This document shows positions 1 through 64,000 of a stretch of 64,000 nucleotides of DNA, piece after piece (within the stretch, counting starts at the first letter, position 1; each line of letters begins with the position of its first letter). The DNA is from Acidimicrobiales bacterium (lineage in GTDB: Bacteria; Actinomycetota; Acidimicrobiia; Acidimicrobiales; Iamiaceae), in the NCBI GenBank assembly GCA_025463985.1, contig JAODBM010000207.1, forward strand, positions 1 through 64,000, read 5' to 3'. A program made the position numbers and the translations under genes. A model generated the notes under the pieces. It ran no database searches. It saw nothing but the letters and a program-made list of their open reading frames with translations, and had not been told where the DNA came from.

Positions 1-798
1 CGGATCTCGGCCTTCGACGTCGTCATGGCCGAACCGATCCCGGACAAGGGTCGGGTGCTGACCGCCATGTCGGCGTTCTGGTTCGAGCAGCTGGCAGGCG
101 TCGTGCCCGGCCACCTGCTCTCGACCCAGCTCGCCGATCTTCCCGAAGGCGCACGCGATCCGAGCCTCGCCGGTCGGGTGATGCTCTGTCGGCGGGCCGA
201 GATGCTGCCGATCGAGTGCATCGTGCGTGGCTACCTCACCGGGTCGGCCTGGAAGGAGTACCGGGCGTCGGGCACCATGCACGGCGCCGCGCTGCCCGCC
301 GGCCTGCTCGAGTCCTCGCAGCTGCCCGAGCCGGTGTTCACCCCGTCGACCAAGGGCGAGGTGGGCGAGCACGACATCAACCTGGGGTTCGACGAGGCGG
401 CCGAGCTGGTCGGGCGTGAGCGGGCCGAGCAGGTGCGCGACATCGCCATCGAGCTCTACCGGCGCGGCGCGGCCTGGGCCGCCGAGCGGGGGATCATCAT
501 CGCCGACACCAAGTTCGAGCTCGGCCTGATCGACGGCGAGCTGGTCCTCGCGGACGAGGTGCTCACGCCGGACTCGTCGCGGTTCTGGCCGGCCGATCGC
601 TGGCAGCCGGGGGCCACGCCGCCCTCGTTCGACAAGCAGCCGGTGCGCGACTTCCTCGATGGGCTCGACTGGGAGAAGTCGCCGCCGCCGCCTCCCCTGC
701 CCGCCGAGGTGGTCACCGCCACCCGCGATCGCTACATCGAGGCCTACGAGCGGATCACCGGCCGATCGTTCGCCGATTGGCCGGGCGCGGGCACGTAA
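1..798 (+). CDS. purC: SAICAR synthase (5' partial)
   Basis: Phosphoribosylaminoimidazole-succinocarboxamide synthase joins aspartate to CAIR with ATP in purine synthesis. The frame is open from base 1: the first residues read RISAFDVVMAEPIPDKG, an internal conserved stretch of the family, so the ATG at 25 is not the start and roughly 30 residues lie outside the window. The C-terminal half has the family pattern ADTKFELG, then DEVLTPDSSRFWP and SFDKQPVRDFL. It ends with TAA and is followed by purS, purQ and purL, as in other actinobacterial pur clusters. Confidence 0.96.
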   Translation, partial: RISAFDVVMAEPIPDKGRVLTAMSAFWFEQLAGVVPGHLLSTQLADLPEGARDPSLAGRVMLCRRAEMLPIECIVRGYLTGSAWKEYRASGTMHGAALPAGLLESSQLPEPVFTPSTKGEVGEHDINLGFDEAAELVGRERAEQVRDIAIELYRRGAAWAAERGIIIADTKFELGLIDGELVLADEVLTPDSSRFWPADRWQPGATPPSFDKQPVRDFLDGLDWEKSPPPPPLPAEVVTATRDRYIEAYERITGRSFADWPGAGT

Positions 799-863
799 GC
801 GGCCCTCCGGGGACCTCCGCCGAGAGGTTCGAGGCCCGCCGGCCCGTGTGGGACGATGGCCGC

Positions 864-1130
864 ATGCTGTTCTCGGTCCAGGTCGAGGTGCGCCTGCGCG
901 AAGGCATCGCTGATCCGCAGGGCGCCACCATCGAACGTTCGCTTCCGCAGCTCGGCTTCGACGGTGTCCAGGGCGTGCGAGTCGGCAAGCTGATCCGGTT
1001 CGACGTCGAGGCGGTGGACGAGGCGGCCGCTCGGGCCGAGGTCACGGATCTGTGCGCCCGCTTCCTCACCAACCCGGTCATCGAGGACAGTGAGATCGCC
1101 GTCCGGGCCGCGGCCGGATCGGAGCGGTAA
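864..1130 (+). CDS. purS: FGAM synthase subunit PurS
   Basis: PurS is the small (88 aa) subunit that bridges PurL and PurQ in the three-part formylglycinamidine ribonucleotide synthase of Gram-positive bacteria. I chose the ATG at 864 (MLFSVQVEV) because PurS proteins are 80-90 aa and begin with this beta strand; a start at 777 would add 29 unrelated residues and overlap purC. Its TAA stop overlaps the purQ ATG (TAATG at 1128-1132), so the two are probably translationally coupled. The conserved centre LPQLGFDGVQGVRVGK is intact. Confidence 0.93.
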   Translation: MLFSVQVEVRLREGIADPQGATIERSLPQLGFDGVQGVRVGKLIRFDVEAVDEAAARAEVTDLCARFLTNPVIEDSEIAVRAAAGSER

Positions 1131-1810
1131 TGGCACCCCGGGTCGGCGTCGTGCTGTTCCCCGGCTCCAACTGTGAGCTCGATGTCCTCGAAGCGGTAAG
1201 GCTGCTCGGGGGCGAAGGCGAGATCCTCTGGCACGGTGATGACGCGCTCGGTGGCGTCGATGCCGTGGTCGTCCCGGGCGGCTTCGCTCATGGGGACTAT
1301 CTCCGGCCCGGAGCCATCGCCCGGTTCTCGCCGGTCATGGGCGCGGTCACGAAGTTCGCCGCCGACGGGGGCCCCGTTGTGGGGATATGCAACGGCTTTC
1401 AGGTGCTCACCGAGGCCGGGCTCCTCCCGGGCGCGCTGCAGAAGAACCGAGGCCTGAAGTTCGTGTGCGGCCCGGCGCAGCTGCGGGTCGAAAGCGACCA
1501 ATCGGTGCTGACATCTGGCGTGAAGTCAGGAACCCTGCTCGAGGTTCCCATCAACCACTTCGAGGGGAACTACACCTGCTCCCCCGAGACGCTCGCGCAG
1601 CTGCGGGACGAGGATCGCATCGTCCTGCGCTACGTGCGCAATCCCAACGGGTCGATGGACGACATCGCCGGCATCACCAATGGCGGGCGCAACGTCGTGG
1701 GCTTGATGCCCCACCCCGAGCGGGCGACCAGCGAGCTGCTGGGTTCGACGGATGGCCTGCTGCTGCTGCAGTCCCTCCTGCAGGCCGCGAGCGGCCGAGT
1801 CGCCGCCTGA
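1130..1810 (+). CDS. purQ: FGAM synthase glutaminase subunit PurQ
   Basis: Class I glutamine amidotransferase, 226 aa, that supplies ammonia to PurL. The catalytic triad is visible: Cys87 in GICNGFQ, and His195 and Glu197 in MPHPERA. The N-terminal PGSNCE and PGGFAHGDYLR blocks are typical of PurQ. The start is fixed by the one-base overlap with purS. PurL would normally follow directly, but here about 680 bases holding a small minus-strand gene intervene before purL. Confidence 0.96.
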   Translation: MAPRVGVVLFPGSNCELDVLEAVRLLGGEGEILWHGDDALGGVDAVVVPGGFAHGDYLRPGAIARFSPVMGAVTKFAADGGPVVGICNGFQVLTEAGLLPGALQKNRGLKFVCGPAQLRVESDQSVLTSGVKSGTLLEVPINHFEGNYTCSPETLAQLRDEDRIVLRYVRNPNGSMDDIAGITNGGRNVVGLMPHPERATSELLGSTDGLLLLQSLLQAASGRVAA

Positions 1811-1836
1811 GCGACGACTCGGACCTCGGGTCCGGA

Positions 1837-2250
1837 TCAGCCGGCGCGCGAGACGCCGGCGGCCTTGAGGGTCGACGCCGCAACGCCGAGCTCGCGCCAT
1901 GCGCCATACGAGATGCCCTTGCGCTGGCTATAGCCTTTGGCCGCGGCCACAAAGTCGCTCTCGAGTGCCGAAAGGTCGACGGCGTCATTCCCTGCCGCGA
2001 GCTCCGCTTCGAGGTCGAGCCGCTCTTGCACGAGCTGGAGCTGCTTCAGCCGGTCGGCAGTGGTGAGCTCATCGGCGATCTTGTCGAGCCGCTTCTTCAC
2101 TGATTCAGCGGTGCGGCGACGGCCGCGCTTGGGCTTGTGGGCCTCGAGTGCCTCAAGGTACAAGCGGACCGCTCGGCCCTGGGTGCGTCCTTCGGCAAGA
2201 GCTGCTTTGTGCGCGTCGGACATTTGCGGAGTCTTCTTCTTTGGAGGCAT
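1837..2250 (-). CDS. small basic Lys/Ala-rich protein, possible DNA binder
   Basis: A 137-aa protein of unknown function with a lysine-rich start ([10 protein letters not shown]), a basic patch KPKRGRRRT near residues 39-47 that resembles an AT-hook, a charged helical middle and a C-terminal block [13 protein letters not shown] recall similar short proteins annotated only as hypothetical in actinobacteria. I used the ATG at 2250; a TTG at 2262 would add four residues. The gene runs against the flanking pur genes and its region is visibly less GC-rich than theirs. A nucleoid-associated role is a guess from composition. Confidence 0.7.
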
Positions 2251-2493
2251 GCCGTTAGACAATCACAATGCTCGCGGGTAACTCAAGTCCAGCGGCGGTC
2301 CTTTGGGTCGAATTGCGGAGGTTTGTCGCAGGACGATTTCTCAAATGCGTCCGCTGGGCGGCTCTCCGACAGGCAGACCGATCGACCGAAGACCGGTGCG
2401 GCCTGTATCCGAACGTGGGGCATGACCGGGCGCGTCGCGTGGCGTCGCCTTAGCCGTGCGGCAGGCGCAGGCACGACGTCTAGCCTCGACGAC
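2251..2493. other. intergenic region before purL
   Basis: This 243-base stretch separates the divergent small basic gene and purL. A reading frame upstream of purL is open through it, but it shows no similarity to PurL. It has lower GC than its neighbours. The only recognisable element is the purL -10 hexamer at 2481-2486. Confidence 0.5.
2481..2486 (+). promoter_or_regulatory. -10 hexamer TAGCCT of purL (leaderless)
   Basis: TAGCCT lies 7 bases before the GTG at 2494. This spacing puts the transcription start on the start codon, the leaderless arrangement common in actinobacteria. Confidence 0.55.
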
Positions 2494-4755
2494 GTGACCG
2501 ACGCTGCGATCGACCCGCCAATCCACCGCGCTCTGGGGTTGACCGATGCTGAGCTCGACGACATCCGGGCGATCTTGGGCCGCGAACCCAACCACCTCGA
2601 GCTGGCGATGTACGCGGTGATGTGGTCCGAACACTGTTCCTACAAATCCTCGCGATTGCACCTCAAGCGATTGCCCACCACCGGTGAGGGCGTCTTGGTG
2701 GGCCCCGGCGAGAACGCCGGCGTCATGGACGTGGGCGATGGCATCGCCGCTGCCATTCGCATCGAGAGCCACAATCACCCGTCCTTCATCGAGCCATATC
2801 AAGGTGCGGCGACCGGCGTGGGTGGCATCTTGCGGGACATCTTCACGATGGGCGCTCGCCCAATCGCGGTGATGGATCCACTGCGGTTCGGGCCGCTCAG
2901 CGATGCCCGCAGCCGGTGGGTGGCCGAGGGCGTCGTGTCGGGGATCTCCGGCTATGGCAACTCGGTCGGGGTGCCCACCGTCGGCGGCGAGGTCGTGTTC
3001 GACGAGTGCTATCAGGGCAACCCGCTGGTCAACGTGCTGTGCCTCGGCGTGCTGCCCACGGAACGGCTGGTGCTCGGCGCCGCCACCGGTATCGGCAACC
3101 TGGCGGTGCTGCTCGGCTCGACCACCGGACGCGACGGCATCGGCGGGGTGAGCGTGCTGGCGTCGGCCGGCTTCGACGAGGCCGACGAGGCCAAGCGCCC
3201 CTCGGTGCAGGTGGGCGACCCGTTCGAAGAGAAGCGCCTCATCGAGGCCTGCCTCACCCTGCTCGACGCCGGCCTGGTCGTCGGCATCCAGGACCTCGGT
3301 GGTGCCGGCCTCACCTGCGCGGCCAGCGAGACGGCGTCCCGCGGTGGCGTGGGCATGGACTTCGACGTCGCTGCGGTGCCACGCCGGGAGAAGGGGATGG
3401 CGCCCTTCGAGGTCATGACCTCCGAGTCCCAAGAGCGGATGTTGGCCATCGTCACCCCGGAAGGGCTCGACGAGGTGCTGCGGCTCTGCGAGCGCTGGGA
3501 GGTGCTGGCCACGGTGGTCGGTCGGGTCACCGAGCCGCCCGCGGACGGTCAGGGTCGGCTGCGGATCCTCGACGGGTTCGACGGCGACGTTCTGGCCGAC
3601 GTGCCCGCCTCGAGCCTGCACGACGCCGCGCCGCTCTACGACCGCCCCCGCAAGGAGCCCGCCGACCGGGCCCAGCGACTGGCCGAGCAACCCGCCGCTC
3701 CAGCAGCGACCGCGAGCATCGAGGCTGCGCTGCTCGACCTGCTCTGCGACACCTCTTGGGTCTCGTCCCAGTACGACCACCAGCTGTTCCTCAACACCGT
3801 CGAAGGCCCCGGCGGCGACGCGGTCGTGCTGCGGCTCAAGCACCCCACGACGGGGGTCGACACCGGCCGCGGCCTGGCCCTCACCACGGACGGCAACCAC
3901 CGCTGGTGCGCGATCGACCCCCGGCAAGGCACGGCCATGACGGTGGCCGAGTCCGTGCTCAACCTGGCCTGCGTCGGCGCCCGGCCCATCGCCGTCGTCA
4001 ACTGCCTCAACTTCGGCAACCCGGAGCACCCGGAGGTGATGTGGCAGCTGTCCGAGGCGATCGATGGCATGGCCGACGCATGCCGCGCCCTCGGCCTGCC
4101 GGTCATCGGCGGCAACGTGAGCCTCTACAACGAATCCAAGGGCATCGACATCGACCCGACCCCGGTGATCGGGCTGCTCGGCGTCGTCGATCGGCTCGAG
4201 CGACGCCCGCCCGGGGTCGGCCTGGTGGCCGGCCACCGTGTGGTGCTGCTGGGTGACGACCTGCAGGGTTCCGCGCCATCGCTGGCCGGTTCGTCCGTGG
4301 CCTGGTCGTCCGGCCAGAAGGGCGGCACGCTCCCCCCGCTCGACCTCGCCACGCACTCGCGCGTCGCAGAGCTCGTGCGGGCACGGGTGTCGGAGGGAAG
4401 GCTCAGCGGCGTGCACGACGTGTCGGCCGGCGGCTTGGCGCTGGCGCTCGGCGAGCTGGCCGTCCGGTCAGGCATCGGCGTCGAGATCGCCGGCCTTCCC
4501 AGCTCGGCCCACCTGTTCGCCGAGTCGCCGTCCCGGGTGGTGGCCTGCGTCGCTCCTGACGCCGTCGAGGCCCTCCTCGCGGCCGCGGCGGCCGCCGGCA
4601 TCGCCGCCGTCGAGCTCGGCTCCGCTGGCGGCGACCGGCTGGCGATCCGCGACACCACGGGCGCTCCGCTCGTCGACCTGCTGCTCAGCGACGCCGTCAC
4701 CACCTGGCGCGACCGCCTGCCGAACGCCCTCGGCGAAGGCGTCATCCAAGCCTGA
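2494..4755 (+). CDS. purL: FGAM synthase subunit PurL (small form)
   Basis: The ATP-dependent synthetase subunit converting FGAR to FGAM, 753 aa, the size of the small PurL that needs PurQ and PurS. The N-terminal signature MWSEHCSYK sits near residues 43-51, with conserved RIESHNHPS and GAATGVGGI soon after and GNVSLYNE in the second half. I chose the GTG at 2494 over in-frame upstream codons because the homologous sequence begins here ([19 protein letters not shown]) and a -10 hexamer sits 7 bases upstream. The longer frame from 2137 is not supported. Confidence 0.95.
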
Positions 4756-4858
4756 TCCGACCCGCCACCGACTGAGCCGCCGAACTGGGCCGCCGTACTG
4801 GGCGGGGTTTCGGTTGCCAGGGCGACCGCGATGCCACCCACTTCGGTCGGGCCCGGGG

Positions 4859-5446
4859 TCACGGCAGCTGGAAGCCGGCGTCGCGGAGCAGGCGGCGGAC
4901 GAGGGCGAGCGGGAGGCCGACGACGTTGTCGTAGGTGCCGTCGACGATGGTGGCGAACCGGTCGCCCTCACCCTGGATGGCGTAGGCACCGGCCTTGTCG
5001 AGGGGCTCGCCGGTGGCCACGTAGTCGTCGATCTCGTCGTCGCTCAGGGGGCCGAACGCCACCGTGCTCGTGGCCACCTCCACGGTGATCCGGTGGCCCT
5101 CGCTCAGCGCGACGCCGGTGAGCACCTGGTGGCGTGTGCCCGAGAGCCGGCGCAGCATCGCCCGGGCATCCGCGGCGTCCACGGGCTTGCCCAGCACCGC
5201 GCCGTCGAGCGCGACGAGGGTGTCGGCCGCGAGCACGACCGCGGCGTCGGCCACCACCGCGGCGACCGCCTGCGCCTTGGCTCGGGCCAGTCGCGCCACG
5301 AGCGTCGGCGCCTCCTCGCTCGGCCGGGGCGACTCATCGACGTCGGGCGCGACCACCCGGAACGGCAGCCCGAGGTCCGCCAGGAGGGCCCGCCGCCGGG
5401 GCGATGCCGAGGCCAACACCAGCTCGATCTCCCCGTCCACCGACAT
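4859..5446 (-). CDS. maf: Maf-family nucleoside triphosphate pyrophosphatase
   Basis: A 195-aa house-cleaning pyrophosphatase that hydrolyses modified or non-canonical nucleotides. Family motifs are present: SASPRR at residues 13-18, AADT at 73-76 with the catalytic aspartate, [12 protein letters not shown] and [13 protein letters not shown]. The ATG at 5446 is preceded by TACGCT six bases upstream, so it probably has its own leaderless promoter although dusB lies just upstream on the same strand. It converges on purL with about 100 bases between. Confidence 0.93.
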
Positions 5447-5452
5447 GCCCCG

Positions 5453-5458
5453 AGCGTA
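5453..5458 (-). promoter_or_regulatory. -10 hexamer TACGCT of maf (leaderless)
   Basis: On the minus strand TACGCT ends six bases before the maf ATG at 5446. Confidence 0.55.
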
Positions 5459-5509
5459 GGGATCCGGGTCCGCCCGCCGCGCCGAGGCCTGAAGACCAGG
5501 ACCCGGCCG

Positions 5510-6667
5510 TCAACCGCCGGACACGACCGCCTCGGCCTCGCGGGACAGCGGGGTGGGGTCGTCGGGATCCTCGAGGAACCGGTGCGGCACGACGACGGGA
5601 CGAGGGCCTTGCTGGTGCCCGCGCGGGAGGCCGATCGATTCGGTGGGCAGGTCGGTCGCGGGATCGAGGGCGGCGAGGCGTCGGTCGAGGTCGTCGAGCG
5701 AGGCCACCTGGTTCAGGGCCCGGCGCACCTCGGGCCCGACCGGGTAGCCGTGCAGGTACCAGCCGGTGTGCTTGCGGAAGTCGCGGATGCCGACGTGGTG
5801 TCCGTACCAGTCGACCAGTCGTTGCGCGTGGTCGCGCATCGTGGCCGCCACCTCGCCGAGCACGGGCTGGGAGGCGGCGGGACGCCCGGCGAACGCGTCC
5901 GCGAGGTCGTGGAACAGCCATGGTCGTCCGAGGCAGCCACGGCCCACGACCACGCCGTCGCAGCCGGTCTGGCGCACCATCTCGAGCGCGTCGGCCGCCA
6001 CCCAGATGTCGCCGTTGCCGAGCACCGGGATCGACGTGACCGCCGCCTTCAGCTGCGCGATCGCCGCCCAGTCGGCGCGGCCGGAGTAGAGCTGCTCGGC
6101 CGTGCGGGCGTGCATGGCGACGGCCGCGCACCCTTCGTCCTCGGCGATGCGACCGGTGTCCAGGAACGTGAGGTGCTGGTCGTCGAGGCCCTTGCGGAAC
6201 TTGACGGTGACCGGCACGTCGCCGGCGGCGCGCACCGCGGCCCGCACCACCTCACGCAGGAGCTTCCGCTTCACGGGCAGCGCGGCGCCGCCACCGTGCC
6301 GGGTGACCTTCTTGACCGGGCACCCGAAGTTGAGGTCGACGTGCTGCGCGCCGTCCGCGCCGAGCAACCGCCGGATCGCCTCGGCGATGGTGCGCGGGTC
6401 GGTGCCGTAGAGCTGGATGCTGCGCGGCGCCTCGTCCGGCGCGAACCGGGCGATGGACAGCGTGCGCTCGTGGCCCTCGACGAGCGCGCGGGCGGTGACC
6501 ATCTCGCTCACGTAGAGCCCGGCACCCTGCGCTCGGCACAACGCGCGGAACGGCGCGTTGGTGACGCCGGCCATCGGGGCGAGGACCACCGGTGGCCAGA
6601 CCTCGTGTGGCCCGATCCGCAGCGGCGGGATCGTGGTGGCGGGCGCGGTCGGGGTGGATGCGGACAT
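5510..6667 (-). CDS. dusB: tRNA-dihydrouridine synthase (DusB type)
   Basis: A flavin enzyme (385 aa) that reduces uridine to dihydrouridine in tRNA. The TIM-barrel signature APMAGVTNAPFR is at residues 30-41, and the catalytic cysteine is Cys116 in NFGCPVKKVTRHGGG. FRKGLDD, MHARTAEQLYSG and the phosphate-binding NGDI and GRGCLGRPW blocks follow. I used the ATG at 6667 (MSASTPTAP); the minus frame stays open far beyond it across purF, but that extension is an antisense shadow. It is divergent from purF. Confidence 0.92.
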   Translation of the reverse strand: MSASTPTAPATTIPPLRIGPHEVWPPVVLAPMAGVTNAPFRALCRAQGAGLYVSEMVTARALVEGHERTLSIARFAPDEAPRSIQLYGTDPRTIAEAIRRLLGADGAQHVDLNFGCPVKKVTRHGGGAALPVKRKLLREVVRAAVRAAGDVPVTVKFRKGLDDQHLTFLDTGRIAEDEGCAAVAMHARTAEQLYSGRADWAAIAQLKAAVTSIPVLGNGDIWVAADALEMVRQTGCDGVVVGRGCLGRPWLFHDLADAFAGRPAASQPVLGEVAATMRDHAQRLVDWYGHHVGIRDFRKHTGWYLHGYPVGPEVRRALNQVASLDDLDRRLAALDPATDLPTESIGLPRGHQQGPRPVVVPHRFLEDPDDPTPLSREAEAVVSGG

Positions 6668-6757
6668 GGCCGGACCAGGGTGCCAGACGGAGACGCCGAT
6701 CCACCACGACGGCCTCCGCGCGGCGGCCGATCCGACCGCCATCGCAGTGCCTCCCGG

Positions 6758-6763
6758 TAGGCT
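6758..6763 (+). promoter_or_regulatory. probable -10 hexamer of purF
   Basis: TAGGCT in the dusB/purF divergent region, 33 bases before the GTG at 6797. This gives a short 5' leader that contains the GA-rich ribosome binding site. Confidence 0.4.
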
Positions 6764-6796
6764 GCTTCGGGTCGGCACGGTGGTCGAGGGGGATTG

Positions 6797-8371
6797 GTGG
6801 AACCAGGCGAGCGTCGTGCCAAGATGGCCGTCGTGGATCCTGCCGACGCCGAGCCGGCCGGCGACGACGACTCGCCGAAGGAGGCGTGCGGCGTCTTCGG
6901 CGTCTACGCCCCGGGCCAGCCCGTGGCCCACCTCAGCTACCTGGGGCTCTACGCCCTGCAGCACCGCGGCCAAGAGTCTGCGGGCATGGCCGTCAGCGAC
7001 GGCGAGCTGGTCACCGTGGTCAAGGACATGGGCCTGGTGTCCCACGTGTTCGACGAGCGGGTCCTGGCGCCGCTCACCGGGCACCTGGCCATCGGCCACA
7101 CCCGCTACTCGACCACCGGTTCGAGCACCTGGCGCAACGCGCAGCCCCTGTTCCGCGGCACCGGTGACAGCGGCTTCGCGCTCGGCCACAACGGCAACCT
7201 CACCAACACGGCGGCGCTGGCCGACGCCGCGGGCATGCTGCCGGGCACCGCGTCCAGCGACACCGACCTCATGGCCGAGCTCATCGCGAACGAGATCGAG
7301 CGAGCACCGCGCGGCGAGGGCGAGCTCGAGGCCGCGATCGCCGCGGTGTTGCCCCGGCTCGAAGGCGCCTTCTCGCTCGTCTTCCTCGACGCGGAGCGCA
7401 TCATCGGCGTGCGCGACCCGAACGGCTTTCGGCCGCTCTGCCTCGGGCGGCTGGAGAGCGGATGGGTGCTCGCCTCCGAGACACCGGCGCTCGACATCGT
7501 GGGGGCCCACTTCGTGCGCGAGGTCGACCCCGGCGAGATGGTGATCATCGACGCCTCGGGCGTGCGGTCGGTCAACCCGTTCCCGCCCGAGCGCCTCAAC
7601 CCGAAGCTCTGCCTGTTCGAGTTCGTCTACTTCGCCCGGCCCGACAGCCGGCTGTACGGGCGCAGCGTGCACGCGGCCCGGGTCCGGCAAGGGGAGCTGC
7701 TCGCCGAGCAGCTCCCCGTCGACGCCGACATGGTCATGGGCGTGCCCGAGTCGGGCCTGCCGGCCGCCGAGGGCTATGCCCGCGCCAGCGGCATCCCCTA
7801 CGGCCAAGGCCTGGTGAAGAACCGCTACATCCACCGCACGTTCATCGCTCCGAGCCAGGAGATGCGGGCGCTGGGCGTGCGCATGAAGCTCAACCCGCTG
7901 CGCGAGAACCTGGCGGGCAAGCGGGTCGTGGTGGTCGACGACTCGGTCGTGCGTGGCACCACGCAGAAGCAGCTGGTCAAGATGCTGCGCGAGGCGGGCG
8001 TGACCGAGGTCCACCTGCGCCTCACGTCGCCGCCGATCAAGTGGTCGTGCTTCTACGGCATCGACACCGGCGCCCGCGGTGAGCTGCTCGCCGCCAACCT
8101 CGCGGTCGACGAGATCCGCGACTACCTCAACGTCGACTCGATCGCGTTCATCACGCTCGACCGACTGGTGAGCTCGACCGGCGCGCCGGGCGCCGGCTTC
8201 TGCGACGCCTGCTTCACCGGCAACTATCCGACCGAGACCCCCGTGAACCTCACGAAGGGCGTGCTCGAAGGCGGCTCGGCCGACCCGCCCGGCGCGCTCG
8301 AGGCGCTCGCCACGCCGTCGCTGTTCGGCAACGCCCTGCTCCCCGCCGACGACGCGCGGCGAGGGCGCTGA
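6797..8371 (+). CDS. purF: amidophosphoribosyltransferase
   Basis: Catalyses the first committed purine step, PRPP plus glutamine to phosphoribosylamine. The N-terminal nucleophile is the cysteine in KEACGVFGVY, about residue 31, implying a cleaved propeptide. The glutaminase block HNGNLTN, the PRPP loop VVVDDSVVRGTT and the C-terminal CDACFTGNYPT are all present. I chose GTG 6797 because AGGGGGA lies just upstream; TTG 6794 and ATG 6824 are alternatives, and all of them fall in the propeptide. Its TGA is one base before the purM GTG. Confidence 0.94.
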   Translation: MEPGERRAKMAVVDPADAEPAGDDDSPKEACGVFGVYAPGQPVAHLSYLGLYALQHRGQESAGMAVSDGELVTVVKDMGLVSHVFDERVLAPLTGHLAIGHTRYSTTGSSTWRNAQPLFRGTGDSGFALGHNGNLTNTAALADAAGMLPGTASSDTDLMAELIANEIERAPRGEGELEAAIAAVLPRLEGAFSLVFLDAERIIGVRDPNGFRPLCLGRLESGWVLASETPALDIVGAHFVREVDPGEMVIIDASGVRSVNPFPPERLNPKLCLFEFVYFARPDSRLYGRSVHAARVRQGELLAEQLPVDADMVMGVPESGLPAAEGYARASGIPYGQGLVKNRYIHRTFIAPSQEMRALGVRMKLNPLRENLAGKRVVVVDDSVVRGTTQKQLVKMLREAGVTEVHLRLTSPPIKWSCFYGIDTGARGELLAANLAVDEIRDYLNVDSIAFITLDRLVSSTGAPGAGFCDACFTGNYPTETPVNLTKGVLEGGSADPPGALEALATPSLFGNALLPADDARRGR

Positions 8372-8372
8372 C

Positions 8373-9407
8373 GTGGGGGAGACCTACGAGTCCGCCGGCG
8401 TCGACATCGCGGCAGGAGAGGCCGCCGTCGAGCGCATCAAGGCCAAGGTCCGCTCGACGTTCCGGCCCGAGGTCATCGGTGACATCGGCGGCTTCGGCGG
8501 TCTGTTCAACTTCGCCAACCACCGCTACCGGAGCCCGGTCCTGGTCTCCTCGACGGATGGCGTCGGCACCAAGGCGCTGGTCGCCCAGGCCGCCGGCCGG
8601 TTCGACACGATCGGCGTCGACCTGGTGGCCATGTGCGTCGACGACCTCGTGTGCCAGGGCGCCGAGCCGCTGTTCTTCCTCGACTACATCGCGGTCGGCA
8701 AGCTCGATCCCGACCACATCGAGCAGCTCGTCGAAGGGGTGGCCGAGGGCTGCCGCCAGGCCGGCTGTGCGCTGATCGGCGGCGAGATGGCCGAGCACCC
8801 GGGCGCGATGGATCCCGGCGAGTTCGACCTCGTCGGCTTCGCCGTCGGCGTCGCCGAGCGGGACCAGCTCATCACCGGCGAGCACGTCCGGCCGGGCGAC
8901 ATCGTGATCGGCCTGCCGTCGCCGGGCTTGCGCTCCAACGGCTACTCGCTTGCGCGCCGGGTCTACTTCGACCTCGCCGGCCGCTCGCTCAGCGACCCCG
9001 CGTTCGAGGGCACGCACCGCACCGTGGCCGACGAGCTCCTCGAGCCTTCGGTCATCTACGCCCCCGCGGTCTTGGCGCTGCAGCGGGTCGTCGAGGTGCG
9101 GGCCGTGGCCCACATCACCGGCGGCGGCCTGCCCGGCAACCTGGCGCGGGTCCTGCCCCGCAACGCGGGTGCGGTCCTCGATCCGCGGGCCTGGGAACCG
9201 CCTCGCGTGTTCCAGGAGATCCAGCGCCTCGGTGAGATCAGCGACGACGAGATGCGCAAGGTGTTCAACCTCGGCATCGGCATGGCGGTGGTGGTGCCGG
9301 CGGTCGACGCCTTCCGGGCCCTCGACCTCCTGCGGTCGCACGGGCAGCGGGCGGTCGAGATCGGCGTGATCGAGCGCGGCGAGCGCACCGTGCGCTTCGC
9401 CGGCTAG
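8373..9407 (+). CDS. purM: AIR synthase (phosphoribosylformylglycinamidine cyclo-ligase)
   Basis: Converts FGAM to AIR with ATP; 344 aa, normal length. It opens with YESAGVDIAAGEAAVE, has DGVGTK, the block GVDLVAMCVDDLVCQGAEP and the C-terminal GGGLPGNLARVLP, all typical of PurM. The GTG start is one base after the purF stop, so the pair is almost certainly co-translated. It converges on the minus-strand zinc-ribbon gene with about 90 bases between them. Confidence 0.96.
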   Translation: MGETYESAGVDIAAGEAAVERIKAKVRSTFRPEVIGDIGGFGGLFNFANHRYRSPVLVSSTDGVGTKALVAQAAGRFDTIGVDLVAMCVDDLVCQGAEPLFFLDYIAVGKLDPDHIEQLVEGVAEGCRQAGCALIGGEMAEHPGAMDPGEFDLVGFAVGVAERDQLITGEHVRPGDIVIGLPSPGLRSNGYSLARRVYFDLAGRSLSDPAFEGTHRTVADELLEPSVIYAPAVLALQRVVEVRAVAHITGGGLPGNLARVLPRNAGAVLDPRAWEPPRVFQEIQRLGEISDDEMRKVFNLGIGMAVVVPAVDAFRALDLLRSHGQRAVEIGVIERGERTVRFAG

Positions 9408-9495
9408 CGCCGCAGCGCAGCGAGGACCCGCTGGCCGGAACCGCCAAGCCCCCCGCCGAAGGCGGACGACGTCCTCCGCAGCCGACGGCTGGGGT

Positions 9496-9891
9496 TCAGT
9501 CCTGCCAGCCGATCTGGCACCAGGTGCGACGGCCGCACGACGGGCAGCGCATCCAGTGGCTGTGCTTGCGGATCGGCAGCCACACCGAGACGGTGGCCAG
9601 GCGCATCCCGAGATCGGTGAGGTTGATGCGTGACCGGGCGTCGCAGCCCGCGCAGGAGACGACCACCGTGCCGTTGCGGCGCGGGCCCGTCGAGTAGAGG
9701 GCGTCCTTGCCCTCGCTCGGCGACCCCGAACGGATCGTGTCGCGCGCAGCGCCGACCGGCGATTCGAAAAGGGCCCGCTTGCCGAGCGGGTCGAGCGACC
9801 GCCGCCGGACGGGACCGCGGGGTGCGCGTTCCTCGGGCATCGGGGACGTCCGGCGCTCGGGCGTGGGTCCCGCACCTCGGCGCTCGCTCAT
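9496..9891 (-). CDS. zinc-ribbon protein linked to ParA-like ATPase
   Basis: A 131-aa protein with a long, charged, proline- and arginine-rich N-terminal half and a C-terminal zinc-ribbon-like module with two Cys pairs: Cys80/Cys83 (SCAGC) and Cys116/Cys119 (RCPSC). The segment between them contains LTDLGMRLATVSVWLP. I know similar proteins in actinobacteria only as conserved hypotheticals. Its ATG overlaps the stop of the ParA-like gene by four bases (ATGA), so the two are co-translated and probably act together. Confidence 0.75.
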   Translation of the reverse strand: MSERRGAGPTPERRTSPMPEERAPRGPVRRRSLDPLGKRALFESPVGAARDTIRSGSPSEGKDALYSTGPRRNGTVVVSCAGCDARSRINLTDLGMRLATVSVWLPIRKHSHWMRCPSCGRRTWCQIGWQD

Positions 9892-10661
9892 CGGCGGCCC
9901 TTGTTCATGAGTTGAGCCGCCAGCTGGCGGTAGGCCTCCGCGCTGCGCGACCGCGGCGCGTGCTCCAGCACCGAACGGCCGCGGCCCGGCGCCTCGGCGA
10001 CCTTCACCGACTTGGGCACGGGTGGTTCGAGGACCTCGAGGTCGTAGTTGGCGCGCACCGCGGCCACGACCTCGTGGGCGAGGTTGGTGCGTCCGTCGAA
10101 CATCGTGGCGATGGCGCCGCGCACGACCAGGTCGCGGTTCGTGTAGTCGCGCACGTCGTCGATGGTCTCGAGCAGCTGGCCGACGCCCCGCTGGCTCAGC
10201 GACTCGCACTGCAGCGGGATCAGGACCTCGTCGGCGGCCGTCAGCCCGTTGATCGTGAGGATGCCGAGCGACGGCGGGCAATCGATGAACACGATGTCGT
10301 AGGCGTCGCGCAGCGGTTGCAGGGCCTTGCGCAGGACGTATTCGCGGCCGGTCTTGGTGAGCAGGTGCAGCTCGGCGCCGGCGAGATCGATCGACGACGG
10401 CAACAGGTGCAGCTGGCCCGGCCCGGTCTCCAGCTCGATCAGCACGTCGCCGGCCTTGGCGCGACGCAGCATCACGTCGTGCAGGGACACCTCGAGCCCG
10501 TCGGGATCGACCCCGCACGCCCAGGTCAACGAGGCCTGGGGGTCGAGGTCGACGACCAAGACCCGCCGTCCTGCCTGGACCATGGCCACGGCCAACGAGT
10601 GCACCGAGGTGGTCTTGGCGACGCCACCCTTCTGGTTGGCGAGCGCCAACATCCTGCCCAT
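9888..10661 (-). CDS. ParA/MinD-like ATPase without a ParB partner
   Basis: A 257-aa ATPase of the ParA/Soj superfamily. The deviant Walker A motif KGGVAKTT is at residues 11-18, followed by VDLDPQAS and IDCPPSLG (Walker B). I used the ATG at 10661, with a second possible ATG at 10652, because family members begin a few residues before the ALANQKGG strand; the longer start at 10721 adds unrelated residues. No parB or parS-like sequence is adjacent. The four-base overlap with the zinc-ribbon gene suggests cargo positioning or another role rather than chromosome partition, which is inference. Confidence 0.85.
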   Translation of the reverse strand: MGRMLALANQKGGVAKTTSVHSLAVAMVQAGRRVLVVDLDPQASLTWACGVDPDGLEVSLHDVMLRRAKAGDVLIELETGPGQLHLLPSSIDLAGAELHLLTKTGREYVLRKALQPLRDAYDIVFIDCPPSLGILTINGLTAADEVLIPLQCESLSQRGVGQLLETIDDVRDYTNRDLVVRGAIATMFDGRTNLAHEVVAAVRANYDLEVLEPPVPKSVKVAEAPGRGRSVLEHAPRSRSAEAYRQLAAQLMNKGRR

Positions 10662-10786
10662 CGCGCTGAGTGTGGCACGACCCGGGCCCGCTCGCTCAAG
10701 TCGGAGAGCTCGGGCCGCCACGCACCCCGTCCTAGGCTCAGCGTCGCCGGCCGGCTGCTACAGATCGGCCCCATCCCGGAGGACCG

Positions 10787-11347
10787 ATGGCCCACGACGC
10801 GCTTCGCGACCACCTGCTCGCCCACGCGGTGCGCCACGGCGACTTCGTGCTCAAGTCCGGCGTCCGGAGCAGCTGGTTCATCGACTCGAAGCAGACGACC
10901 TGTCGCCCCGAAGGCATGTTGCTGGTGGCCGACGCCGTCCTGGCCGAGATGCCCGCCGACGCCACCGCGATCGGGGGTCTCACGATGGGGGCGGACGCGG
11001 TGGCCTTCGGGGTCGCGGCCATCGCCGCCACGCGCGGCCGCATGCTGCGCAGCTTCAGCGTGCGCAAGGAGGTCAAGGACCACGGTGCGGGCGGGCGCAT
11101 CGCCGGCGCGCTCGAGCCCGGCGACCGCTGCGTGATCGTCGAGGACACAGTGAGCCGCGGGGTCTCCATGCTCGAGGCCGTGGACGTCGTGCGCGCGGTC
11201 GACGCCGAGGCGATCCTGCTCCTCCCGGTCGTCGATCGCGGCGGGACCTGCGCGGCCCTGGCCGCAGCCAGGAATGTCCGCTTTCAGGCGCTTGTGACGG
11301 CCATCGATCTCGGCTTTCCCTATGAGCCCGGTGTGCTTTCCGCGTAG
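10787..11347 (+). CDS. pyrE: orotate phosphoribosyltransferase
   Basis: Adds PRPP-derived ribose phosphate to orotate in pyrimidine synthesis; 186 aa. The N-terminal FVLKSGVRSSWFIDSK and the PRPP-binding motif CVIVEDTVSRGVS are present, with KEVKDHG as the mobile loop. GGAGG a few bases upstream fixes the ATG. It is divergent from the ParA-like gene, and the other pyr genes are not in this window. Confidence 0.94.
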   Translation: MAHDALRDHLLAHAVRHGDFVLKSGVRSSWFIDSKQTTCRPEGMLLVADAVLAEMPADATAIGGLTMGADAVAFGVAAIAATRGRMLRSFSVRKEVKDHGAGGRIAGALEPGDRCVIVEDTVSRGVSMLEAVDVVRAVDAEAILLLPVVDRGGTCAALAAARNVRFQALVTAIDLGFPYEPGVLSA

Positions 11348-11349
11348 TT

Positions 11350-11369
11350 TTTCACCACTACGGGTGAAA
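11350..11369. repeat. short inverted repeat after pyrE
   Basis: TTTCACC and GGTGAAA form a 7-bp inverted repeat with a six-base loop directly after the pyrE stop and upstream of the BldC-type gene. It may be a weak terminator or a protein-binding site. Confidence 0.35.
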
Positions 11370-11432
11370 GATGCGGCGGCAAGAAGTTCGCGTAACTGCG
11401 CAAGGTGCTCGACCGTTCGGCAATGCAGCCTC

Positions 11433-11438
11433 TAGGGT
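11433..11438 (+). promoter_or_regulatory. probable -10 hexamer of the BldC-type gene
   Basis: TAGGGT lies about 50 bases before the ATG at 11491, in a region of lower GC. It is the best -10 match in the pyrE to bldC gap. Confidence 0.35.
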
Positions 11439-11490
11439 TCGCGGAGGAATCGGACACACCCCGTCGACGCCGCACAGAAAGACCTCTCTC

Positions 11491-11697
11491 ATGGTGCACG
11501 AGATCGGCATCAGCAACCCCGAAGCCTTGTTGACTCCCTCCGAAGTGGCCGCGCTCTTCCGGGTGAACCCGAAGACCGTCACCCGCTGGGCCCGAGCCGG
11601 CAAGCTCAACGCCATTCGCACCTTGGGCGGCCACCGCCGCTTCCGGGCGTCGGAGATCGAGCGGTGCCTGCAGGAGATGTCGTCCGAACAGGCCTGA
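11491..11697 (+). CDS. bldC: BldC-like MerR-type DNA-binding protein
   Basis: A 68-aa one-domain regulator. The sequence LLTPSEVAALFRVNPKTVTRWARAG followed by TLGGHRRFRASEIE closely matches Streptomyces BldC, which is also 68 aa and controls entry into development by binding direct repeats. I used the ATG at 11491; upstream in-frame codons would add a non-homologous extension. There is no effector domain. Whether the host has a developmental cycle cannot be seen here, so the role is inferred from the family. Confidence 0.88.
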   Translation: MVHEIGISNPEALLTPSEVAALFRVNPKTVTRWARAGKLNAIRTLGGHRRFRASEIERCLQEMSSEQA

Positions 11698-11826
11698 CCT
11701 CCTGATCCCGCCCACCTGCCGCTCGGTCCCAGGCGGCGTGCGTGGGTCGTACCCGGCGGCCGGTGGCGTTGAGCACGCTCGATCCGTGACTCCGCAACCG
11801 GTTGGGGCCTTTCCGCGGAGCGCGGC

Positions 11827-11832
11827 TACGGT
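11827..11832 (+). promoter_or_regulatory. -10 hexamer TACGGT of the malic enzyme gene (leaderless)
   Basis: TACGGT ends seven bases before the ATG at 11840. Confidence 0.55.
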
Positions 11833-11839
11833 CGCCGCG

Positions 11840-13279
11840 ATGGGCACACCGACCGCGGCCTACTCCGTCGCCATCCGCGTCCGCTTGGACAACCACCCGG
11901 GTTCGCTCGGTCGTCTCACGGTGGCCATCGGGAGCGCCGGCGGCAACATCGTGGCCCTCAAGGGCTTCGAGGCGAAGGACGACAGCCTCGACGAGGATCT
12001 GATCGTCAACTGCTCGAGCGTCGACCACATCGAAGAGGTGTGCCACGCCATCCGGGGGCTCGACGGCGTCGAGGTGCTCACGGTCAGCGACCGCACCTTC
12101 GACATGCACGACGGCGGCAAGATCGAGGTGCTCGCTCGCATGCCGGTGCGCGATCGCGACGACCTGTCGATGGCGTACACGCCGGGCGTGGCCCGCGTCT
12201 GCATGGAGATCGAGCAGCACCCAGAGCGGGTGCACGAGCTCACGATCAAGAAGAACACCGTCGCGATCGTCACCGACGGCACTGCGGTGCTCGGGCTCGG
12301 CGACATCGGCCCGGCCGCGTCGCTGCCGGTCATGGAGGGCAAAGCCCTCTTGTTCAAGAACTTCGCAGCCGTCGACGCGTTCCCCGTCTGCATCGACGCC
12401 GGCGGACCGGACACGCCGTTGCAGGACCGCATCGACGCCATCGTCGAGACCGTCCAGCGCATCGCTCCAGTCTTCGGCGGGATCAACCTCGAGGACATCG
12501 CCGCGCCGGCCTGCTTCGAGGTGGAGGATCGGCTGCGCGCCAGCCTCGACATCCCGGTCTTCCACGACGATCAGCACGGCACCGCCGTCGTCACCCTCGC
12601 CGCGCTCGAGAACGCGCTGAAGATCGTCGACAAGCGCATGGGCGACGTGCGGGTCGTGATCGCCGGCGCCGGCGCCGCCGGCGTGGCCATCGCGAAGATC
12701 CTGATGAACGCCGGGGTCAGCAACGTCGTGGCCTGCGACCGCCAGGGGGCGATCCATCGGGGCCGCACCGACCTCAACGACGTCAAGCGGCGGTTCGCCG
12801 ACATCACCAACCCCGAGCAGATCAGCGGCCGGCTCAGCGATGTGCTGCCCGGCGCCGACGTGTTCATCGGGGTGAGTGGACCAAACCTGATCTCGGCCGA
12901 CGACCTGCGCAAGATGGCCGTCGACCCGGTCGTCTTCGCGATGGCCAACCCCGATCCGGAGATTCGCCCGGAGGAGGCCAAGGGCCTCGTCGCCGTCATG
13001 GCCACCGGTCGCAGCGACTACCCGAACCAGATCAACAACGTCCTCGCGTTCCCCGGCATCTTCCGCGGTGCGCTCGATGCGGGCGCCACCCAGATCACCG
13101 AGCACATGAAGGTGGCGGCGGCCGAGGCGATCGCGGCGGCCGTGCCGGCGCACGAGCTGCGGCCCGACTGGATCGTGCCGTCGGTGTTCGACACCACGGT
13201 GGCGCAGCTGGTCGCCAGCGCGGTCGCCGAGGCGGCGGTCGTGGACGGGGTCACCCGGCCGCAAGCCGTCGTCGACTGA
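11840..13279 (+). CDS. ACT-domain NAD(P)-dependent malic enzyme
   Basis: A 479-aa enzyme that oxidatively decarboxylates malate to pyruvate. Residues 1-80 form an ACT-type regulatory domain ([15 protein letters not shown]). The malic enzyme N-terminal domain follows ([25 protein letters not shown]), then FHDDQHGTA and the Rossmann block [17 protein letters not shown]. The ATG at 11840 is favoured by the leaderless -10 seven bases upstream and because it leaves a compact ACT domain. The ACT domain suggests allosteric control by an unknown, possibly amino-acid, ligand. Confidence 0.92.
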
Positions 13280-13284
13280 ACGCC

Positions 13285-14043
13285 GTGGCCAGCCGCCTCG
13301 CCGAGGATCGCCTTCGACCGACCGCGATCACGTTCGACTACTGGAACACGCTCATCCGTGAGGAGGGCAAGGCCCGCGATGCGCGGCTTGACGCCTGGAT
13401 GGGTCTGTTCGAAGGCGAGGCGATGGCGCTCGAGCGCGAGCACCTGGGCGCCGCGTACGCCGCGGCGTGGGCGACGTTCCAGGAGCACTGGCGGGCCAAC
13501 CAGCCGTACGGCGCCGCCGAGGCCGTGCGCGACGTGCTCGAGCGGGTCGGCCTCAGCCCGGCGCCTGACGTCGTCGACGCGGCGGTCCGCGTGATCACCG
13601 AGCCCGACCCCGGCCACCTGCCGCGGCCCACCGACGGCATCGGCGACTGCCTCGAGCGCCTGCGGTCGGCCGGCGTGGTCATCGGGATCATCTGCGACGT
13701 GGGGCTCACCCCGTCGCGGACGCTGCGGCACTACCTCGAGCGGCACGGGCTGCTCGACTACTTCGACCACTGGTCGTTCTCCGACGAGGTCGGCACCTTC
13801 AAGCCCGACGCCCGGATCTTCCAGCACGCGCTGGATGGCCTGGGCGCCGAGGCCGCACACGCCGCCCACGTCGGCGATCTCCGCCGCACCGACATCGCCG
13901 GGGCGCAGGCCTCGGGCGTGGTCGCCGTGCGCTACACCGGGGTCTTCGACGACCCAGGCTCGGCCGACGAGGGCACCGACGTCGTCGAGGGCGACCTGGT
14001 CCTCGCCGACCACGCCGACCTGCCGGCGGCGCTCGGCTACTGA
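13285..14043 (+). CDS. HAD-family hydrolase
   Basis: A 252-aa haloacid dehalogenase-superfamily hydrolase. Motif I is FDYWNTLI, slightly unusual because the position after the nucleophile Asp is Tyr and the usual acid/base Asp two residues on is Asn (DYWNT), as in some HAD subfamilies. Motif III is KPDARIF and motif IV is HVGDLRRTDIAGA. The GTG start at 13285 lies five bases after the malic enzyme stop, so the two are probably co-transcribed. The substrate is not evident. Confidence 0.85.
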   Translation: MASRLAEDRLRPTAITFDYWNTLIREEGKARDARLDAWMGLFEGEAMALEREHLGAAYAAAWATFQEHWRANQPYGAAEAVRDVLERVGLSPAPDVVDAAVRVITEPDPGHLPRPTDGIGDCLERLRSAGVVIGIICDVGLTPSRTLRHYLERHGLLDYFDHWSFSDEVGTFKPDARIFQHALDGLGAEAAHAAHVGDLRRTDIAGAQASGVVAVRYTGVFDDPGSADEGTDVVEGDLVLADHADLPAALGY

Positions 14044-14142
14044 TCGCGCGCCGGAGCAGGTCGCGTTCGCCCATCGGGATGTGGCTGAGATCGTCAGGAA
14101 GTTGTCATTGCTGCCGTGACGGGGCCGGAGGACGATGACGCC

Positions 14143-15129
14143 GTGACGGAACAGCGGCGCGTCGTCGTGGTGGCCTTCGACGGCTTCCAGCTGCTCGACC
14201 TGGCGGGACCGGTCGAAGCCTTCCGGGCCGCTCGCGAGCTCGGCGCCCAACCGGCCTACGCGATCGAGATCGCGACGCCGTCGGGCCGCCGGGTCCGCTC
14301 GGCCAGCGCGGTCGAGATCACGGCCGACTCGTCGCTGCGCCGACTGGCCCAGGATCGCAGCGCCGTCGACACCCTCCTCGTGGTCGGGGGCCAGGGGTCG
14401 CGGGTGGCGGCGGCGGACGAGCCCTTCCTCGCCGACATCCGGGCCGTCTCCGCCCGAGCTCGGCGCACGACGTCGGTGTGCACGGGGGCGTTCGTGCTCG
14501 CGGGCGCGGGCCTGCTCGATGGCTATGCCGCCACCACGCACTGGGCCTCGTGCGCGGCGCTGGCCCAGCGCCATCCGGCGGTCGACGTCCGGCCCGATCG
14601 GATCTATGTGCACGACCGGGATCGCTGGACGTCGGCGGGCGTCACCGCCGGCATCGACCTCACGCTGGCGCTGATCGAGGCCGACCATGGCGCCGAGCTG
14701 GCCCACCAGGTCGCGGCCTGGCTCGTCGTCTTCGTTCAGCGGCCCGGCGGCCAAGCGCAGTTCAGCGCCCAGCTGCGGGCCATGCCCGCCCACTCGCCGG
14801 GCGTCGCCGAGCTGCAGCGCTGGCTGCCCGATCACCTCGACGCCGACCTCACGGTCGAGGCCCTGGCCGCGCGCGCCGCCATGAGCCCGCGGACCTTCGC
14901 CCGGACCTTCCGCCACGAGACCGGCACCACGCCGGCCGCGCACGTCGAGGAGCTGCGTATCGAGGCGGCACGGCGGCTGCTCGAGACCACCGACCTCACG
15001 GTCTCCGCCGTCGCCGTGGCCGTGGGGCTCCGCCACGCCGAGACCCTGCACCGCGCGTTCAGCCGGCGGGTCGGCACGACGCCCGACCGCTACCGCCAGC
15101 ATTTCCAGCCGGCCCACCGCGCCGGCTGA
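14143..15129 (+). CDS. GlxA-type transcriptional regulator (DJ-1/PfpI plus AraC)
   Basis: A 328-aa regulator with an N-terminal DJ-1/PfpI-like domain (VVVVAFDGFQLLDLAGPVEAF, then SVCTGAFVLAGAG with the elbow cysteine) and a C-terminal AraC double helix-turn-helix (MSPRTFARTFRHETGTTPAAHV, then RHAETLHRAFSRRVG). I chose the GTG at 14143 because GGAGG at 14127-14131 lies 11 bases upstream; the GTG at 14116 has no such site. The next gene is another DJ-1/PfpI protein, so it may regulate that gene and itself. Confidence 0.9.
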   Translation: MTEQRRVVVVAFDGFQLLDLAGPVEAFRAARELGAQPAYAIEIATPSGRRVRSASAVEITADSSLRRLAQDRSAVDTLLVVGGQGSRVAAADEPFLADIRAVSARARRTTSVCTGAFVLAGAGLLDGYAATTHWASCAALAQRHPAVDVRPDRIYVHDRDRWTSAGVTAGIDLTLALIEADHGAELAHQVAAWLVVFVQRPGGQAQFSAQLRAMPAHSPGVAELQRWLPDHLDADLTVEALAARAAMSPRTFARTFRHETGTTPAAHVEELRIEAARRLLETTDLTVSAVAVAVGLRHAETLHRAFSRRVGTTPDRYRQHFQPAHRAG

Positions 15130-15188
15130 CCCCCCGCAGCCTGCAGCCCGCAGCTCGGCGTCCGATCACCAACCAAGGGGAGCGAACC

Positions 15189-15842
15189 ATGCAGATCGCG
15201 ATCGGCCTCTATCCCGGCTTCACCGCCCTCGACGCCATCGGCCCCTACCAGGTGCTCACCTCGATCCCCGGCGTGGACGTGGTGCTGTGCGCCGAGCGCG
15301 CCGGAGACCTGGCCGACGACAACGGCCTGCTCCACCTCGACATCGCCCACACGTTCGCCGACGTGCCGTCGCCCGACGTGCTGTTGGTGCCGGGCGGCCT
15401 CATCACCCGGCGCATCGCGGCCGAGCGCGGCCCGATCGTCCAGTGGATCGCGAGCGCGCACCCGACCACCACCTGGACCACGTCGGTCTGCACCGGCGCG
15501 CTGCTGTTGGGCGCCGCCGGCGTGCTCGACGGCCTGAAGGCCACGACGCACTGGATGGCCTATGACGCACTGCGCTCGTACGGGGCCGAGCCCACCGAGG
15601 AGCGGGTGGTGATCCAGGGCAAGGTGGTGACCGGTGCCGGCGTGTCGGCCGGCATCGACCTCGCGCTCACGCTCGTCGGCAAGATCTGGGGCGACGACAT
15701 GGCCATGGCCGTGCAGCTGGGCATCGAGTACGACCCCCAACCGCCCTACGACGCCGGCGCGCCGTCGAAGGCGCCGGCCGACATCGTCGAGCTGGTCGTG
15801 GCCGTCCAGGCCGAGGCCGAGGCCAAGCTGTTCGCGACCTGA
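15189..15842 (+). CDS. DJ-1/PfpI family protein
   Basis: A 217-aa single-domain DJ-1/PfpI protein of the kind often paired with GlxA regulators. The nucleophile elbow is SVCTGALLLGAAG, with TTHWM following as in cyclohexyl-isocyanide hydratase-like members. The ATG at 15189 is preceded by AAGGGGAGCG. It resembles the sensor half of the upstream regulator, which suggests that both derive from one duplication. The substrate is unknown; isonitrile hydratase, glyoxalase or chaperone activity are the family options. Confidence 0.87.
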   Translation: MQIAIGLYPGFTALDAIGPYQVLTSIPGVDVVLCAERAGDLADDNGLLHLDIAHTFADVPSPDVLLVPGGLITRRIAAERGPIVQWIASAHPTTTWTTSVCTGALLLGAAGVLDGLKATTHWMAYDALRSYGAEPTEERVVIQGKVVTGAGVSAGIDLALTLVGKIWGDDMAMAVQLGIEYDPQPPYDAGAPSKAPADIVELVVAVQAEAEAKLFAT

Positions 15843-15898
15843 GCCGACGTCGCCGCGTGGCTGGCGCTCCCGAGCTGAGGATGGGTGGGCCCGAAACG

Positions 15899-15933
15899 AT
15901 GCCAGGCCAGGCCCTTCGGGCCTGGCCTGGCGT
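15899..15933. terminator. perfect GC-rich hairpin terminator
   Basis: A 13-bp perfect stem (15901-15913 with 15919-15931) around a TTC-type loop lies between the plus-strand DJ-1 gene and the 3' end of the minus-strand tRNA-Phe. It could terminate both directions. There is no T tract, as is common in actinobacteria. Confidence 0.7.
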
Positions 15934-15937
15934 GATC

Positions 15938-16013
15938 TGGTGGTCGGGACCGGCGTCGATCCGGTGACCTTCCGCTTTTCAGGCGGACGCTCTGCCAACT
16001 GAGCTACCCGACC
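15938..16013 (-). tRNA. tRNA-Phe (GAA)
   Basis: A complete cloverleaf on the minus strand: acceptor GGTCGGG/CCCGACC, D stem GCTC/GAGC, anticodon stem TCCGC/GCGGA with loop CTGAAAA (anticodon GAA), and T stem ACCGG/CCGGT. The CCA end is encoded at 15938-15940. The T loop is ATCGACG rather than the usual TTCGANT. Confidence 0.95.
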
Positions 16014-16043
16014 ATGGCCGCCGAGCCTACGGCGGTCTGGTGT

Positions 16044-16067
16044 GCGACCGGCCCGAGGGCCGGTCGC
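16044..16067 (-). terminator. hairpin between tRNA-Asp and tRNA-Phe
   Basis: A perfect 10-bp stem (16044-16053 with 16058-16067) with loop CGAG lies directly downstream of tRNA-Asp on the minus strand. It may be a terminator or a processing signal between the two tRNAs. Confidence 0.5.
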
Positions 16068-16072
16068 AGCAG

Positions 16073-16147
16073 CGGTCCCGACGGGATTTGAACCCGCGAC
16101 CTCCGGCTTGACAGGCCGGCGTGCACTCCAAACTGCACCACGGGACC
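16073..16147 (-). tRNA. tRNA-Asp (GTC)
   Basis: A cloverleaf on the minus strand: acceptor GGTCCCG/CGGGACC, D stem GTGC/GCAC, anticodon stem CCGGC/GCCGG with loop CTGTCAA (anticodon GTC), T arm GCGGG TTCAAAT CCCGT and discriminator G. CCA is not encoded. Confidence 0.95.
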
Positions 16148-16419
16148 AGGCCGCATCGGCGCAAGGCGTCGGTGCGAACTGTGACCCGCCGCCACGAGGG
16201 CGGTGGGGGCTGGGTCAACCTAGCACGACGGCCCCTGGGCCTCGCCAAGGGATCGCCGCCACTCAAGCCGGCGGAATGCCGCGCCATACGCGGCATTTAG
16301 GGCGATCTGTAGGCCGACGAAAGGACCGATCGACCTATGCAGGATTCGGTCCGCGCTGCCGATCTCAGGGACAACACCACAACCGCCCCATCCGGGGTGA
16401 CCAATAAAGGAGTCCCCCG
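16148..16419. other. intergenic region and leader of the Flp pilin gene
   Basis: 272 bases with no gene. It should contain the promoter of the minus-strand tRNA-Asp/Phe pair and that of the pilin. The pilin-proximal part ends in AATAAAGGAGTCC, a strong ribosome binding site almost identical to those of the two secreted proteins at 35040 and 35825. A GAAAGGACCGATC stretch near 16320 weakly resembles a motif in their leaders. Confidence 0.5.
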
Positions 16420-16608
16420 ATGATCACCGCTTATGAGTTCCTCGCTTCCTTCCTCCGGGCCCGCTTCGGTGACGACGAGCGTGGCGCCTCCCTCGTGGAG
16501 TACGCCCTTCTCGTCGCGCTGATCGCCGTCGTCTGCATCGCCGCCGTCACCCTGCTGGGCAAGAACGCGTCGACGAAGTTCTCGAAGGTCGGCAGCTCGA
16601 TCGCCTGA
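16420..16608 (+). CDS. Flp/Fap-type pilin
   Basis: A 62-aa class IVb prepilin. After a short charged leader (DDERG) comes the processing and polymerisation segment ASLVEYALLVALIAVVCIAA, with the invariant Glu at position 5 after the predicted cleavage site and the family Tyr. The C-terminus is short, as usual for Flp pilins. A strong AAAGGAGTCC site precedes the ATG. No tad secretion or assembly genes are in this window, so the pilin is either an orphan or served from elsewhere. Confidence 0.93.
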   Translation: MITAYEFLASFLRARFGDDERGASLVEYALLVALIAVVCIAAVTLLGKNASTKFSKVGSSIA

Positions 16609-16637
16609 TTCCCTCTCTGGGAACCGCGATTCCACAA

Positions 16638-16665
16638 CGGGAGCCGGGCTGAGGCCCGGCTCCCG
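16638..16665 (+). terminator. pilin terminator hairpin
   Basis: A perfect 12-bp GC-rich stem (16638-16649 with 16654-16665) and loop TGAG, 30 bases after the pilin stop. No T tract follows. Confidence 0.75.
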
Positions 16666-16718
16666 TCCACGTTTTCGGCCGAGCCTCGCAGCGACCGCGT
16701 GCAGCGGCGGCGACAACG

Positions 16719-16736
16719 CGTTAGTGTCCGCTAACG
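16719..16736. promoter_or_regulatory. palindromic operator upstream of the ArsR fusion gene
   Basis: CGTTAG-N6-CTAACG is a perfect inverted repeat ending ten bases before the ATG at 16746. Palindromes of this type (TTAG...CTAA) are typical ArsR-family operators, so autorepression is likely. Confidence 0.65.
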
Positions 16737-16745
16737 TGACGGTCG

Positions 16746-18041
16746 ATGGCAGCAGATCTGCTCGGGGCGCTCGGCGAACCCAACCGGCGTCGGCTGCTCA
16801 CCCTGCTCGGTTCGGGCGAACGGTCGGTGACCGACTTGGCATCGGAGTTCGACGTGACCCGCTCGGCCATCTCCCAGCACCTCGGCGTGCTGGTCGACGC
16901 CGGCCTCGTCGAGGCGCGCCAAGCGGGGCGGTATCGCTTCTACCGGCTCGTGCCGGGCGGTCTTGCCGCGCTGCGGGCCGAGGTCGACCGGTTCTGGACC
17001 GCCGAGCTCGATCAGCTCGCCCACGTCGGGCGACCCGACGAAGGACCTGATGCCGCCGTGCCGTTCGACAAGTCCGTCTTCGTGCCCCTCCCCGCCGACG
17101 AGACGTTCGCGTTCATCACCCAGCCGGAGCGGCTACGTCGCTGGCAGGCCGTGGCCGCCCGCATCGACCTGCGCGCCGGCGGGTCGTACCGCTGGACGAT
17201 CACGCCCGGCAGCACCGCCGCCGGCACGGTCACGGAGGTCGAGCCGGGCAAGCGCGTCGTGCTCAGCTGGGGTTGGGAGGGCGACGACGGCCTGCCGCCG
17301 GGTGCCTCCACGGTCACCATCACGCTCGCACCGACCGATGGCGGCACGTTCGTGCGGCTCGTGCACGAAGGCCTCGACGAGGAGCAAGCGGCCAACCACG
17401 CCCGTGGCTGGGACCACTACCTCGACCGCCTGGTCGCCGCCGCGTCGGGCGGGGACGCCGGCCCGGATCCGTGGGCGGCGGCGCCCGACCCGTTGGACGC
17501 CCTCAGCGTGGCAGAGGCCGCGCTCGCGATCTTCGAGCGGGTCACCCGGGACCTGACCGAGGCGGAGGTCACGGCGCAGACACCGTGTCCCGCGTTCACC
17601 GTCGACGGGCTGATCGACCACCTGGCCGGGTCGCTCGAGCGCCTGGCGGCCGCGGCGGAGGCGCCCGGGGCGGCCGTCACCTCGTCCGCACCGGCCGGCG
17701 CCACCGCTGAGGACCGCATCGCGGACCTCGCGCAGAGGACGCTCGAAGCCTGGCGGGCCCGTGGGATCGAGGGCACGGTGTCGGTCGGGCAGGACGAGCT
17801 GCCCGCCGAGGCCGCGGTCGGCATCCTCGGCGTCGAGCTCATCGTCCACGCCTGGGACGTCGCCACGGCCACTGGCCGCTCGATCGAGGTGGCGCCCTCG
17901 CTGGCCGAGGGGGTGCTCGATCGGGGCCGACCCTTGATCGCCCACGCCCGGGAGCGCGAGCACTTCGGCGCCGAAGTAGCGGTCCGGCCCGACGCCCCGA
18001 GCCTCGACCGGCTGCTGGCCTTCACCGGGCGGCGGCCGTGA
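16746..18041 (+). CDS. ArsR regulator fused to SRPBCC and DinB-like domains
   Basis: A 431-aa protein with three domains. Residues 1-95 are an ArsR winged helix (LGEPNRRRLLTLL, then VTRSAISQHLGVLVDAGLV). Residues about 105-235 are an AHSA1-type SRPBCC domain (KSVFVPLPADETFAFITQPE, GTVTEVEPGKRVVLSW). Residues about 250-431 resemble the TIGR03086/mycothiol-dependent isomerase N-terminal family (CPAFTVDGLIDHLAGS, VELIVHAWDVATATGR). ArsR-SRPBCC fusions are known; the added third domain is less usual. A palindrome upstream suggests autoregulation. YCII follows 43 bases downstream. Confidence 0.88.
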   Translation: MAADLLGALGEPNRRRLLTLLGSGERSVTDLASEFDVTRSAISQHLGVLVDAGLVEARQAGRYRFYRLVPGGLAALRAEVDRFWTAELDQLAHVGRPDEGPDAAVPFDKSVFVPLPADETFAFITQPERLRRWQAVAARIDLRAGGSYRWTITPGSTAAGTVTEVEPGKRVVLSWGWEGDDGLPPGASTVTITLAPTDGGTFVRLVHEGLDEEQAANHARGWDHYLDRLVAAASGGDAGPDPWAAAPDPLDALSVAEAALAIFERVTRDLTEAEVTAQTPCPAFTVDGLIDHLAGSLERLAAAAEAPGAAVTSSAPAGATAEDRIADLAQRTLEAWRARGIEGTVSVGQDELPAEAAVGILGVELIVHAWDVATATGRSIEVAPSLAEGVLDRGRPLIAHAREREHFGAEVAVRPDAPSLDRLLAFTGRRP

Positions 18042-18084
18042 TCGACCCATCCGCATCACCCATCACGACAGGAAGGCACCACCC

Positions 18085-18402
18085 ATGACCAAGTTCATCC
18101 TCACCTACCACGGCGGCTCCATGGCCGACACGCCCGAAGCCCAGCAGGCGGCCATGGCCGCCTGGGGCGAGTGGTTCGGCTCGCTCGGCGCGTCGGTCCT
18201 CGACGCCGGCGCGCCGGCCGGGGCATCGGCCACCATCGCCTCCGACGGCTCCGTCAGCTCGGGCGGCGGCGCGAACCCCGTCACCGGCTACTCGCTGCTC
18301 GACGCCAGCGACCTCGACGACGCCGTGGCCAAGGCCAAGGGCTGCCCGGTCTTGTCGAGCGGTGGCTCGGTCGAGGTCTCCGAAGCCCTGGACATGGGCT
18401 GA
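18085..18402 (+). CDS. YCII-related protein
   Basis: A 105-aa YCII-domain protein (ferredoxin-like fold). It begins KFILTYHGG, and the central AWGEWFGSLGASVLDAG and the GYSLLDASDLDDAVAKAKGCP block are typical of the subfamily found beside ArsR/SRPBCC genes. AGGAAGGC upstream supports the ATG. It is probably co-transcribed with the fusion gene, and a terminator follows. The activity is unknown. Confidence 0.88.
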   Translation: MTKFILTYHGGSMADTPEAQQAAMAAWGEWFGSLGASVLDAGAPAGASATIASDGSVSSGGGANPVTGYSLLDASDLDDAVAKAKGCPVLSSGGSVEVSEALDMG

Positions 18403-18430
18403 GCCCAGGCAGCCCGGGCGCGGCGATCAT

Positions 18431-18466
18431 GGACTGAAAGAGTCGGCATCGAGGCTCTTTCAGTCC
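18431..18466 (+). terminator. terminator after the YCII gene
   Basis: A perfect 12-bp stem (18431-18442 with 18455-18466) with a 12-base loop, about 30 bases after the YCII stop. Confidence 0.7.
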
Positions 18467-18548
18467 CGCCCGTCCGGAGCTGACCTGCCTGCTCTCCTCG
18501 CACCAGGATCGGATCGGCGGCCTCGTGGCGCGTCGGCCCGCTCTGGAG

Positions 18549-18621
18549 CACCCCCAACGGGATTCGAACCCGTGTTACCTCCTTGAAAGGGAGGCGTCCT
18601 AGGCCGCTGGACGATGGGGGC
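18549..18621 (-). tRNA. tRNA-Glu (TTC)
   Basis: A cloverleaf on the minus strand: acceptor GCCCCCA/TGGGGGT, D stem GTCC/GGAC, anticodon stem CCTCC/GGAGG with loop CTTTCAA (anticodon TTC), and T arm ACGGG TTCGAAT CCCGT, discriminator G, CCA not encoded. It lies upstream of tRNA-Asp and tRNA-Phe on the same strand, separated from them by plus-strand genes. Confidence 0.95.
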
Positions 18622-18800
18622 CGGGGCCCTGATGGGCGCGGGCGACGCTACCAGCCCGGTTGGCGGCGGCGACCATGTCATCGAGGGGCGACCGGTCCCG
18701 CTAGCGTCGATCGCTGAACCCGCGCTCGGACGCCCGGCGGCTCTTGGGCCGCCGGCTATGAGGAGGCGGCGGGGCTCTCGATCCCTGGAGTGAGCTCGTC

Positions 18801-20633
18801 ATGAGCGACGGCCCGGCCGACCGCCCCACCACCCCGGAGCCGACGTGGTGGGAGACGCCGCCCGACACGACGCGCCCGTCTCCGGCCCCGCCCCCGCCCG
18901 TCCCGCCACCGGCGCCGGCCGCGGCGAACGACCCTCGGTTCCTCGTGCATCCGCCGGCGCTGCCGCCTGCCGACCTGCACCCGGGCTGGCCTCAGGACGT
19001 CGCCGCCGCGTGGTCCCCAGCCCAGCCGCCCACCGCCTGGCAGGCGCCGGCCCCGCCTGGTCCCTATGCGCCCGTGGGTGCGGTGCCGCCGTGGCAGGGC
19101 TCGCCGTCGCAGGCCCCGTATGCGCCCGCGGGCCAGATCCCGTCGTGGCAGGCGCCGCGCCCGCCCGGCCCACCCGGACCGCCGGGCCTCCCGTACCCCG
19201 GCCAGCCCGTGTGGCCGACGCCGTCGCGCCTGAGCCGCCGCCGGGTGATGGCCATCACGCTGGGCATCGTCGTCGTGCTCGCGCTGATCGGCGGGGGGCT
19301 GGCCTTCGTCGGCCAGCGGAAGCCATCGCGCTACCCCAAGGCGTGGGATCCCCGCGTCGAGCCCATCGCGCAGTGGGTGCAGCGGAACCGCAACCTGGAG
19401 TTCCTGCACCCCGTGCGCGTGAACTTCCTCAGCCCTGCGGCCTACCGCCAGATCTCGACCGGCGGGGTCTCGACGCCCTCGGCCGCGGACCAGCGCAAGC
19501 TCGAAGAAGCGGTGGCCGAGATGCGCGCGCTGGGGCTCGTCTCCGGCAAGGTCGATCTCGGCGGTGCCACCAAAGAGCTGCAGGACAGCGGCACCCTGGC
19601 CTACTACTCGCCGGAATCGAAGCAGATCTACGTGCGGGGCACCGCGCTCACGCCGGGCGTCCGCGTCACGTTGGCCCATGAGCTGACCCACGTCTTGCAG
19701 GACCAGCACTTCGACCTGGGACGGATGCAGAAGCTCAGCGACGAGCCGGCGGCGGCGTATCGCGCCGTCGTCGAGGGCGATGCGGTGCGGATCGAGGACA
19801 AGTACGTCGCGCAGCTCACGAAGGCGGAGAAGGCCGCCTACGACAAGGAGCAGGCCGCAGTGCAGAAGAGCTCGAGCGCGCGGCTCGACGCCAAGGTCCC
19901 CAAGATCCTCACCACCCTGTTCGGCGCTCCGTACGCCTTCGGCGGGCGCCTGGTCACGCTGCTCGACGCGGTGGGCCAGCAGCCGGCGATCGACGGCGCC
20001 ATCGCGGACCCGCCCAGCACCGGTGAGCAGGTGTTCGACGCGCAGGCCTATCTGGCGCGGGCTCAGGATCACGCCAAGACGGTGACGGTCCAGGTCCCGA
20101 GCGGCGCGCAGAGGATCACCGACGGCGAGCTGGGCTCCATCACCTGGTTCCTCGTCCTGAGCCGCCAGCTCGATCCCCACGTGGCCCTGCGCGCGGTCGA
20201 CGGATGGGGCGGCGACCACTACGTCGTGTACCGGACGAAGGCCCGGGTGTGTCTGGACCTCGCCTTCGAAGGCGACACGCCGAACGACACGACCGAGATG
20301 CAGTCAGCGCTGCAGGCCTGGGCCGCGAAGGTGCCCGGCAACACGCCGACGGTGCAGCGGCGGGGAGCGGCCGTGGTGCTGACCTCCTGCGACCCGGGTT
20401 CGGCGGCGATCACGCAGGCGACCGGCGACGAGACGGCGTTGGCGCTGCCCCTGCTCCGCACCGACATCTACACCGCGGCGCGCAAGGCCAAGCTCGCGAC
20501 GACCGTCGCCCACTGCTTCTCGCAGGCGGTGGTCGACAGCTTCACGATTCCCCAGCTCACGGGCGCCGACGGCTACCTGAACACGCCCGCCGGCCGGCAG
20601 CGCGTGGTCGACCTACGGCTGCGCTGCCAGTAG
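18801..20633 (+). CDS. membrane-anchored zinc metallopeptidase-like protein
   Basis: A 610-aa protein. Residues 1-145 are a proline-rich, low-complexity cytoplasmic region, residues about 149-172 are a single membrane segment, and the rest should be extracytoplasmic. HELTH at 293-297 is a HExxH zinc site, and the downstream VVEGDAVRIED block could supply the third ligand Glu. No signal peptide is seen. GGAGTGA precedes the ATG. It ends exactly where the minus-strand DUF2017 gene ends. The substrate is unknown. Confidence 0.8.
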   Translation: MSDGPADRPTTPEPTWWETPPDTTRPSPAPPPPVPPPAPAAANDPRFLVHPPALPPADLHPGWPQDVAAAWSPAQPPTAWQAPAPPGPYAPVGAVPPWQGSPSQAPYAPAGQIPSWQAPRPPGPPGPPGLPYPGQPVWPTPSRLSRRRVMAITLGIVVVLALIGGGLAFVGQRKPSRYPKAWDPRVEPIAQWVQRNRNLEFLHPVRVNFLSPAAYRQISTGGVSTPSAADQRKLEEAVAEMRALGLVSGKVDLGGATKELQDSGTLAYYSPESKQIYVRGTALTPGVRVTLAHELTHVLQDQHFDLGRMQKLSDEPAAAYRAVVEGDAVRIEDKYVAQLTKAEKAAYDKEQAAVQKSSSARLDAKVPKILTTLFGAPYAFGGRLVTLLDAVGQQPAIDGAIADPPSTGEQVFDAQAYLARAQDHAKTVTVQVPSGAQRITDGELGSITWFLVLSRQLDPHVALRAVDGWGGDHYVVYRTKARVCLDLAFEGDTPNDTTEMQSALQAWAAKVPGNTPTVQRRGAAVVLTSCDPGSAAITQATGDETALALPLLRTDIYTAARKAKLATTVAHCFSQAVVDSFTIPQLTGADGYLNTPAGRQRVVDLRLRCQ

Positions 20634-21110
20634 TCAGCCCTCGGTCGGGGGCCCGAGCGAGCCGGTGAGGGCCGTCACCGTCCGGCTGACCAGCCACGTC
20701 AGGAACCCGTAGACGGCCCACAGCGGCGCGTCCGGATGGTCGGGGGGCACGTCGCCGTCGTCCTCCTCGCTCACATCGAGACGGGTTCCCACGACCAGCC
20801 GCAGTGCGTTGAGCGCCTGCAGCCAAGCGGTGGCCTCGTCGTCGTCGAGGGCGTCGCGCCGCGCGCTCGTGCGCAGCACCTCGAGTGCGGCCTGCCGGGA
20901 GGCGCGCAGCTCGTCGCCGGCGAGGAGGCGGAACTCCTCCTCGCGAGACGGATCGTCGAGGTACGCGGTCGGGAAGAGCCGCCGCAGGCCGGCGTCGCCC
21001 GGGTCCTCCTCGATCAGCTCGTCGAGCTGGTCGGCGAGGGAGGCGAGGAGGTCGCGCTCGGTCGCGCCGAGGTGGAGGGCCCAGGTGCCGTCGGGCTGAG
21101 GGGTCAGCAC
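20634..21110 (-). CDS. DUF2017 family protein
   Basis: A 158-aa protein of the actinobacterial DUF2017 family, recognisable by ERDLLASLADQLDELIEED, then RLFPTAYLDDP and the C-terminal WAVYGFLTWLVSRTVTAL. It lies 31 bases downstream of clpS on the same strand, the usual neighbourhood of this family, which suggests a link to the ClpS adaptor or proteolysis; no biochemical role is known to me. Its stop abuts the stop of the convergent protease gene with no spacer. Confidence 0.88.
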   Translation of the reverse strand: MLTPQPDGTWALHLGATERDLLASLADQLDELIEEDPGDAGLRRLFPTAYLDDPSREEEFRLLAGDELRASRQAALEVLRTSARRDALDDDEATAWLQALNALRLVVGTRLDVSEEDDGDVPPDHPDAPLWAVYGFLTWLVSRTVTALTGSLGPPTEG

Positions 21111-21141
21111 GGGAGGAGGTCGGCGCCGGCGCAGCAGCGGG

Positions 21142-21447
21142 TCACTCGTCCTGCTGCAGCGTGGCCCAGAGGCCGTGCTCGTGGAGCCGGAACACGTCGA
21201 GCTCGGCCTTCTCGCGGCTGCCCGACGAGACGACGGCGCGGCCCTTCTGGTGGACGTCGAGCATCAGGCTGGTGGCCTTGGCCAGGCTGTAGCCGAACAG
21301 CTTCTGAAACACGAACGTGACGTACTCCATGAGGTTGATCGGGTCGTTCCAGACCAGCACGATCCACGGCAGGTCGGGCGCCAGCTCGTCCTCATCGCTG
21401 GGCGACCAGGTCTCGACCGGTTGGGTCGCCGGCGTCGGCATCGACAT
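21142..21447 (-). CDS. clpS: ATP-dependent Clp protease adaptor ClpS
   Basis: A 101-aa adaptor that delivers N-degron substrates to ClpC/ClpA. The core LPWIVLVWNDPINLMEYVTFVF followed by LMLDVHQKGRAVVSSG contains the Asn-Asp substrate-pocket motif and the conserved His. I used the ATG at 21447 (MSMPTPA) with GAGA upstream; MPTPA at 21441 is an alternative. It starts four bases after the heme A synthase stop, so cox15, clpS and DUF2017 form one minus-strand unit. Confidence 0.93.
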   Translation of the reverse strand: MSMPTPATQPVETWSPSDEDELAPDLPWIVLVWNDPINLMEYVTFVFQKLFGYSLAKATSLMLDVHQKGRAVVSSGSREKAELDVFRLHEHGLWATLQQDE

Positions 21448-21451
21448 GCTC

Positions 21452-22411
21452 TCATTCTCGCGTGCCCGAGCCCGCGTGCTCCACGGGCACCCACATCTCC
21501 AGGAGGAGGTGCACGGCGGCGAGCCACACCAGCGTGGCGCCGAGGACGTGGAGGCCGACGAGGATCGGCGGCACACCGGTGAAGTACTGCGTGTAGCCGA
21601 TCGCTCCCTGCAGCATGCAGACGAACAGCAGCGCCTTCCCGGCCCGGAACACCGGGGACTCGGCGCCGAGGTGGCGCAGCCGCACCAGCAGGCCGGCGAT
21701 CACCGCGAGCAGCAGGATGAGGAGCGCACCGTGGAACCGAGCTGCGTCGTGCACGGCGATGGGCAGCCGCTTGGGCGCGTCGGGGGCGCGGAGGGCCTGC
21801 GCCGTGGTCGAGACCTTGACCGTGGTGTGCCCCGAGTGCGGCCCCGATCCGGTCACGAGCGTGCCGCTCAAGATCACGGCCACGGCCAGCGCCACGAGCG
21901 TCCGGCCGAGCCACAGCACGCCCGGCTCGACGCGGGGCCGGCGCGGGCCGTGCGGGAGGCGCGAGCGGTGGGCGAGCACGGCCGCGTCCAGCACGAGCAG
22001 CATCGACACCACGAAGTGGCCCTGCACGAGCCACGGGTTCAGGTCGGTGAGCACGACCACCGCGCCGAGCAGGATCTGAGCGACCACGCCGGCGACCAGG
22101 CCCACCGAGAGCCACGTGAGGTCGCGCCGCCGGCTCGGCAGACGCACCGAACCGAGCACCGCCAGCGCGACCGCGACCGACACGAGCCCGGTGATGGCTC
22201 GGTTCACGAACTCGATCATCTGATGGGTCTCGGCCTGCGCCACGAAGTGCTTGTCGGTGCAGTTGGGCCAGTCGGTGCAGCCGAGGCCCGAGCCCGAGAG
22301 GCGGACGGCGGCTCCGGTGACCACGATGAACACCAGCAGGGCGAGCGCCACGAGGGTGATGCGCCGGTAGGCGGCCGGCGAGACCTCTGGGAGCCGCAGG
22401 GACGGGAGCAC
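21452..22411 (-). CDS. ctaA: heme A synthase (COX15/CtaA type)
   Basis: Oxidises heme O to heme A for the aa3-type oxidase encoded nearby. 319 aa with about eight membrane segments; VVTGAAVRLSGSGLGCTDWPNC holds the family TGAxVRLxGSGL signature and a cysteine pair, and ETHQMIEFVNR and VQGHFVVSM carry heme-ligand histidines. The GTG at 22411 is supported by TACCCT six bases upstream. It diverges from the heme O synthase gene. Confidence 0.92.
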   Translation of the reverse strand: MLPSLRLPEVSPAAYRRITLVALALLVFIVVTGAAVRLSGSGLGCTDWPNCTDKHFVAQAETHQMIEFVNRAITGLVSVAVALAVLGSVRLPSRRRDLTWLSVGLVAGVVAQILLGAVVVLTDLNPWLVQGHFVVSMLLVLDAAVLAHRSRLPHGPRRPRVEPGVLWLGRTLVALAVAVILSGTLVTGSGPHSGHTTVKVSTTAQALRAPDAPKRLPIAVHDAARFHGALLILLLAVIAGLLVRLRHLGAESPVFRAGKALLFVCMLQGAIGYTQYFTGVPPILVGLHVLGATLVWLAAVHLLLEMWVPVEHAGSGTRE

Positions 22412-22417
22412 GGGCTC

Positions 22418-22423
22418 AGGGTA
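22418..22423 (-). promoter_or_regulatory. -10 hexamer TACCCT of heme A synthase (leaderless)
   Basis: On the minus strand TACCCT ends six bases before the GTG at 22411. It pairs with the opposite-strand -10 at 22489 in a 90-base divergent promoter region. Confidence 0.55.
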
Positions 22424-22488
22424 TGGGCGCCCCCCGTCGCGGGGCCAAGTGGCTTGGCCCGCTTTGGCCCGCTTCCGGGCGGCGGTCC

Positions 22489-22494
22489 TAGGGT
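22489..22494 (+). promoter_or_regulatory. -10 hexamer TAGGGT of heme O synthase (leaderless)
   Basis: TAGGGT ends seven bases before the GTG at 22502 and argues for that start over the GTG at 22493, which overlaps the hexamer. Confidence 0.55.
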
Positions 22495-22501
22495 GGCCGT
22501 C

Positions 22502-23398
22502 GTGCTCAAGCCGGCCCCCCGATCGTTGCGCTCGCGCGCCGGGGCCTATGTCGCCCTGACCAAGCCGCGCATCATCGAGCTGCTGCTGGTGACGACGGTG
22601 CCGACCCAGGTCGTGGCCGCCCGCGGCGTGCCGTCGGGGTGGCTGATCCTCAACACCGTGCTCGGCGGCACGCTGGCCGCTGGCGGGGCCAACGCCATCA
22701 ACATGTTCGTCGACCGGGACATCGACCGGATCATGGAGCGGACGAAGGGTCGGCCCCTCGTGACCGGCGCGATCACGCCGAGAGCGGCCCTGACGTTCGC
22801 CATCGGGCTCGAGGTCGTCGCCTTCGGCTGGCTCTGGGTGTGGGTCAACCTGCTCAGCGCCGTGCTCGCGGTCGCGGCCTGCCTCTTCTACGTCTTCGTG
22901 TACACGCTCTGGCTGAAGCGCACGTCGACCCAGAACATCGTCATCGGCGGTGCGGCCGGCGCCGTGCCCGTGCTCATCGGCTGGTCGTCGGTGACCGGCA
23001 GCCTGGCCTGGGCGCCCGTCGTGCTGTTCGCGGTGATCTTCTGGTGGACGCCCCCGCACTTTTGGGCCCTGGCGATCAAGTACAAGGACGACTACGCCGC
23101 GGCCGACGTGCCGATGCTGCCGTCGGTCGTCAGCCTGCGGGCGACGTCCGTGCGCATCCTCGGCTACACGATCGTGCTCTGGATCCTCACGCTGGTGTTC
23201 TCGCCTGTCGCCGGCATGGGCCACCTGTACCTCGGAGCGGCGATCGTGCTGGGAGCGGTGTTCACCTGGCTCGCGGTGACGCTCCTGCGCAACCCGACGA
23301 CCAAGCGGGCCATGCAGCTCTTCGGCTACAGCATCACCTACATCACGCTGCTCTTCGGAGCGATGGCGGCGGACCAGCTGGTGCGCAACGCCCGATGA
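22502..23398 (+). CDS. ctaB: protoheme IX farnesyltransferase (heme O synthase)
   Basis: Transfers farnesyl to heme B to form heme O. 298 aa with about eight or nine membrane segments. The prenyltransferase motif NMFVDRDIDRIMERTKGRPL holds the DxxxD and RTxxRP elements, and WWTPPHFWALAI and YKDDYAAADVPMLP carry the second acidic motif. The GTG at 22502 is chosen on the leaderless -10. It stands at the head of the oxidase block with heme A synthase divergent. Confidence 0.93.
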   Translation: MLKPAPRSLRSRAGAYVALTKPRIIELLLVTTVPTQVVAARGVPSGWLILNTVLGGTLAAGGANAINMFVDRDIDRIMERTKGRPLVTGAITPRAALTFAIGLEVVAFGWLWVWVNLLSAVLAVAACLFYVFVYTLWLKRTSTQNIVIGGAAGAVPVLIGWSSVTGSLAWAPVVLFAVIFWWTPPHFWALAIKYKDDYAAADVPMLPSVVSLRATSVRILGYTIVLWILTLVFSPVAGMGHLYLGAAIVLGAVFTWLAVTLLRNPTTKRAMQLFGYSITYITLLFGAMAADQLVRNAR

Positions 23399-23546
23399 CG
23401 CCGACCCCGCTCACAGTCCGCCAATCGGGCTTTTCCTGGCTCCAGCGGCGAATGTGTAAGGTCCCGATCCGAACCCAAACCCGTTCCCACGAGGCGTCGA
23501 CGCGTCCGCGATCGCGGCGCTCGGCGTCGGTGAGGTCAATGCGCCC

Positions 23547-25133
23547 ATGGCTGTAACCGAGACCCCTCCTGCGGCCGTGGACGCGGTCGCCGAGCCGGCC
23601 CCGCGGGAGCCCCACATCGAGCCGCGCGGCCTCGCCGCCGTGCTCGGATCCGGCGATCACAAGGTCATCGGCCGGCTCTACATGGGCTTCGCCGTGGCGT
23701 TCGGTCTCGGGGTCGCCGTGATCGGCGTGCTCACCGACCTCGAGCGGCTCAACACCAAGACGATCTCGATCCTGTCGGTCGACACCTACGCCCAGGTGCT
23801 GAGCCTGCACGACGTCGCCTTCCCGTACCTCGTCGTCGCGCCGCTGCTGCTCGGCCTGGCGTTCGTCATCGTGCCGCTCCAGGTCGGCTCGGCGGCGATC
23901 GCCTTCCCCCGGGCGGCGGCCGCCTCGTTCTGGGCGTGGCTCATGGGCAGCGGCCTGCTCATCACCTCGTACGCGATGAACGGCGGCCCGGGCGGGGGGC
24001 GCTCCAGCGGCGTCGACCTGTTCGCCGTCTCGCTGGGCCTCGTGGTGGCCTCGCTCATGCTCGCCGCCGTGTGCCTGGCCACGACCGTGCTGGCCCTGCG
24101 GGCGCCCGGCCTGTCGCTGAGCCGGGTGCCGGCGTTCGCCTGGTCGAGCCTCGTGGCGGCGTCGCTGTGGCTGGTGAGCCTGCCGGTGCTGCTGGCCACG
24201 CTGATCTTCGTCTACGTCGACCACACCCACGCCTCGACGTCGTATGGCCAGAACGGCGCCATCGCCAGCCGCATCGGCTGGGCGATCAGCCATCCCCACG
24301 TGGCCATCCTGGTCGTCCCGGTGCTCGGCATCGTGGGCGAGATCATGGTGGTGACGGCGCGGGTCCGGCAGGCGCAGCGGGGCGTGGTGCTCGGCGCGAT
24401 CGCCGCCTACGGCATCTTCAGCTACGGCGCCTTTCTCCAGACCGACGCGGCCGGCATCACGCGCGAGCCGCTGTTCATCGGCTTGTCGGTCCTCGCCCTG
24501 CTGCCGCTCCTGGTGCTGCTCCTGTTGTGGGCCGACCTGTTCCGGCGGGGGACGTTCCGTCTCACGGCGCCGTTCGTCTACGCCGTGTCCGCGCTCCTCA
24601 CGCTGGTGGTCGCCGTCCTCGCGGGGGCCGTCAACGGCGCCGCCAACCTCGTGCACTCGGCCAAGTTCGGGCCCGCGGTCACCGTCGGCATCACCCACAT
24701 GGTGCTGTTCGCCGGCCTCATCGGAGCGCTGGGCGGCCTCCACTGGTGGGCCACGAAGGTCGTGGGCCGCCCGCTCGCCAACGGTCCCGCCATGCTCGCC
24801 CCGGTCCTGATGCTGGTCGGCGCCGTGGTCTACGGCGTGCCTGACGTGGTCTCCGGCATGGTCGGCAAAGGGACCGAGAAGGCTCTCGGCATCGAGGGCC
24901 TGAACGCGGTGGCGCTCGTCGGCATCGTGATCGTGCTGCTCGGCATCGGGTTGGCGTTCGCCAGCGTCCTGCCGGCCCTGCGCCGCAGTGCGGACGACGT
25001 GCCGACCGATCCGTGGGAGGGCCACACCCTCGAGTGGGCCACGGCCTCGCCGCCGGCCCCGGGCAACTTCGACCAGGTCCCCGAGGTCACCTCGGCCGAG
25101 CCGCTGCTCGATCAGCGGGAGGAGCAGTCCTGA
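23547..25133 (+). CDS. degenerate cytochrome oxidase subunit I-like protein
   Basis: A 528-aa membrane protein, clearly homologous to the CtaD encoded at 27874: shared DHKxIGxxY start, VPLQVGSxxIAFPR, RAPGLSLSRVPAFAW and a matching C-terminal tail (DPWEGHTLEW). By hand alignment His88 and His384 match the two low-spin heme ligands of CtaD (His93, His408), and His249 matches the first CuB ligand (His271). The cross-linked Tyr275 is Ala253, the His320-His321 pair is missing and the heme a3 ligand His406 is Ile382. It therefore probably cannot reduce oxygen; electron transfer or a structural role is inferred. It overlaps the next gene by one base. Confidence 0.85.
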   Translation: MAVTETPPAAVDAVAEPAPREPHIEPRGLAAVLGSGDHKVIGRLYMGFAVAFGLGVAVIGVLTDLERLNTKTISILSVDTYAQVLSLHDVAFPYLVVAPLLLGLAFVIVPLQVGSAAIAFPRAAAASFWAWLMGSGLLITSYAMNGGPGGGRSSGVDLFAVSLGLVVASLMLAAVCLATTVLALRAPGLSLSRVPAFAWSSLVAASLWLVSLPVLLATLIFVYVDHTHASTSYGQNGAIASRIGWAISHPHVAILVVPVLGIVGEIMVVTARVRQAQRGVVLGAIAAYGIFSYGAFLQTDAAGITREPLFIGLSVLALLPLLVLLLLWADLFRRGTFRLTAPFVYAVSALLTLVVAVLAGAVNGAANLVHSAKFGPAVTVGITHMVLFAGLIGALGGLHWWATKVVGRPLANGPAMLAPVLMLVGAVVYGVPDVVSGMVGKGTEKALGIEGLNAVALVGIVIVLLGIGLAFASVLPALRRSADDVPTDPWEGHTLEWATASPPAPGNFDQVPEVTSAEPLLDQREEQS

Positions 25134-25732
25134 TGACCGCTGCGCAGGCGTCTGTCACCTTGCCGCCCGCGGCCAAGCCAGCCCGGCCCCGCGTGCTGCT
25201 GGTCGGGACGTCCCTGGCCACGGCCAGCACCGTCATGGTCTTCGCCGGGCTGATCGGCATCTACCTGCGCGAGCGCTCGCTGGCGCTGGCGGGCTCGGGC
25301 ACGTGGTTGCCGAAGGGCACCCACATCCCGCTCACGCCCGGCACGATCTCGCTGTTCACGTTCGTCCTCTCGGGCGTCACCATGTGGTGGGCCGTCGATG
25401 CGGTCGGCCGCAACGATCGTCCGGGCGCCTACTTCGCGCTCGCGCTCACGATCATGTTCGGGCTCTGCGTGGTCAACGCCACGACGTTCCTCTACTCGCA
25501 GAGCAAGCTCAGCGTCTCGACCACGGCCGGCATGATGATCTTCACCATCACCGGGGCGCACCTGGCCATGCTCATCGCCGCCATGGTGTTCAACGCGGTC
25601 ATGGTCTTCCGCACGCTCGGCGGTGAGTACCAGGGCCGCGACCGTGAAGGTCTCGTGGCGGCCGCCGTGTTCTGGTACGCGACCATCGCCATGTACGCGG
25701 TCATCTGGTTCGCGATCTACGTCACCAAGTAG
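25133..25732 (+). CDS. cytochrome oxidase subunit III-like protein
   Basis: A 199-aa membrane protein of the COX3 fold with about five segments: LVGTSLATASTVMVFAGLIG, SLFTFVLSGVTMWWAVDA, AYFALALTIMFGLCVVNA, a GAHLAMLIAAMVFNAV segment and the final FWYATIAMYAVIWFAIYV, which resembles the C-terminal helix of subunit III. Its ATG overlaps the stop of the degenerate subunit I gene (TGATG), with GGAGGAG upstream, so the two are made together. It is distinct from the second subunit III at 29885. Confidence 0.8.
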   Translation: MTAAQASVTLPPAAKPARPRVLLVGTSLATASTVMVFAGLIGIYLRERSLALAGSGTWLPKGTHIPLTPGTISLFTFVLSGVTMWWAVDAVGRNDRPGAYFALALTIMFGLCVVNATTFLYSQSKLSVSTTAGMMIFTITGAHLAMLIAAMVFNAVMVFRTLGGEYQGRDREGLVAAAVFWYATIAMYAVIWFAIYVTK

Positions 25733-25741
25733 GGGACCACG

Positions 25742-26575
25742 ATGTTCAAGCTCGGATCGAAGCTCTGGTACGGCCTCGCCGCCTTCGGCTTCCTCGCCGC
25801 GTTCGTCTACGCGGGTGCCAGCGGCCACCACGCGGTCGGCATGGAGACGTTCGTCGGGGCCATCAGCCTCGGCTACAAGGGCCGCGTCGGCGATCACCTC
25901 GGCTACGCCGTGCTCGTCTCGCTCGGCTTCGTCTCCCTGTTCGTCGGCATCGTCCTGTCCGCGCTGCGCGACGCCGACCCAGAGGCGGCGGCGCAGGTCG
26001 TGGGGCTCGACACCGTGCCTGCCGTCGAGGCGCCCCGCACCGCCAGCTTCTGGCCCCTCGTCGGGGCGTTCTCGCTCGCGGCCCTCGCCCTCGGCCTCGC
26101 CGTCGACAAGCTCTTCTTCGTCGTGGGGCTGGTCGGCCTGGCTATCACGGTCGTCGAATGGGCGGTGCGCAACTGGGCCGACCGCGCCACCGGCGACCCC
26201 GAGGTCAACCGGGCCATCCGCCACCGGCTCATGTTTCCGGTCGAGATCCCGGGCATCGCCCTGGTCGGCATCGGGCTCTTCGTGCTGCTGATCTCCCGGG
26301 TGCTGCTCGCCCTTCCCGAGGTCGGGTCGTCGATCGTGTTCGGTCTGGTGCCGGTGGCGGTCCTCGCCGTGGGCGCCCTCGTCGCGTTGAAGCCCAAGGT
26401 GTCGAGCACGCTTGTCGCCGTGCTCATGCTCGTCGGCGGCATGGCCATCCTCGCGGGCGGCATCGCCGCGGGCATCAAGGGCGAGCGCAAGATCGAGAAG
26501 CACGTGACCCAGCACCAGGGGCTGAACGTGCAGCTGCACCCCGGAGCGCCACAGGGCGGAAAGGTCGGCGGTTGA
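25742..26575 (+). CDS. polytopic membrane protein of the oxidase cluster
   Basis: A 277-aa protein of unknown function with about seven membrane segments and two soluble stretches. An early GHHAVGMETF loop has two adjacent histidines. The middle has FWPLVGAFSLAALALGLAVD and VVEWAVRNWADRATGDPEV, and the C-terminus is a His- and Lys-containing tail (EKHVTQHQGLNVQLHPG). It starts nine bases after the subunit III-like gene and precedes subunit II, so it is very likely part of the same operon and complex. I do not recognise the family. Confidence 0.75.
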   Translation: MFKLGSKLWYGLAAFGFLAAFVYAGASGHHAVGMETFVGAISLGYKGRVGDHLGYAVLVSLGFVSLFVGIVLSALRDADPEAAAQVVGLDTVPAVEAPRTASFWPLVGAFSLAALALGLAVDKLFFVVGLVGLAITVVEWAVRNWADRATGDPEVNRAIRHRLMFPVEIPGIALVGIGLFVLLISRVLLALPEVGSSIVFGLVPVAVLAVGALVALKPKVSSTLVAVLMLVGGMAILAGGIAAGIKGERKIEKHVTQHQGLNVQLHPGAPQGGKVGG

Positions 26576-26657
26576 GGTGACCCTCCGCCCCATCGACGAC
26601 TTGGCGCACCGCAAGGACATCGACCACACTCCGACGGTCTCGCAACGAGGAGGATCC

Positions 26658-27857
26658 ATGCTCGGAGGTCGTCTGCGACGACTCGCCCCATTGGCCGGAG
26701 CCGTCGTGCTGCTGGCCTCGGGCTGCGCCAAGAAGGCCCCGCAGACGACCCTCTCGCCCAAGGGTCCTGAAGCCCGCACCATCGCGAACCTCATCAACCC
26801 GGTGTTCCTCGTCGCCGGCGTGGTGTTCGTGCTCGTGCTCGGCGGTGCGCTGTTCGTCGCCATCAAGTTCCGCGCTCGTGACGACGACGACTTCGACGCG
26901 TTCCCGGCCCAGGTGCACGGCAACTTCAAGCTCGAGATCGGCTGGACGATCGTGCCCGCGATCATCCTGGCCGTCATCGGGGCGCTCACGGTGAGCACGA
27001 TCTTCACCCTGTCGAAGAAGCCGGTGGCCGGCGCGCTGCACGTGCAGGTCACGGGCCAGCAGTGGTGGTGGGAGTACCGCTACGACCTCAACAACGACGG
27101 CAAGTTCGACGAGATCGTCACGGCGAACGACCTCGTGATCCCCGAGGGCCGCCAGATCGCGCTCACGATCACGTCGCGCGACGTCATCCACTCCTGGTGG
27201 GCGCCGGCGCTCAACGGCAAGAAGGACGCCGTGCCCAACCACCGGTCGCCCCTCACCATCCAGGCCGATCACACGGGCGAGTTCATCGGCCAGTGCACCG
27301 AATACTGCGGTCTCTCCCACGCGCAGATGCGCATCAAGGTGATCTCCGTCTCCGCCGACGAGTTCACCAAGTGGGCCGACAACCAGCAGAAGCCGGCAGC
27401 CAATCCCACCGAGCAGGCCGCGGTCGAGGGCTGGAAGGTCTTCGCCGGGCAGTGCACCTCCTGCCATCGGGTCAACGGCCTCAAGGACCCCAGCGCGCCG
27501 ACCAAGGACTTCGCCTATCCGAACGTCGTGAACCAGCGGGCCGGCGTCGTGCCGAACCTCACGCACCTCATGTCCCGCACCACGTTCGCCGGCGCCACCT
27601 TCGACCTGCGCAAGAGCGATGACAGCGCCGACGGTCGGTACTGCAAGGCGCTGGGCATCCACTGGGCCGACAAGCCAGCTGACCTCACCCGTTGCCTGAA
27701 CCGGGTCGACCTCGAGGCCTGGTTGCTCGATCCACCGGGCCGCAAACCGATGGCCCCCGGGCCCGCCATGAGCCCCGCCAGCCGGGGCATGCCGAACCTC
27801 CACCTCACCGGCCAGCAGATCGATTACCTGATCGCCTACCTCTCGACCTTGAAGTAG
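26658..27857 (+). CDS. ctaC: cytochrome c oxidase subunit II with fused cytochrome c (caa3)
   Basis: A 399-aa lipoprotein. LLASGC gives lipobox Cys23, and two membrane segments follow. The CuA site is His178 plus CTEYCGLSHAQM (Cys213, Glu215, Cys217, His221, Met224). A C-terminal cytochrome c domain has CTSCH at 266-270 and a late GMPNLHL that may supply the Met ligand. I used the ATG at 26658 behind GAGGAGG; the open frame from 26577 adds no signal sequence. It passes electrons to CuA and heme a of subunit I. Confidence 0.95.
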   Translation: MLGGRLRRLAPLAGAVVLLASGCAKKAPQTTLSPKGPEARTIANLINPVFLVAGVVFVLVLGGALFVAIKFRARDDDDFDAFPAQVHGNFKLEIGWTIVPAIILAVIGALTVSTIFTLSKKPVAGALHVQVTGQQWWWEYRYDLNNDGKFDEIVTANDLVIPEGRQIALTITSRDVIHSWWAPALNGKKDAVPNHRSPLTIQADHTGEFIGQCTEYCGLSHAQMRIKVISVSADEFTKWADNQQKPAANPTEQAAVEGWKVFAGQCTSCHRVNGLKDPSAPTKDFAYPNVVNQRAGVVPNLTHLMSRTTFAGATFDLRKSDDSADGRYCKALGIHWADKPADLTRCLNRVDLEAWLLDPPGRKPMAPGPAMSPASRGMPNLHLTGQQIDYLIAYLSTLK

Positions 27858-27873
27858 CGGAGCAACCCGAGCC

Positions 27874-29892
27874 ATGAGCACGACAGACGCCGCACTCCCC
27901 GCCCTCCCCTCCGGAGAGCCGCCGCGCACGACCCGCCCTGGCGGCGTGTTCGCGCGACCACAGACCGACACCGGCTGGCGCAGCTGGGTCACCACGGTCG
28001 ACCACAAGAAGCTCGGCATCATGTACGGCACGGCGGCGCTGTTCTTCTTCGTGATCGGCGGCGGCGAGGCGCTGTTGATCCGCATCCAGCTGGCCACGCC
28101 GAACGGCAAGCTGCTCAGTGCAGATCTCTACAACCAGGTCTTCACGATGCACGGCACCACGATGATCTTCCTGGTCGTGATGCCGATCGGCGCCGCGTTC
28201 ATGAACTACCTGATCCCGTTGCAGATCGGGGCGCGCGACGTCGCCTTCCCCCGGCTCAACGCGTTCGGCTTCTGGTGCTTCCTGTTCGGCGGCGTGATGC
28301 TCAACTCGAGCTGGTTGCTGGGTCACGCCCCCGACGGCGGCTGGTTCAACTACGCCCCGAACAGCGGCGTGATCTTCTCGCCGACCCATGGCATTGACTT
28401 CTGGAACATGGGCCTCCTGATCACCGGCATCGCCTCGCTCACCGGCGCCATCAACCTCATCGTCACGGTGCTCAACATGCGGGCGCCCGGCATGACGATG
28501 ATGAAGATGCCGGTGTTCACCTGGATGGCCCTGGTGACGCAGTTCCTGCTGCTCTTCGCGATCCCGGTGCTGACCTCGGCGCAGTTCCTGCTGATGTTCG
28601 ACCGGCTCTTCGGGGCCAACTTCTTCAAGACGGCACAGGGCGGTGATCCGCTGCTCTGGGAACACCTGTTTTGGATCTTCGGTCACCCCGAGGTGTACAT
28701 CATGATCTTGCCGGCCTTCGGCGTGGTCTCCGAGATCATTCCGGTGTTCGCGCGCAAGCCGCTCTTCGGCTATCCGTTCATGGTGTTCTCGGGCATCGCC
28801 ATCGGCTTCATGGGCTGGGGCGTCTGGGCCCACCACATGTTCGCCTCGGGCATCGGGCCGATCTCGGTGGCCGCGTTCTCGATGTCGACGATGTTCATCG
28901 CCGTGCCCACAGGCGTGAAGATCCTCAACTGGCTGGCCACCATGTGGGGCGGCAAGCTCAAGTTCAGCTCACCGATGCTGTTCTCGATCGGGCTGGTCAC
29001 GATGTTCACCATCGGCGGCCTCTCGGGCGTCACCCACGCCGTGGCCCCGGCCGACACCCAGCAGACCGACACCTACTACATCGTCGCCCACTTCCACTAC
29101 GTGCTGTTCGGTGGCGCGCTGTTCGGCTTCGTGGGCGGCTGGTACTTCTGGTGGCCGAAGGCCTTCGGCTACGCGTTGAACGACACCCTCGGCAAGGTCC
29201 ACTTCTGGCTGATGCTGATCGGCTTCAACCTGACGTTCGGACCCATGCACATCTTGGGCCTGCAGGGCATGCCCCGGCGGACCTACACCTACAAGAACGG
29301 CTATGGCTTCAACTTCTGGAACATGGTGAGCACGATCGGGGCGTTCGTGATCACGGTGTCGTTCCTGGTGCTGGCGTACAACATCCTGGCCAGCCGGCGG
29401 AAGGCCCGGAAGGCGCAGGGAGTCGGCACCGGGCGCCTCACGATGGCCGCCGACCCTTGGGACGGGCGGAGCCTCGAGTGGATGCTGCCGAGCCCGACCC
29501 CGGCCCACAACTTCGACGAGGTGCCCGTCGTGCGGTCGCTCGACGAGTTCTGGCATCGCAAGTACGGCGAGGAGGAGGACGGCCGCCTCGTGCGGATCGC
29601 CGCCACCGAGGACGTCGTCCAGAAGGGCACGAACACTGACGTCCACCTCCCATCGCCGTCGTACTGGCCGATCGTGCTCGCCTTCGGCCTGCCGTTCATC
29701 GGCTACGGCCTGATCTACAGCCTGTGGTTCGCCGTGCTCGGCGGCATCTGTGTCGTCGGCGGCATCTACGGCTGGGTGATGGAGCCGTCGGTCGACCCCG
29801 ACGCCGGCCACCACGACCCCGAGCCCGGAGCGACCGAGCCCGAGCCCAGCGGTGAAGCCGCTGCCGATGAGGAGGCTGCGCTCGTTGACTGA
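27874..29892 (+). CDS. ctaD: cytochrome c oxidase subunit I
   Basis: Catalytic subunit of the aa3-type oxidase, 672 aa. All metal ligands are present: His93 and His408 (heme a), His406 (heme a3), His271, His320 and His321 (CuB), and the cross-linked Tyr275 in GHPEVY. The tail after residue about 510 (DPWDGRSLEW onwards) continues into two further membrane segments near residues 595-635, so the protein is longer than the usual 550-580 aa. It sits 16 bases after subunit II. Confidence 0.97.
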   Translation: MSTTDAALPALPSGEPPRTTRPGGVFARPQTDTGWRSWVTTVDHKKLGIMYGTAALFFFVIGGGEALLIRIQLATPNGKLLSADLYNQVFTMHGTTMIFLVVMPIGAAFMNYLIPLQIGARDVAFPRLNAFGFWCFLFGGVMLNSSWLLGHAPDGGWFNYAPNSGVIFSPTHGIDFWNMGLLITGIASLTGAINLIVTVLNMRAPGMTMMKMPVFTWMALVTQFLLLFAIPVLTSAQFLLMFDRLFGANFFKTAQGGDPLLWEHLFWIFGHPEVYIMILPAFGVVSEIIPVFARKPLFGYPFMVFSGIAIGFMGWGVWAHHMFASGIGPISVAAFSMSTMFIAVPTGVKILNWLATMWGGKLKFSSPMLFSIGLVTMFTIGGLSGVTHAVAPADTQQTDTYYIVAHFHYVLFGGALFGFVGGWYFWWPKAFGYALNDTLGKVHFWLMLIGFNLTFGPMHILGLQGMPRRTYTYKNGYGFNFWNMVSTIGAFVITVSFLVLAYNILASRRKARKAQGVGTGRLTMAADPWDGRSLEWMLPSPTPAHNFDEVPVVRSLDEFWHRKYGEEEDGRLVRIAATEDVVQKGTNTDVHLPSPSYWPIVLAFGLPFIGYGLIYSLWFAVLGGICVVGGIYGWVMEPSVDPDAGHHDPEPGATEPEPSGEAAADEEAALVD

Positions 29893-30529
29893 CATCGCCG
29901 CACCCAGCACGACCGAGGCCGGGATCCCCGTCGCCGTCCCCGATGGCGAGTCCCATGGCCTCAGCCACGCCACCAGCACCGGCATCTCGAACGAGAAGCT
30001 GGCGATGTGGTGCTTCCTCGGCTCCGAGTGCCTCCTGTTCGGTGGCCTGATCTCGACGTACCTGCTGTACAAGGACAAGGCCGTCCGCGGCCCGAAGCCG
30101 CACGAGCTCTACGCCATCCCGTTCACGTCGGTCAGCTCGTTCGTGCTCCTCATGAGCTCGCTCACGATGGTGCTCGCCGTGTCGGCGATCCAGCGGGGTG
30201 ACCAGCGGGCGCTCCGGGCCTGGATCGCCACCACCGCCCTGCTGGGCGCGACCTTCATCTCCGGTCAGGTCTACGAGTTCTCCGTGTTCCTCAAGGAGGG
30301 CATGGGCTTCACGACCAACGCCGCGAGCTCGGCCTTCTTCACGCTCACCGGGTTCCACGGCGTGCACGTCACGATCGGCATCGTGATGCTGCTGTCGGTG
30401 CTCGTGCTGTCGCTGCGGGGCCGCCTGCCGCAGGAGCGGGCCGAAGCCGTCGAGATCGTGGGCCTGTACTGGCACTTCGTCGACGTGGTGTGGATCCTGA
30501 TCTTCACCGTCGTCTACCTCATCAAGTAG
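29885..30529 (+). CDS. ctaE: cytochrome c oxidase subunit III
   Basis: A 214-aa subunit III. MWCFLGSECLLFGGLISTYLLY, GQVYEFSVF, TLTGFHGVHVTIGI and the C-terminal GLYWHFVDVVWILIFTVVYL are diagnostic. I favour the TTG at 29885 because GAGGAGG at 29869-29875 lies nine bases upstream and homologues start near here; ATG 29867 and GTG 29852 are possible. The start overlaps the end of ctaD by eight bases, so the two genes are translationally coupled. Confidence 0.93.
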   Translation: MTDIAAPSTTEAGIPVAVPDGESHGLSHATSTGISNEKLAMWCFLGSECLLFGGLISTYLLYKDKAVRGPKPHELYAIPFTSVSSFVLLMSSLTMVLAVSAIQRGDQRALRAWIATTALLGATFISGQVYEFSVFLKEGMGFTTNAASSAFFTLTGFHGVHVTIGIVMLLSVLVLSLRGRLPQERAEAVEIVGLYWHFVDVVWILIFTVVYLIK

Positions 30530-30540
30530 GAGCAGGGGCC

Positions 30541-30885
30541 ATGACCGACGCCACCGCCACCGCCATCCCGCACGACGCGCACGGTGACGTCGGCGTCACG
30601 GCCCACCACACGCCATCCGATGGCCACTACGTGCGGGTGGCGCTCTTCCTGGCCGTCGCGACCGCCCTCGAGGTGATCCTCTCCTACACCGCGCTGCACG
30701 GCATCGCCCTGCTGGTGCCGTTGCTCGTCGTGATGGCGATCAAGTTCGTGATCGTGGCCTCGCACTTCATGCACCTGAGGTTCGACGACAAGCTGCTCTC
30801 GAAGATCTTCTACACCGGGCTCCTGCTGGCCACGGGCGTGTACATCGCCGCGCTGAGCTCGCTGCACGTCTTCGCGGGGAAGTGA
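30541..30885 (+). CDS. cytochrome c oxidase subunit IV-like protein
   Basis: A 114-aa membrane protein of the caa3/COX4-prokaryotic type, with a His-rich soluble N-terminus and three membrane segments: VALFLAVATALEVILSYTAL, ALLVPLLVVMAIKFVIVASH followed by FMHLRFD, and IFYTGLLLATGVYIAALSSL. The FMHLRFD element is typical of the family. It starts 11 bases after subunit III with AGGAGCAGGGG upstream. Confidence 0.88.
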   Translation: MTDATATAIPHDAHGDVGVTAHHTPSDGHYVRVALFLAVATALEVILSYTALHGIALLVPLLVVMAIKFVIVASHFMHLRFDDKLLSKIFYTGLLLATGVYIAALSSLHVFAGK

Positions 30886-30895
30886 CGGCACGGCC

Positions 30896-31741
30896 ATGAC
30901 CCTGTTCGCCGCGAACGCTTGGGCGTGGCGGCCGCACCCTGAGGTCTGGGTGCTCATGGTGGCGATCATCGGGCTGTACCTCTGGGCTGAGCGCACGATC
31001 GGGCCGAAGGTGGTGCCGCTCGGGACGCCCCCGGTCACACGGGCGCAGAAGCGGTACTTCGTCGCCGGCGTCGCGCTCATGTGGCTGGCGGCCGACTGGC
31101 CGATGCACGACATCGGCGAGAACTACCTGTACGTCGTGCACATGGTGCAGCACCTCTTGCTGACGCTGGTCGTGCCGCCGCTGCTGCTCCTCGGCACGCC
31201 CGAGTGGCTGGCCCGGCTGGTGCTCACCGAAGGTCGGGCCGCGCCGTGGATCAAGCGCATGGTCCGGCCGGTGGCGGCGGCAGCCGTCTACAACGTCGTG
31301 CTCCTGCTGAGCCACTGGCCCACGCTCGTCAACACGTCGGTGCGGGTCGGCTGGCTGCACTTCATCGTGCACGCCGTGCTCTTCGTGACCGCCCTCGCGG
31401 TGTGGACGCCGATCTGCGGCCCGATCCCCGAGTGGCGCCTCAGCGTGCCCGCGCAGATGGTCTACCTGTTCCTGATGTCGGTGGTGCCGACGCTGCCCGG
31501 CGCGTGGCTCACGTTCTCCACCCACGCCGTCTACAAGGCGTACGACATCCCCCAGCGGCTCTGGGGCATCTCGGTGCGCTCGGACCAGCAGGCCGCGGGC
31601 TTGCTCATGAAGCTCGGTGGGGGCGCGTACCTCTGGACCATCATCGCGGTGCTGTTCTTCCGCTGGGCCGCCCGCGACGAGGCCGCGTCGAAGGAAGCGC
31701 GTTCGGTCGCCGGCCGCCAGGCCATCAGCACCCGCAACTGA
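30896..31741 (+). CDS. CtaG/caa3-type oxidase assembly protein
   Basis: A 281-aa polytopic membrane protein of the caa3_CtaG family thought to assist CuB insertion. Conserved histidines lie in DWPMHDIGENYLYVVHMVQHLLL and WLHFIVHAVLFV. About seven membrane segments. It closes the oxidase operon, ten bases after the subunit IV-like gene, and converges on the ABC exporter genes. Confidence 0.9.
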   Translation: MTLFAANAWAWRPHPEVWVLMVAIIGLYLWAERTIGPKVVPLGTPPVTRAQKRYFVAGVALMWLAADWPMHDIGENYLYVVHMVQHLLLTLVVPPLLLLGTPEWLARLVLTEGRAAPWIKRMVRPVAAAAVYNVVLLLSHWPTLVNTSVRVGWLHFIVHAVLFVTALAVWTPICGPIPEWRLSVPAQMVYLFLMSVVPTLPGAWLTFSTHAVYKAYDIPQRLWGISVRSDQQAAGLLMKLGGGAYLWTIIAVLFFRWAARDEAASKEARSVAGRQAISTRN

Positions 31742-31780
31742 CCGAGCGAGCGAACGGCCGACCGGGCGGCCGACCCCCCG

Positions 31781-32509
31781 TCACTCCCAGCGGAAGCGCA
31801 GCGCGGCGACCACCGGCGCGATCGCCGCCCAGAGCGCGAGCACGATCCACGACCGTGCCGGGACGCTGGCGCCTTGGCCGAGGGCGCCGTGGAAGACGTC
31901 GGACAGCGCGCCGGCCGGCAGGGCACGCGCCACCGCTCGCAGGCCGCTCGGCAGCTTCGACAGCGGGATGACCATGCCGCCGAGCAGCAGGAGCACGAGG
32001 TACAAGCCGTTGGCGGCGGCCAGCGTGGTGAGCGCCGGCAGCGACCCGGCCATCAGCAGGCCGATGCCGGCGAACGCGACCGTGGCCAGCGCCGCCCCGG
32101 CGACCGCCAGCCCGATCGACCCACCGCCCAGACGGAACCCCAGGATCAGCCCTTCGACCACCAGCACCGCGACCTGCAGCGCCTCGATCACGACCGTGGC
32201 CAGCGTCTTGGCCCCGAGCAGCTCGGCGCGCGTCAACGGCGTGGCCCCCAGCCGCTTGAGGACCCCGGTCGAGCGCTCGAAGCCGGTGGCGATCGCGAGC
32301 GACACCATGGCCGTCGACATCACCGCGAGCGCGAGCACCCCCGGGAACAGGAAGTCGATCGAGCGGCCGGAGCCGGTCGGCAGCACGTCCACCTTGGAGA
32401 AGAACCCGAGCAGCAGCATCGGGATGGCGAACGCGAGGAGGACGGACTCGCCTCGGCGCAGCGTGAGCGTGAGCTCGATGCGGGTCTGCGCGACGAGACG
32501 GCGACCCAT
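31781..32509 (-). CDS. ABC-2 type transporter permease
   Basis: A 242-aa permease with six membrane segments of the ABC-2 fold. It begins RIELTLTLRRGESVLLAFAIP and has the family PLSKLP element late. Its start overlaps the ATPase stop by four bases (ATGA), so the pair forms one exporter. The small size and partner type resemble drug or lipid efflux systems; the substrate cannot be told. Confidence 0.9.
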   Translation of the reverse strand: MGRRLVAQTRIELTLTLRRGESVLLAFAIPMLLLGFFSKVDVLPTGSGRSIDFLFPGVLALAVMSTAMVSLAIATGFERSTGVLKRLGATPLTRAELLGAKTLATVVIEALQVAVLVVEGLILGFRLGGGSIGLAVAGAALATVAFAGIGLLMAGSLPALTTLAAANGLYLVLLLLGGMVIPLSKLPSGLRAVARALPAGALSDVFHGALGQGASVPARSWIVLALWAAIAPVVAALRFRWE

Positions 32510-33483
32510 CAGGCGGCGCCCGAACGGTGTCGGCGCCGGCGTTCAGGGGCCGGTTCGTCGATCCGGACGGCCGGCACCTCACCGGTGATGGCCGTGAGCT
32601 TGAGGAACACGTCCTCCAAGCGGTGCCGGCCGGCCCGCAGATCCGCCAGGGGCAGATCGCGCTCGGCCAACCAGGCGGTGAGCGCGGCGACGTTCGCGGG
32701 GCTCGGTGGCGTCTCGATGCGGTACTCGCCGGGCGACAGCTCTTCGACCGCGGCCATGAGCGCCTTGCCGAGCGTGGCGACGTCCAGCCCCGGGGGAGCG
32801 CCGAAGCGGATCTCGTTGCCGCCGCCCACGGTCATCAGCTCGGCGGGGGTGCCGCTCGTGACGAGGTGACCGTGGTCGATGATCACGACGCGGTCGGCCA
32901 CCCGCTCGGCCTCGTCGAGGTCGTGCGTGGTGAGCACCACGCATGCCCCCCCGTGGGCCAGCTCGCGGACGATCTGCCGGACGACCTGGCGACCGCTGAC
33001 GTCCACGCCGGCGCTCGGCTCGTCGAGGAACGCCACCTCGGGCTTGCCGATGAGCGCCAGCGCCAGCGAGAGGCGCTGTTGCTCGCCGCCCGACATCTGG
33101 CGCCAGGTGGCTCGCCGGACGTGGGTGAGCCCGACCCGCTCGAGCAGCACCTCGGGCTCTTCGGGCGAGGGGTAGAGCGCGGCCTGCAGCCGCAGGGCCT
33201 CGAGCGGCCGGATGCCTGGGTGGACGCCGCCTCGTTGCAGCATCACGCCGATGCGCGGCACCACCCGGCGCTTGTCGGCGATGGGGTCGAGCCCGAGCAC
33301 GCGTACGGCGCCGGACGCCGGCACGCGATAGCCCTCGAGCGCCTCGACCGTGCTGGTCTTGCCTGCGCCGTTGGGGCCGAGCAGCGCCAGCACCTCCCCG
33401 GCGGCGGCCGAGAACGACAGCCGGTTGACCGCGCGCGTCATCCCATAGGCGATGGTGAGGTCATCGACCTCGATGGCGGGCAT
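32509..33483 (-). CDS. ABC transporter ATP-binding protein
   Basis: A 324-aa ATPase. Walker A is GPNGAGKTST, the signature is MSGGEQQRLSLA, Walker B VAFLDEPSAGVD and the switch His is in TTHD. A C-terminal extension of about 90 residues follows, as in DrrA-like exporters. The ATG at 33483 lies eight bases after TAGCGT on the minus strand, a near-leaderless promoter. It is divergent from serS. Confidence 0.92.
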   Translation of the reverse strand: MPAIEVDDLTIAYGMTRAVNRLSFSAAAGEVLALLGPNGAGKTSTVEALEGYRVPASGAVRVLGLDPIADKRRVVPRIGVMLQRGGVHPGIRPLEALRLQAALYPSPEEPEVLLERVGLTHVRRATWRQMSGGEQQRLSLALALIGKPEVAFLDEPSAGVDVSGRQVVRQIVRELAHGGACVVLTTHDLDEAERVADRVVIIDHGHLVTSGTPAELMTVGGGNEIRFGAPPGLDVATLGKALMAAVEELSPGEYRIETPPSPANVAALTAWLAERDLPLADLRAGRHRLEDVFLKLTAITGEVPAVRIDEPAPERRRRHRSGAA

Positions 33484-33584
33484 CGGCTCCGACGCTACCC
33501 GGGGCCGGTGGCCGCCGGAAATCTGTGCACCGCCTGGGCGCGCCGCGGACTTGCGCGCCCGTCCGTGCGATCCGGGGCGACGGC

Positions 33585-33590
33585 TACGGT
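33585..33590 (+). promoter_or_regulatory. -10 hexamer TACGGT of serS (leaderless)
   Basis: TACGGT ends seven bases before the ATG at 33598. Confidence 0.55.
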
Positions 33591-33597
33591 GCGCGCC

Positions 33598-34878
33598 ATG
33601 CTCGACATCCGCCGCATCCGCACCGAGCCCGACGCGGTGAAGGCCGCGCTGGGCCGGCGCGGGATCGACACGTCCGACGTCGACCGGGTCCTCGAGCTGG
33701 ATGCGCGGTGGCGTAGCCTCGGGACCGAGCGCGACGAGCTGCGGAACCGCATCAAGGGCCTGTCGAAGCAGGTGGGCGCGCTGCACCGCGACGGAAAGGC
33801 GGACGAGGCGGCCGCGGCGCAGGCCGAGAGCCGCGAGCTCGGCGACCGTGAACGCGCGCTGGCCGAGGAGACCGCGGCGATCGAGGCCGAGATCCGCGGC
33901 CTGCTGCTGGTGATCCCGAACCTCCCGCACCCCGATGCCCCCGACGGCGCGAGCGATGCCGACAACCCCGAGCTGCGGGTCGTGGGTCTCGACCGCGATG
34001 CGTACGGCCCCCATCAGCGGATCCCGCACTGGGAGCTGGGCGAGCGCTACGGCATCCTCGACAACGAGCGGGCGGTGAAGATCTCGGGTGCCATGTTCAC
34101 CATGCAGCGCAAGGGTGGCGCCACGCTGGCTCGCGCGCTGTGCCAGCTCGCGCTCGACCGCAACGCCGACACCTTCGAAGAGGTGCGGCCGCCGAGCCTC
34201 GTGCTCAGCGAGACGCTGACGGCCACGGGCCAGCTGCCCAAGTTCGCCGACGACGCGTACGCGATCGAGCGCGATGACCTCTGGGCCATCCCCACCGCAG
34301 AGGTGCCGCTCACGTCGATCCACCGCGACGAGGTCATCGAGGGTGCCGACCTCCCGTTGCGCTTCATGGCGCACTCGCCGTCCTACCGGCGCGAGGCCGG
34401 CTCGGCGGGCCGCGACACGCGCGGCATGCTGCGCACCCACGAGTTCGACAAGGTCGAGCTCTTCGCGTACGCCACGCCAGAGCAGGCGCCGGCCGTGCTC
34501 GACGACATGGTCGCCCGGGCCGAGGGCACGATCGCCGCCCTCGGGCTCGCCTACCGCGTGATCGAGATCTGCACCGGCGACATGGGCCAGAGCCACCACC
34601 GGTCGTTCGACATCGAGGCCTACGCGCCCGGCTGCGACCAGTGGCTGGAGGTCTCCTCAGTGTCCTGGTTCAGCGACTACCAGGCCCGGCGCGGCAACAT
34701 CCGCTACCGCCCCGTCGGCGGTGGGGCCAACCAGATCGTGCACACCCTCAACGGCTCGGCGCTCGCGGTGCCTCGCGTGTGGGCCGCGGTCGTCGAGACC
34801 TACCACCGCGCCGACGGTGGCATCGACGTGCCCGAGGCGCTCCTCCCGTACTTCCGCGGAGCGGACCGCATCGCCTGA
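33598..34878 (+). CDS. serS: seryl-tRNA synthetase
   Basis: Charges tRNA-Ser; 426 aa, normal length. MLDIRRIRTEPDAVKAAL starts the long coiled-coil arm (residues about 30-105, LRNRIKGLSKQVGALH). Class II motif 2 is FRREAGSAG-like (YRREAGSAGRDTRGMLRTHEF), and motif 3 is near NGSALAVPRVWAAVVE. The start is supported by the leaderless -10 and by homology; the much longer open frame from 32527 is a shadow of the ABC gene. Confidence 0.97.
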   Translation: MLDIRRIRTEPDAVKAALGRRGIDTSDVDRVLELDARWRSLGTERDELRNRIKGLSKQVGALHRDGKADEAAAAQAESRELGDRERALAEETAAIEAEIRGLLLVIPNLPHPDAPDGASDADNPELRVVGLDRDAYGPHQRIPHWELGERYGILDNERAVKISGAMFTMQRKGGATLARALCQLALDRNADTFEEVRPPSLVLSETLTATGQLPKFADDAYAIERDDLWAIPTAEVPLTSIHRDEVIEGADLPLRFMAHSPSYRREAGSAGRDTRGMLRTHEFDKVELFAYATPEQAPAVLDDMVARAEGTIAALGLAYRVIEICTGDMGQSHHRSFDIEAYAPGCDQWLEVSSVSWFSDYQARRGNIRYRPVGGGANQIVHTLNGSALAVPRVWAAVVETYHRADGGIDVPEALLPYFRGADRIA

Positions 34879-34890
34879 GCGAGCGCGGGT

Positions 34891-35039
34891 GTGGTCCAGC
34901 CGGATGAAAGATCCGGTCAGCAGGTCGCAGCCGTCGCGAAAGTGCGCAGACCTCCGGTGACGCGGCGCGAGCGCAGGCCTACGGTCCCCGGCCTCAGGCG
35001 GCGCCCCGCCGCCTGATCAGAGGACAAAGGAGTCCTGCC
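34891..35039 (+). promoter_or_regulatory. conserved leader of the first AMIN-like gene
   Basis: Shares with the leader at 35678 the element GTGGTCCAG-N-CG-N-ATGAAAGATCCGGTC (continuing AGCAGG) at the same distance from the start codon. Downstream similarity continues for about 90 bases. It ends in a hairpin (34995-35003 with 35007-35015) and ACAAAGGAGTCC. Class unknown: a promoter region or a structured RNA. Confidence 0.6.
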
Positions 35040-35576
35040 ATGCGCACTTTCCCCCTCCGCCGGGCCCTCGGCGTCGCGACGCTCGTGCTCGCCAGCACCG
35101 TCGCCGTTGCCCCGGCAGCCAGCGCCCACTCGGCCGCACCCCGCTGTGGCCGCAGCTGGGACAGCCTCCCCAAGATGAACCCGGGCATGAGCTCGGGGCT
35201 GATCATCGACGAGCAGGTGAGCCAGGAACGCTGCTACGACCGGTTGACGTTCGTCGTCTACGGCAGGGTCGCCGGGTACTCGGCCCAGTACACGGACCGC
35301 GTGAACTACGCGGGCACGCCGTTCGCGATGCCGCTGCGCGGCGCGGCGATCATCCACCTGCGCGTCGCGTCGAGCGTTCTGCCGCGCCTTGCGTTCGTCG
35401 GCGATGAGCTGCAGCCGGTCGTCGGCTTCCGCACGTTCCGGCAGCTGCGCTACGCGGGCAGCGCCGGTGGCGTCGCCGACTACGGCATCGGGCTGCGCTC
35501 CGAGCTGCCGTTCCGCGTGCTCCTGGTCCCAGGCGGGGTGGTCTCGTACCTCGTGCTCGACGTCGGGCACTCCTGA
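35040..35576 (+). CDS. secreted AMIN-like domain protein, copy 1
   Basis: A 178-aa secreted protein. Residues 1-29 form a signal peptide (arginines, then a hydrophobic Ala/Val/Leu stretch and cleavage near ASA-HS). The mature part has Cys36 and Cys62 (probably a disulfide) and the pattern CYDRLTFVVYGRVAGYSAQY, typical of actinobacterial AMIN-like domains of unknown function. It is a tandem paralogue of the next gene, sharing GTPFAMPLRGAA and the late FRQL-YAGS block. The ribosome binding site AAAGGAG is strong. Confidence 0.8.
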   Translation: MRTFPLRRALGVATLVLASTVAVAPAASAHSAAPRCGRSWDSLPKMNPGMSSGLIIDEQVSQERCYDRLTFVVYGRVAGYSAQYTDRVNYAGTPFAMPLRGAAIIHLRVASSVLPRLAFVGDELQPVVGFRTFRQLRYAGSAGGVADYGIGLRSELPFRVLLVPGGVVSYLVLDVGHS

Positions 35577-35580
35577 TCGC

Positions 35581-35602
35581 GCGGGCCCGGTTGCGGGCCC
35601 GC
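35581..35602 (+). terminator. hairpin after AMIN-like copy 1
   Basis: A perfect 9-bp stem GCGGGCCCG/CGGGCCCGC with loop GTTG, a few bases after the stop. Confidence 0.6.
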
Positions 35603-35612
35603 ACGGCCATGG

Positions 35613-35642
35613 GTGGGGTGGCGGGGCCTCCCGCCACCCCAC
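35613..35642 (+). terminator. second, stronger hairpin after AMIN-like copy 1
   Basis: A perfect 13-bp stem (35613-35625 with 35630-35642) and loop GCCT. With the hairpin just upstream it should separate the two paralogues into independent transcripts. Confidence 0.7.
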
Positions 35643-35677
35643 GGCGAGCCCGGGCGCGGCCGGCGGCCGGACGCCGC

Positions 35678-35824
35678 GTGGTCCAGGCGAATGAAAGATC
35701 CGGTCAGCAGGCACCAGCCCTCCCGAAAGGTCCAGCACTTCGGTGAGGCTTCGCCAGCGCAGGGGAACGTCTCCCGTCCGGGACGGCGCTCGCCATCCCG
35801 TTGGACGGACAAAGGAGTCCCGAC
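35678..35824 (+). promoter_or_regulatory. conserved leader of the second AMIN-like gene
   Basis: The second copy of the leader described at 34891, beginning 147 bases before the ATG (149 in copy 1). It keeps the GAAAGATCCGGTCAGCAGG core, a later CCGAAAGG and CTTCGGTGA element and the ACAAAGGAGTCC ribosome binding site. Confidence 0.6.
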
Positions 35825-36364
35825 ATGCGCACACGAACCATGCACCGAACGATCGCGGTGGCGACGCTGGCACTGGCCAGCAGCCTCACGGTCGCTCCGG
35901 CCGCCGGCGCTCATACCGCAGCCGCCCCCTGCAGCATCGGCTGGGGGTCGCTGGGCAAGGCGCAGGCAGGCCACACGACGGGCCAGATCGTCGCCCACGG
36001 AGCGTCCCAGTCGGCGTGCTACGACCGCTTCATGATCCAGGTCCGCGGCCAGGTGACCGGCTACTACGCCCGCTACGCGAGCGAGGTCGACTACGTGGGC
36101 ACGCCGTTCGCGATGCCGCTGCGCGGCGCCGCGTTCATCCACCTGCAGGTGGCGTCGCGCCTGATGGCCGGCGTCGCCACGCTTGGCGGCGACCTGGCAC
36201 CGGTGCCCACCTACAGCGCGTTTCGGCAGCTGAGCTACGCCGGCAGCCAGGCGGGGCTCGTGCACTACGGCCTGGGCATGCGCGCTCGCCTGCCGTTCCG
36301 CATCACCGTGGTGCGCGGGATGATCTTCTCGTACCTGGTGGTCGACGTCGCGCACCACTGGTAG
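35825..36364 (+). CDS. secreted AMIN-like domain protein, copy 2
   Basis: A 179-aa secreted paralogue of copy 1. The signal peptide covers residues 1 to about 31 (cleavage near AGA-HT). Two cysteines are placed as in copy 1, with CYDRFMIQVRGQVTGYYARY as the core. I used the ATG at 35825, eight bases after AAAGGAG; an ATG at 35801 lies before that site. Only about half the mature residues match copy 1, so the duplication is not recent. The function is unknown; cell-surface binding is the family guess. Confidence 0.8.
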   Translation: MRTRTMHRTIAVATLALASSLTVAPAAGAHTAAAPCSIGWGSLGKAQAGHTTGQIVAHGASQSACYDRFMIQVRGQVTGYYARYASEVDYVGTPFAMPLRGAAFIHLQVASRLMAGVATLGGDLAPVPTYSAFRQLSYAGSQAGLVHYGLGMRARLPFRITVVRGMIFSYLVVDVAHHW

Positions 36365-36380
36365 CCCGAGGGGCGCCACC

Positions 36381-36396
36381 TCGAACGTCTGTTCGA
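36381..36396. promoter_or_regulatory. SOS (LexA) box
   Basis: TCGAACGTCTGTTCGA is a perfect match to the actinobacterial/Gram-positive LexA site TCGAAC-N4-GTTCGA. It touches the -10 hexamer of the radical SAM gene, so LexA binding would block the promoter. Confidence 0.88.
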
Positions 36397-36402
36397 TAGG
36401 GT
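36397..36402 (+). promoter_or_regulatory. -10 hexamer TAGGGT of the radical SAM gene (leaderless)
   Basis: TAGGGT directly follows the SOS box and ends seven bases before the ATG at 36410. Confidence 0.6.
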
Positions 36403-36409
36403 GGCGGGC

Positions 36410-37498
36410 ATGGCGCCCCGCCACCCTCCCGAAGGGCCCGCCCAGCTGCGCTGGGATCTCGCCGACCAGCCTGCGGCGCAGGGCGCGTTGTTCGAGGCCG
36501 TGGAGCGGGAGGTCGGTCGCGGCGAGTTCCGGGGCATGGAGTTCATGCACGTCCATGCCCGCCGCATCCTCAACGAGGTCAAGGGCGGCGGCGAGTCGCC
36601 GCGGTTCCCCTTCCGCTGGACGATCAACGCCTACCGCGGCTGCAGCCATGCCTGCACGTACTGCTTCGCGCGGCCCACGCATGCCTATCTGGGGCTGGGC
36701 ATCGGGGCGGACTTCGATCAGCGGGTGGTGGTGAAGGTCAACGCGGTCGAGCGGCTGCGGGCCGAGCTCAACCCGGCGAGGTGGGGCGGCGAGCTGATCG
36801 CCATGGGCACCAACACCGATCCGTACCAGCGATGCGAGGGGAAGTACCGCCTGACGCGGGGCCTCGTTCGCACGCTCGTGGAGGCGGGCAACCCGTTCTC
36901 GATCCTCACGAAGTCCACGCTCGTGCTGCGCGACCTCGATCTGCTGGCCGAGGCGGCCCGCAGCTCCATCGTGCGCGTGAACCTGTCGATCGGCACGCTC
37001 GACGAGGACGTGTGGCGCGAGACCGAGCCCGGCACGCCCCACCCGCGCCAGCGGCTGCAGGCGGTCGAGCGGCTCAACGCGGCCGGGGTGCCGTGCGGCG
37101 TCCTCGTCGCTCCGGTGCTTCCAGGGCTCTCGGACGCTCCCGAGCAGCTCGAGGCCGTGGCGCGCGCCTGCGTCGAGGCGGGTGCGGTCTCCGTGTCCAC
37201 GGTGCTGCTCCACCTGCGGCCCGGCGTCCGTGAGCACTTCATGGACCGCCTCGGCGCGCGGCATCCCGATCTCCTGCCCCGCTACGAGCGGCTCTACCGC
37301 CGGGCCGACGCGCCGAAGCACGAGCGCCAGCGCGTCGGTGCCCTTGTCCAAGCCGCCGTGCGCGCCGCCGGTGGGCTGCCGGCGCCGCGCCTCGATCCGG
37401 AGCACCTCGTCGGGCGGCCGCCCCAAGCCCGCGCCGTTCCCGTGGCCTCCCCGCGGCGCACCACCCGGCCGGCCGAGCAGCTCGGCCTGGGCCTCTGA
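36410..37498 (+). CDS. Rv2578c-family radical SAM protein, SOS-controlled
   Basis: A 362-aa radical SAM protein of the actinobacterial Rv2578c family, distantly related to spore photoproduct lyase. The cluster-binding CxxxCxxC is Cys78, Cys82 and Cys85 in RGCSHACTYCFARP. GTNTDPYQRCEGKYRLTRG and ILTKSTLVLRD follow. The ATG at 36410 is fixed by the promoter; a GTG at 36401 lies inside the -10 element. The SOS box implies a DNA-damage function, but the reaction is not known to me. Confidence 0.9.
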   Translation: MAPRHPPEGPAQLRWDLADQPAAQGALFEAVEREVGRGEFRGMEFMHVHARRILNEVKGGGESPRFPFRWTINAYRGCSHACTYCFARPTHAYLGLGIGADFDQRVVVKVNAVERLRAELNPARWGGELIAMGTNTDPYQRCEGKYRLTRGLVRTLVEAGNPFSILTKSTLVLRDLDLLAEAARSSIVRVNLSIGTLDEDVWRETEPGTPHPRQRLQAVERLNAAGVPCGVLVAPVLPGLSDAPEQLEAVARACVEAGAVSVSTVLLHLRPGVREHFMDRLGARHPDLLPRYERLYRRADAPKHERQRVGALVQAAVRAAGGLPAPRLDPEHLVGRPPQARAVPVASPRRTTRPAEQLGLGL

Positions 37499-37522
37499 CG
37501 GCGATATTCTCCTTAAATCCGA

Positions 37523-37550
37523 TTGACTAGGTCATCTATAGCGGTAGGCT
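37523..37550 (+). promoter_or_regulatory. promoter of the cysteine dioxygenase leader
   Basis: -35 TTGACT (37523-37528), a 16-base spacer and -10 TAGGCT (37545-37550), in an unusually AT-rich stretch. The -10 ends five bases before the ATG of the small leader ORF at 37556. Confidence 0.6.
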
Positions 37551-37555
37551 GGCTT

Positions 37556-37654
37556 ATGCGGATCACCAACGACAGGTGGAGCGAGCCCTCCGGCGACTCC
37601 GGCGGCTCCTGCGACGAGCGCTGTCGGCTCAGCCGGCTCGTCCATCCGGCCTGA
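37556..37654 (+). CDS. putative cysteine-sensing leader peptide
   Basis: A 32-codon ORF (starts MRITNDRW, ends LSRLVHPA) directly under a good promoter and 38 bases before the cysteine dioxygenase gene. It contains two cysteine codons five residues apart (SCDERCRL) and several serines. Short Cys-containing leader ORFs upstream of sulfur genes are known in actinobacteria and act by translation-coupled attenuation. Its role here is inferred from position and content. Confidence 0.55.
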   Translation: MRITNDRWSEPSGDSGGSCDERCRLSRLVHPA

Positions 37655-37692
37655 GGGCCGTCCCGTCGTCGCCGATCGCTGGAGGTTCCCCT

Positions 37693-38274
37693 GTGTCTCA
37701 CCTGTTCCTGGCTGCCGTCCACCCCGGTCACCCGCTCAGCGACGCCGGAAGCCGAGCGGCGCCGACCGTTCGTCCCGCGCTGCTCGCCGACGTGGTCGAC
37801 GGCTTGGCCCGGGCCCACCCCCTCTGGCGGCCGCTGGTGCACCACGATGCCGACCGCCGGACGGCCCGCCGATTGATCGCGACCGAGGCGTACGAGGTCT
37901 GGCTGCTCGGCTGGACGTCGGGCCAGGGGGTCGACCTCCACGACCACGGTGGCTCTCACGCCGCGTTCCGGGTGGTCGAAGGGGAGCTGACCGAGATCGA
38001 GTGGACACCCGGCGGCATCGTCCGCCATCGGCTGCGGGTCGGCGCGACGCGGCGATCCCCAGCGGGGAGCGTGCACGACGTCGTGAACCAGTCGCCGAGC
38101 GCGGCGACCAGCATCCACGCCTACTCGCCGCCCCTCTCGTCGATGACCTTCTACGATCCGGTCGACGGCCAGCCCGTGCGCCGGGAGGCCGTGGCGCCCG
38201 CGCTGCCGCTCTTCGACGCAGCAGCCGTCGGGCGCCTGCTGCACCCAGCGGGGGACCGAAGCCGAGGAGTCTGA
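37693..38274 (+). CDS. cysteine dioxygenase (type I, cupin)
   Basis: A 193-aa cupin that oxidises cysteine to cysteine sulfinate with Fe(II). The first cupin motif is HDHGGSHAAFRVVEGELTE (His83, His85) and the second contains VHDVVNQ (His128), followed by SIHAYSPPLSSMTFYD as in actinobacterial members. GGAGG at 37681-37685 selects the GTG at 37693 over the longer frame from 37576. The rhodanese gene starts two bases after its stop. Confidence 0.87.
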   Translation: MSHLFLAAVHPGHPLSDAGSRAAPTVRPALLADVVDGLARAHPLWRPLVHHDADRRTARRLIATEAYEVWLLGWTSGQGVDLHDHGGSHAAFRVVEGELTEIEWTPGGIVRHRLRVGATRRSPAGSVHDVVNQSPSAATSIHAYSPPLSSMTFYDPVDGQPVRREAVAPALPLFDAAAVGRLLHPAGDRSRGV

Positions 38275-38275
38275 G

Positions 38276-38695
38276 ATGAGGGTCGAGCGCAGCGCCAGCG
38301 AACTGTCGCGGATCGCGGCCCGCCTCGCCGAGGTGCGCGAGCGACTGGATCGTGTGCCGCCCGAGCGGCTGGCGGTCGAGGTGGCGGCCGGCGCGCTGGT
38401 CGTCGACATCCGCCCCGTGACCGACCGCATCCGCCACGGTGCGTTGCCCGGTGCGGTCGCGGTCGACCGCAACGTCCTCGAGTGGCGGCTCGACCCGACC
38501 AGCCCCGACCGCCTCGCAACGGTCAACGACCGGCTCGATCGTCGGATCATCGTGGTCTGCAACGACGGCTACGCCTCCAGCCTGGCGGCGGTGCAGCTGC
38601 AGGACATCGGCCTGACCGGCGCGACCGACCTCGAGGGCGGCTACCACGCGTGGCGCACCCACGTCGCGGCCCCCGCCGCGACCGGCACGCCCTAG
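38276..38695 (+). CDS. rhodanese-like sulfurtransferase
   Basis: A 139-aa single rhodanese domain. The N-terminal VDIRPVTDRIRHGALPGAV and the active loop VVCNDGYASSLAA (Cys95) are clear, and LEGGYHAW is the typical C-terminal block. Encoded just after cysteine dioxygenase, it probably handles sulfane sulfur released during cysteine breakdown. The small gap implies co-translation. Confidence 0.9.
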   Translation: MRVERSASELSRIAARLAEVRERLDRVPPERLAVEVAAGALVVDIRPVTDRIRHGALPGAVAVDRNVLEWRLDPTSPDRLATVNDRLDRRIIVVCNDGYASSLAAVQLQDIGLTGATDLEGGYHAWRTHVAAPAATGTP

Positions 38696-38741
38696 CCCAC
38701 GGCGGCGCGGCCCCGAGCCCGCACCCGCCATGCTTGACCCC

Positions 38742-39392
38742 ATGGCACGCGATCTCCCGACCATGCGCACCGCCTACGAGCACGGCGTGCTGCGTCGCGC
38801 CGACCTGGCCGCCGATCCGATCGACCAGTTCGGCACCTGGTTCGACCAGTGGACGGCAACCGCGCCCTTCGACGCCGCCGCGGTCGTGCTGGCCACCGCA
38901 GACGCCGTCGGCCGCCCCTCCGCCCGCTACGTCCTCTGCCGCGGGGTCGACGCCCGCGGGTTCGTCTTCTACACGAACGAGACGAGCCGCAAGGCCGAGG
39001 AGCTGGCCACCAACCCGCACGCCGCGCTCTGCTTCGGCTGGCTCGAGCAGGCCCGGCAGGTGCGGGTCGAGGGGCGGGTGGCGCCCGTCTCCGATGCCGA
39101 GGCCGACGCCTACTGGGTGAGCCGCCCCCGGGGCAGCCAGCTCGGAGCGTGGGCCTCCGACCAGAGCGAGGTGCTCGCCGGCCGCGACGACCTCGAGCGC
39201 CAGCTGGCCGAGGCCACGGCGAGGTTCGACGGCGGCGACGTGCCCCGCCCCGCGCACTGGGGCGGCTATCGGGTCGAGCACGACGCCGTCGAGTTCTGGC
39301 AAGGGCGGGCCGACCGGCTGCACGACCGGTTCCGCTACACCAGGGACGAGATCGAACCCGCCGCCTGGCGCATCGACCGCCTCGCGCCCTGA
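38742..39392 (+). CDS. pdxH: pyridoxamine 5'-phosphate oxidase
   Basis: FMN enzyme that makes pyridoxal 5'-phosphate; 216 aa. RYVLCRGVDARGFVFYTNETSRKAEEL, then VEGRVAPVS and the C-terminal SRPRGSQLGAWAS and EFWQGRADRLHDRFRY are diagnostic. I prefer the ATG at 38742 to the one at 38730 because homologues start near LPTMRTAYEHG and CATGCT, a -10-like hexamer, lies seven bases upstream. It supplies the cofactor for amino-acid metabolism in general. Confidence 0.93.
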   Translation: MARDLPTMRTAYEHGVLRRADLAADPIDQFGTWFDQWTATAPFDAAAVVLATADAVGRPSARYVLCRGVDARGFVFYTNETSRKAEELATNPHAALCFGWLEQARQVRVEGRVAPVSDAEADAYWVSRPRGSQLGAWASDQSEVLAGRDDLERQLAEATARFDGGDVPRPAHWGGYRVEHDAVEFWQGRADRLHDRFRYTRDEIEPAAWRIDRLAP

Positions 39393-39417
39393 CGGCCCGC
39401 GTGCCGCCCCGGCCGGC

Positions 39418-40320
39418 CTAGCGGAGGCTGCGGTCGGGCTCGGGCGGGTCGCTGGCGTCGGTGCTCGCGGGGCTGCGCAGCAACGCGACGAGCACGACCG
39501 CGACGACGAGCAGTGCCAGCACGAGCCCGATGCGCACGGCACCGACTCGCGTGACCCATCCGGTGATGTCGCTCGACAATGACGACACGGCATCGACGGG
39601 CGCCGAGCCCTGCGGCACCGATCCCCGGCGGCTGGTCGTGCGGATCTCGACGATGCCGTACCAGGCCAGGTAGCCGCCCATCAGCACCATGATCGCCCCC
39701 GCTGCCCGCTGCACGTAGGGGAGCGACCGGCGCAGCCCGCGCAGCAACCCCTGGCGCGCGGTGGCCAGCGCCACGGTCAGCGCGATGAGCAAGACCGCCA
39801 TGCCCAGCGCGTACGCCATGAACGTGGCGATCCCGGCGATCACGCTCGACCGGCTGAAGGTCTGGGTGACGACCACGCTGAACGGGCCGAGCGTGCAGGA
39901 CAGCGAGGCCACGGCATAGGACAACCCGAAGCCGAACATCGACCAGAGGCCCCGGTCGTGGCCGCCGCGGCCGAGGTGGGGCACGGCCAGCCGGGGCTCC
40001 CAGCCCAGGATGAACGCGGCGCCGGCGGCCACCAAGACCATCCCGATCACCACGGTGATCCACGGCGAGGCACGGGTGACGCTCAACGACGTCCACGAGA
40101 TGAGCGCGCCGGCGACCCCGAAGAGGACGGCGAAGCCCGCCGACACGACCCCGCCGACCACGAGCGCCCGCACCACACCCACCGCGGGCGGCGCATCGTC
40201 GCCGGTGCGCTCGATGCCGAGGAAGTACGACAGGTAGGCGGGCAGCATCGCGAACCCGCAGGGGTTCACCGCGGCCACCATCCCCGCGGTGAAGGCGAGG
40301 GTCAGGGGAGCGTCGATCAC
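39418..40320 (-). CDS. CcdA/DsbD-type thiol transporter
   Basis: A 300-aa membrane protein with about seven segments that carries reducing equivalents across the membrane. The two redox cysteines are Cys21 in NPCGFAMLP and Cys142 in LSCTLGPF. It uses a GTG start one base after the TlpA stop, so the two are co-translated; they probably supply reduced thiols for cytochrome c or oxidase assembly. Confidence 0.92.
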   Translation of the reverse strand: MIDAPLTLAFTAGMVAAVNPCGFAMLPAYLSYFLGIERTGDDAPPAVGVVRALVVGGVVSAGFAVLFGVAGALISWTSLSVTRASPWITVVIGMVLVAAGAAFILGWEPRLAVPHLGRGGHDRGLWSMFGFGLSYAVASLSCTLGPFSVVVTQTFSRSSVIAGIATFMAYALGMAVLLIALTVALATARQGLLRGLRRSLPYVQRAAGAIMVLMGGYLAWYGIVEIRTTSRRGSVPQGSAPVDAVSSLSSDITGWVTRVGAVRIGLVLALLVVAVVLVALLRSPASTDASDPPEPDRSLR

Positions 40321-40321
40321 C

Positions 40322-40951
40322 TCAGCGCAGCAGCTTCTCGGCGACCACGCGCTCGAGCTCGGCCTCGCTGAGCGCTCCGGTGTGCGAGGCCACGACGTGA
40401 CCCTTGGCGTCGATGAGCAGTGTCGTGGGCAGGCCGACGGCCTCGGCGGCGCGGGCGAAGCTGCCCGCCCGGTCCTGCAGCGCCCGGTAGGTCACGCCCG
40501 TGCGGCGCAGCATGGCGCGGCCGTCGCTGGTCTGGTCCTGCACGTCCACGCCCACGAACGTGACCCGGCCCTTGAGCCGCTGGTGGACCCGCTCGAGCGC
40601 GGGCATCTCGGTGATGCAGGTCGGGCAGGTCGACGACCAGAGGTTCACGACGAGCGGCGTGCCGACCGAGCCGGCGAGGGTCGTGGGCTTGTCGTCGAAC
40701 GTGGTGAGCGGCGCGTGCAGCGCGCCGTCGGGGTTCGGGGTGCTGAGCGATCCCTGGGGCGCCGCGCTGGTGCGGTCGTGGCCGACGAGGTGGTCGGCGA
40801 CCAGCCCGGCCACGATCGCGGCGAGGAGCGCCGCACAGATGCAGATGCCGAGCGTGCGCCGGTCGAGCCGCCGCTGGCGGGTGCTGCTCGTGGGCGGGCC
40901 GGCGGCGCCAGGGGCCGCGCCGGCCGCCGGGCTCTCGGAGTCGGAGGACAT
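40322..40951 (-). CDS. TlpA-like thioredoxin-fold protein
   Basis: A 209-aa thiol-disulfide reductase anchored by one membrane segment (residues about 35-55). The active site is STCPTC (Cys109, Cys112), a CPTC variant instead of the usual CGPC, in VVNLWSSTCPTCITEMPAL. The cis-Pro loop is VGLPTTLLID. It pairs with the CcdA-like protein downstream and should act outside the membrane. Confidence 0.9.
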   Translation of the reverse strand: MSSDSESPAAGAAPGAAGPPTSSTRQRRLDRRTLGICICAALLAAIVAGLVADHLVGHDRTSAAPQGSLSTPNPDGALHAPLTTFDDKPTTLAGSVGTPLVVNLWSSTCPTCITEMPALERVHQRLKGRVTFVGVDVQDQTSDGRAMLRRTGVTYRALQDRAGSFARAAEAVGLPTTLLIDAKGHVVASHTGALSEAELERVVAEKLLR

Positions 40952-41101
40952 GGCGCTCCGACGGTACCGTCCGCGCCGGAACGTGCGCCCATCGACGGTG
41001 GCGTTTGGACCGCCGGCAGGCCGAGGCTCAGGAGCGAAGCGGATCCCTTCACTTCGACTGTCACCTCGGCCTGCCCTTGGCGGTTTGACCGGTTCCGTCC
41101 C

Positions 41102-41452
41102 CTACGCCGTGCGCAGGTGCTCGGGGATCGGGATGTCGGGCAGCTGGTCCTCGGGCCGCGGCACCTTTGGGGGCCGGCCCCGGCGGCGCTTCTGGCTGAG
41201 GATGTGGCCGTTCAGGAAGAGCTGACCGCCCCAGACGCCCCACGGCTCGCGGCGCACCATGGCTCCCTGGAGGCACGGGGCCAGCGCGGGGCAGTCGGCG
41301 CAGATGCGCTTCGCGGCCGCGATGTCCTGCATCTCCTCGGAGAAGAAGAGCCCGGCCAGGCCGGCATCGCCCGTGTTGCACGAGGCAGCGGCCCACCAGG
41401 ATCGGTCGTCCTCGTCGAACTCTCGGTTGTCGTCCTCCGGTGCGATCAGCAT
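41102..41452 (-). CDS. whiB7: WhiB7-like transcription factor
   Basis: A 116-aa WhiB-family [4Fe-4S] regulator. The four cluster cysteines are Cys25, Cys51, Cys54 and Cys60; EPWGVWGG (69-76) is the sigma-contacting turn, and RGRPPK (91-96) is an AT-hook. EPWGVWGG plus a nearby AT-hook is the WhiB7 pattern; WhiB7 activates intrinsic antibiotic resistance genes together with SigA. The long leader with a uORF and terminator supports this. The C-terminal tail after the AT-hook is about 20 residues longer than in mycobacterial WhiB7. Confidence 0.8.
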   Translation of the reverse strand: MLIAPEDDNREFDEDDRSWWAAASCNTGDAGLAGLFFSEEMQDIAAAKRICADCPALAPCLQGAMVRREPWGVWGGQLFLNGHILSQKRRRGRPPKVPRPEDQLPDIPIPEHLRTA

Positions 41453-41603
41453 CGGAATCCCCTTCTGTGCAGGTTGCTCGGGTGTCGGGTCAGTGGATGG
41501 GACGTTGGAGGGGCTGGGTCGATGACCGGTGCGGGAAAAGCAGAAGGCCGCCGGGATGTCCCGGCGGCCTTCGGAGCTCTCGCTGCGATCTGGGCGGATG
41601 TGC
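41453..41603 (-). promoter_or_regulatory. whiB7 leader between uORF and start codon
   Basis: An untranslated segment after the uORF stop. It contains a terminator hairpin (41543-41572) and then about 90 bases to the whiB7 ATG. Confidence 0.65.
41530..41572 (-). terminator. attenuator hairpin in the whiB7 leader
   Basis: A perfect 13-14 bp stem (41543-41556 with 41559-41572) followed on the minus strand by CTGCTTTTCC, an intrinsic terminator. It lies inside the transcript, between the uORF and whiB7, so it should act as a premature terminator. Confidence 0.8.
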
Positions 41604-41813
41604 CTAGGTCGGAGCCTCCGATGGCCGGCTGGTGTGGTTGGCGCCGTGACGCTTCACCGACGGGGTGGCGAGGGTCGCGGTGGCGCCGAAGGCGGACATC
41701 GCGATCTCCTGCACGGCGAAGGTGCGCCAGGTGCCGGGGGCGACCGAACCGCAGAGCCGGCGCGCGTCGCCGACAGCCGGGCGATAGCCCTGGATGTCGA
41801 TCGGCGTGGTCAT
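41604..41813 (-). CDS. upstream ORF in the whiB7 leader
   Basis: A 69-codon ORF starting MTTPIDIQGYRPA with GAGGA upstream and ending 31 bases before the terminator hairpin. I do not recognise the peptide. Its place, between the promoter and an intrinsic terminator of a whiB7-like gene, matches the uORF-controlled attenuation known in mycobacteria and Streptomyces. It could instead be a small independent protein. Confidence 0.5.
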   Translation of the reverse strand: MTTPIDIQGYRPAVGDARRLCGSVAPGTWRTFAVQEIAMSAFGATATLATPSVKRHGANHTSRPSEAPT

Positions 41814-41880
41814 CTCGGCGTCCTCGTGGGTTCGGGTTCGAACGGTCCCCCGGGCGGGGAACCGGGGGCATCGCACCACG

Positions 41881-41935
41881 TCCCTATCGGGCCCGTCAAC
41901 CGAATAAGTGATGAAACCGACTTTTCTTGCGGGCG
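41881..41935 (-). promoter_or_regulatory. AT-rich promoter region of the whiB7 unit
   Basis: The minus strand has TTGACG (41894-41899) and TAGGGA (41881-41886) and, just upstream, a locally AT-rich block with GTTTCATCACTTATTC. WhiB7 proteins bind AT-rich DNA next to the -35 element through the AT-hook, so this could be an autoregulatory site. Confidence 0.45.
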
Positions 41936-41969
41936 TCCGCCGACGCCGGAGCGCTGTGGCCCGCCCCGG

Positions 41970-42557
41970 TCAGGTGCCCGTCGGTGCGGTGGTGGCCGCG
42001 GTCGGGGCGCCCTTGCCGTCGGCGCGAGGCACGAAAAGTCGATCGCGATAGAGGCGCAGCTCCCCGATGCTCTCGCGGATGTCGTCGAGGGCGCGGTGGG
42101 CGCTCGCCTTGCGCACCTGCTCCGCCAGCACCTCCGGATACCAGCGCTTGGCCAGCTCTTTGATGGTGGAGACGTCGACCGAGCGGTAGTGGAGGTAGTC
42201 CTCGATCTCGGGCAGGTAGGTGGCGAGGAAGCGCCGGTCCGTGCCGATCGAGTTGCCGCCGAGGGGGATCGTGCGGGGCTCGAGCACGTGCTCTTTGATG
42301 AACGCAAGGGTCTGCGCGCCCGCGTCGGCCAAGGTCACGGTCGACGCCTCGATCGCCGGGAGCAGCCCGCTGTGGGTGTGCATCTCGCGCACGACCGCGT
42401 CCATCTGCGCGAGCGCCTCGGCCGGCTGGTGCACGACGAGGTCGGGGCCTTCGGCCACGATCTCCAGGTCGTCGTCGGTCACGATCGTGGCGATCTCGAC
42501 GATGACGTGGCGTGCCGGGTCGAGCCCGGTCATCTCGAGGTCCATCCAGACGAGCAT
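41970..42557 (-). CDS. orn: oligoribonuclease
   Basis: A 3'-5' exonuclease for short RNAs (including pGpG from c-di-GMP breakdown); 195 aa. The DEDDh motifs are WMDLEMTGLD (Asp6, Glu8), LGGNSIGTDRRFL and HRALDDIRESI. YRSVDVSTIKELAKRW is typical of Orn. The ATG at 42557 is preceded by a leaderless -10. A GGDEF/EAL protein at 60442 may generate pGpG for it. Confidence 0.95.
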   Translation of the reverse strand: MLVWMDLEMTGLDPARHVIVEIATIVTDDDLEIVAEGPDLVVHQPAEALAQMDAVVREMHTHSGLLPAIEASTVTLADAGAQTLAFIKEHVLEPRTIPLGGNSIGTDRRFLATYLPEIEDYLHYRSVDVSTIKELAKRWYPEVLAEQVRKASAHRALDDIRESIGELRLYRDRLFVPRADGKGAPTAATTAPTGT

Positions 42558-42563
42558 CCGCCG

Positions 42564-42569
42564 ATGCTA
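42564..42569 (-). promoter_or_regulatory. -10 hexamer TAGCAT of orn (leaderless)
   Basis: On the minus strand TAGCAT ends six bases before the ATG at 42557. Confidence 0.55.
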
Positions 42570-42623
42570 CGGGGTGGGTCGACGGGTGCGGCGGTGGGCC
42601 CGGGAGCCGGGGAGCCTGGGCCA

Positions 42624-42629
42624 TAGGCT
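42624..42629 (+). promoter_or_regulatory. -10 hexamer TAGGCT of dut (leaderless)
   Basis: TAGGCT ends six bases before the GTG at 42636. Confidence 0.55.
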
Positions 42630-42635
42630 GCGCCC

Positions 42636-43079
42636 GTGCTCGACGTCCCGTTGGTGCGACTCGATCGAGACCTGCCGCTGCCGGCGTACGCGCGGCCTGG
42701 GGACGCAGGCGTGGACCTCGTGGCTCGGGAGTCGGTCACGATCCCGCGTGGGGGTGGGCGGGCCCTGGTTCCGACCGGCATCGCGCTCGCATTGCCTGCG
42801 GGCTATGCGGGGTTCATCCAACCCCGCAGCGGGCTCGCGCTGCGCCATGGGGTCACCTGCCTCAACTCGCCGGGGCTGATCGACAGCGGCTACCGAGACG
42901 AGCTGCGGGTGCTGTTGGTCAACACCGACCCGCACGAGTCGTTCGACGTCGAGCGTGGCGACCGCATCGCCCAGCTCGTGATCCAACAGGTCGAGCACGT
43001 GCGCTTCCTGGTGGTGGACGCCCTCGATGCCTCCGAGCGCGGGCTCGGCGGCTTCGGGTCGACGGGCCTGCAGGCGTAG
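42636..43079 (+). CDS. dut: dUTP diphosphatase
   Basis: A 147-aa trimeric dUTPase that keeps uracil out of DNA. The five motifs are visible: GDAGVDLVA, PRSGLALRHGV, NSPGLIDSGYRDE, GDRIAQLVI and the C-terminal RGLGGFGSTG lid. The GTG start is supported by the leaderless -10. It diverges from orn. Confidence 0.96.
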   Translation: MLDVPLVRLDRDLPLPAYARPGDAGVDLVARESVTIPRGGGRALVPTGIALALPAGYAGFIQPRSGLALRHGVTCLNSPGLIDSGYRDELRVLLVNTDPHESFDVERGDRIAQLVIQQVEHVRFLVVDALDASERGLGGFGSTGLQA

Positions 43080-43110
43080 GCGACCGAGCCGGCCAGCGGT
43101 CGCGGCTGCC

Positions 43111-43116
43111 TACGCT
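43111..43116 (+). promoter_or_regulatory. -10 hexamer TACGCT of the SufR-like gene (leaderless)
   Basis: TACGCT ends six bases before the ATG at 43123. Confidence 0.55.
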
Positions 43117-43122
43117 GGCACC

Positions 43123-43791
43123 ATGTCCGGCGACGAGCACCTCGACGATCGCCGGGTCGTCGCGTCCCTCGAGCGGCTGCCGCCGACCCGCCGAGCGCTG
43201 CTGATCGCGCTCAAGCGGCAGGGTTCGGCCTCCGCCGACGAGCTGGCCACCGAGCTGGGGATCACCGTCAGCGCGGTCCGCCAACACCTCGCGGCGCTCG
43301 GCGACGCCGGCCTCGTGACCCACGACGAGGTCCGCGCCGGACCGGGTCGCCCTCGCCACGCGCACCGCTGCACGCCTGCCGCAGTCGAGCTGTTCCCCCG
43401 GGCCTACGGCGAGCTCACGACCGAGCTGCTCGCCTACGTCGAGGACGAGGATCCCGAGATGCTCGGGCGCATGTTCGAGCGCCGCCGCCGCCGACGCGTC
43501 CAGCGCGCGGCCACGCGCATGGCGGGCCTCGACCTCGCCGGCCAGGTGCGGGTGCTCGCCACCGTCCTCGACGAGGACGGCTACATGGCCGAGGCCATCG
43601 AGGACGCGGACGGCGGGTTCCGCATCGTCGAGCACAACTGCGCGATCCTCAACGTCGCGCTGCGCTACGGGGTGGCGTGCGGCACCGAGCTCGAGTTCAT
43701 CCGCGAGGTCCTGCCCGGCGCCGCCGTCGACCGGGTGCAGCACCTGCTGGCCGGCTCGCACGTCTGCGCCTACGCGATCCGCCCGCGCTGA
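43123..43791 (+). CDS. SufR-like iron-sulfur transcriptional regulator
   Basis: A 222-aa winged-helix regulator. The N-terminal reading head has SADELATELGITVSAVRQHLAALGDAGLV and a wing with GPGRPRHAHRC. The C-terminal domain ends in EHNCAILNVALRYGVACGTEL and HVCAYAI, giving Cys173-X12-Cys186-X28-Cys215, the arrangement of SufR [Fe-S] sensors. No suf genes are in the window, so the target is elsewhere or the protein is a paralogue. The start is set by the -10. Confidence 0.82.
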   Translation: MSGDEHLDDRRVVASLERLPPTRRALLIALKRQGSASADELATELGITVSAVRQHLAALGDAGLVTHDEVRAGPGRPRHAHRCTPAAVELFPRAYGELTTELLAYVEDEDPEMLGRMFERRRRRRVQRAATRMAGLDLAGQVRVLATVLDEDGYMAEAIEDADGGFRIVEHNCAILNVALRYGVACGTELEFIREVLPGAAVDRVQHLLAGSHVCAYAIRPR

Positions 43792-43819
43792 CGCTCCCGG
43801 CCGCCTTCGGCGGTCAGCG
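43786..43819. terminator. bidirectional hairpin between the SufR-like and sigma genes
   Basis: An outer stem CGCTGA/TCAGCG (43786-43791 with 43814-43819) and an inner CCGCC/GGCGG stem around TTC span both convergent stop codons. Confidence 0.5.
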
Positions 43820-44581
43820 GCCCAGGTCGAAGTGCTGCGCTCGCTCGCGGAGCAGGCGCAGGCTCTTGGCCAGCAGCCGAGAGACGTGCATCTGCGAGAT
43901 CTCGAGGCGCTCGGCGATCTGGCTCTGGGTCATGCCCTCGTAGAACCGCAGGTGGAGCATGAGCTGCTCGCGCTTGGGCAGCGTCTGGAGCAGCTGGCAG
44001 AGCACCAGCCGGTTCTCGGCGTCGAAGAGGCCGGCGTCGTCGACGCCGAGCTGGTTGGCCAGACCCCGCGTGTCCTCGTCGCCCGTGCCCACGGGCGCGT
44101 CGAGCGACGCGGAGCGGTAGGCCTGCGCCGCCTCCATGGCCTCGAGGACCTCCTCCTCGGACGTGCGGGCGGCGCGCGCCATCTCGGTGATCGTGGGCGA
44201 CCGGCCGAGTCGCTGCGTGAGCTCGCCGACCACCGCGTTGAGCTCGACGTGCAGCTCCTGCACGCGCCGCGGCACGCGCACGGCCCAACCCTTGTCGCGG
44301 AAGTGGCGCTTGAGCTCGCCAACGATGGTGGGGGTGGCGAACGTCGAGAACTCGAGCCCGCGCTCGGGCTCGAACCGCTCGACCGCCTTCACGAGCCCGA
44401 TGCACGCGACCTGCGTCAGATCGTCGATGGTGACCCCGCGGTTGGCGAACCGCCGGGCCAGGTGCTCAGCCAACCGGAGGTGGGCCTCGATGAGCTGATC
44501 GCGGATCTCGCGATCGCCCGTGCGGCGATACGCGAGGAACCGCTCGCGCAAGTGCCGGCGCTCCGCCTCGTCGAGAGCCAC
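43814..44581 (-). CDS. SigF/SigB-type RNA polymerase sigma factor
   Basis: A 255-aa group 3 sigma-70 factor of the SigB/SigF/WhiG branch. Region 2 has RLAEHLARRFANRGVTIDDLTQVACIGLVKAVERFEPERG and FSTFATPTIVGELKRHFRDKGW; region 3 starts VPRRVQELH; region 4 has MTQSQIAERLEISQMHVSRLL. The GTG start at 44581 is two bases after the stop of the UsfX-like gene, so anti-sigma and sigma are co-translated, as in SigF operons. Confidence 0.92.
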   Translation of the reverse strand: MALDEAERRHLRERFLAYRRTGDREIRDQLIEAHLRLAEHLARRFANRGVTIDDLTQVACIGLVKAVERFEPERGLEFSTFATPTIVGELKRHFRDKGWAVRVPRRVQELHVELNAVVGELTQRLGRSPTITEMARAARTSEEEVLEAMEAAQAYRSASLDAPVGTGDEDTRGLANQLGVDDAGLFDAENRLVLCQLLQTLPKREQLMLHLRFYEGMTQSQIAERLEISQMHVSRLLAKSLRLLRERAQHFDLGR

Positions 44582-44583
44582 GG

Positions 44584-44943
44584 CTAGGCCGCGTGGCGCT
44601 TGACGAGGCGGATGCTGCGGGCATCGACGTCGATGGCATGTTCGTCCACCACCGCGCCGAGGATCGTTTCGCTGAGCTCGGCAACCTTCAACGGGGGTCC
44701 GCCTCCATTGGTGCTGGCCTCGACTTCGAGGATGGCGGGGTGCAGCCGATAGAGCAACGTGAGCCGCCCGCCGATGTCGTCGGCGGCGAGGATGCTGCAC
44801 ACCTCGCCGACGGCGATGCGGAGGTCTTCCACGTCGTCGTAAGAGAATCCGAGCCGGGTGGCCAGCCCGGCCACCGCCAGACGCGCAACCCGTGCGTATT
44901 CGGGCGCGGCCGGGAGCACCAGCCGGACTTCGTCGTGGTTCAC
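44584..44943 (-). CDS. UsfX/RsbW-like anti-sigma factor
   Basis: A 119-aa protein of the RsbW fold. EDLRIAVGEVCS aligns with the N-box region, but the usual Asn is Ile and no clear G1 box is present, so ATP binding may be weak or lost. Mycobacterial UsfX, the SigF antagonist, also lacks the Asn at this place (DEVCTRLI), which supports this assignment. It sits between the RsbW-like ATPase and the sigma gene. Confidence 0.78.
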   Translation of the reverse strand: MNHDEVRLVLPAAPEYARVARLAVAGLATRLGFSYDDVEDLRIAVGEVCSILAADDIGGRLTLLYRLHPAILEVEASTNGGGPPLKVAELSETILGAVVDEHAIDVDARSIRLVKRHAA

Positions 44944-44975
44944 CAGACGTCACCTCGCAGCCCGCAGCCCACCGA

Positions 44976-45440
44976 TCATGGCATGGGTTCGGTCGCAGAT
45001 GCGCTCGAACTGGCGAGCAGTTGTGCGCGGACCAGCTCGAACCAGACGGACTTGCCGCCGACGGCCGGCGCAACCCCCCATGCCCGGCTCATGTCGTCGA
45101 CCAGCTCGAGGCCGCGGCCGTTGACGTCCTCGGGGTCGGCGTGGTGCATGACCGGTCGACCCGGACCGCGGTCGATCACCTCGCAGCGGATCCCGTCAGA
45201 TGTCCGCGCGATGCGCAGCAGGACACCGGAACCGGCGTGCAGGACGGCGTTCGTGACCAGTTCGGAGACCAACAGCGTGGCCGTCTCGTCGAGGTCCTCG
45301 ACGCACCAGCGCGTCAGGGCGGCGGTGACGAAGCGGCGGGCCGCGCCCGCGCTCGCGGCGTGCGCCGGCAGGGTGGTCGACACGACGCTGGCGGTGCGTG
45401 CTCGGCGGCGCCCGGGGCCGGTCCCCAATGCAGTCATCAT
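44976..45440 (-). CDS. RsbW-like ATP-binding protein
   Basis: A 154-aa HATPase_c_2 protein with intact N-box (LLVSELVTNAVLHAG) and glycine box (GRGLELVDDM), so probably an active serine kinase or anti-sigma factor. It begins the sigma operon, 32 bases before the UsfX-like gene. It closely resembles the ATPases at 49013 and 60019. Two ATGs (45440, 45437) are possible. Confidence 0.85.
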   Translation of the reverse strand: MMTALGTGPGRRRARTASVVSTTLPAHAASAGAARRFVTAALTRWCVEDLDETATLLVSELVTNAVLHAGSGVLLRIARTSDGIRCEVIDRGPGRPVMHHADPEDVNGRGLELVDDMSRAWGVAPAVGGKSVWFELVRAQLLASSSASATEPMP

Positions 45441-45463
45441 GCGATCTTTCGGCGGCGCCGAGC

Positions 45464-45479
45464 CGAACGTGAGCGTTCG
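45464..45479. repeat. palindrome upstream of the sigma operon
   Basis: CGAACG-TGAG-CGTTCG, a perfect 6-bp inverted repeat 24 bases before the ATPase ATG and just after the ligase stop. It is a candidate operator or weak terminator. Confidence 0.4.
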
Positions 45480-45488
45480 ACCGGCAGC

Positions 45489-46469
45489 TCAGCCGGGCTC
45501 GCGCACCACGTCGGAGGGTGCCTTGTCGTAGCGGAGGCCGAGGTAGGACGGGTGGCGGAGGTGGCCGTCGACGGTCCACTCGCCGAACGCGACCTGCGCG
45601 ACGAGCTCGGGCGCGACCCAATGGGCGGCGCGCGCGATGGTCCGCGGCGGGGACGGGTCGAACGGGCACTCGTCGGTGGCGAGGGGTGTCAGCGAGGCGA
45701 GCAGCTGGTCGAGGGTCTCGTCGGTGAACCCCGTGCCCACCCCGCCGGCGAACTCGAGCGGCCCGTCGGGATCGTCGGGTCGGTGCACCCCGACCAGCAG
45801 CGCGCCGAAGCGGCTCGAGCGGGTGCCCGTGCCGTCGGTCCAACCGCCGACCACGACCTCTTGTTGGCGCCGCACCTTCAGCTTGCGCCATGCCGGAGAG
45901 CGGCGGCCCGGCTCGTAGCGGCTGCCGACGCGCTTGGCCACGAGGCCCTCCAAGCCCCGCTCGGCCGCGGCCTCCAAGAGCGTCGGCCCCTCGCCGACGA
46001 GGTGGCGCGGCGCCTGCCAGCTCGGGCCCTGATCGACGAGCTCGTGGAGCAGCGCCCGCCGCTGCTCGTACACGAGGTCGAGGGTCGGGTGGTCGCCCAG
46101 GTGCAGCAGGTCGAAGGCCATGTAGGTGAGCGGCACGGTGCTGGCGCGGCGGCGGGCCTCGGCCGGATCGGCGATGTGCATGCGCCGCTGCAGCTGCCCG
46201 AAGTCCGAGCGCCCGTCGGCGCCGAGGGCGACCACCTCGCCGTCGAGCACGGCGCGCTGGCCGCCGAGCTCGTCGGCCAGGCCGTGCAGCTCGGGGAAGC
46301 GGTGGGTGACGTCGATGCCGTTGGCGCTGAACAGCCGGATGCCGTCGTCGACGAACGTCAGCACCCGCATGCCGTCCCACTTGATCTCGTAGGCCCAGCC
46401 CCCGCCGTCCGGCATGGTGCCTGAGATCGCCTTCATGGGCCGCAGGTCGTAGGGGAGCGGATCGGTCAC
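45489..46469 (-). CDS. ATP-dependent DNA ligase (LigD ligase-domain type)
   Basis: A 326-aa ligase made of the adenylation domain and OB fold only. The nucleotidyl lysine is Lys30 in YEIKWDGMR; VLDGEVVALG, YMAFDLLHLGD, EGLVAKRVGSRYEPGRR and WRKLKVRRQQEVVVGG are the other motifs. Such stand-alone LigD-type ligases work in non-homologous end joining or repair. No ku or polymerase gene is nearby. It uses a GTG start. Confidence 0.92.
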   Translation of the reverse strand: MTDPLPYDLRPMKAISGTMPDGGGWAYEIKWDGMRVLTFVDDGIRLFSANGIDVTHRFPELHGLADELGGQRAVLDGEVVALGADGRSDFGQLQRRMHIADPAEARRRASTVPLTYMAFDLLHLGDHPTLDLVYEQRRALLHELVDQGPSWQAPRHLVGEGPTLLEAAAERGLEGLVAKRVGSRYEPGRRSPAWRKLKVRRQQEVVVGGWTDGTGTRSSRFGALLVGVHRPDDPDGPLEFAGGVGTGFTDETLDQLLASLTPLATDECPFDPSPPRTIARAAHWVAPELVAQVAFGEWTVDGHLRHPSYLGLRYDKAPSDVVREPG

Positions 46470-46520
46470 GGGCCGATTCCTACCCGCGCGAACGTCGGCG
46501 TGCGGGCGGCCCGGCGCGGA

Positions 46521-46874
46521 TCAGTCCTCCTCGAAGCGGGCGATGAGCACTGCTCCGGCCGACAGGGCCAGGCCGCGCGCCACGGGATCCCACGCCTTGG
46601 GGGCGACCAGGCGGGCCACGACCACGCCCCCCGCGATCCAGACGCCGGCGCACCAGCGGCACGTGATCAGCCGCGCCAGCTTGGGCGGATCGACCACCGC
46701 CTCGACGGCTTCGAGCGCCGTGCGGGGTCCGTCCGACCCGCTCGGGTCGACCGTCGAACCCAGCACGCGGCCGACGACCGAGGCGCGCAGCGGCTCGCTG
46801 ATGATGTCGGCGGTGGCGAGGCGGGTCAGGCGATAGGTCGCCAACCCATCGACGAGGAGCTCGAGTCCGTCCAT
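46521..46874 (-). CDS. DUF1360 family membrane protein
   Basis: A 117-aa protein. ATYRLTRLATADIISEPLR and the CRWCAGVW motif are diagnostic for DUF1360; one or two membrane segments follow (WIAGGVVVARLV, ALSAGAVLIARF). I chose the ATG at 46874 from homology; TAGGGG lies eight bases upstream. The function is unknown; some family members are linked to spore or surface processes. Confidence 0.8.
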   Translation of the reverse strand: MDGLELLVDGLATYRLTRLATADIISEPLRASVVGRVLGSTVDPSGSDGPRTALEAVEAVVDPPKLARLITCRWCAGVWIAGGVVVARLVAPKAWDPVARGLALSAGAVLIARFEED

Positions 46875-46952
46875 GGGACCGGCCCCTACCCAGCAGCGCC
46901 GAGGCCGCGTTTGCACCGCTGGTCCACCGCGGGCCCGCTCAGCGCGCCCGGG

Positions 46953-46958
46953 TAAGGT
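46953..46958 (+). promoter_or_regulatory. -10 hexamer TAAGGT of the phosphatase operon (leaderless)
   Basis: TAAGGT ends seven bases before the GTG at 46966 and selects that start. Confidence 0.55.
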
Positions 46959-46965
46959 GCGGCCG

Positions 46966-48660
46966 GTGAGCGGGGGATTGGCTGAGGGAGGGGCCGGCGT
47001 CGCTGGCGGCGACCGAGCCGAGATCGCGCCACGCGGCCCGCGGCGGATGCACGGCACCTCGCTGATCGTGCTCGTCATCGGCCTGCTGGCCACCGGCTCG
47101 TTGGCGGTGGCGGCACTGGTCACGCACGGCAACAACGAGGACCGGCTGCTGCGCCAGCGCGTCCGGGAGGCCGGGGCCGTGTTCACCGCCGCGATCCCCA
47201 GCCTCCAGACGCCCCTAGCGGCCGCGGCCGAGCTGGCGGAGGAGACCAACGCCTCGGGCGCCGCCTTCCTGCGGACGATGGAGTCACAGGTCGGTGACAC
47301 CCCGGACCGCCGGTACGTGTCCGCGTCGATCTGGCTCGCCGACGGCACGCGCCTCACCCCGTTGTCGGTGGTCGGACGCCAGCCGGCCCTGGCGTCGTCG
47401 CCGCCGAACACGATCAGGGCCGTGCTCACCCGGGCCGGCCGCACCGTCCCGCCCGGGCGCGCGGGTGGCCTGCCGGCCGTGGGCGTCAGCGGCCTGCTGT
47501 CGGGACCGTCGCCGCGCCTCGGGTACTCGTGGGCGTCGGCGCGACCGTTGCACCGGTACGTCGTCTACGCCGAGACCGCCCTACCGGCCAACCGCACCCG
47601 CCGACCCCAGGCCGACTCCGCGTTCTCCGGACTCGACTACGCGCTCTACCTCGGCCCGACGCCGCGGGCCTCGGCGCTGCTGATCGCGAGCGCCTCCGCA
47701 CCGCTCCGGGGCCGCACCCAGTCGGTGATCGTGCCCTTCGGCGACGCCCAGCTGCTGCTCGTGATGCATCCGACCGAGGACCTGGGCGGGTCGCTCATGC
47801 GGCTGCTGCCGTGGCTCATCGCAGGCATCGGCGCGCTGGTCTCGCTCGGCTTCGCCGTGCTGGTCGAACGGGTGCTGCGCCGCCGCGACTACGCGCAGGA
47901 GCTGGCCGGCGAGCTCGGCGCGGTGGCCGAGGAGAACGCCCGCCTGTACGCGGATCAGCGGTCGCTGGCGCAGATGCTGCAGCAGAGCCTGCTGCCCGAG
48001 TCGCTGCCGTCGGTGCCGGGGGTGGAGCTCGGCGTGCGCTACGAGCCGGGGGTCGAGGGGCTCGACATCGGCGGTGACTGGTACGACGTCGTGCCCGTCG
48101 GCGAGCGCCACGTGCTGCTCGTGGTCGGCGACGTCTCGGGGCGCGGCCTGCGGGCGGCCACGATCATGGCCTCGCTGCGCTATTCGATCCGGGCCTACGC
48201 CGCGCAAGGCGACGGCCCCTCGGAGATCTTGCAGAAGCTCAGCCGGCTGCTCCACGTCGAGCGTGACAACCACTTCGCCACCGTGCTCTGCGCGCGCATC
48301 GATCTGGAGACCCGCACCCTGGAGCTGGCGAGCGCGGGTCACCCCGATCCGCTGCTCATCGACGCTGCCGGCGCCCGTTACGTCGATGTCCGCGTCGGCG
48401 TCCCCGTCGGCGTGTCGCCGGACGGGCCGTACGAGTCGGTGCACGTCGACGTCCCGCCCAGCGCGACCATGCTCGCCTTCACCGACGGCCTGTTCGAGCG
48501 CCGCGGCGAGACGATCGACGTCGGCCTCGAGCGCCTGCGCCAGACGGCGGCCGAGCAGGAGGGCTCGCTGGACGAGCTGCTGAGCTCGCTCTACCAGGCG
48601 CTCTCGGAGGCCGGCAGCCACGACGACACCGCGATCCTGGGGGTGCGATGGACGACGTAG
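46966..48660 (+). CDS. membrane sensor PP2C phosphatase (SpoIIE/RsbU type)
   Basis: A 564-aa protein. Membrane segments at about 31-52 and 282-305 flank a roughly 230-residue extracytoplasmic sensor. A short helical linker leads to a SpoIIE phosphatase domain: LQQSLLPESLPSVPG, GGDWYDVV (Asp371), VGDVSGRG and SHDDTAILGVRW. It should dephosphorylate the STAS protein encoded immediately downstream, with which it overlaps by 13 bases, and so release a sigma factor on an external signal. The ligand is unknown. Confidence 0.9.
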   Translation: MSGGLAEGGAGVAGGDRAEIAPRGPRRMHGTSLIVLVIGLLATGSLAVAALVTHGNNEDRLLRQRVREAGAVFTAAIPSLQTPLAAAAELAEETNASGAAFLRTMESQVGDTPDRRYVSASIWLADGTRLTPLSVVGRQPALASSPPNTIRAVLTRAGRTVPPGRAGGLPAVGVSGLLSGPSPRLGYSWASARPLHRYVVYAETALPANRTRRPQADSAFSGLDYALYLGPTPRASALLIASASAPLRGRTQSVIVPFGDAQLLLVMHPTEDLGGSLMRLLPWLIAGIGALVSLGFAVLVERVLRRRDYAQELAGELGAVAEENARLYADQRSLAQMLQQSLLPESLPSVPGVELGVRYEPGVEGLDIGGDWYDVVPVGERHVLLVVGDVSGRGLRAATIMASLRYSIRAYAAQGDGPSEILQKLSRLLHVERDNHFATVLCARIDLETRTLELASAGHPDPLLIDAAGARYVDVRVGVPVGVSPDGPYESVHVDVPPSATMLAFTDGLFERRGETIDVGLERLRQTAAEQEGSLDELLSSLYQALSEAGSHDDTAILGVRWTT

Positions 48661-49016
48661 GCGAGGCCGAGGCCGAGGCCGAGGGCGAGGGCGAGGGCGA
48701 GGGCGAGGGCGAGGCGATCGCCGCCGTCGAGGTGTCGCGGGACGACGACGGCGCGCTGATCATCAGCCTCTCGGGCGAGATCGACGTCTCGACGATCGAC
48801 ATCCTCACGCTGGACATGGCCGCGGCGCTCGACGACGCGCCCGACGGCGTCGTGTTCGAGCTGTCGGAGGTCACGTTCTTCGACAGCTCCGGGCTCACGC
48901 TGCTCCTGACGGCGCAGGCGAAGGTCGGTGTCCTGCGGCTGCGCACGCCGTCCGACATCGTGCGCCGCGTCGTGGAGGTGTCCGGTCTGTCCGAGGTGTT
49001 GGAGACCGAGCGATGA
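48648..49016 (+). CDS. STAS-domain anti-anti-sigma factor
   Basis: A 122-aa protein with a STAS domain at about residues 25-120: LIISLSGEIDVSTID, then FFDSSGLTLLL with the phosphorylatable Ser81. The N-terminal 22 residues are a Glu-Ala/Glu-Gly repeat coded by a hexanucleotide tandem repeat. It overlaps the phosphatase gene upstream and the ATPase gene downstream (ATGA), making a complete phosphatase/STAS/kinase set. Confidence 0.9.
   Translation: MDDVGEAEAEAEGEGEGEGEGEAIAAVEVSRDDDGALIISLSGEIDVSTIDILTLDMAAALDDAPDGVVFELSEVTFFDSSGLTLLLTAQAKVGVLRLRTPSDIVRRVVEVSGLSEVLETER
48663..48710 (+). repeat. hexanucleotide tandem repeat inside the STAS gene
   Basis: Eight in-frame 6-bp units: three GAGGCC followed by five GAGGGC, coding (Glu-Ala)3(Glu-Gly)5. 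Unit loss or gain would keep the frame but change the acidic linker length. Confidence 0.9.
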
Positions 49017-49381
49017 TCGATGAGCGGACGTTCCCCAACGAGATGACGTCGGTGCCGGCGGCCCGCCTCTTCGTCGCCGCGCAGCTCGACCACGTCGATC
49101 CCGATGTGGTGCAGGACGTGCTGCTGATGGTCTCCGAGCTGGCCTCCAACAGCGTGCGCCACGCGGGCACGAGGTTCACCGTGGCCGTCGAGACCGGCAC
49201 CCGCGGCATTCGGGTGGAGGTGGCCGACGAGGGCGCGGGGGTGGCCGCGCTGCGCACGCCCGGGCTGCTCGAGCCTTCGGGCCGTGGCTTGCTGATCGTC
49301 GACAAGCTGTCCGACGACTGGGGCGTGCAGCCGATGAAGCCCGGCAAGCGCGTGTGGTTCACGGTGGCCGACCGCCCCTGA
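49013..49381 (+). CDS. RsbW-like ATP-binding protein of the phosphatase operon
   Basis: A 122-aa HATPase_c_2 protein with N-box VSELASNSVRHAG, DEGAG (G1) and GRGLLIVDKL (G2), all intact, so probably an active kinase. Its ATG overlaps the STAS stop by four bases. It should phosphorylate the STAS protein and bind a sigma factor in turn; the target could be the SigF-like factor at 43814. Confidence 0.88.
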   Translation: MIDERTFPNEMTSVPAARLFVAAQLDHVDPDVVQDVLLMVSELASNSVRHAGTRFTVAVETGTRGIRVEVADEGAGVAALRTPGLLEPSGRGLLIVDKLSDDWGVQPMKPGKRVWFTVADRP

Positions 49382-49401
49382 CGGGGACGCCGACCCCGGA
49401 A

Positions 49402-50391
49402 TCAGGCGGCCGGCTGGCGCACCGGGCGTGAGGCCACCGGCGCGAGGCGGGCCCGGACGCGCTCGGTGGCGGCGTGGGCCCTGGCCTCGCGGAAGGCGGC
49501 CTCCACGACGCGCTTGACCCGACGATCGTCCATCGCGTTGAGGCCCATCGCCGCCAGCACGGGTGCGGCCGGCTCGAACCGCACCACCGTGGTGCCGTTG
49601 GACCGCAGGCGCGCCACCTCCCGCTCGAGGCGGCGGTGGGCGACCCAGCGCAGCGCCGCGTCCGCCGTGGGCGCCCGCCCGTGGGCGGCGGACATCGGCG
49701 ACACGACGATCACGAGGTCGAGCGCCTCGTTGCGCAGCACGTCGGCGTTGGTGGGCGAGTGGACGCCACCGTCGAAGTACTCGACCCCATCGATCGTGAC
49801 CGGGCTGAAGTAGCCGGGGATCGCGCAGGAGGCCGCGACCGCACGGCAGAGCGGCGCCGGCGGTGCGCCCGGTCGGCCGAACGTGGTGCGTGCGCCGTTG
49901 TCGCGCCGGGCCGCGCAGATCCAGAGACCGTCGGGCCAACGCTCGCCGAGCAGCGGCGCCACCGCGTCGGCCCGACTCGCGATGTCGACGACGCCCGCGG
50001 GCAGCAGCGTGGCCGCGGCCGCCGACGGCCGGAACGCCCACGGCCGGCGCGCGACGCGAGCGACCAGGGCGGGTGACGGCAGCCGCCAGCCGTGCAGGAC
50101 GGTGCGCGGGTCGAACGGCGGCAGGACGGTGCCGCCGCCCTCGTCGAGCGCGGCGACGATCGGCTGGCCCTCGGGCGAGAGCGGCGCGTCGATGGCGCGG
50201 GCCGCGAGATCGCTGGCGGGGATGCCGAGGCGCAGGCCGGTGCCGGTCATGGAGCCGGCCGATGACCCGACGATGAGGTCCGCGGTGCGCGGGTCCCACC
50301 CGAGATCCTCCTCGAGGGCGGCAAGCACCCCCGCGTGGTACGCCTGGCCGACCAGACCTCCGGCGCCCAGCACCAATCCGACGCGTTTCAT
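49402..50391 (-). CDS. patatin-like phospholipase
   Basis: A 329-aa lipid hydrolase. The oxyanion block GLVLGAGGLVGQAYHAGVL, the nucleophile Ser44 in GSSAG and the dyad Asp207 in YFDGGVHSPTNAD are all present. No signal peptide is visible, so it should be cytoplasmic or membrane-associated. The start is MKRVGLVLGAGG; another frame opening at 50395 is a shadow. Confidence 0.9.
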   Translation of the reverse strand: MKRVGLVLGAGGLVGQAYHAGVLAALEEDLGWDPRTADLIVGSSAGSMTGTGLRLGIPASDLAARAIDAPLSPEGQPIVAALDEGGGTVLPPFDPRTVLHGWRLPSPALVARVARRPWAFRPSAAAATLLPAGVVDIASRADAVAPLLGERWPDGLWICAARRDNGARTTFGRPGAPPAPLCRAVAASCAIPGYFSPVTIDGVEYFDGGVHSPTNADVLRNEALDLVIVVSPMSAAHGRAPTADAALRWVAHRRLEREVARLRSNGTTVVRFEPAAPVLAAMGLNAMDDRRVKRVVEAAFREARAHAATERVRARLAPVASRPVRQPAA

Positions 50392-50543
50392 TCACCCGGT
50401 CTACCCGCTGCCAGCACCACCAGTCCGTTCTCGGGCGATGAGCGGGATCTTCAATGACTGCTGGCGCGGGACGCGGGGTACATGGCCGGCCGGTTCAGCA
50501 ACAGCCGCTTCACCCCGGGGGATTCGTCCATCGAGGTGCAGCC

Positions 50544-51656
50544 ATGCCCGCTTCGACCCTGATCACCGGGGGCGCCGGCTTCATCGGGGCCCATCTTTCG
50601 CGGCGCTTGCTCGAAGCCGGTGACCGCGTCCGCGTGCTCGACGCCCTGCTGCCGCAGGTGCACGGCGCGACCGTCCGCCCGGCCTACCTGGCGCCCGACG
50701 CCGAGCTGCAAGTCGGTGATGTCCGCGACCGAGAGGCCGTCGAGCGAGCGCTCATCGGCATCGATCGCGTGGTGCACCTGGCGGCCCGGGTCGGCGTCGG
50801 TCAGAGCATGTACGAGATCGCGCAGTACGCCAGCGTCAACGCCGTGGGCACCGCAGTGCTGCTCGAAGCCCTGATGGCGCGCCCCGTCGAGCGGCTCGTG
50901 GTGGCGTCGAGCATGAGCATCTACGGCGAGGGCGACTACGTCGACGGCGCCGGCCGACCCGCGCCCGTGGCCAGCCGCACGCGCGAGCAGCTCGCCGCCG
51001 GCTGCTGGGACCCGCTCGGCCCCCGTGGAGATCCGCTCCTGCCGGTACCCACCAGCGAGGCCCGGCCGGCCTCGCTCTCGTCGGTCTACGCGCTCACCAA
51101 GCTCGACCAGGAGCGGCTGTGCCTGCTGTTCGGCAGCGCGTACGACGTGCCCACGGTCGCCCTGCGGTTCTTCAACGTCTACGGCCCGTACCAGGCGCTG
51201 TCGAACCCCTACACGGGCGTGCTGGCGATCTTCGCCGCACGCCTCCTGAACGGGCGGGCACCGGTGGTCTTCGAGGACGGCGCGCAGCGTCGTGACTTCG
51301 TGAGCGTCCACGACGTGACGCGTGCGTGCGAGCTCGCGCTGGCCTCCGATCGCGCCGAGGGCGCGCTGAACGTGGGCAGCGGGCAGAGCGCGTCGGTCGC
51401 GGAGGTCGCCGCCCGCTTGGCCACCCTGCTCGACCGGGACCCGGTCGACCCTGAGCTGACCGGTCACTACCGCGTCGGCGACGTCCGGCACTGCTTCGCC
51501 GACGTCACCCGGGCCGAGCAGCAGCTCGGCTACCGACCACAGGTTGACCTCGACGTTGGCCTGGCGGAGCTGGCCGAGTGGCTGCAGGGCCAGGTGGCCT
51601 GCGACCACACCGAGCGGGCCGCGGCCGAGCTGGCCTCGCGGGGCCTCACGGCATGA
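50544..51656 (+). CDS. NAD-dependent sugar-nucleotide epimerase/dehydratase (SDR)
   Basis: A 370-aa extended SDR. The nucleotide-binding motif is GGAGFIG (residues 9-15), and the catalytic pair is Tyr182 and Lys186 in VYALTKLDQE, with SSMSIYGEG supplying the Ser. FNVYGPYQ and VSVHDVTRA are typical of nucleotide-sugar 4-epimerases and dehydratases. I used the ATG at 50544. It is the first gene of an eight-gene overlapping series; its stop overlaps the next ATG (ATGA). Confidence 0.9.
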   Translation: MPASTLITGGAGFIGAHLSRRLLEAGDRVRVLDALLPQVHGATVRPAYLAPDAELQVGDVRDREAVERALIGIDRVVHLAARVGVGQSMYEIAQYASVNAVGTAVLLEALMARPVERLVVASSMSIYGEGDYVDGAGRPAPVASRTREQLAAGCWDPLGPRGDPLLPVPTSEARPASLSSVYALTKLDQERLCLLFGSAYDVPTVALRFFNVYGPYQALSNPYTGVLAIFAARLLNGRAPVVFEDGAQRRDFVSVHDVTRACELALASDRAEGALNVGSGQSASVAEVAARLATLLDRDPVDPELTGHYRVGDVRHCFADVTRAEQQLGYRPQVDLDVGLAELAEWLQGQVACDHTERAAAELASRGLTA

Positions 51657-52696
51657 GCACGCACACGCTGATCACGGGCGGTGCCGGGTTCATCGGCACC
51701 AACATGGCGCACCGGCTGCTGCAGGACGGTGAGCGGGTGGTGGTGCTCGACGACCTCTCACGGCCGGGCGTCTCCCGCAACGTGCGCTGGTTGGTGCGCA
51801 CCCATCCCCGGCGGCTGCGCATCGAGGTCGCCGACGTGCGCGACCGCACCGCGCTCCGCACGGCGCTCACGGGCGCCGCACGGGTGTTCCACCTGGCCGC
51901 GCAGGTCGCGGTCACCACGAGCCTCGTCGACCCGGTCCACGACTTCGCCTCCAACCTCGACGGCACGATCGGGGTGCTCGAGGAGCTGCGCCGGCTCGCC
52001 GATCCCCCACCGCTGCTGTTCACGTCGACCAACAAGGTCTATGGCGGGCTCGACGACGTGCTCCTCGAACGCCGCGGCGAGCGCTACGAGCCGGCGGACC
52101 TCGCCCTGCGGGACTCGGGTGTCGGTGAAGGTCGGCCGCTGCAGTTCTGCAGCCCCTACGGGTGCTCCAAGGGCGGCGCCGACCAGTACGTGCTCGACTA
52201 CGCCCGCAGCTTCGGCCTGCGCACGGCGGTGTTCCGCATGAGCTGTATCTATGGCCCTCACCAGTGCGGCACGGAAGACCAGGGCTGGGTCGCGCACTTC
52301 CTCGTGCAGGCGATGCGCGGGCGTCCGATCACGCTGTACGGCGACGGCCGGCAGGTGCGCGACCTGCTCTTCGTGGAGGACCTGCTGCGGGCGATGCGGG
52401 CGGCGACCACGGGTTCGCACGACCTGTACGGCCAGGCGTTCAACATGGGCGGTGGACCGCTCAACGCGCTGAGCCTCCTCGAGCTGCTGGACCTCATCGA
52501 AGACCTCGAGGGCCGGCGGCCACGGGTGAACGTGGGGCGGTGGAGGGTGGGCGACCAGCGCTGGTACGTGAGCGACACGAGCCGCTTCGGGGCGCTCACG
52601 GGGTGGGCGCCCCGGGTGGGGGTCGTCGAGGGCACGGCCCGGCTCCACGCATGGCTGCGCCAGGACCGCACCCCTGCGCCGGCGGTGGTGAGTTGA
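51653..52696 (+). CDS. CDP-paratose 2-epimerase-like SDR
   Basis: A 347-aa extended SDR with TGGAGFIG at the N-terminus and catalytic Tyr169/Lys173 in SPYGCSKGGADQYVLDYA. The block RMSCIYGPHQCGTEDQGWVAHF is characteristic of tyvelose (CDP-paratose 2-) epimerases. It may act on a related nucleotide sugar. It overlaps both neighbours by four bases (ATGA before, TTGA after). Confidence 0.88.
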   Translation: MSTHTLITGGAGFIGTNMAHRLLQDGERVVVLDDLSRPGVSRNVRWLVRTHPRRLRIEVADVRDRTALRTALTGAARVFHLAAQVAVTTSLVDPVHDFASNLDGTIGVLEELRRLADPPPLLFTSTNKVYGGLDDVLLERRGERYEPADLALRDSGVGEGRPLQFCSPYGCSKGGADQYVLDYARSFGLRTAVFRMSCIYGPHQCGTEDQGWVAHFLVQAMRGRPITLYGDGRQVRDLLFVEDLLRAMRAATTGSHDLYGQAFNMGGGPLNALSLLELLDLIEDLEGRRPRVNVGRWRVGDQRWYVSDTSRFGALTGWAPRVGVVEGTARLHAWLRQDRTPAPAVVS

Positions 52697-53658
52697 CCCG
52701 CTTCGACCGGGCCGCGGTGCTCATCGCGCCGAGGCGCGCCGACGTGGTGCGCGTCCGCAGCGCCGACCCGGGTCCGCACGAGGTGCGGGTGGCCGTCGAG
52801 GGCTGCGGCGTCTGCGGCTCGAACCTCGCGCTGTGGCAGGGGCGGCCGTGGTTCGAGTACCCGCGGCCGCCCGGCGCGCCAGGTCACGAGGCGTGGGGCG
52901 AGATCGACGCCGTGGGCGCCGAGGTGTCGACCGTGCGCTGCGGCGATCGCGTCGCGCTCCTGAGCAGGTGCGCGTTCGCCGACCGGGCGCTGGTCGACGC
53001 GGGCGAGGTGGTCGTGCTCGCGCCGGCGCTCGCGGGGGCGGCGTTCCCGGGCGAGGCCTTGGGGTGTGCGTGGAACGTCGCCCGCCGCAGCGGCTTCACC
53101 GCGGGCCAGACGGTGACCGTGGTCGGGGTCGGGTTCCTCGGTGCGGTCACGATCGCCCTCGCGACCGCGGCCGGGGCGCGGGTCATCGCCGTGTCGCGCC
53201 GCCCGTTCGCGCTCGCGACGGCGCGGGCCATGGGCGCGGTCGACACGGTCGAGCTGGGCGAGCAAGCCGCCACCATCGCGGCCGTCGTGGAGATCGCCGG
53301 CGGGGCGCTGTGCGACATCGTGGTCGAGGCCGTCGGGTCGCAGTGGGCGCTCGACCTCGCCGGCGCGCTGACGAAGGTGGGTGGTCGGCTGGTCATCGCC
53401 GGCTTCCACCAGGACGGGGACCGCTCGGTCGACCTGCAGCTCTGGGGTTGGCGGGGGATCGACGTCGTCAACGCCCACGAGCGGGACCCACAGGTCGTGC
53501 TCGACGGGGTGCGGGCCGCCGCGGAGCTCGTGGCCGCCGGCGTCTTCGACCCCGCGCCGCTCCTGACCCACCGCTACGCCCTCGACCAGCTCGGCGAGGC
53601 GCTCGCCGCCGTCGAGAGCCGGCCGGACGGGTTCCTGAAGGCGCTGGTGTGCCCGTGA
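52693..53658 (+). CDS. medium-chain (zinc) dehydrogenase
   Basis: A 321-aa MDR-family oxidoreductase. The catalytic zinc site is Cys38 or Cys41 in GCGVCGSN with His65 and Glu66 in PGHEAWGEI, and VTVVGVGFLGAVTI is the NAD(P) site. The four-cysteine structural zinc loop of classical alcohol dehydrogenases is missing. The TTG start at 52693 overlaps the previous stop (TTGA). It probably oxidises or reduces a sugar intermediate of the pathway. Confidence 0.83.
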   Translation: MTRFDRAAVLIAPRRADVVRVRSADPGPHEVRVAVEGCGVCGSNLALWQGRPWFEYPRPPGAPGHEAWGEIDAVGAEVSTVRCGDRVALLSRCAFADRALVDAGEVVVLAPALAGAAFPGEALGCAWNVARRSGFTAGQTVTVVGVGFLGAVTIALATAAGARVIAVSRRPFALATARAMGAVDTVELGEQAATIAAVVEIAGGALCDIVVEAVGSQWALDLAGALTKVGGRLVIAGFHQDGDRSVDLQLWGWRGIDVVNAHERDPQVVLDGVRAAAELVAAGVFDPAPLLTHRYALDQLGEALAAVESRPDGFLKALVCP

Positions 53659-54638
53659 AGCCGCGGCTGGGGTTCCTCGGGGTCGGCTGGATCGGCCGCG
53701 ATCGCCTGCTGGCCCTCGATCGCAGCGACGTGGCCGAGGTGGTCGCCGTCGCGGACCTGGATGCCGACGCGGCCGAGGCCGTCGCCGCCAGGGTGGGCGC
53801 CCGGGTCGTGGGCCCGGACGAGCTGCTCGCCAACGGGTGCGCCATCGACGGCGTCGTGATCGCGACGCCCAGCGGCATGCACGCCGCCCAGTCGCTCGCC
53901 GCCCTGCGCCACGGGCTCGCGGTGTTCTGCCAGAAGCCGCTGGGTCGCGATGGCGACGAGGTCGCGTCTGTCGTGGAGGCGGCGCGCCGCGTCGACCGGC
54001 TCCTCGGCGTCGACCTGTCGTACCGGCACGCGGTCGCGTTCGCTCGGGCCCGAGCGGCGGTGCGGTCCGGTGCGATCGGCCACGTCTATGCCGCCGACCT
54101 CGCGTTCCACAACGCCTACGCCCCCGGCCAGGCCTGGTGCCGGGATCTCGCGCTCGCCGGCGGCGGCTGCGTGATCGACCTCGGCACCCACCTCGTCGAT
54201 CTCGCCCTGTGGACGCTCGATCCGCCGGGCGTCGACGCGGTGAGCAGCCGGCTGTTCGCGTGCGGTCAGCCGGTCGGTCGGGCTCGCACGGTCGTGGAGG
54301 ATCACGCGGTGGCACGTCTCGACCTGGTGGGCGGGGCCGCCGTCACCGTCGCCTGCTCGTGGTGCTGGGAGGGTGGCTGCGACGCTGCCATCGGTGCCCG
54401 GTTCCACGGGACGGGCGGCGCCGTCAGCGTCACCAACGTCGGCGGTTCCTTCTACGACCTCCGCGCCGAGGAGCACCACGGCACCGCCACCACGGTGCTG
54501 GCCGAGCCGCCCGACCTCTGGGGCGGTCGGGGGCTGGTGGCGTGGGCCGATCAGCTCGGGGCCGGCGGCGGCTTCGACCCCGCCGCGCTGGACCTCGTGG
54601 CGGTCGCCACCACGCTCGACCGGGTCTACGCCCAATGA
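53655..54638 (+). CDS. Gfo/Idh/MocA-family oxidoreductase
   Basis: A 327-aa sugar oxidoreductase. LGFLGVGWIGRDR holds the NAD(P) GxGxxG, QKPLGRDGDE is the EKP-like motif (here QKP rather than EKP), and GGGCVIDLGTHLVDLALWTL is the active-site block of the second domain. The GTG start overlaps the previous stop (GTGA). With the MDR enzyme it could perform a redox inversion on a sugar nucleotide. Confidence 0.87.
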   Translation: MKPRLGFLGVGWIGRDRLLALDRSDVAEVVAVADLDADAAEAVAARVGARVVGPDELLANGCAIDGVVIATPSGMHAAQSLAALRHGLAVFCQKPLGRDGDEVASVVEAARRVDRLLGVDLSYRHAVAFARARAAVRSGAIGHVYAADLAFHNAYAPGQAWCRDLALAGGGCVIDLGTHLVDLALWTLDPPGVDAVSSRLFACGQPVGRARTVVEDHAVARLDLVGGAAVTVACSWCWEGGCDAAIGARFHGTGGAVSVTNVGGSFYDLRAEEHHGTATTVLAEPPDLWGGRGLVAWADQLGAGGGFDPAALDLVAVATTLDRVYAQ

Positions 54639-55729
54639 CCGCCGTGCTCATGACGGTGGACGGGTTGGGGGGCGTGTGGACCTACGCGCTCGAGCTGGCC
54701 GACGCCCTCGCACAGCACAATGTGCGGGTCACGCTGGCCGCAATGGGCCCGGCCCTCACGCAGCGACAGCGCGACGCCGCGACGTCCTCGGCCGCGCTGG
54801 CGCTGCACGAGAGCACGTATCCGCTCGAGTGGATGGACGACCCGTGGGCGGGGGTGGATGCCGCCGGAGAGTGGCTGCTCGCCCTCGCGGCCGAGCTGCA
54901 ACCCGACGTGGTCCACTTGAACGGCTACTGCCTCGCCGCGCTGCCCTGGCGCGCGCCGACGCTCGTGGTGGCCCACTCATGCGTGCTCGCATGGTGGGAC
55001 GCGGTGCACGGCGTGGAGGCGCCGCCGGCCTGGGACGAGTACCGGGTCCGGGTCCGCGCCGGGCTGGCCGCGGCCGGCGCGGTCTGCGCCCCCACCCAGG
55101 CCGCGCTCGCCGACCTGAGCCGCTACTACGGCATCGACTGGGGCACGGTCGTGCCGAACGGCCGCCGCGCCGACTGGGTGCGCTCGGGCCCGAAGGAGCC
55201 GCTGGTGCTGACGGCCGGTCGCCTCTGGGACGAAGCCAAGAACGTGGCGGCGGCCGATCGCGTCGCGGCCCGGCTGCCGTGGCCGGTCCTCGTCGTCGGG
55301 TCGACGGTGCACCCGAGCGGCTCCCGGGTGACGCCCCGCTACGCCGTGCCGCTCGGCCACCTGCCGCAGGAGGAGCTCGCCCACTGGCTGCGGCGGGCGG
55401 CGATCTTCGTGCTGCCGGCCCGCTACGAGCCGTTCGGGCTCGGGCCGATCGAGGCCGGGCTCTCGCGCTGCGCGCTCGTCCTCGGCGACCTGCCATCGCT
55501 GCGCGAGGTCTGGGACGAGGCTGCGATCTACGTCGACCCGACCGACGACGACGACCTCGCGGCCGCCTGCCGCGAGCTGATCGACGACCCCAACCGTTGT
55601 CGCGAGCTCGGCGAGCGGGCGCGGGAGCGCGCCCTCACCTTCACGCCCGAGCGCATGGCTGCGGGCCACCTCGCGCTCTATCGCCGCCTGCTGGCCGAGG
55701 TCGACGGGCCGGCGGGCCCGGGCCGATGA
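54635..55729 (+). CDS. GT4-type glycosyltransferase
   Basis: A 364-aa GT-B fold enzyme. The N-terminal GLGGVWTYALELADAL and the C-terminal donor site ARYEPFGLGPIEAGLSRCALVLGDLPSLREVW (E-x7-E arrangement) fit family GT4. It is soluble with no membrane segment. The ATG overlaps the previous stop (ATGA). It is the first of four glycosyltransferases in the operon. Confidence 0.88.
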   Translation: MTAVLMTVDGLGGVWTYALELADALAQHNVRVTLAAMGPALTQRQRDAATSSAALALHESTYPLEWMDDPWAGVDAAGEWLLALAAELQPDVVHLNGYCLAALPWRAPTLVVAHSCVLAWWDAVHGVEAPPAWDEYRVRVRAGLAAAGAVCAPTQAALADLSRYYGIDWGTVVPNGRRADWVRSGPKEPLVLTAGRLWDEAKNVAAADRVAARLPWPVLVVGSTVHPSGSRVTPRYAVPLGHLPQEELAHWLRRAAIFVLPARYEPFGLGPIEAGLSRCALVLGDLPSLREVWDEAAIYVDPTDDDDLAAACRELIDDPNRCRELGERARERALTFTPERMAAGHLALYRRLLAEVDGPAGPGR

Positions 55730-56838
55730 GGGTCGTCCTGTTCTGCCACTCGCTGGTCTCCGATTGGAACCATGGCAACGCCCACTTCTTGCGTGGGGTG
55801 GTGGCCGAGCTGCTCGACCGCGGTCACCAGGTCGACGTGTACGAGCCACTGGACGGGTGGAGCCGCGCCAACCTGATCGTCGACCAGGGCCCGAGCGCGA
55901 TCGCGGACGTGCACCGTGCCTTCCCGTGGCTGCGCAGCACGAGCTACGACGAGCGCGACCTCGACCCCATAGCGCTCGTCGACGGAGCGGACCTCGTGCT
56001 CGTGCACGAGTGGAGCCCGCCCGCGCTCGTCGCGGCGCTCGGACGGGCCCGGGCCGAGTGCGGCTACCGGCTGCTGTTCCACGACACCCATCACCGGGCG
56101 GTCACGGACCCCGAGTCGATGGCCCGCTACGACCTGTCGGGGTACGACGGCGTGCTCGCGTTCGGCGCGGTGCTGCGCGACCTCTACGTCGAGCGGGGCT
56201 GGGCCAAGCAGGCGTGGACCTGGCACGAGGCAGCCGACGCCCGCACGTTCCACCCGATCGCCGGGGTCGTCCGGCGGGCCGATCTCGTGTGGGTCGGCAA
56301 CTGGGGCGACGGCGAGCGGGCGGCTGCCCTCCACGAGCTCCTCCTCCAGCCGGTGCGGCGGCTCGGGCTGCGGGCTCAGGCGTATGGCGTCGGCTATCCG
56401 CCCGAGGCGCAGCAGGCCTTCGCGGCCGCGGGGGTGCGGGTCGCCGGCTGGCGCGCCAACCACCGCGTGCCCGCCGCGTTCGCCGCCCACGGCGTCACCG
56501 TCCACGTGCCGCGCCGGGCCTACGTCGAGGCGCTGCCCGGCATCCCGACCATCCGACCGTTCGAAGCGCTGGCGTGCGGCATCCCCCTCGTCAGCGGGCC
56601 TTGGGACGACGCGGAGGGGCTGTTCGAGCCCGGCCGCGACTTCCTGGTGGCCGGCGATGGACGAGCGATGGATCGCCACCTCGACGATGTGCTGCACGAT
56701 CCGGCGCTGGCCGCCTCGCTCCGCGACCACGGGCTCGCCACCGTTCGGGCTCGCCACACCTGCGCCCACCGCGTCGACGAGCTGCTCGCGATCGTCGCCA
56801 GCCTCAAACCCCGCAACCGCGGTGCGGGTCGTGGCTGA
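55726..56838 (+). CDS. CgeB-like glycosyltransferase 1
   Basis: A 370-aa glycosyltransferase of the CgeB/DUF3880-Glyco_trans_1_2 type. It opens FCHSLVSDWNHGNAHFLRGV, and the C-terminal donor site is IRPFEALACGIPLVSGPW followed by GLFEPGRDFLVAGDG. The first of three tandem paralogues that share the opening pattern S-x-W-x-x-G-x4-[FY]-R-G. It overlaps the previous gene by four bases. Confidence 0.85.
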   Translation: MRVVLFCHSLVSDWNHGNAHFLRGVVAELLDRGHQVDVYEPLDGWSRANLIVDQGPSAIADVHRAFPWLRSTSYDERDLDPIALVDGADLVLVHEWSPPALVAALGRARAECGYRLLFHDTHHRAVTDPESMARYDLSGYDGVLAFGAVLRDLYVERGWAKQAWTWHEAADARTFHPIAGVVRRADLVWVGNWGDGERAAALHELLLQPVRRLGLRAQAYGVGYPPEAQQAFAAAGVRVAGWRANHRVPAAFAAHGVTVHVPRRAYVEALPGIPTIRPFEALACGIPLVSGPWDDAEGLFEPGRDFLVAGDGRAMDRHLDDVLHDPALAASLRDHGLATVRARHTCAHRVDELLAIVASLKPRNRGAGRG

Positions 56839-57937
56839 CGGGCTCGACATCGCGCTGTTCGGCTCGAGCCTCGTGTCCGCGTGGTGGAACGGCGCCTGCA
56901 CCTACTACCGGGGGATCGTCCGGAGCCTCCACGACCTCGGGCACCACGTCACGTTCTACGAGCCGGACGTGCTGGATCGACAGGCCCACCGTGACATCCC
57001 CGACCCGCCTTGGGCCGACGTGGTCGTCTATCCCGCCGACCACGAGGACGCCGTGCGGGCCGTGGTGGCCGGCGCCGCCGACGCCGACGTGGTCGTGAAG
57101 GCCAGCGGCGTGGGTGCGCACGACGCGCTGCTGGACGACGCCGTGGCCGTCGTCGGTGGCCGGCACACGGTCCACGCCTACTGGGACGTCGATGCTCCGG
57201 CCACCCTCGTCCGCCTGGAGCGCGACCGGCACGAACCGCTGCGCCGCCTGCTGCCGAGCTACGACGTGGTCCTCACCTACGGCGGCGGCCAGCGGGTGAT
57301 CGACCGCTATCTCGCCCTCGGCGCCCGCCGCTGCGTCGTCGTCGCGAACGCGCTCGACGAGCGCACGCACCATCGCGTGCCGCCGGACCAGCGGTTCCGG
57401 GCCGACCTCGCGCTGCTCGCGAACCGGCTGCCCGACCGCGAGGAGCGCGTCGACGAGTTCTTCCTCCGGCCGGCGGCACTGCTGCCCGAGCGCAGGTTCC
57501 TGCTCGGCGGCAACGGGTGGGATGCGCACGCCCTGCCGCCCAACGTCCGGCTGATCGGCCATGTCGGCACCGACGATCACAACGCGCTGAACTCGTCCGC
57601 GCTCGCGGTGCTGAACGTCACCCGCCACAGCATGGTGGCCAACGGCTGGTCGCCGGCCACGCGCGTGTTCGAGGCCGCCGGTGCGGGAGCGTGCCTCATC
57701 ACCGACGCGTGGCCGGGCGTCGAGGACTTCCTCGCTCCGGGCAGCGAGATCCTGGTCGCCGAAGACGGCGCGGCGGTGGCTGCCCACGTCGAGGCCCTCG
57801 ACGCCCGCCGCGCCGCCGCGATCGGTGCCCGGGCCCAGCGCCGCGTGCGGGCCGACCACACCTACGCGCAGCGCGCCGTGCTGGTCGACCGGCTGCTGTG
57901 GCGCCTCGTCGGTGAACGGTCCGAGGCACGGGCGTGA
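56831..57937 (+). CDS. CgeB-like glycosyltransferase 2
   Basis: A 368-aa paralogue with SLVSAWWNGACTYYRGIVRS near the N-terminus and the donor-site block SPATRVFEAAGAGACLITDAW then FLAPGSEILVAEDG. I chose the GTG at 56831 (eight-base overlap with the previous stop); the GTG at 56822 is also possible. The order and overlap imply that all three paralogues are made in similar amounts. Confidence 0.85.
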   Translation: MADGLDIALFGSSLVSAWWNGACTYYRGIVRSLHDLGHHVTFYEPDVLDRQAHRDIPDPPWADVVVYPADHEDAVRAVVAGAADADVVVKASGVGAHDALLDDAVAVVGGRHTVHAYWDVDAPATLVRLERDRHEPLRRLLPSYDVVLTYGGGQRVIDRYLALGARRCVVVANALDERTHHRVPPDQRFRADLALLANRLPDREERVDEFFLRPAALLPERRFLLGGNGWDAHALPPNVRLIGHVGTDDHNALNSSALAVLNVTRHSMVANGWSPATRVFEAAGAGACLITDAWPGVEDFLAPGSEILVAEDGAAVAAHVEALDARRAAAIGARAQRRVRADHTYAQRAVLVDRLLWRLVGERSEARA

Positions 57938-59103
57938 CCGCTCCGCTCGCCGCCGCGATGCCGGGCGAGGAGCCGCTGCGCATCGTGATCCTCGGCCTGT
58001 CGATCACCTCGTCGTGGGGCAACGGGCACGCCACGAACTACCGCGGCCTGGTCCGTGCCCTCAGCGCGCGCGGCCACGACGTGCTGTTCCTGGAGCGCGA
58101 CCTGCCTTGGTACGCGGACAACCGCGACCTGCCCCACCCACCAGACGGTCGCACCGTCCTCTACCGGTCGCTGCCCGAGCTACGGGCCCGGCACGCCGCC
58201 GACGTGGCGCAGGCCGACCTCGTGGTGGTCGGGTCCTACGTGCCCGACGGCATCGAGATCGGGCGCTGGGTCGCTAGCACGGCCGCCGGGGTGCGTGCGT
58301 TCTTCGACCTCGACACGCCGGTCACGCTGGCCGCCGTCGACGAGGACGCGTGCGCCTACCTCGACCGCGACCTCATCGCGGCGTACGACCTCTACCTGTC
58401 GTTCACCGGTGGCCCGACGCTCGACCGGCTGCGGCGGCTCGGCGCCCGGCGCCCGGTCACCTTCCACTGCTTCGTCGATCCCGACGCCTATCGCCCCGCC
58501 TCCGTGCGGACGCGCTGGGCGCTGGGGTACCTCGGCACGTACAGCGTCGACCGCCAGCCGATGCTCGAACGGCTCCTCGTGCAGCCGGCGCGCCTGCGCC
58601 CGGAGCTGCGCTTCGTGGTGGCCGGCGCCCGCTACCCCCGCGAGATCCGCTGGCCGGCGAACGTCGAGCGGATCGAGCACCTGCCGCCGGGCGCCCACCC
58701 CGCCTTCTTCGGCGCGCAGACGCTGACGCTCAACGTCACCCGAGCCGAGATGGTCCGCGCCGGCTGGTCGCCGAGCGTCCGCTTGTTCGAGGCCGCGGCC
58801 TGCGCGACGCCGGTCGTGTCCGACCGCTGGGACGGCCTGGGCGCGCTCTTCGTCGAAGGGAAGGAGATCCTCGTCGCCGACGACACCGGCGAGGTGCTCG
58901 AGCTCCTCGACTCGTTGCCGCCCGCCATGGCCACCCGCATCGGGCGCCGCGCCCGTCGCCGCGTGCTGGCCGGGCACACCGCCGCGCACCGAGCGGCCGC
59001 GCTGGAACACGTCGTTCTGCGGACCCGCGAGGGCGGGGGGACGGGCCCGCGCCCGTCGCTCGGGCGGATCGAGCCGGCTGGCGCCGACCGGCGGCCGGGC
59101 TGA
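57934..59103 (+). CDS. CgeB-like glycosyltransferase 3
   Basis: A 389-aa paralogue, last gene of the operon. It has SITSSWGNGHATNYRGLVRA near residues 24-43 and the donor-site block SPSVRLFEAAACATPVVSDRW then LFVEGKEILVADD. The GTG overlaps the previous stop (GTGA). CgeB-type enzymes add sugars to spore or surface proteins and glycans in other bacteria; the acceptor here is unknown. Confidence 0.87.
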   Translation: MTAPLAAAMPGEEPLRIVILGLSITSSWGNGHATNYRGLVRALSARGHDVLFLERDLPWYADNRDLPHPPDGRTVLYRSLPELRARHAADVAQADLVVVGSYVPDGIEIGRWVASTAAGVRAFFDLDTPVTLAAVDEDACAYLDRDLIAAYDLYLSFTGGPTLDRLRRLGARRPVTFHCFVDPDAYRPASVRTRWALGYLGTYSVDRQPMLERLLVQPARLRPELRFVVAGARYPREIRWPANVERIEHLPPGAHPAFFGAQTLTLNVTRAEMVRAGWSPSVRLFEAAACATPVVSDRWDGLGALFVEGKEILVADDTGEVLELLDSLPPAMATRIGRRARRRVLAGHTAAHRAAALEHVVLRTREGGGTGPRPSLGRIEPAGADRRPG

Positions 59104-59131
59104 CGCGTCCGGTGACCGGGGGCGAGGACGA

Positions 59132-59137
59132 TACGTT
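59132..59137 (+). promoter_or_regulatory. -10 hexamer TACGTT before the HELCH protein gene (leaderless)
   Basis: TACGTT ends seven bases before the GTG at 59145 and selects that start. Confidence 0.55.
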
Positions 59138-59144
59138 CAGGCCC

Positions 59145-59534
59145 GTGCAGTACGTGTTTCCAGGGTGCTCGGTGCGGGTGGACGACGAGGCCCGCTACGT
59201 GGAGACCCGCTTCGCCGACGGCGCGGAGGTGGGCGCGACGCCGAACACGGACCCGCACTCGCTGCAGACCGCCGCTGCGCTCGGCTACGGCCAGGACACC
59301 TGGGCCATGAGCCGCGACCACGAGCTGTGCCACACGTGGCTCTCGCACCTGGAGGGCCGCCCCTGGTCGCCGACGCTGTGGCGGCTGGGGCACCCCGGGC
59401 ATCCGGCGGCCGACGATGATGCGGTGGCGGCCGAGGAGCAGCGGGTGCTCGACTTCCAGCGCTCGCTCGACAAGGACGGCCCCCGGCCCTGGGAGACCGC
59501 CGACGTCCCGACGACGGGGCCCCTCCCCTGGTGA
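59145..59534 (+). CDS. small conserved protein with an HELCH motif
   Basis: A 129-aa protein of unknown function. MSRDHELCHTWLSHLEGRPW contains HELCH (residues 59-63), formally a HExxH zinc-type motif, followed by SPTLWRLGHPGH. I recall related small proteins with a conserved DHELxHT core but no assigned activity. The acidic, proline-rich C-terminus is probably disordered. It begins just after the glycosyltransferase operon but has its own leaderless promoter. Confidence 0.7.
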   Translation: MQYVFPGCSVRVDDEARYVETRFADGAEVGATPNTDPHSLQTAAALGYGQDTWAMSRDHELCHTWLSHLEGRPWSPTLWRLGHPGHPAADDDAVAAEEQRVLDFQRSLDKDGPRPWETADVPTTGPLPW

Positions 59535-59590
59535 GTCCGTCCGTGCGCGCCTGGCCGTAGGCTCGACCCGTCCGAGACGGGGGTTGTGCC

Positions 59591-59878
59591 ATGTGCAGGA
59601 ACATCACCACGCTGCGGGGCCTCGAGCCGGCCGCGACCGACGAGGAGATCGAGGCGGCCGCGCGCCAGTTCGTCCGCAAGATCAGCGGGGTGCAGTCGAC
59701 CTCGGCGCGCACCGAGGCCGCCTTCGAGCGGGCGGTGCGCGAGATCGTGCACGCCACCTCGCACCTGCTGGCCGATCTGCCGCCCCGCCAACAGCCGCCG
59801 CCGACCCTGCCCCCGCTGCGCCGCCGCGCCGCCGGGCCGGGTCGACTGGGTGAGCGGGCCACGGCGCGAGGTCGGTGA
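59591..59878 (+). CDS. DUF2277 family protein
   Basis: A 95-aa protein. MCRNITTLRGLEPAATDEEIEAAARQFVRKISG is the invariant DUF2277 opening, followed by EAAFERAVREIVHATSHLLADL. The C-terminal 25 residues are basic and proline-rich, an extension beyond the core. TAGGCT at 59558 is a likely -10. Members are small, and the role is unknown. Confidence 0.9.
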   Translation: MCRNITTLRGLEPAATDEEIEAAARQFVRKISGVQSTSARTEAAFERAVREIVHATSHLLADLPPRQQPPPTLPPLRRRAAGPGRLGERATARGR

Positions 59879-60018
59879 ACCATCGCTGCGCAGCCGCGCT
59901 GGCCACGGCGCCGCTGGCGACCGTGATGCGCGCGGATGCCGGCGATGATGCGCCCGGATGGGGGTGAGTCGCGTGTGGCGCGGGTAGCAACGTCGACCTG
60001 TGCCCAGGAGAGATCGCT

Positions 60019-60414
60019 ATGCAGCCCACTGACGTCGGCACCCGGATCCGGCTCCCGCGAGATGCCGCCGCGATCGCCGCGGCGCGCTCGTGGGTCTCCG
60101 AGACCATCCGGGCCCGTCACGCCCTGCGGCCCGAGCGGGTCGAGGCCACGCTGGTGATGGTCAGCGAGCTGGTCACCAACGTGATCCTGCACACCGAGGC
60201 CGAGCCCGAGATCGTGGTCGCCGACCTCGAGGATCAGGTCGTCGTCGAGGTGCGAGACGACGATCCCGCCGAGCCGGTGGTGCAGGAGCCCGACCCGCAG
60301 CGCGCCGGCGGCAACGGCTTGCGCATCGTGGCCTCGTGGGCCGAGCGTTGGGGCGTCCGGCGGTTGGACGATGGCGGCAAGGTGGTCTGGTTCAGCGTCC
60401 CCGTGCGGGAGTGA
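60019..60414 (+). CDS. RsbW-like ATP-binding protein, third copy
   Basis: A 131-aa HATPase_c_2 protein with N-box VMVSELVTNVILHTE and glycine box GNGLRIVASW, where GNG replaces the usual GRG. AGGAGAG precedes the ATG. Unlike the copies at 44976 and 49013 it stands alone, with no STAS or sigma gene beside it. It is probably another partner-switching kinase. Confidence 0.85.
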   Translation: MQPTDVGTRIRLPRDAAAIAAARSWVSETIRARHALRPERVEATLVMVSELVTNVILHTEAEPEIVVADLEDQVVVEVRDDDPAEPVVQEPDPQRAGGNGLRIVASWAERWGVRRLDDGGKVVWFSVPVRE

Positions 60415-60441
60415 CCCCGTCGCGCTGACGCCGCTGACCGC

Positions 60442-62925
60442 TCAGCGGAGGCGTCGGGCGTCGGCCGCCAGCAGCACACCGATGGCCTCGGCCGGCTGCG
60501 GCGCGGCGAAGTAGTAGCCCTGACCGAGCTGGCAGCCCATGGCGTCCAGCATCCGCGCTTGTGCCTCTGTCTCGATGGCCTCCGCCACGGGGGTCAGGCG
60601 CAGGCTGTGTGCCAGGCGGACGATCGCCAACGGCAGCGTCGAGCCGTCCTGCTCGACCTCGAGGGCGCGCACGAAGCTGCCGTCGATCTTGAGCACGTCG
60701 ATGGGAAAGCGCTGCAGGTACGAGAGCGACGAGTACCCGGTCCCGAAGTCGTCGATGGCCAGCTGGATGCCGAGGGCCTTCAGCGCCGCGAGGCTGGCCA
60801 GGCCGCCCTCGGGGTCGTGCATGACGGCGCCTTCGGTGATCTCGAGGACGAGGTTGTGCGCCGGCAGCCCCGAGGTGGTGAGCACCTCGCCGACCCGCTG
60901 CGGGAGGCTGGCGCGCCGCAGCTGGCACGGTGACAGGTTGACGTTGACCGTCAGGTCCGGGAGTCCGAGCTCGAGCTGCCAGCGCCGGGTCTGCTCGCAG
61001 GCCCGTTCCAGCACGATGTCGCCTATGGCGTCGATGATGCCGGTCTCTTCGGCGATCGGGATGAAGGCGTCCGGGGCCACGAGGCCGCGCTCGCCGTGCT
61101 TCCAGCGCACGAGTGCCTCGATGCTGACGACGCGCCCGGTCCGCAGCTCGAGGATCGGCTGGTAGTGGATCACGAACTCGTCTTCGAGCACCGCGCTGCG
61201 CAGCGCCGCCTCGAGGTCGAGGCGCTCCATCGCGGCGGCGTGCATGCCGTCTTCGAACGACTCGTACCGGCCTTTGCCGAGCCGCTTGGCCGTGTACATC
61301 GCGAGGTCCGCGTTGCGCAGCAGCTGCTCGCAGCCGAGGCCGGCAGCGTCGAACGCGATGCCGATGCTGCAGGTGATCGACACGTCCTTGCCGCCGATCC
61401 GGAACGGCGGCTCCATCGCCGCCAGCGCCCGCTCGGCGACTCTGGCGACCTGCTCGCGGTCCTCGACGTCCTCCAGCAGCAGCGCGAACTCGTCACCGCC
61501 GAGGCGGGCGGCCGTGTCGCCCGGCCGCAGGCACGCGCGCAGCCGCTGGCCGACCTGCACGAGCAGCTCGTCGCCCACGGTGTGGCCGAGGCTGTCGTTG
61601 ATCGTCTTGAAGTTGTCGAGATCGAGGAACGCGACGGCCAGGTGGCGGTCGAGGTGGGTGCGCCGGGCCAACGCGTGATCGACCCGGTCGCGGAACAGCG
61701 CCTGGTTGGCGAGGTCGGTCAGCGAGTCGTGGAAGGCCTGGTGCGCGAGCTGCTCCTCGAGCCGCCGCTGCTCGGTCACGTCGCGAAAGCTCCAGACCCG
61801 TCCCTTGATCTCGCCATCGACGCGCTGGGGGAACGAGAACCGCTCGAAGACCCGGCCATCGAGGAACTGCAGCGTGTCGTGGACGTCAGTCTCGGGGTTG
61901 GCGTAGAGCGCGGCGACCTTGGAGCGGAAGTCGAGCGGGTCGAGGAGCTGGCTGAGCACGAAGCCGATCACGGCCTCGTCGTCGCCCGCCGCGAGCATGT
62001 GTGCTGGTACCCGCCACATCTCTTCGAAGCGACGGTTGTAGCTGGTGATCCGGCCGGCCAGGTCGACGACGAGGATGCCGTCGGCCGTGGCGTCCAGCGT
62101 CGCCTCGAGCAGCGACAGCGCGTCGTGCAGGTTGCCCTCGGCGAGCCGGCGGGCGGTGATGTCGTGCCCAGAGACCACCAGCCCCTGCACGGTGGGGTCC
62201 TCCAAGAGGTTCACGATCGACAGCTCGATCGGCACGGCCGCGCCGCTCAGGCCGTGCCGGAACCGCAGCTCGACGTGCACGGCGCGGACCCCGGTGTGGG
62301 ACTGGCAGCCGATCGCCTCGGTCAGCGCGTCGGTGAGCAGGCTCCGGTCGTCGTCGACCACGAGATCGACGAGGGGCCGGTGCTCGGCATCCTCCTGGTC
62401 GTGGCCGAGCAAGCGGGTGAGGGCACCCGACGTCGACTGCACGGTGCGGTCGGCGGCCACGAGCATCGAGATGGTCGGCGCATGCTGGAGCACGGCCCGG
62501 AACTTCGCGACCTCGTTGGTGGCGATCTCCCAGCGCCGGCGCTCGGTCATGTCGCGCAAGCAGAGCAGGATCAGGTCGCCGCCCTCGGTTGCGACCGGCG
62601 CGCCGATCAGCTCGACGAGCTTCCACCCTTCGCTGGTCGCGACCCGCAGCTCGATCGGCGTGCCGACCGTCTTGCCCTGCACGCTCTGCATCGAGAGCAG
62701 GGCCACCTCGACGTCGTCCGGGTGCACGAGCTCGAACGCGGACCGCCCGAGCCACGCCGCCTCCGGCGCCCCCACCAGGCGTTCCGCCGCCCGGTTGGCC
62801 CAGCACACCAACGCGTCGCCGTCGATCGCGACGACGGCGTCGGGCAGGGCGAGGGCCACCTCCGCCGCGAAGGCCGCTTGCAGACGCGAACGTTCGCCGA
62901 GTGGCGCGACCAGGTCAGAGCACAC
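60442..62925 (-). CDS. PAS-GGDEF-EAL cyclic-di-GMP enzyme
   Basis: An 827-aa cytoplasmic signalling protein. Three PAS-like domains occupy about residues 15-130, 140-262 and 268-385. The GGDEF domain has RLGGDEFALLL (residues 476-480) with an upstream RPGD inhibitory site five residues before it, and the EAL domain has SIEALVRW (EAL at 603-605), NVNLSP and DDFGTGYSSLSYL. Both catalytic motifs are intact, so it could make and degrade c-di-GMP depending on PAS signals. It uses a GTG start. Confidence 0.93.
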   Translation of the reverse strand: MCSDLVAPLGERSRLQAAFAAEVALALPDAVVAIDGDALVCWANRAAERLVGAPEAAWLGRSAFELVHPDDVEVALLSMQSVQGKTVGTPIELRVATSEGWKLVELIGAPVATEGGDLILLCLRDMTERRRWEIATNEVAKFRAVLQHAPTISMLVAADRTVQSTSGALTRLLGHDQEDAEHRPLVDLVVDDDRSLLTDALTEAIGCQSHTGVRAVHVELRFRHGLSGAAVPIELSIVNLLEDPTVQGLVVSGHDITARRLAEGNLHDALSLLEATLDATADGILVVDLAGRITSYNRRFEEMWRVPAHMLAAGDDEAVIGFVLSQLLDPLDFRSKVAALYANPETDVHDTLQFLDGRVFERFSFPQRVDGEIKGRVWSFRDVTEQRRLEEQLAHQAFHDSLTDLANQALFRDRVDHALARRTHLDRHLAVAFLDLDNFKTINDSLGHTVGDELLVQVGQRLRACLRPGDTAARLGGDEFALLLEDVEDREQVARVAERALAAMEPPFRIGGKDVSITCSIGIAFDAAGLGCEQLLRNADLAMYTAKRLGKGRYESFEDGMHAAAMERLDLEAALRSAVLEDEFVIHYQPILELRTGRVVSIEALVRWKHGERGLVAPDAFIPIAEETGIIDAIGDIVLERACEQTRRWQLELGLPDLTVNVNLSPCQLRRASLPQRVGEVLTTSGLPAHNLVLEITEGAVMHDPEGGLASLAALKALGIQLAIDDFGTGYSSLSYLQRFPIDVLKIDGSFVRALEVEQDGSTLPLAIVRLAHSLRLTPVAEAIETEAQARMLDAMGCQLGQGYYFAAPQPAEAIGVLLAADARRLR

Positions 62926-63022
62926 GCCTGCCCATCGGCCGCGGTGCCGCCGATGTGACCCGTCGACGAAAGGAAACCCCGTTGCGCCGCGAACCTGCCG
63001 GCGTCGATCGGGGCGCTGAGGG

Positions 63023-64000
63023 CTAGTTGCCGCCCGATGCGCCGTGGCGCGGCGGCTTGATCGCTGCGAGGTTCGAATGCGCGGGGTGCCGCTGCCCCGC
63101 GGGCCCGATCGCGAAGTCGCTGATCACGTTCCACAGCAGGTTGCGCAGCACGCAGTCCGCCAAGGTGGCCCCCGTCGTGGTCGGGGTCTCGGGCGTGCAG
63201 CGGGGCCCGAGGTGGGCATCGAGCTCGAGGGTGCCGGTGTTGAGCACCCCGGCGCCGGCCGGGAACGTCGAGTACGTCATGTCCGAGTACGAGCGCGTGC
63301 CGCGGCAGGTGAGCGGCGAGTGGGTGAGGATCTCCAGATCGGCGGGGAGCGGCTTGCCGGGCACCACCCGGTCGTACTCGGAACGCACCATGCCGGGCAG
63401 CCGGCTGCCGTCGACGAGCCCGGTGCCTTGGAACATCCAGGCGCCGGCGTCGGCCACCACCATGTCGGCCTTCAGCCCGCCCTCGTTGCACTCGTACCAG
63501 TTGCCGGTCAGGGTGCTCTCCGGGTTGGCGAGCGGGGGGTCCCGCCAGTTGGTGGTGGTCTGGCGGGGGTCGGCCTGGGCCACCGGGTCGTGGCCCACCC
63601 CGCGGTAGTTGACGATCCGCCGGTCAGCGCCCAGCGGCGAGCTCTCGAAGCGGATGCGGCGGTACACGGCGTTCGCGCCGAGGAACACGATGTTCGTGCC
63701 CGCGTCGCGGGCCGCCTCGAGGCCGCCGCGCATCGTCGGCGAGTAGTACTCGTCGTGGCTCCCCGAGATGATCACGCGGTGGTTGCGCATCAGCTCGGGG
63801 TGCTCGTGCTGGTCGACGTTGGTCGTGTAGGTCACGTCCGCGCCCTCGGCCTCGAGCATCGAACCGACCCCGGTCGTGCCGCCGAACAGGTAGGCCGAGC
63901 CGCCGATGCCGCCGCCGAAGGGCCGGTCGAGGCTGACGGTGGTGGCTCGACCCGCGCTGCCGCCCGCGGAGCTGCCGTAGAGGCCATGGCCGCCCCACGT
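63023..64000 (-). CDS. N,N-dimethylformamidase beta-subunit-like protein (5' partial)
   Basis: The frame is open to the window edge, giving 325 C-terminal residues of a larger protein. Upstream of the ATG at 63859 it reads GSSAGGSAGRATTVSLDRPF and FGGTTGVGSMLEAEG, so the true start is outside. GSHDEYYSPTMRGGLEAARDAG and FLGANAVYRRIRFE are typical of the dimethylformamidase beta-subunit-like C-terminal domain. Members are large secreted or cytoplasmic proteins of mostly unknown substrate; cysteine pairs late in the protein hint at export. Confidence 0.8.
   Translation of the reverse strand, partial: TWGGHGLYGSSAGGSAGRATTVSLDRPFGGGIGGSAYLFGGTTGVGSMLEAEGADVTYTTNVDQHEHPELMRNHRVIISGSHDEYYSPTMRGGLEAARDAGTNIVFLGANAVYRRIRFESSPLGADRRIVNYRGVGHDPVAQADPRQTTTNWRDPPLANPESTLTGNWYECNEGGLKADMVVADAGAWMFQGTGLVDGSRLPGMVRSEYDRVVPGKPLPADLEILTHSPLTCRGTRSYSDMTYSTFPAGAGVLNTGTLELDAHLGPRCTPETPTTTGATLADCVLRNLLWNVISDFAIGPAGQRHPAHSNLAAIKPPRHGASGGN

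Follow-up and report, generated by a model that had tools for sequence, protein, structure and literature searches.

Respiratory complexes can contain degenerate or heme-free subunits, as exemplified by CydB of cytochrome bd. In or near the bc1 complex of Acidiphilium, a degenerate subunit has been kept (PMC10715153). According to the same source (PMC10715153, citing Matsutani et al. 2014), Acetobacter encodes an inactive, "deranged" COX1-like protein that lacks all cofactor ligands, lies beside ctaB and is suggested to stabilize CtaB; the bacteria in which it was described no longer have cytochrome c oxidase (PMC10715153).

We analyzed a 64,000-nucleotide stretch of DNA from an Acidimicrobiales bacterium (hereafter the window) that encodes a paralogue of oxidase subunit I, here called I'. 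The Acetobacter protein is the closest published case that we found: as described, it is, like I', an inactive COX1 homologue kept beside ctaB. However, I' has III' and IV' partners, adjoins an entire caa3 operon and occurs across an order. The Acetobacter protein is described as being without any ligands; among I' sequences, 35 out of 65, many crown members included, lack both axial His residues, and the window copy keeps both. I' also resembles the Acidiphilium bc1 subunit and CydB as a non-catalytic or degraded subunit that would be retained in a complex, although the protein families are unrelated. CtaD/CoxA, the A-type (aa3/caa3) subunit I, has the same 12-TM fold, COX1 Pfam domain and C-terminal tail as I', but I' is without the CuB center, the a3 ligand and the D- and K-channel residues. 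For the Acidimicrobiales module containing I', we found no description in the openly searchable literature.

A three-gene module ahead of the caa3 operon

I' is not a lone subunit I gene; it is the first of three genes (I', III' and IV'X) lying between ctaB and ctaC, of which the sequence-only reading overlooked the second and third as oxidase paralogues. The features of the locus are as follows.

ctaA, 21452..22400, minus strand: presumably heme A synthase (named from its sequence), divergent, start approximate, part of the synteny
ctaB, 22500..23398, plus strand: which we take from its sequence to be heme O synthase, start approximate, immediately upstream of I' in almost all loci and part of the synteny
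I' (HCOp1), 23547..25133, plus strand: subunit I paralogue predicted to be catalytically inactive, 528 aa, 12 TM
III' (HCOp3), 25133..25732, plus strand: subunit III paralogue, 199 aa, Pfam COX3 match (E = 1.5e-10)
IV'X (MP277), 25742..26575, plus strand: 277 aa, about 7 TM, starting nine bases past III'
ctaC, 26658..27857, plus strand: subunit II of the caa3 partner oxidase, carrying a lipobox and a cytochrome c domain
ctaD, 27874..29892, plus strand: active subunit I with all ligands present
ctaE, 29867..30529, plus strand: subunit III, start approximate
ctaF, 30541..30885, plus strand: subunit IV, COX4_pro match
ctaG, 30896..31741, plus strand: caa3 assembly factor

The sequence-only reading had proposed that I' is a true homologue of subunit I, citing a shared C-terminal tail, and had suggested modeling its fold. 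Homology and tail were confirmed. I' is an intact 528-codon open reading frame that matched Pfam COX1 (PF00115) with an E value of 1e-44. In a pairwise alignment it was 28% identical to CtaD (27874-29892), and the tail motif DPWxGxTLEW..SPP..NF was common to both. AlphaFold2 produced a confident, CtaD-like model (pTM 0.90), whose top PDB match by Foldseek was mycobacterial CtaD (9gy6_F, TM 0.85). I' therefore has the COX1 fold and homology of a functional CtaD, and its score against NCBIfam CtaD_CoxA (TIGR02891), 205 bits, was below the curated cut-off of 670.75.

The I' stop codon overlaps the III' start (TGATG). III' matched the actinobacterial CtaE family NF050119 (aa3_CtaE_Actin) with an E value of 1e-11, far under the family cut-off. 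IV'X had no family match of its own, and a fold search with its model (pTM 0.57) returned no match below E 1. Residues 4-134 of IV'X resemble actinobacterial subunit IV (CtaF), and a profile of IV'X orthologues matched polypeptide 4 of corynebacterial and mycobacterial oxidases in the PDB over the same residues (E = 8e-5). Unlike CtaF, the IV' part continues into a second membrane domain that ancestrally carried a cupredoxin. This C-terminal half corresponds to the membrane portion of a protein, X, that elsewhere lies mostly 3' of ctaG; the blue-copper domain is missing from the window IV'X. IV'X and ctaC are separated by an 82-base gap (26576-26657), and a sigma-70 promoter scan gave no signal above chance. 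The genome of the window also encodes a second A-type oxidase subunit I (L063, G000:C87:1-10000), accompanied by a subunit II and a frame resembling subunit III; the contig also codes for a cytochrome b protein.

A conserved respiratory module ahead of a full caa3 set had been envisaged, together with a survey of its gene order, and the survey bore this out: among the fetched loci, the order ctaB-I'-III'-IV'X-ctaC-D-E-F-G was kept in over 20 Acidimicrobiales families. A search of relatives gave a subunit I match of some kind in 61 out of 61 genomes. We then compared the occurrence of the IV'X profile, as a marker of the module, with that of caa3-type CtaD in 298 genomes of the order. IV'X was matched in 200 genomes and CtaD in 186; 183 had both, 95 had neither, 17 had IV'X only and 3 had CtaD only (Fisher p = 1e-55, a statistic that ignores kinship). 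Several of the 20 exceptions were contig edges (for example, G009 and G014), and the module-less genomes that were read had another A-type oxidase instead.

Outside Acidimicrobiales, we found only the C-terminal half of IV'X, as a separate cupredoxin membrane protein located mostly right after ctaG. This homologous, plastocyanin-like protein is uncharacterized and occurs in other actinobacterial classes (L096:6517-7212, L098:7425-8147, L104:6790-7455 and others). In family f29 (L054 and L278), the module can sit about 4.7 kb from ctaC, and a CtaG-like frame adjoins I'. One metagenome-assembled genome labeled Bifidobacterium breve (L191) carries the same Acidimicrobiales-type operon and is probably mislabeled or a contaminated bin.

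Cofactor residues and selection in I'

We assigned ligand positions from the pairwise alignment and from a 92-row family alignment (65 I' and 27 CtaD). In the window copy, both alignments place His88 and His384 at the low-spin heme a ligand positions. The heme a3 His position is occupied by Ile382, the CuB HisHis pair is replaced by Gln/Thr and the cross-linked Tyr position is Ala253. Equivalents of D132 and K362 in the D- and K-channels are gone, as are both propionate Arg residues and the Arg that binds the formyl group. From the binuclear center (three CuB His, the a3 His and Tyr), His249 alone is left: the first CuB ligand position is still His (HPHVA versus HPEVY), uniquely among the 65 orthologues. 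Apart from His249, the alignments offered no candidates for relocated CuB, a3 or Tyr ligands. All seven checked residues were kept in 137 out of 137 CtaD sequences from the loci at hand, and a full CuB site was found in 0 out of 65 I' sequences. We read I' as part of a duplicated aa3-type core (I', III' and IV'X) that, from these losses, is predicted to have no oxygen-reducing site.

The ligand losses described in the sequence-only reading thus stand, as does its observation that both low-spin heme His residues are kept, and a search for ligands restored elsewhere did not overturn them. Its statement that I' keeps only the low-spin heme site holds for the window copy with regard to heme a, but not for CuB, since the first CuB position retains His249, and not for the family, in which 15 out of 65 copies had both heme a His residues, 35 had neither and 15 had one only.

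Ligand loss of this kind, together with faster divergence (about 50% identity for I' versus 80% for CtaD in the same genomes), could mark a decaying pseudogene under relaxed selection. We calculated dN/dS on whole open frames, pairing members of a single genus in which both His residues are missing. For I', the two closest pairs gave 0.085 and 0.089 (CtaD 0.071) and more distant pairs gave 0.20-0.28; CtaD of these genomes ranged over 0.07-0.11. I' frames were intact throughout the relatives and in 14 out of 15 genomes of one genus; we looked for close pairs with a dN/dS approaching 1 and for frequently broken frames and found neither. GC at the third codon position of I' was 0.96, the same as for CtaD, and the gene order is conserved across the whole taxonomic order. 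I' is under purifying selection, even in heme-less lineages. We therefore rejected decay, an outcome that the earlier reading had named as its own refutation, on the intact frames, dN/dS and third-position GC; it is very improbable.

The distribution of conserved positions differs between the paralogues. Conservation in the periplasmic loops, which face the docking side of subunit II, was 0.41 for I' versus 0.79 for CtaD. The corresponding values were 0.59 versus 0.74 on the cytoplasmic side and 0.63 versus 0.67 in the C-terminal tail, which is cytoplasmic and has hardly changed. Paralogue-specific residues (G103, G147, R43 and A124) are near-invariant in I'. This shift fits an I' that would have cytoplasmic-side partners (III', IV' and perhaps the oxidase) and no subunit II.

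Heme a ligands and blue copper across the family

In the tree, a single split (SH-aLRT 100) separated the 65 I' from the 27 CtaD sequences, and on this topology the I' family has one origin. Within the family, the heme a ligands are unstable. An orthologue 53% identical to the window copy has Tyr in place of His88, and further members of the window's family carry Phe, Trp, Met, Ala or Leu at that position. In some of these relatives His384 is replaced by Asn, Thr, Gln, Leu or Glu. The tree requires at least eight changes of state for His88 and at least six for His384, some of them between close relatives. Because both residues are replaced in close relatives, selection in the window's clade is not maintaining the heme site.

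In the deep lineages (f7, f9, f10, f14, f38 and f29), every locus read had the heme a His pair, and the formyl Arg was nearly always kept. Their IV'X bears a cupredoxin whose ligands are His, Cys-x2-His and Met. None of the six families retains CuB. The a3 His persists in f7, f10 and f14 and, with one exception, in f9; f29 and f38 have lost it. Family f13, an early crown branch, has kept both the cupredoxin and the His pair. Among 75 loci with a complete IV'X, the heme a pair was kept in 20 out of 20 with a cupredoxin and in 6 out of 55 without one (Fisher p = 3e-13, a statistic that ignores shared descent). In one family (L109:7208-8353; L195-L201), IV'X ends in an extra domain with conserved Cys and without the copper ligands, which is perhaps a converted cupredoxin.

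The window copy belongs to the copper-less group, yet both axial His residues are present. It is one of 9 heme-retaining members among 59 in the crown, a hint that some of these copies may still bind heme. The residue after the TM2 heme-ligand position was Arg in 37 out of 50 copies without the full pair and in 1 out of 15 with it (descent ignored), as if this Arg filled space in heme-poor copies. The window has Asp there (codon 89, 23811-23813), alone among the 65.

These patterns bear on the proposal in the sequence-only reading that I' is a subunit I reduced to an electron carrier, binding one bis-His heme and relaying electrons. The retained His88 and His384, the contrast in Arg usage with Asp in the window copy, and the His pair that is invariant in deep lineages together with an attached blue-copper domain speak for such a carrier. 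Against it stand the repeated changes at both ligand positions, the loss of the formyl and propionate Arg residues from the window copy, and a window module that has no electron donor domain, neither a cupredoxin nor a subunit II paralogue. As a general mechanism it is not supported, given the replacement of His88 and His384 in close relatives. A one-heme relay is plausible for the deep lineages, given their conserved ligands; we consider the carrier unlikely as an account of I', because it fits those lineages better than a window copy without the copper domain and the Arg anchors.

A proposed pseudo-oxidase subcomplex

We propose that I', III' and IV'X form a pseudo-oxidase subcomplex that would support the caa3 oxidase structurally or in assembly, and we give this reading a probability of roughly 0.55. 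In its favor are the widely shared gene order, the co-occurrence with caa3-type CtaD, the single origin of I', the loss from I' of ligands that every CtaD keeps, the low dN/dS after that loss, the shift in conservation, the pairing of blue copper with the heme a His residues and the overlapping I' and III' frames. Because the core is kept intact while its metal and heme sites have eroded, the module is probably a structural or assembly partner rather than a one-heme carrier. The three proteins would join in the membrane through their cytoplasmic face, as subunits of real oxidases do, and would associate with the caa3 oxidase as a pseudo-protomer, stabilizing the oxidase or its assembly. Historically, an oxidase duplicate would have lost CuB first; the IV'X blue-copper domain and heme a would then have formed a relay, which would survive in the deep lineages. 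With loss of the copper domain, heme a would have become dispensable and its ligands would have drifted repeatedly.

Co-occurrence and gene order could instead reflect an assembly role or common descent, and the heme-retaining crown copies also weigh against this reading. The module might be an assembly factor, serving as scaffold or chaperone while heme A or copper is inserted into CtaD, or stabilizing CtaB. Its location suits such a role, flanked by ctaB and ctaC in a cluster that also holds ctaA and ctaG, and the published proposal that the Acetobacter COX1-like protein stabilizes CtaB (PMC10715153) points the same way. However, a chaperone would not need paralogues of three whole subunits (I, III and IV), and the deep lineages keep redox ligands of their own. 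We regard this account as rather doubtful and favor the pseudo-protomer over assembly support. A more elaborate version of the pseudo-oxidase reading, which we hold only tentatively, assigns the deep lineages a blue-copper/heme a relay on an oxidase scaffold without O2 reduction, docked to caa3, where it would admit electrons or act as a sensor. Crown lineages, the window's among them, would have lost this relay, and their pseudo-oxidase would have become structurally indispensable as one half of a heteromeric caa3 complex.

Automatic annotation will label the dead copies as cytochrome c oxidase subunit I, and such labels should be read with caution. Oxidases are textbook catalytic machines, and a whole core (I, III and IV) kept as a scaffold next to the working enzyme throughout an order would provide a pseudoenzyme series of unusual clarity. 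Its living intermediates have ligands for two hemes without CuB, for one heme or for none, and with them the role of the oxidase fold beyond catalysis becomes directly testable.
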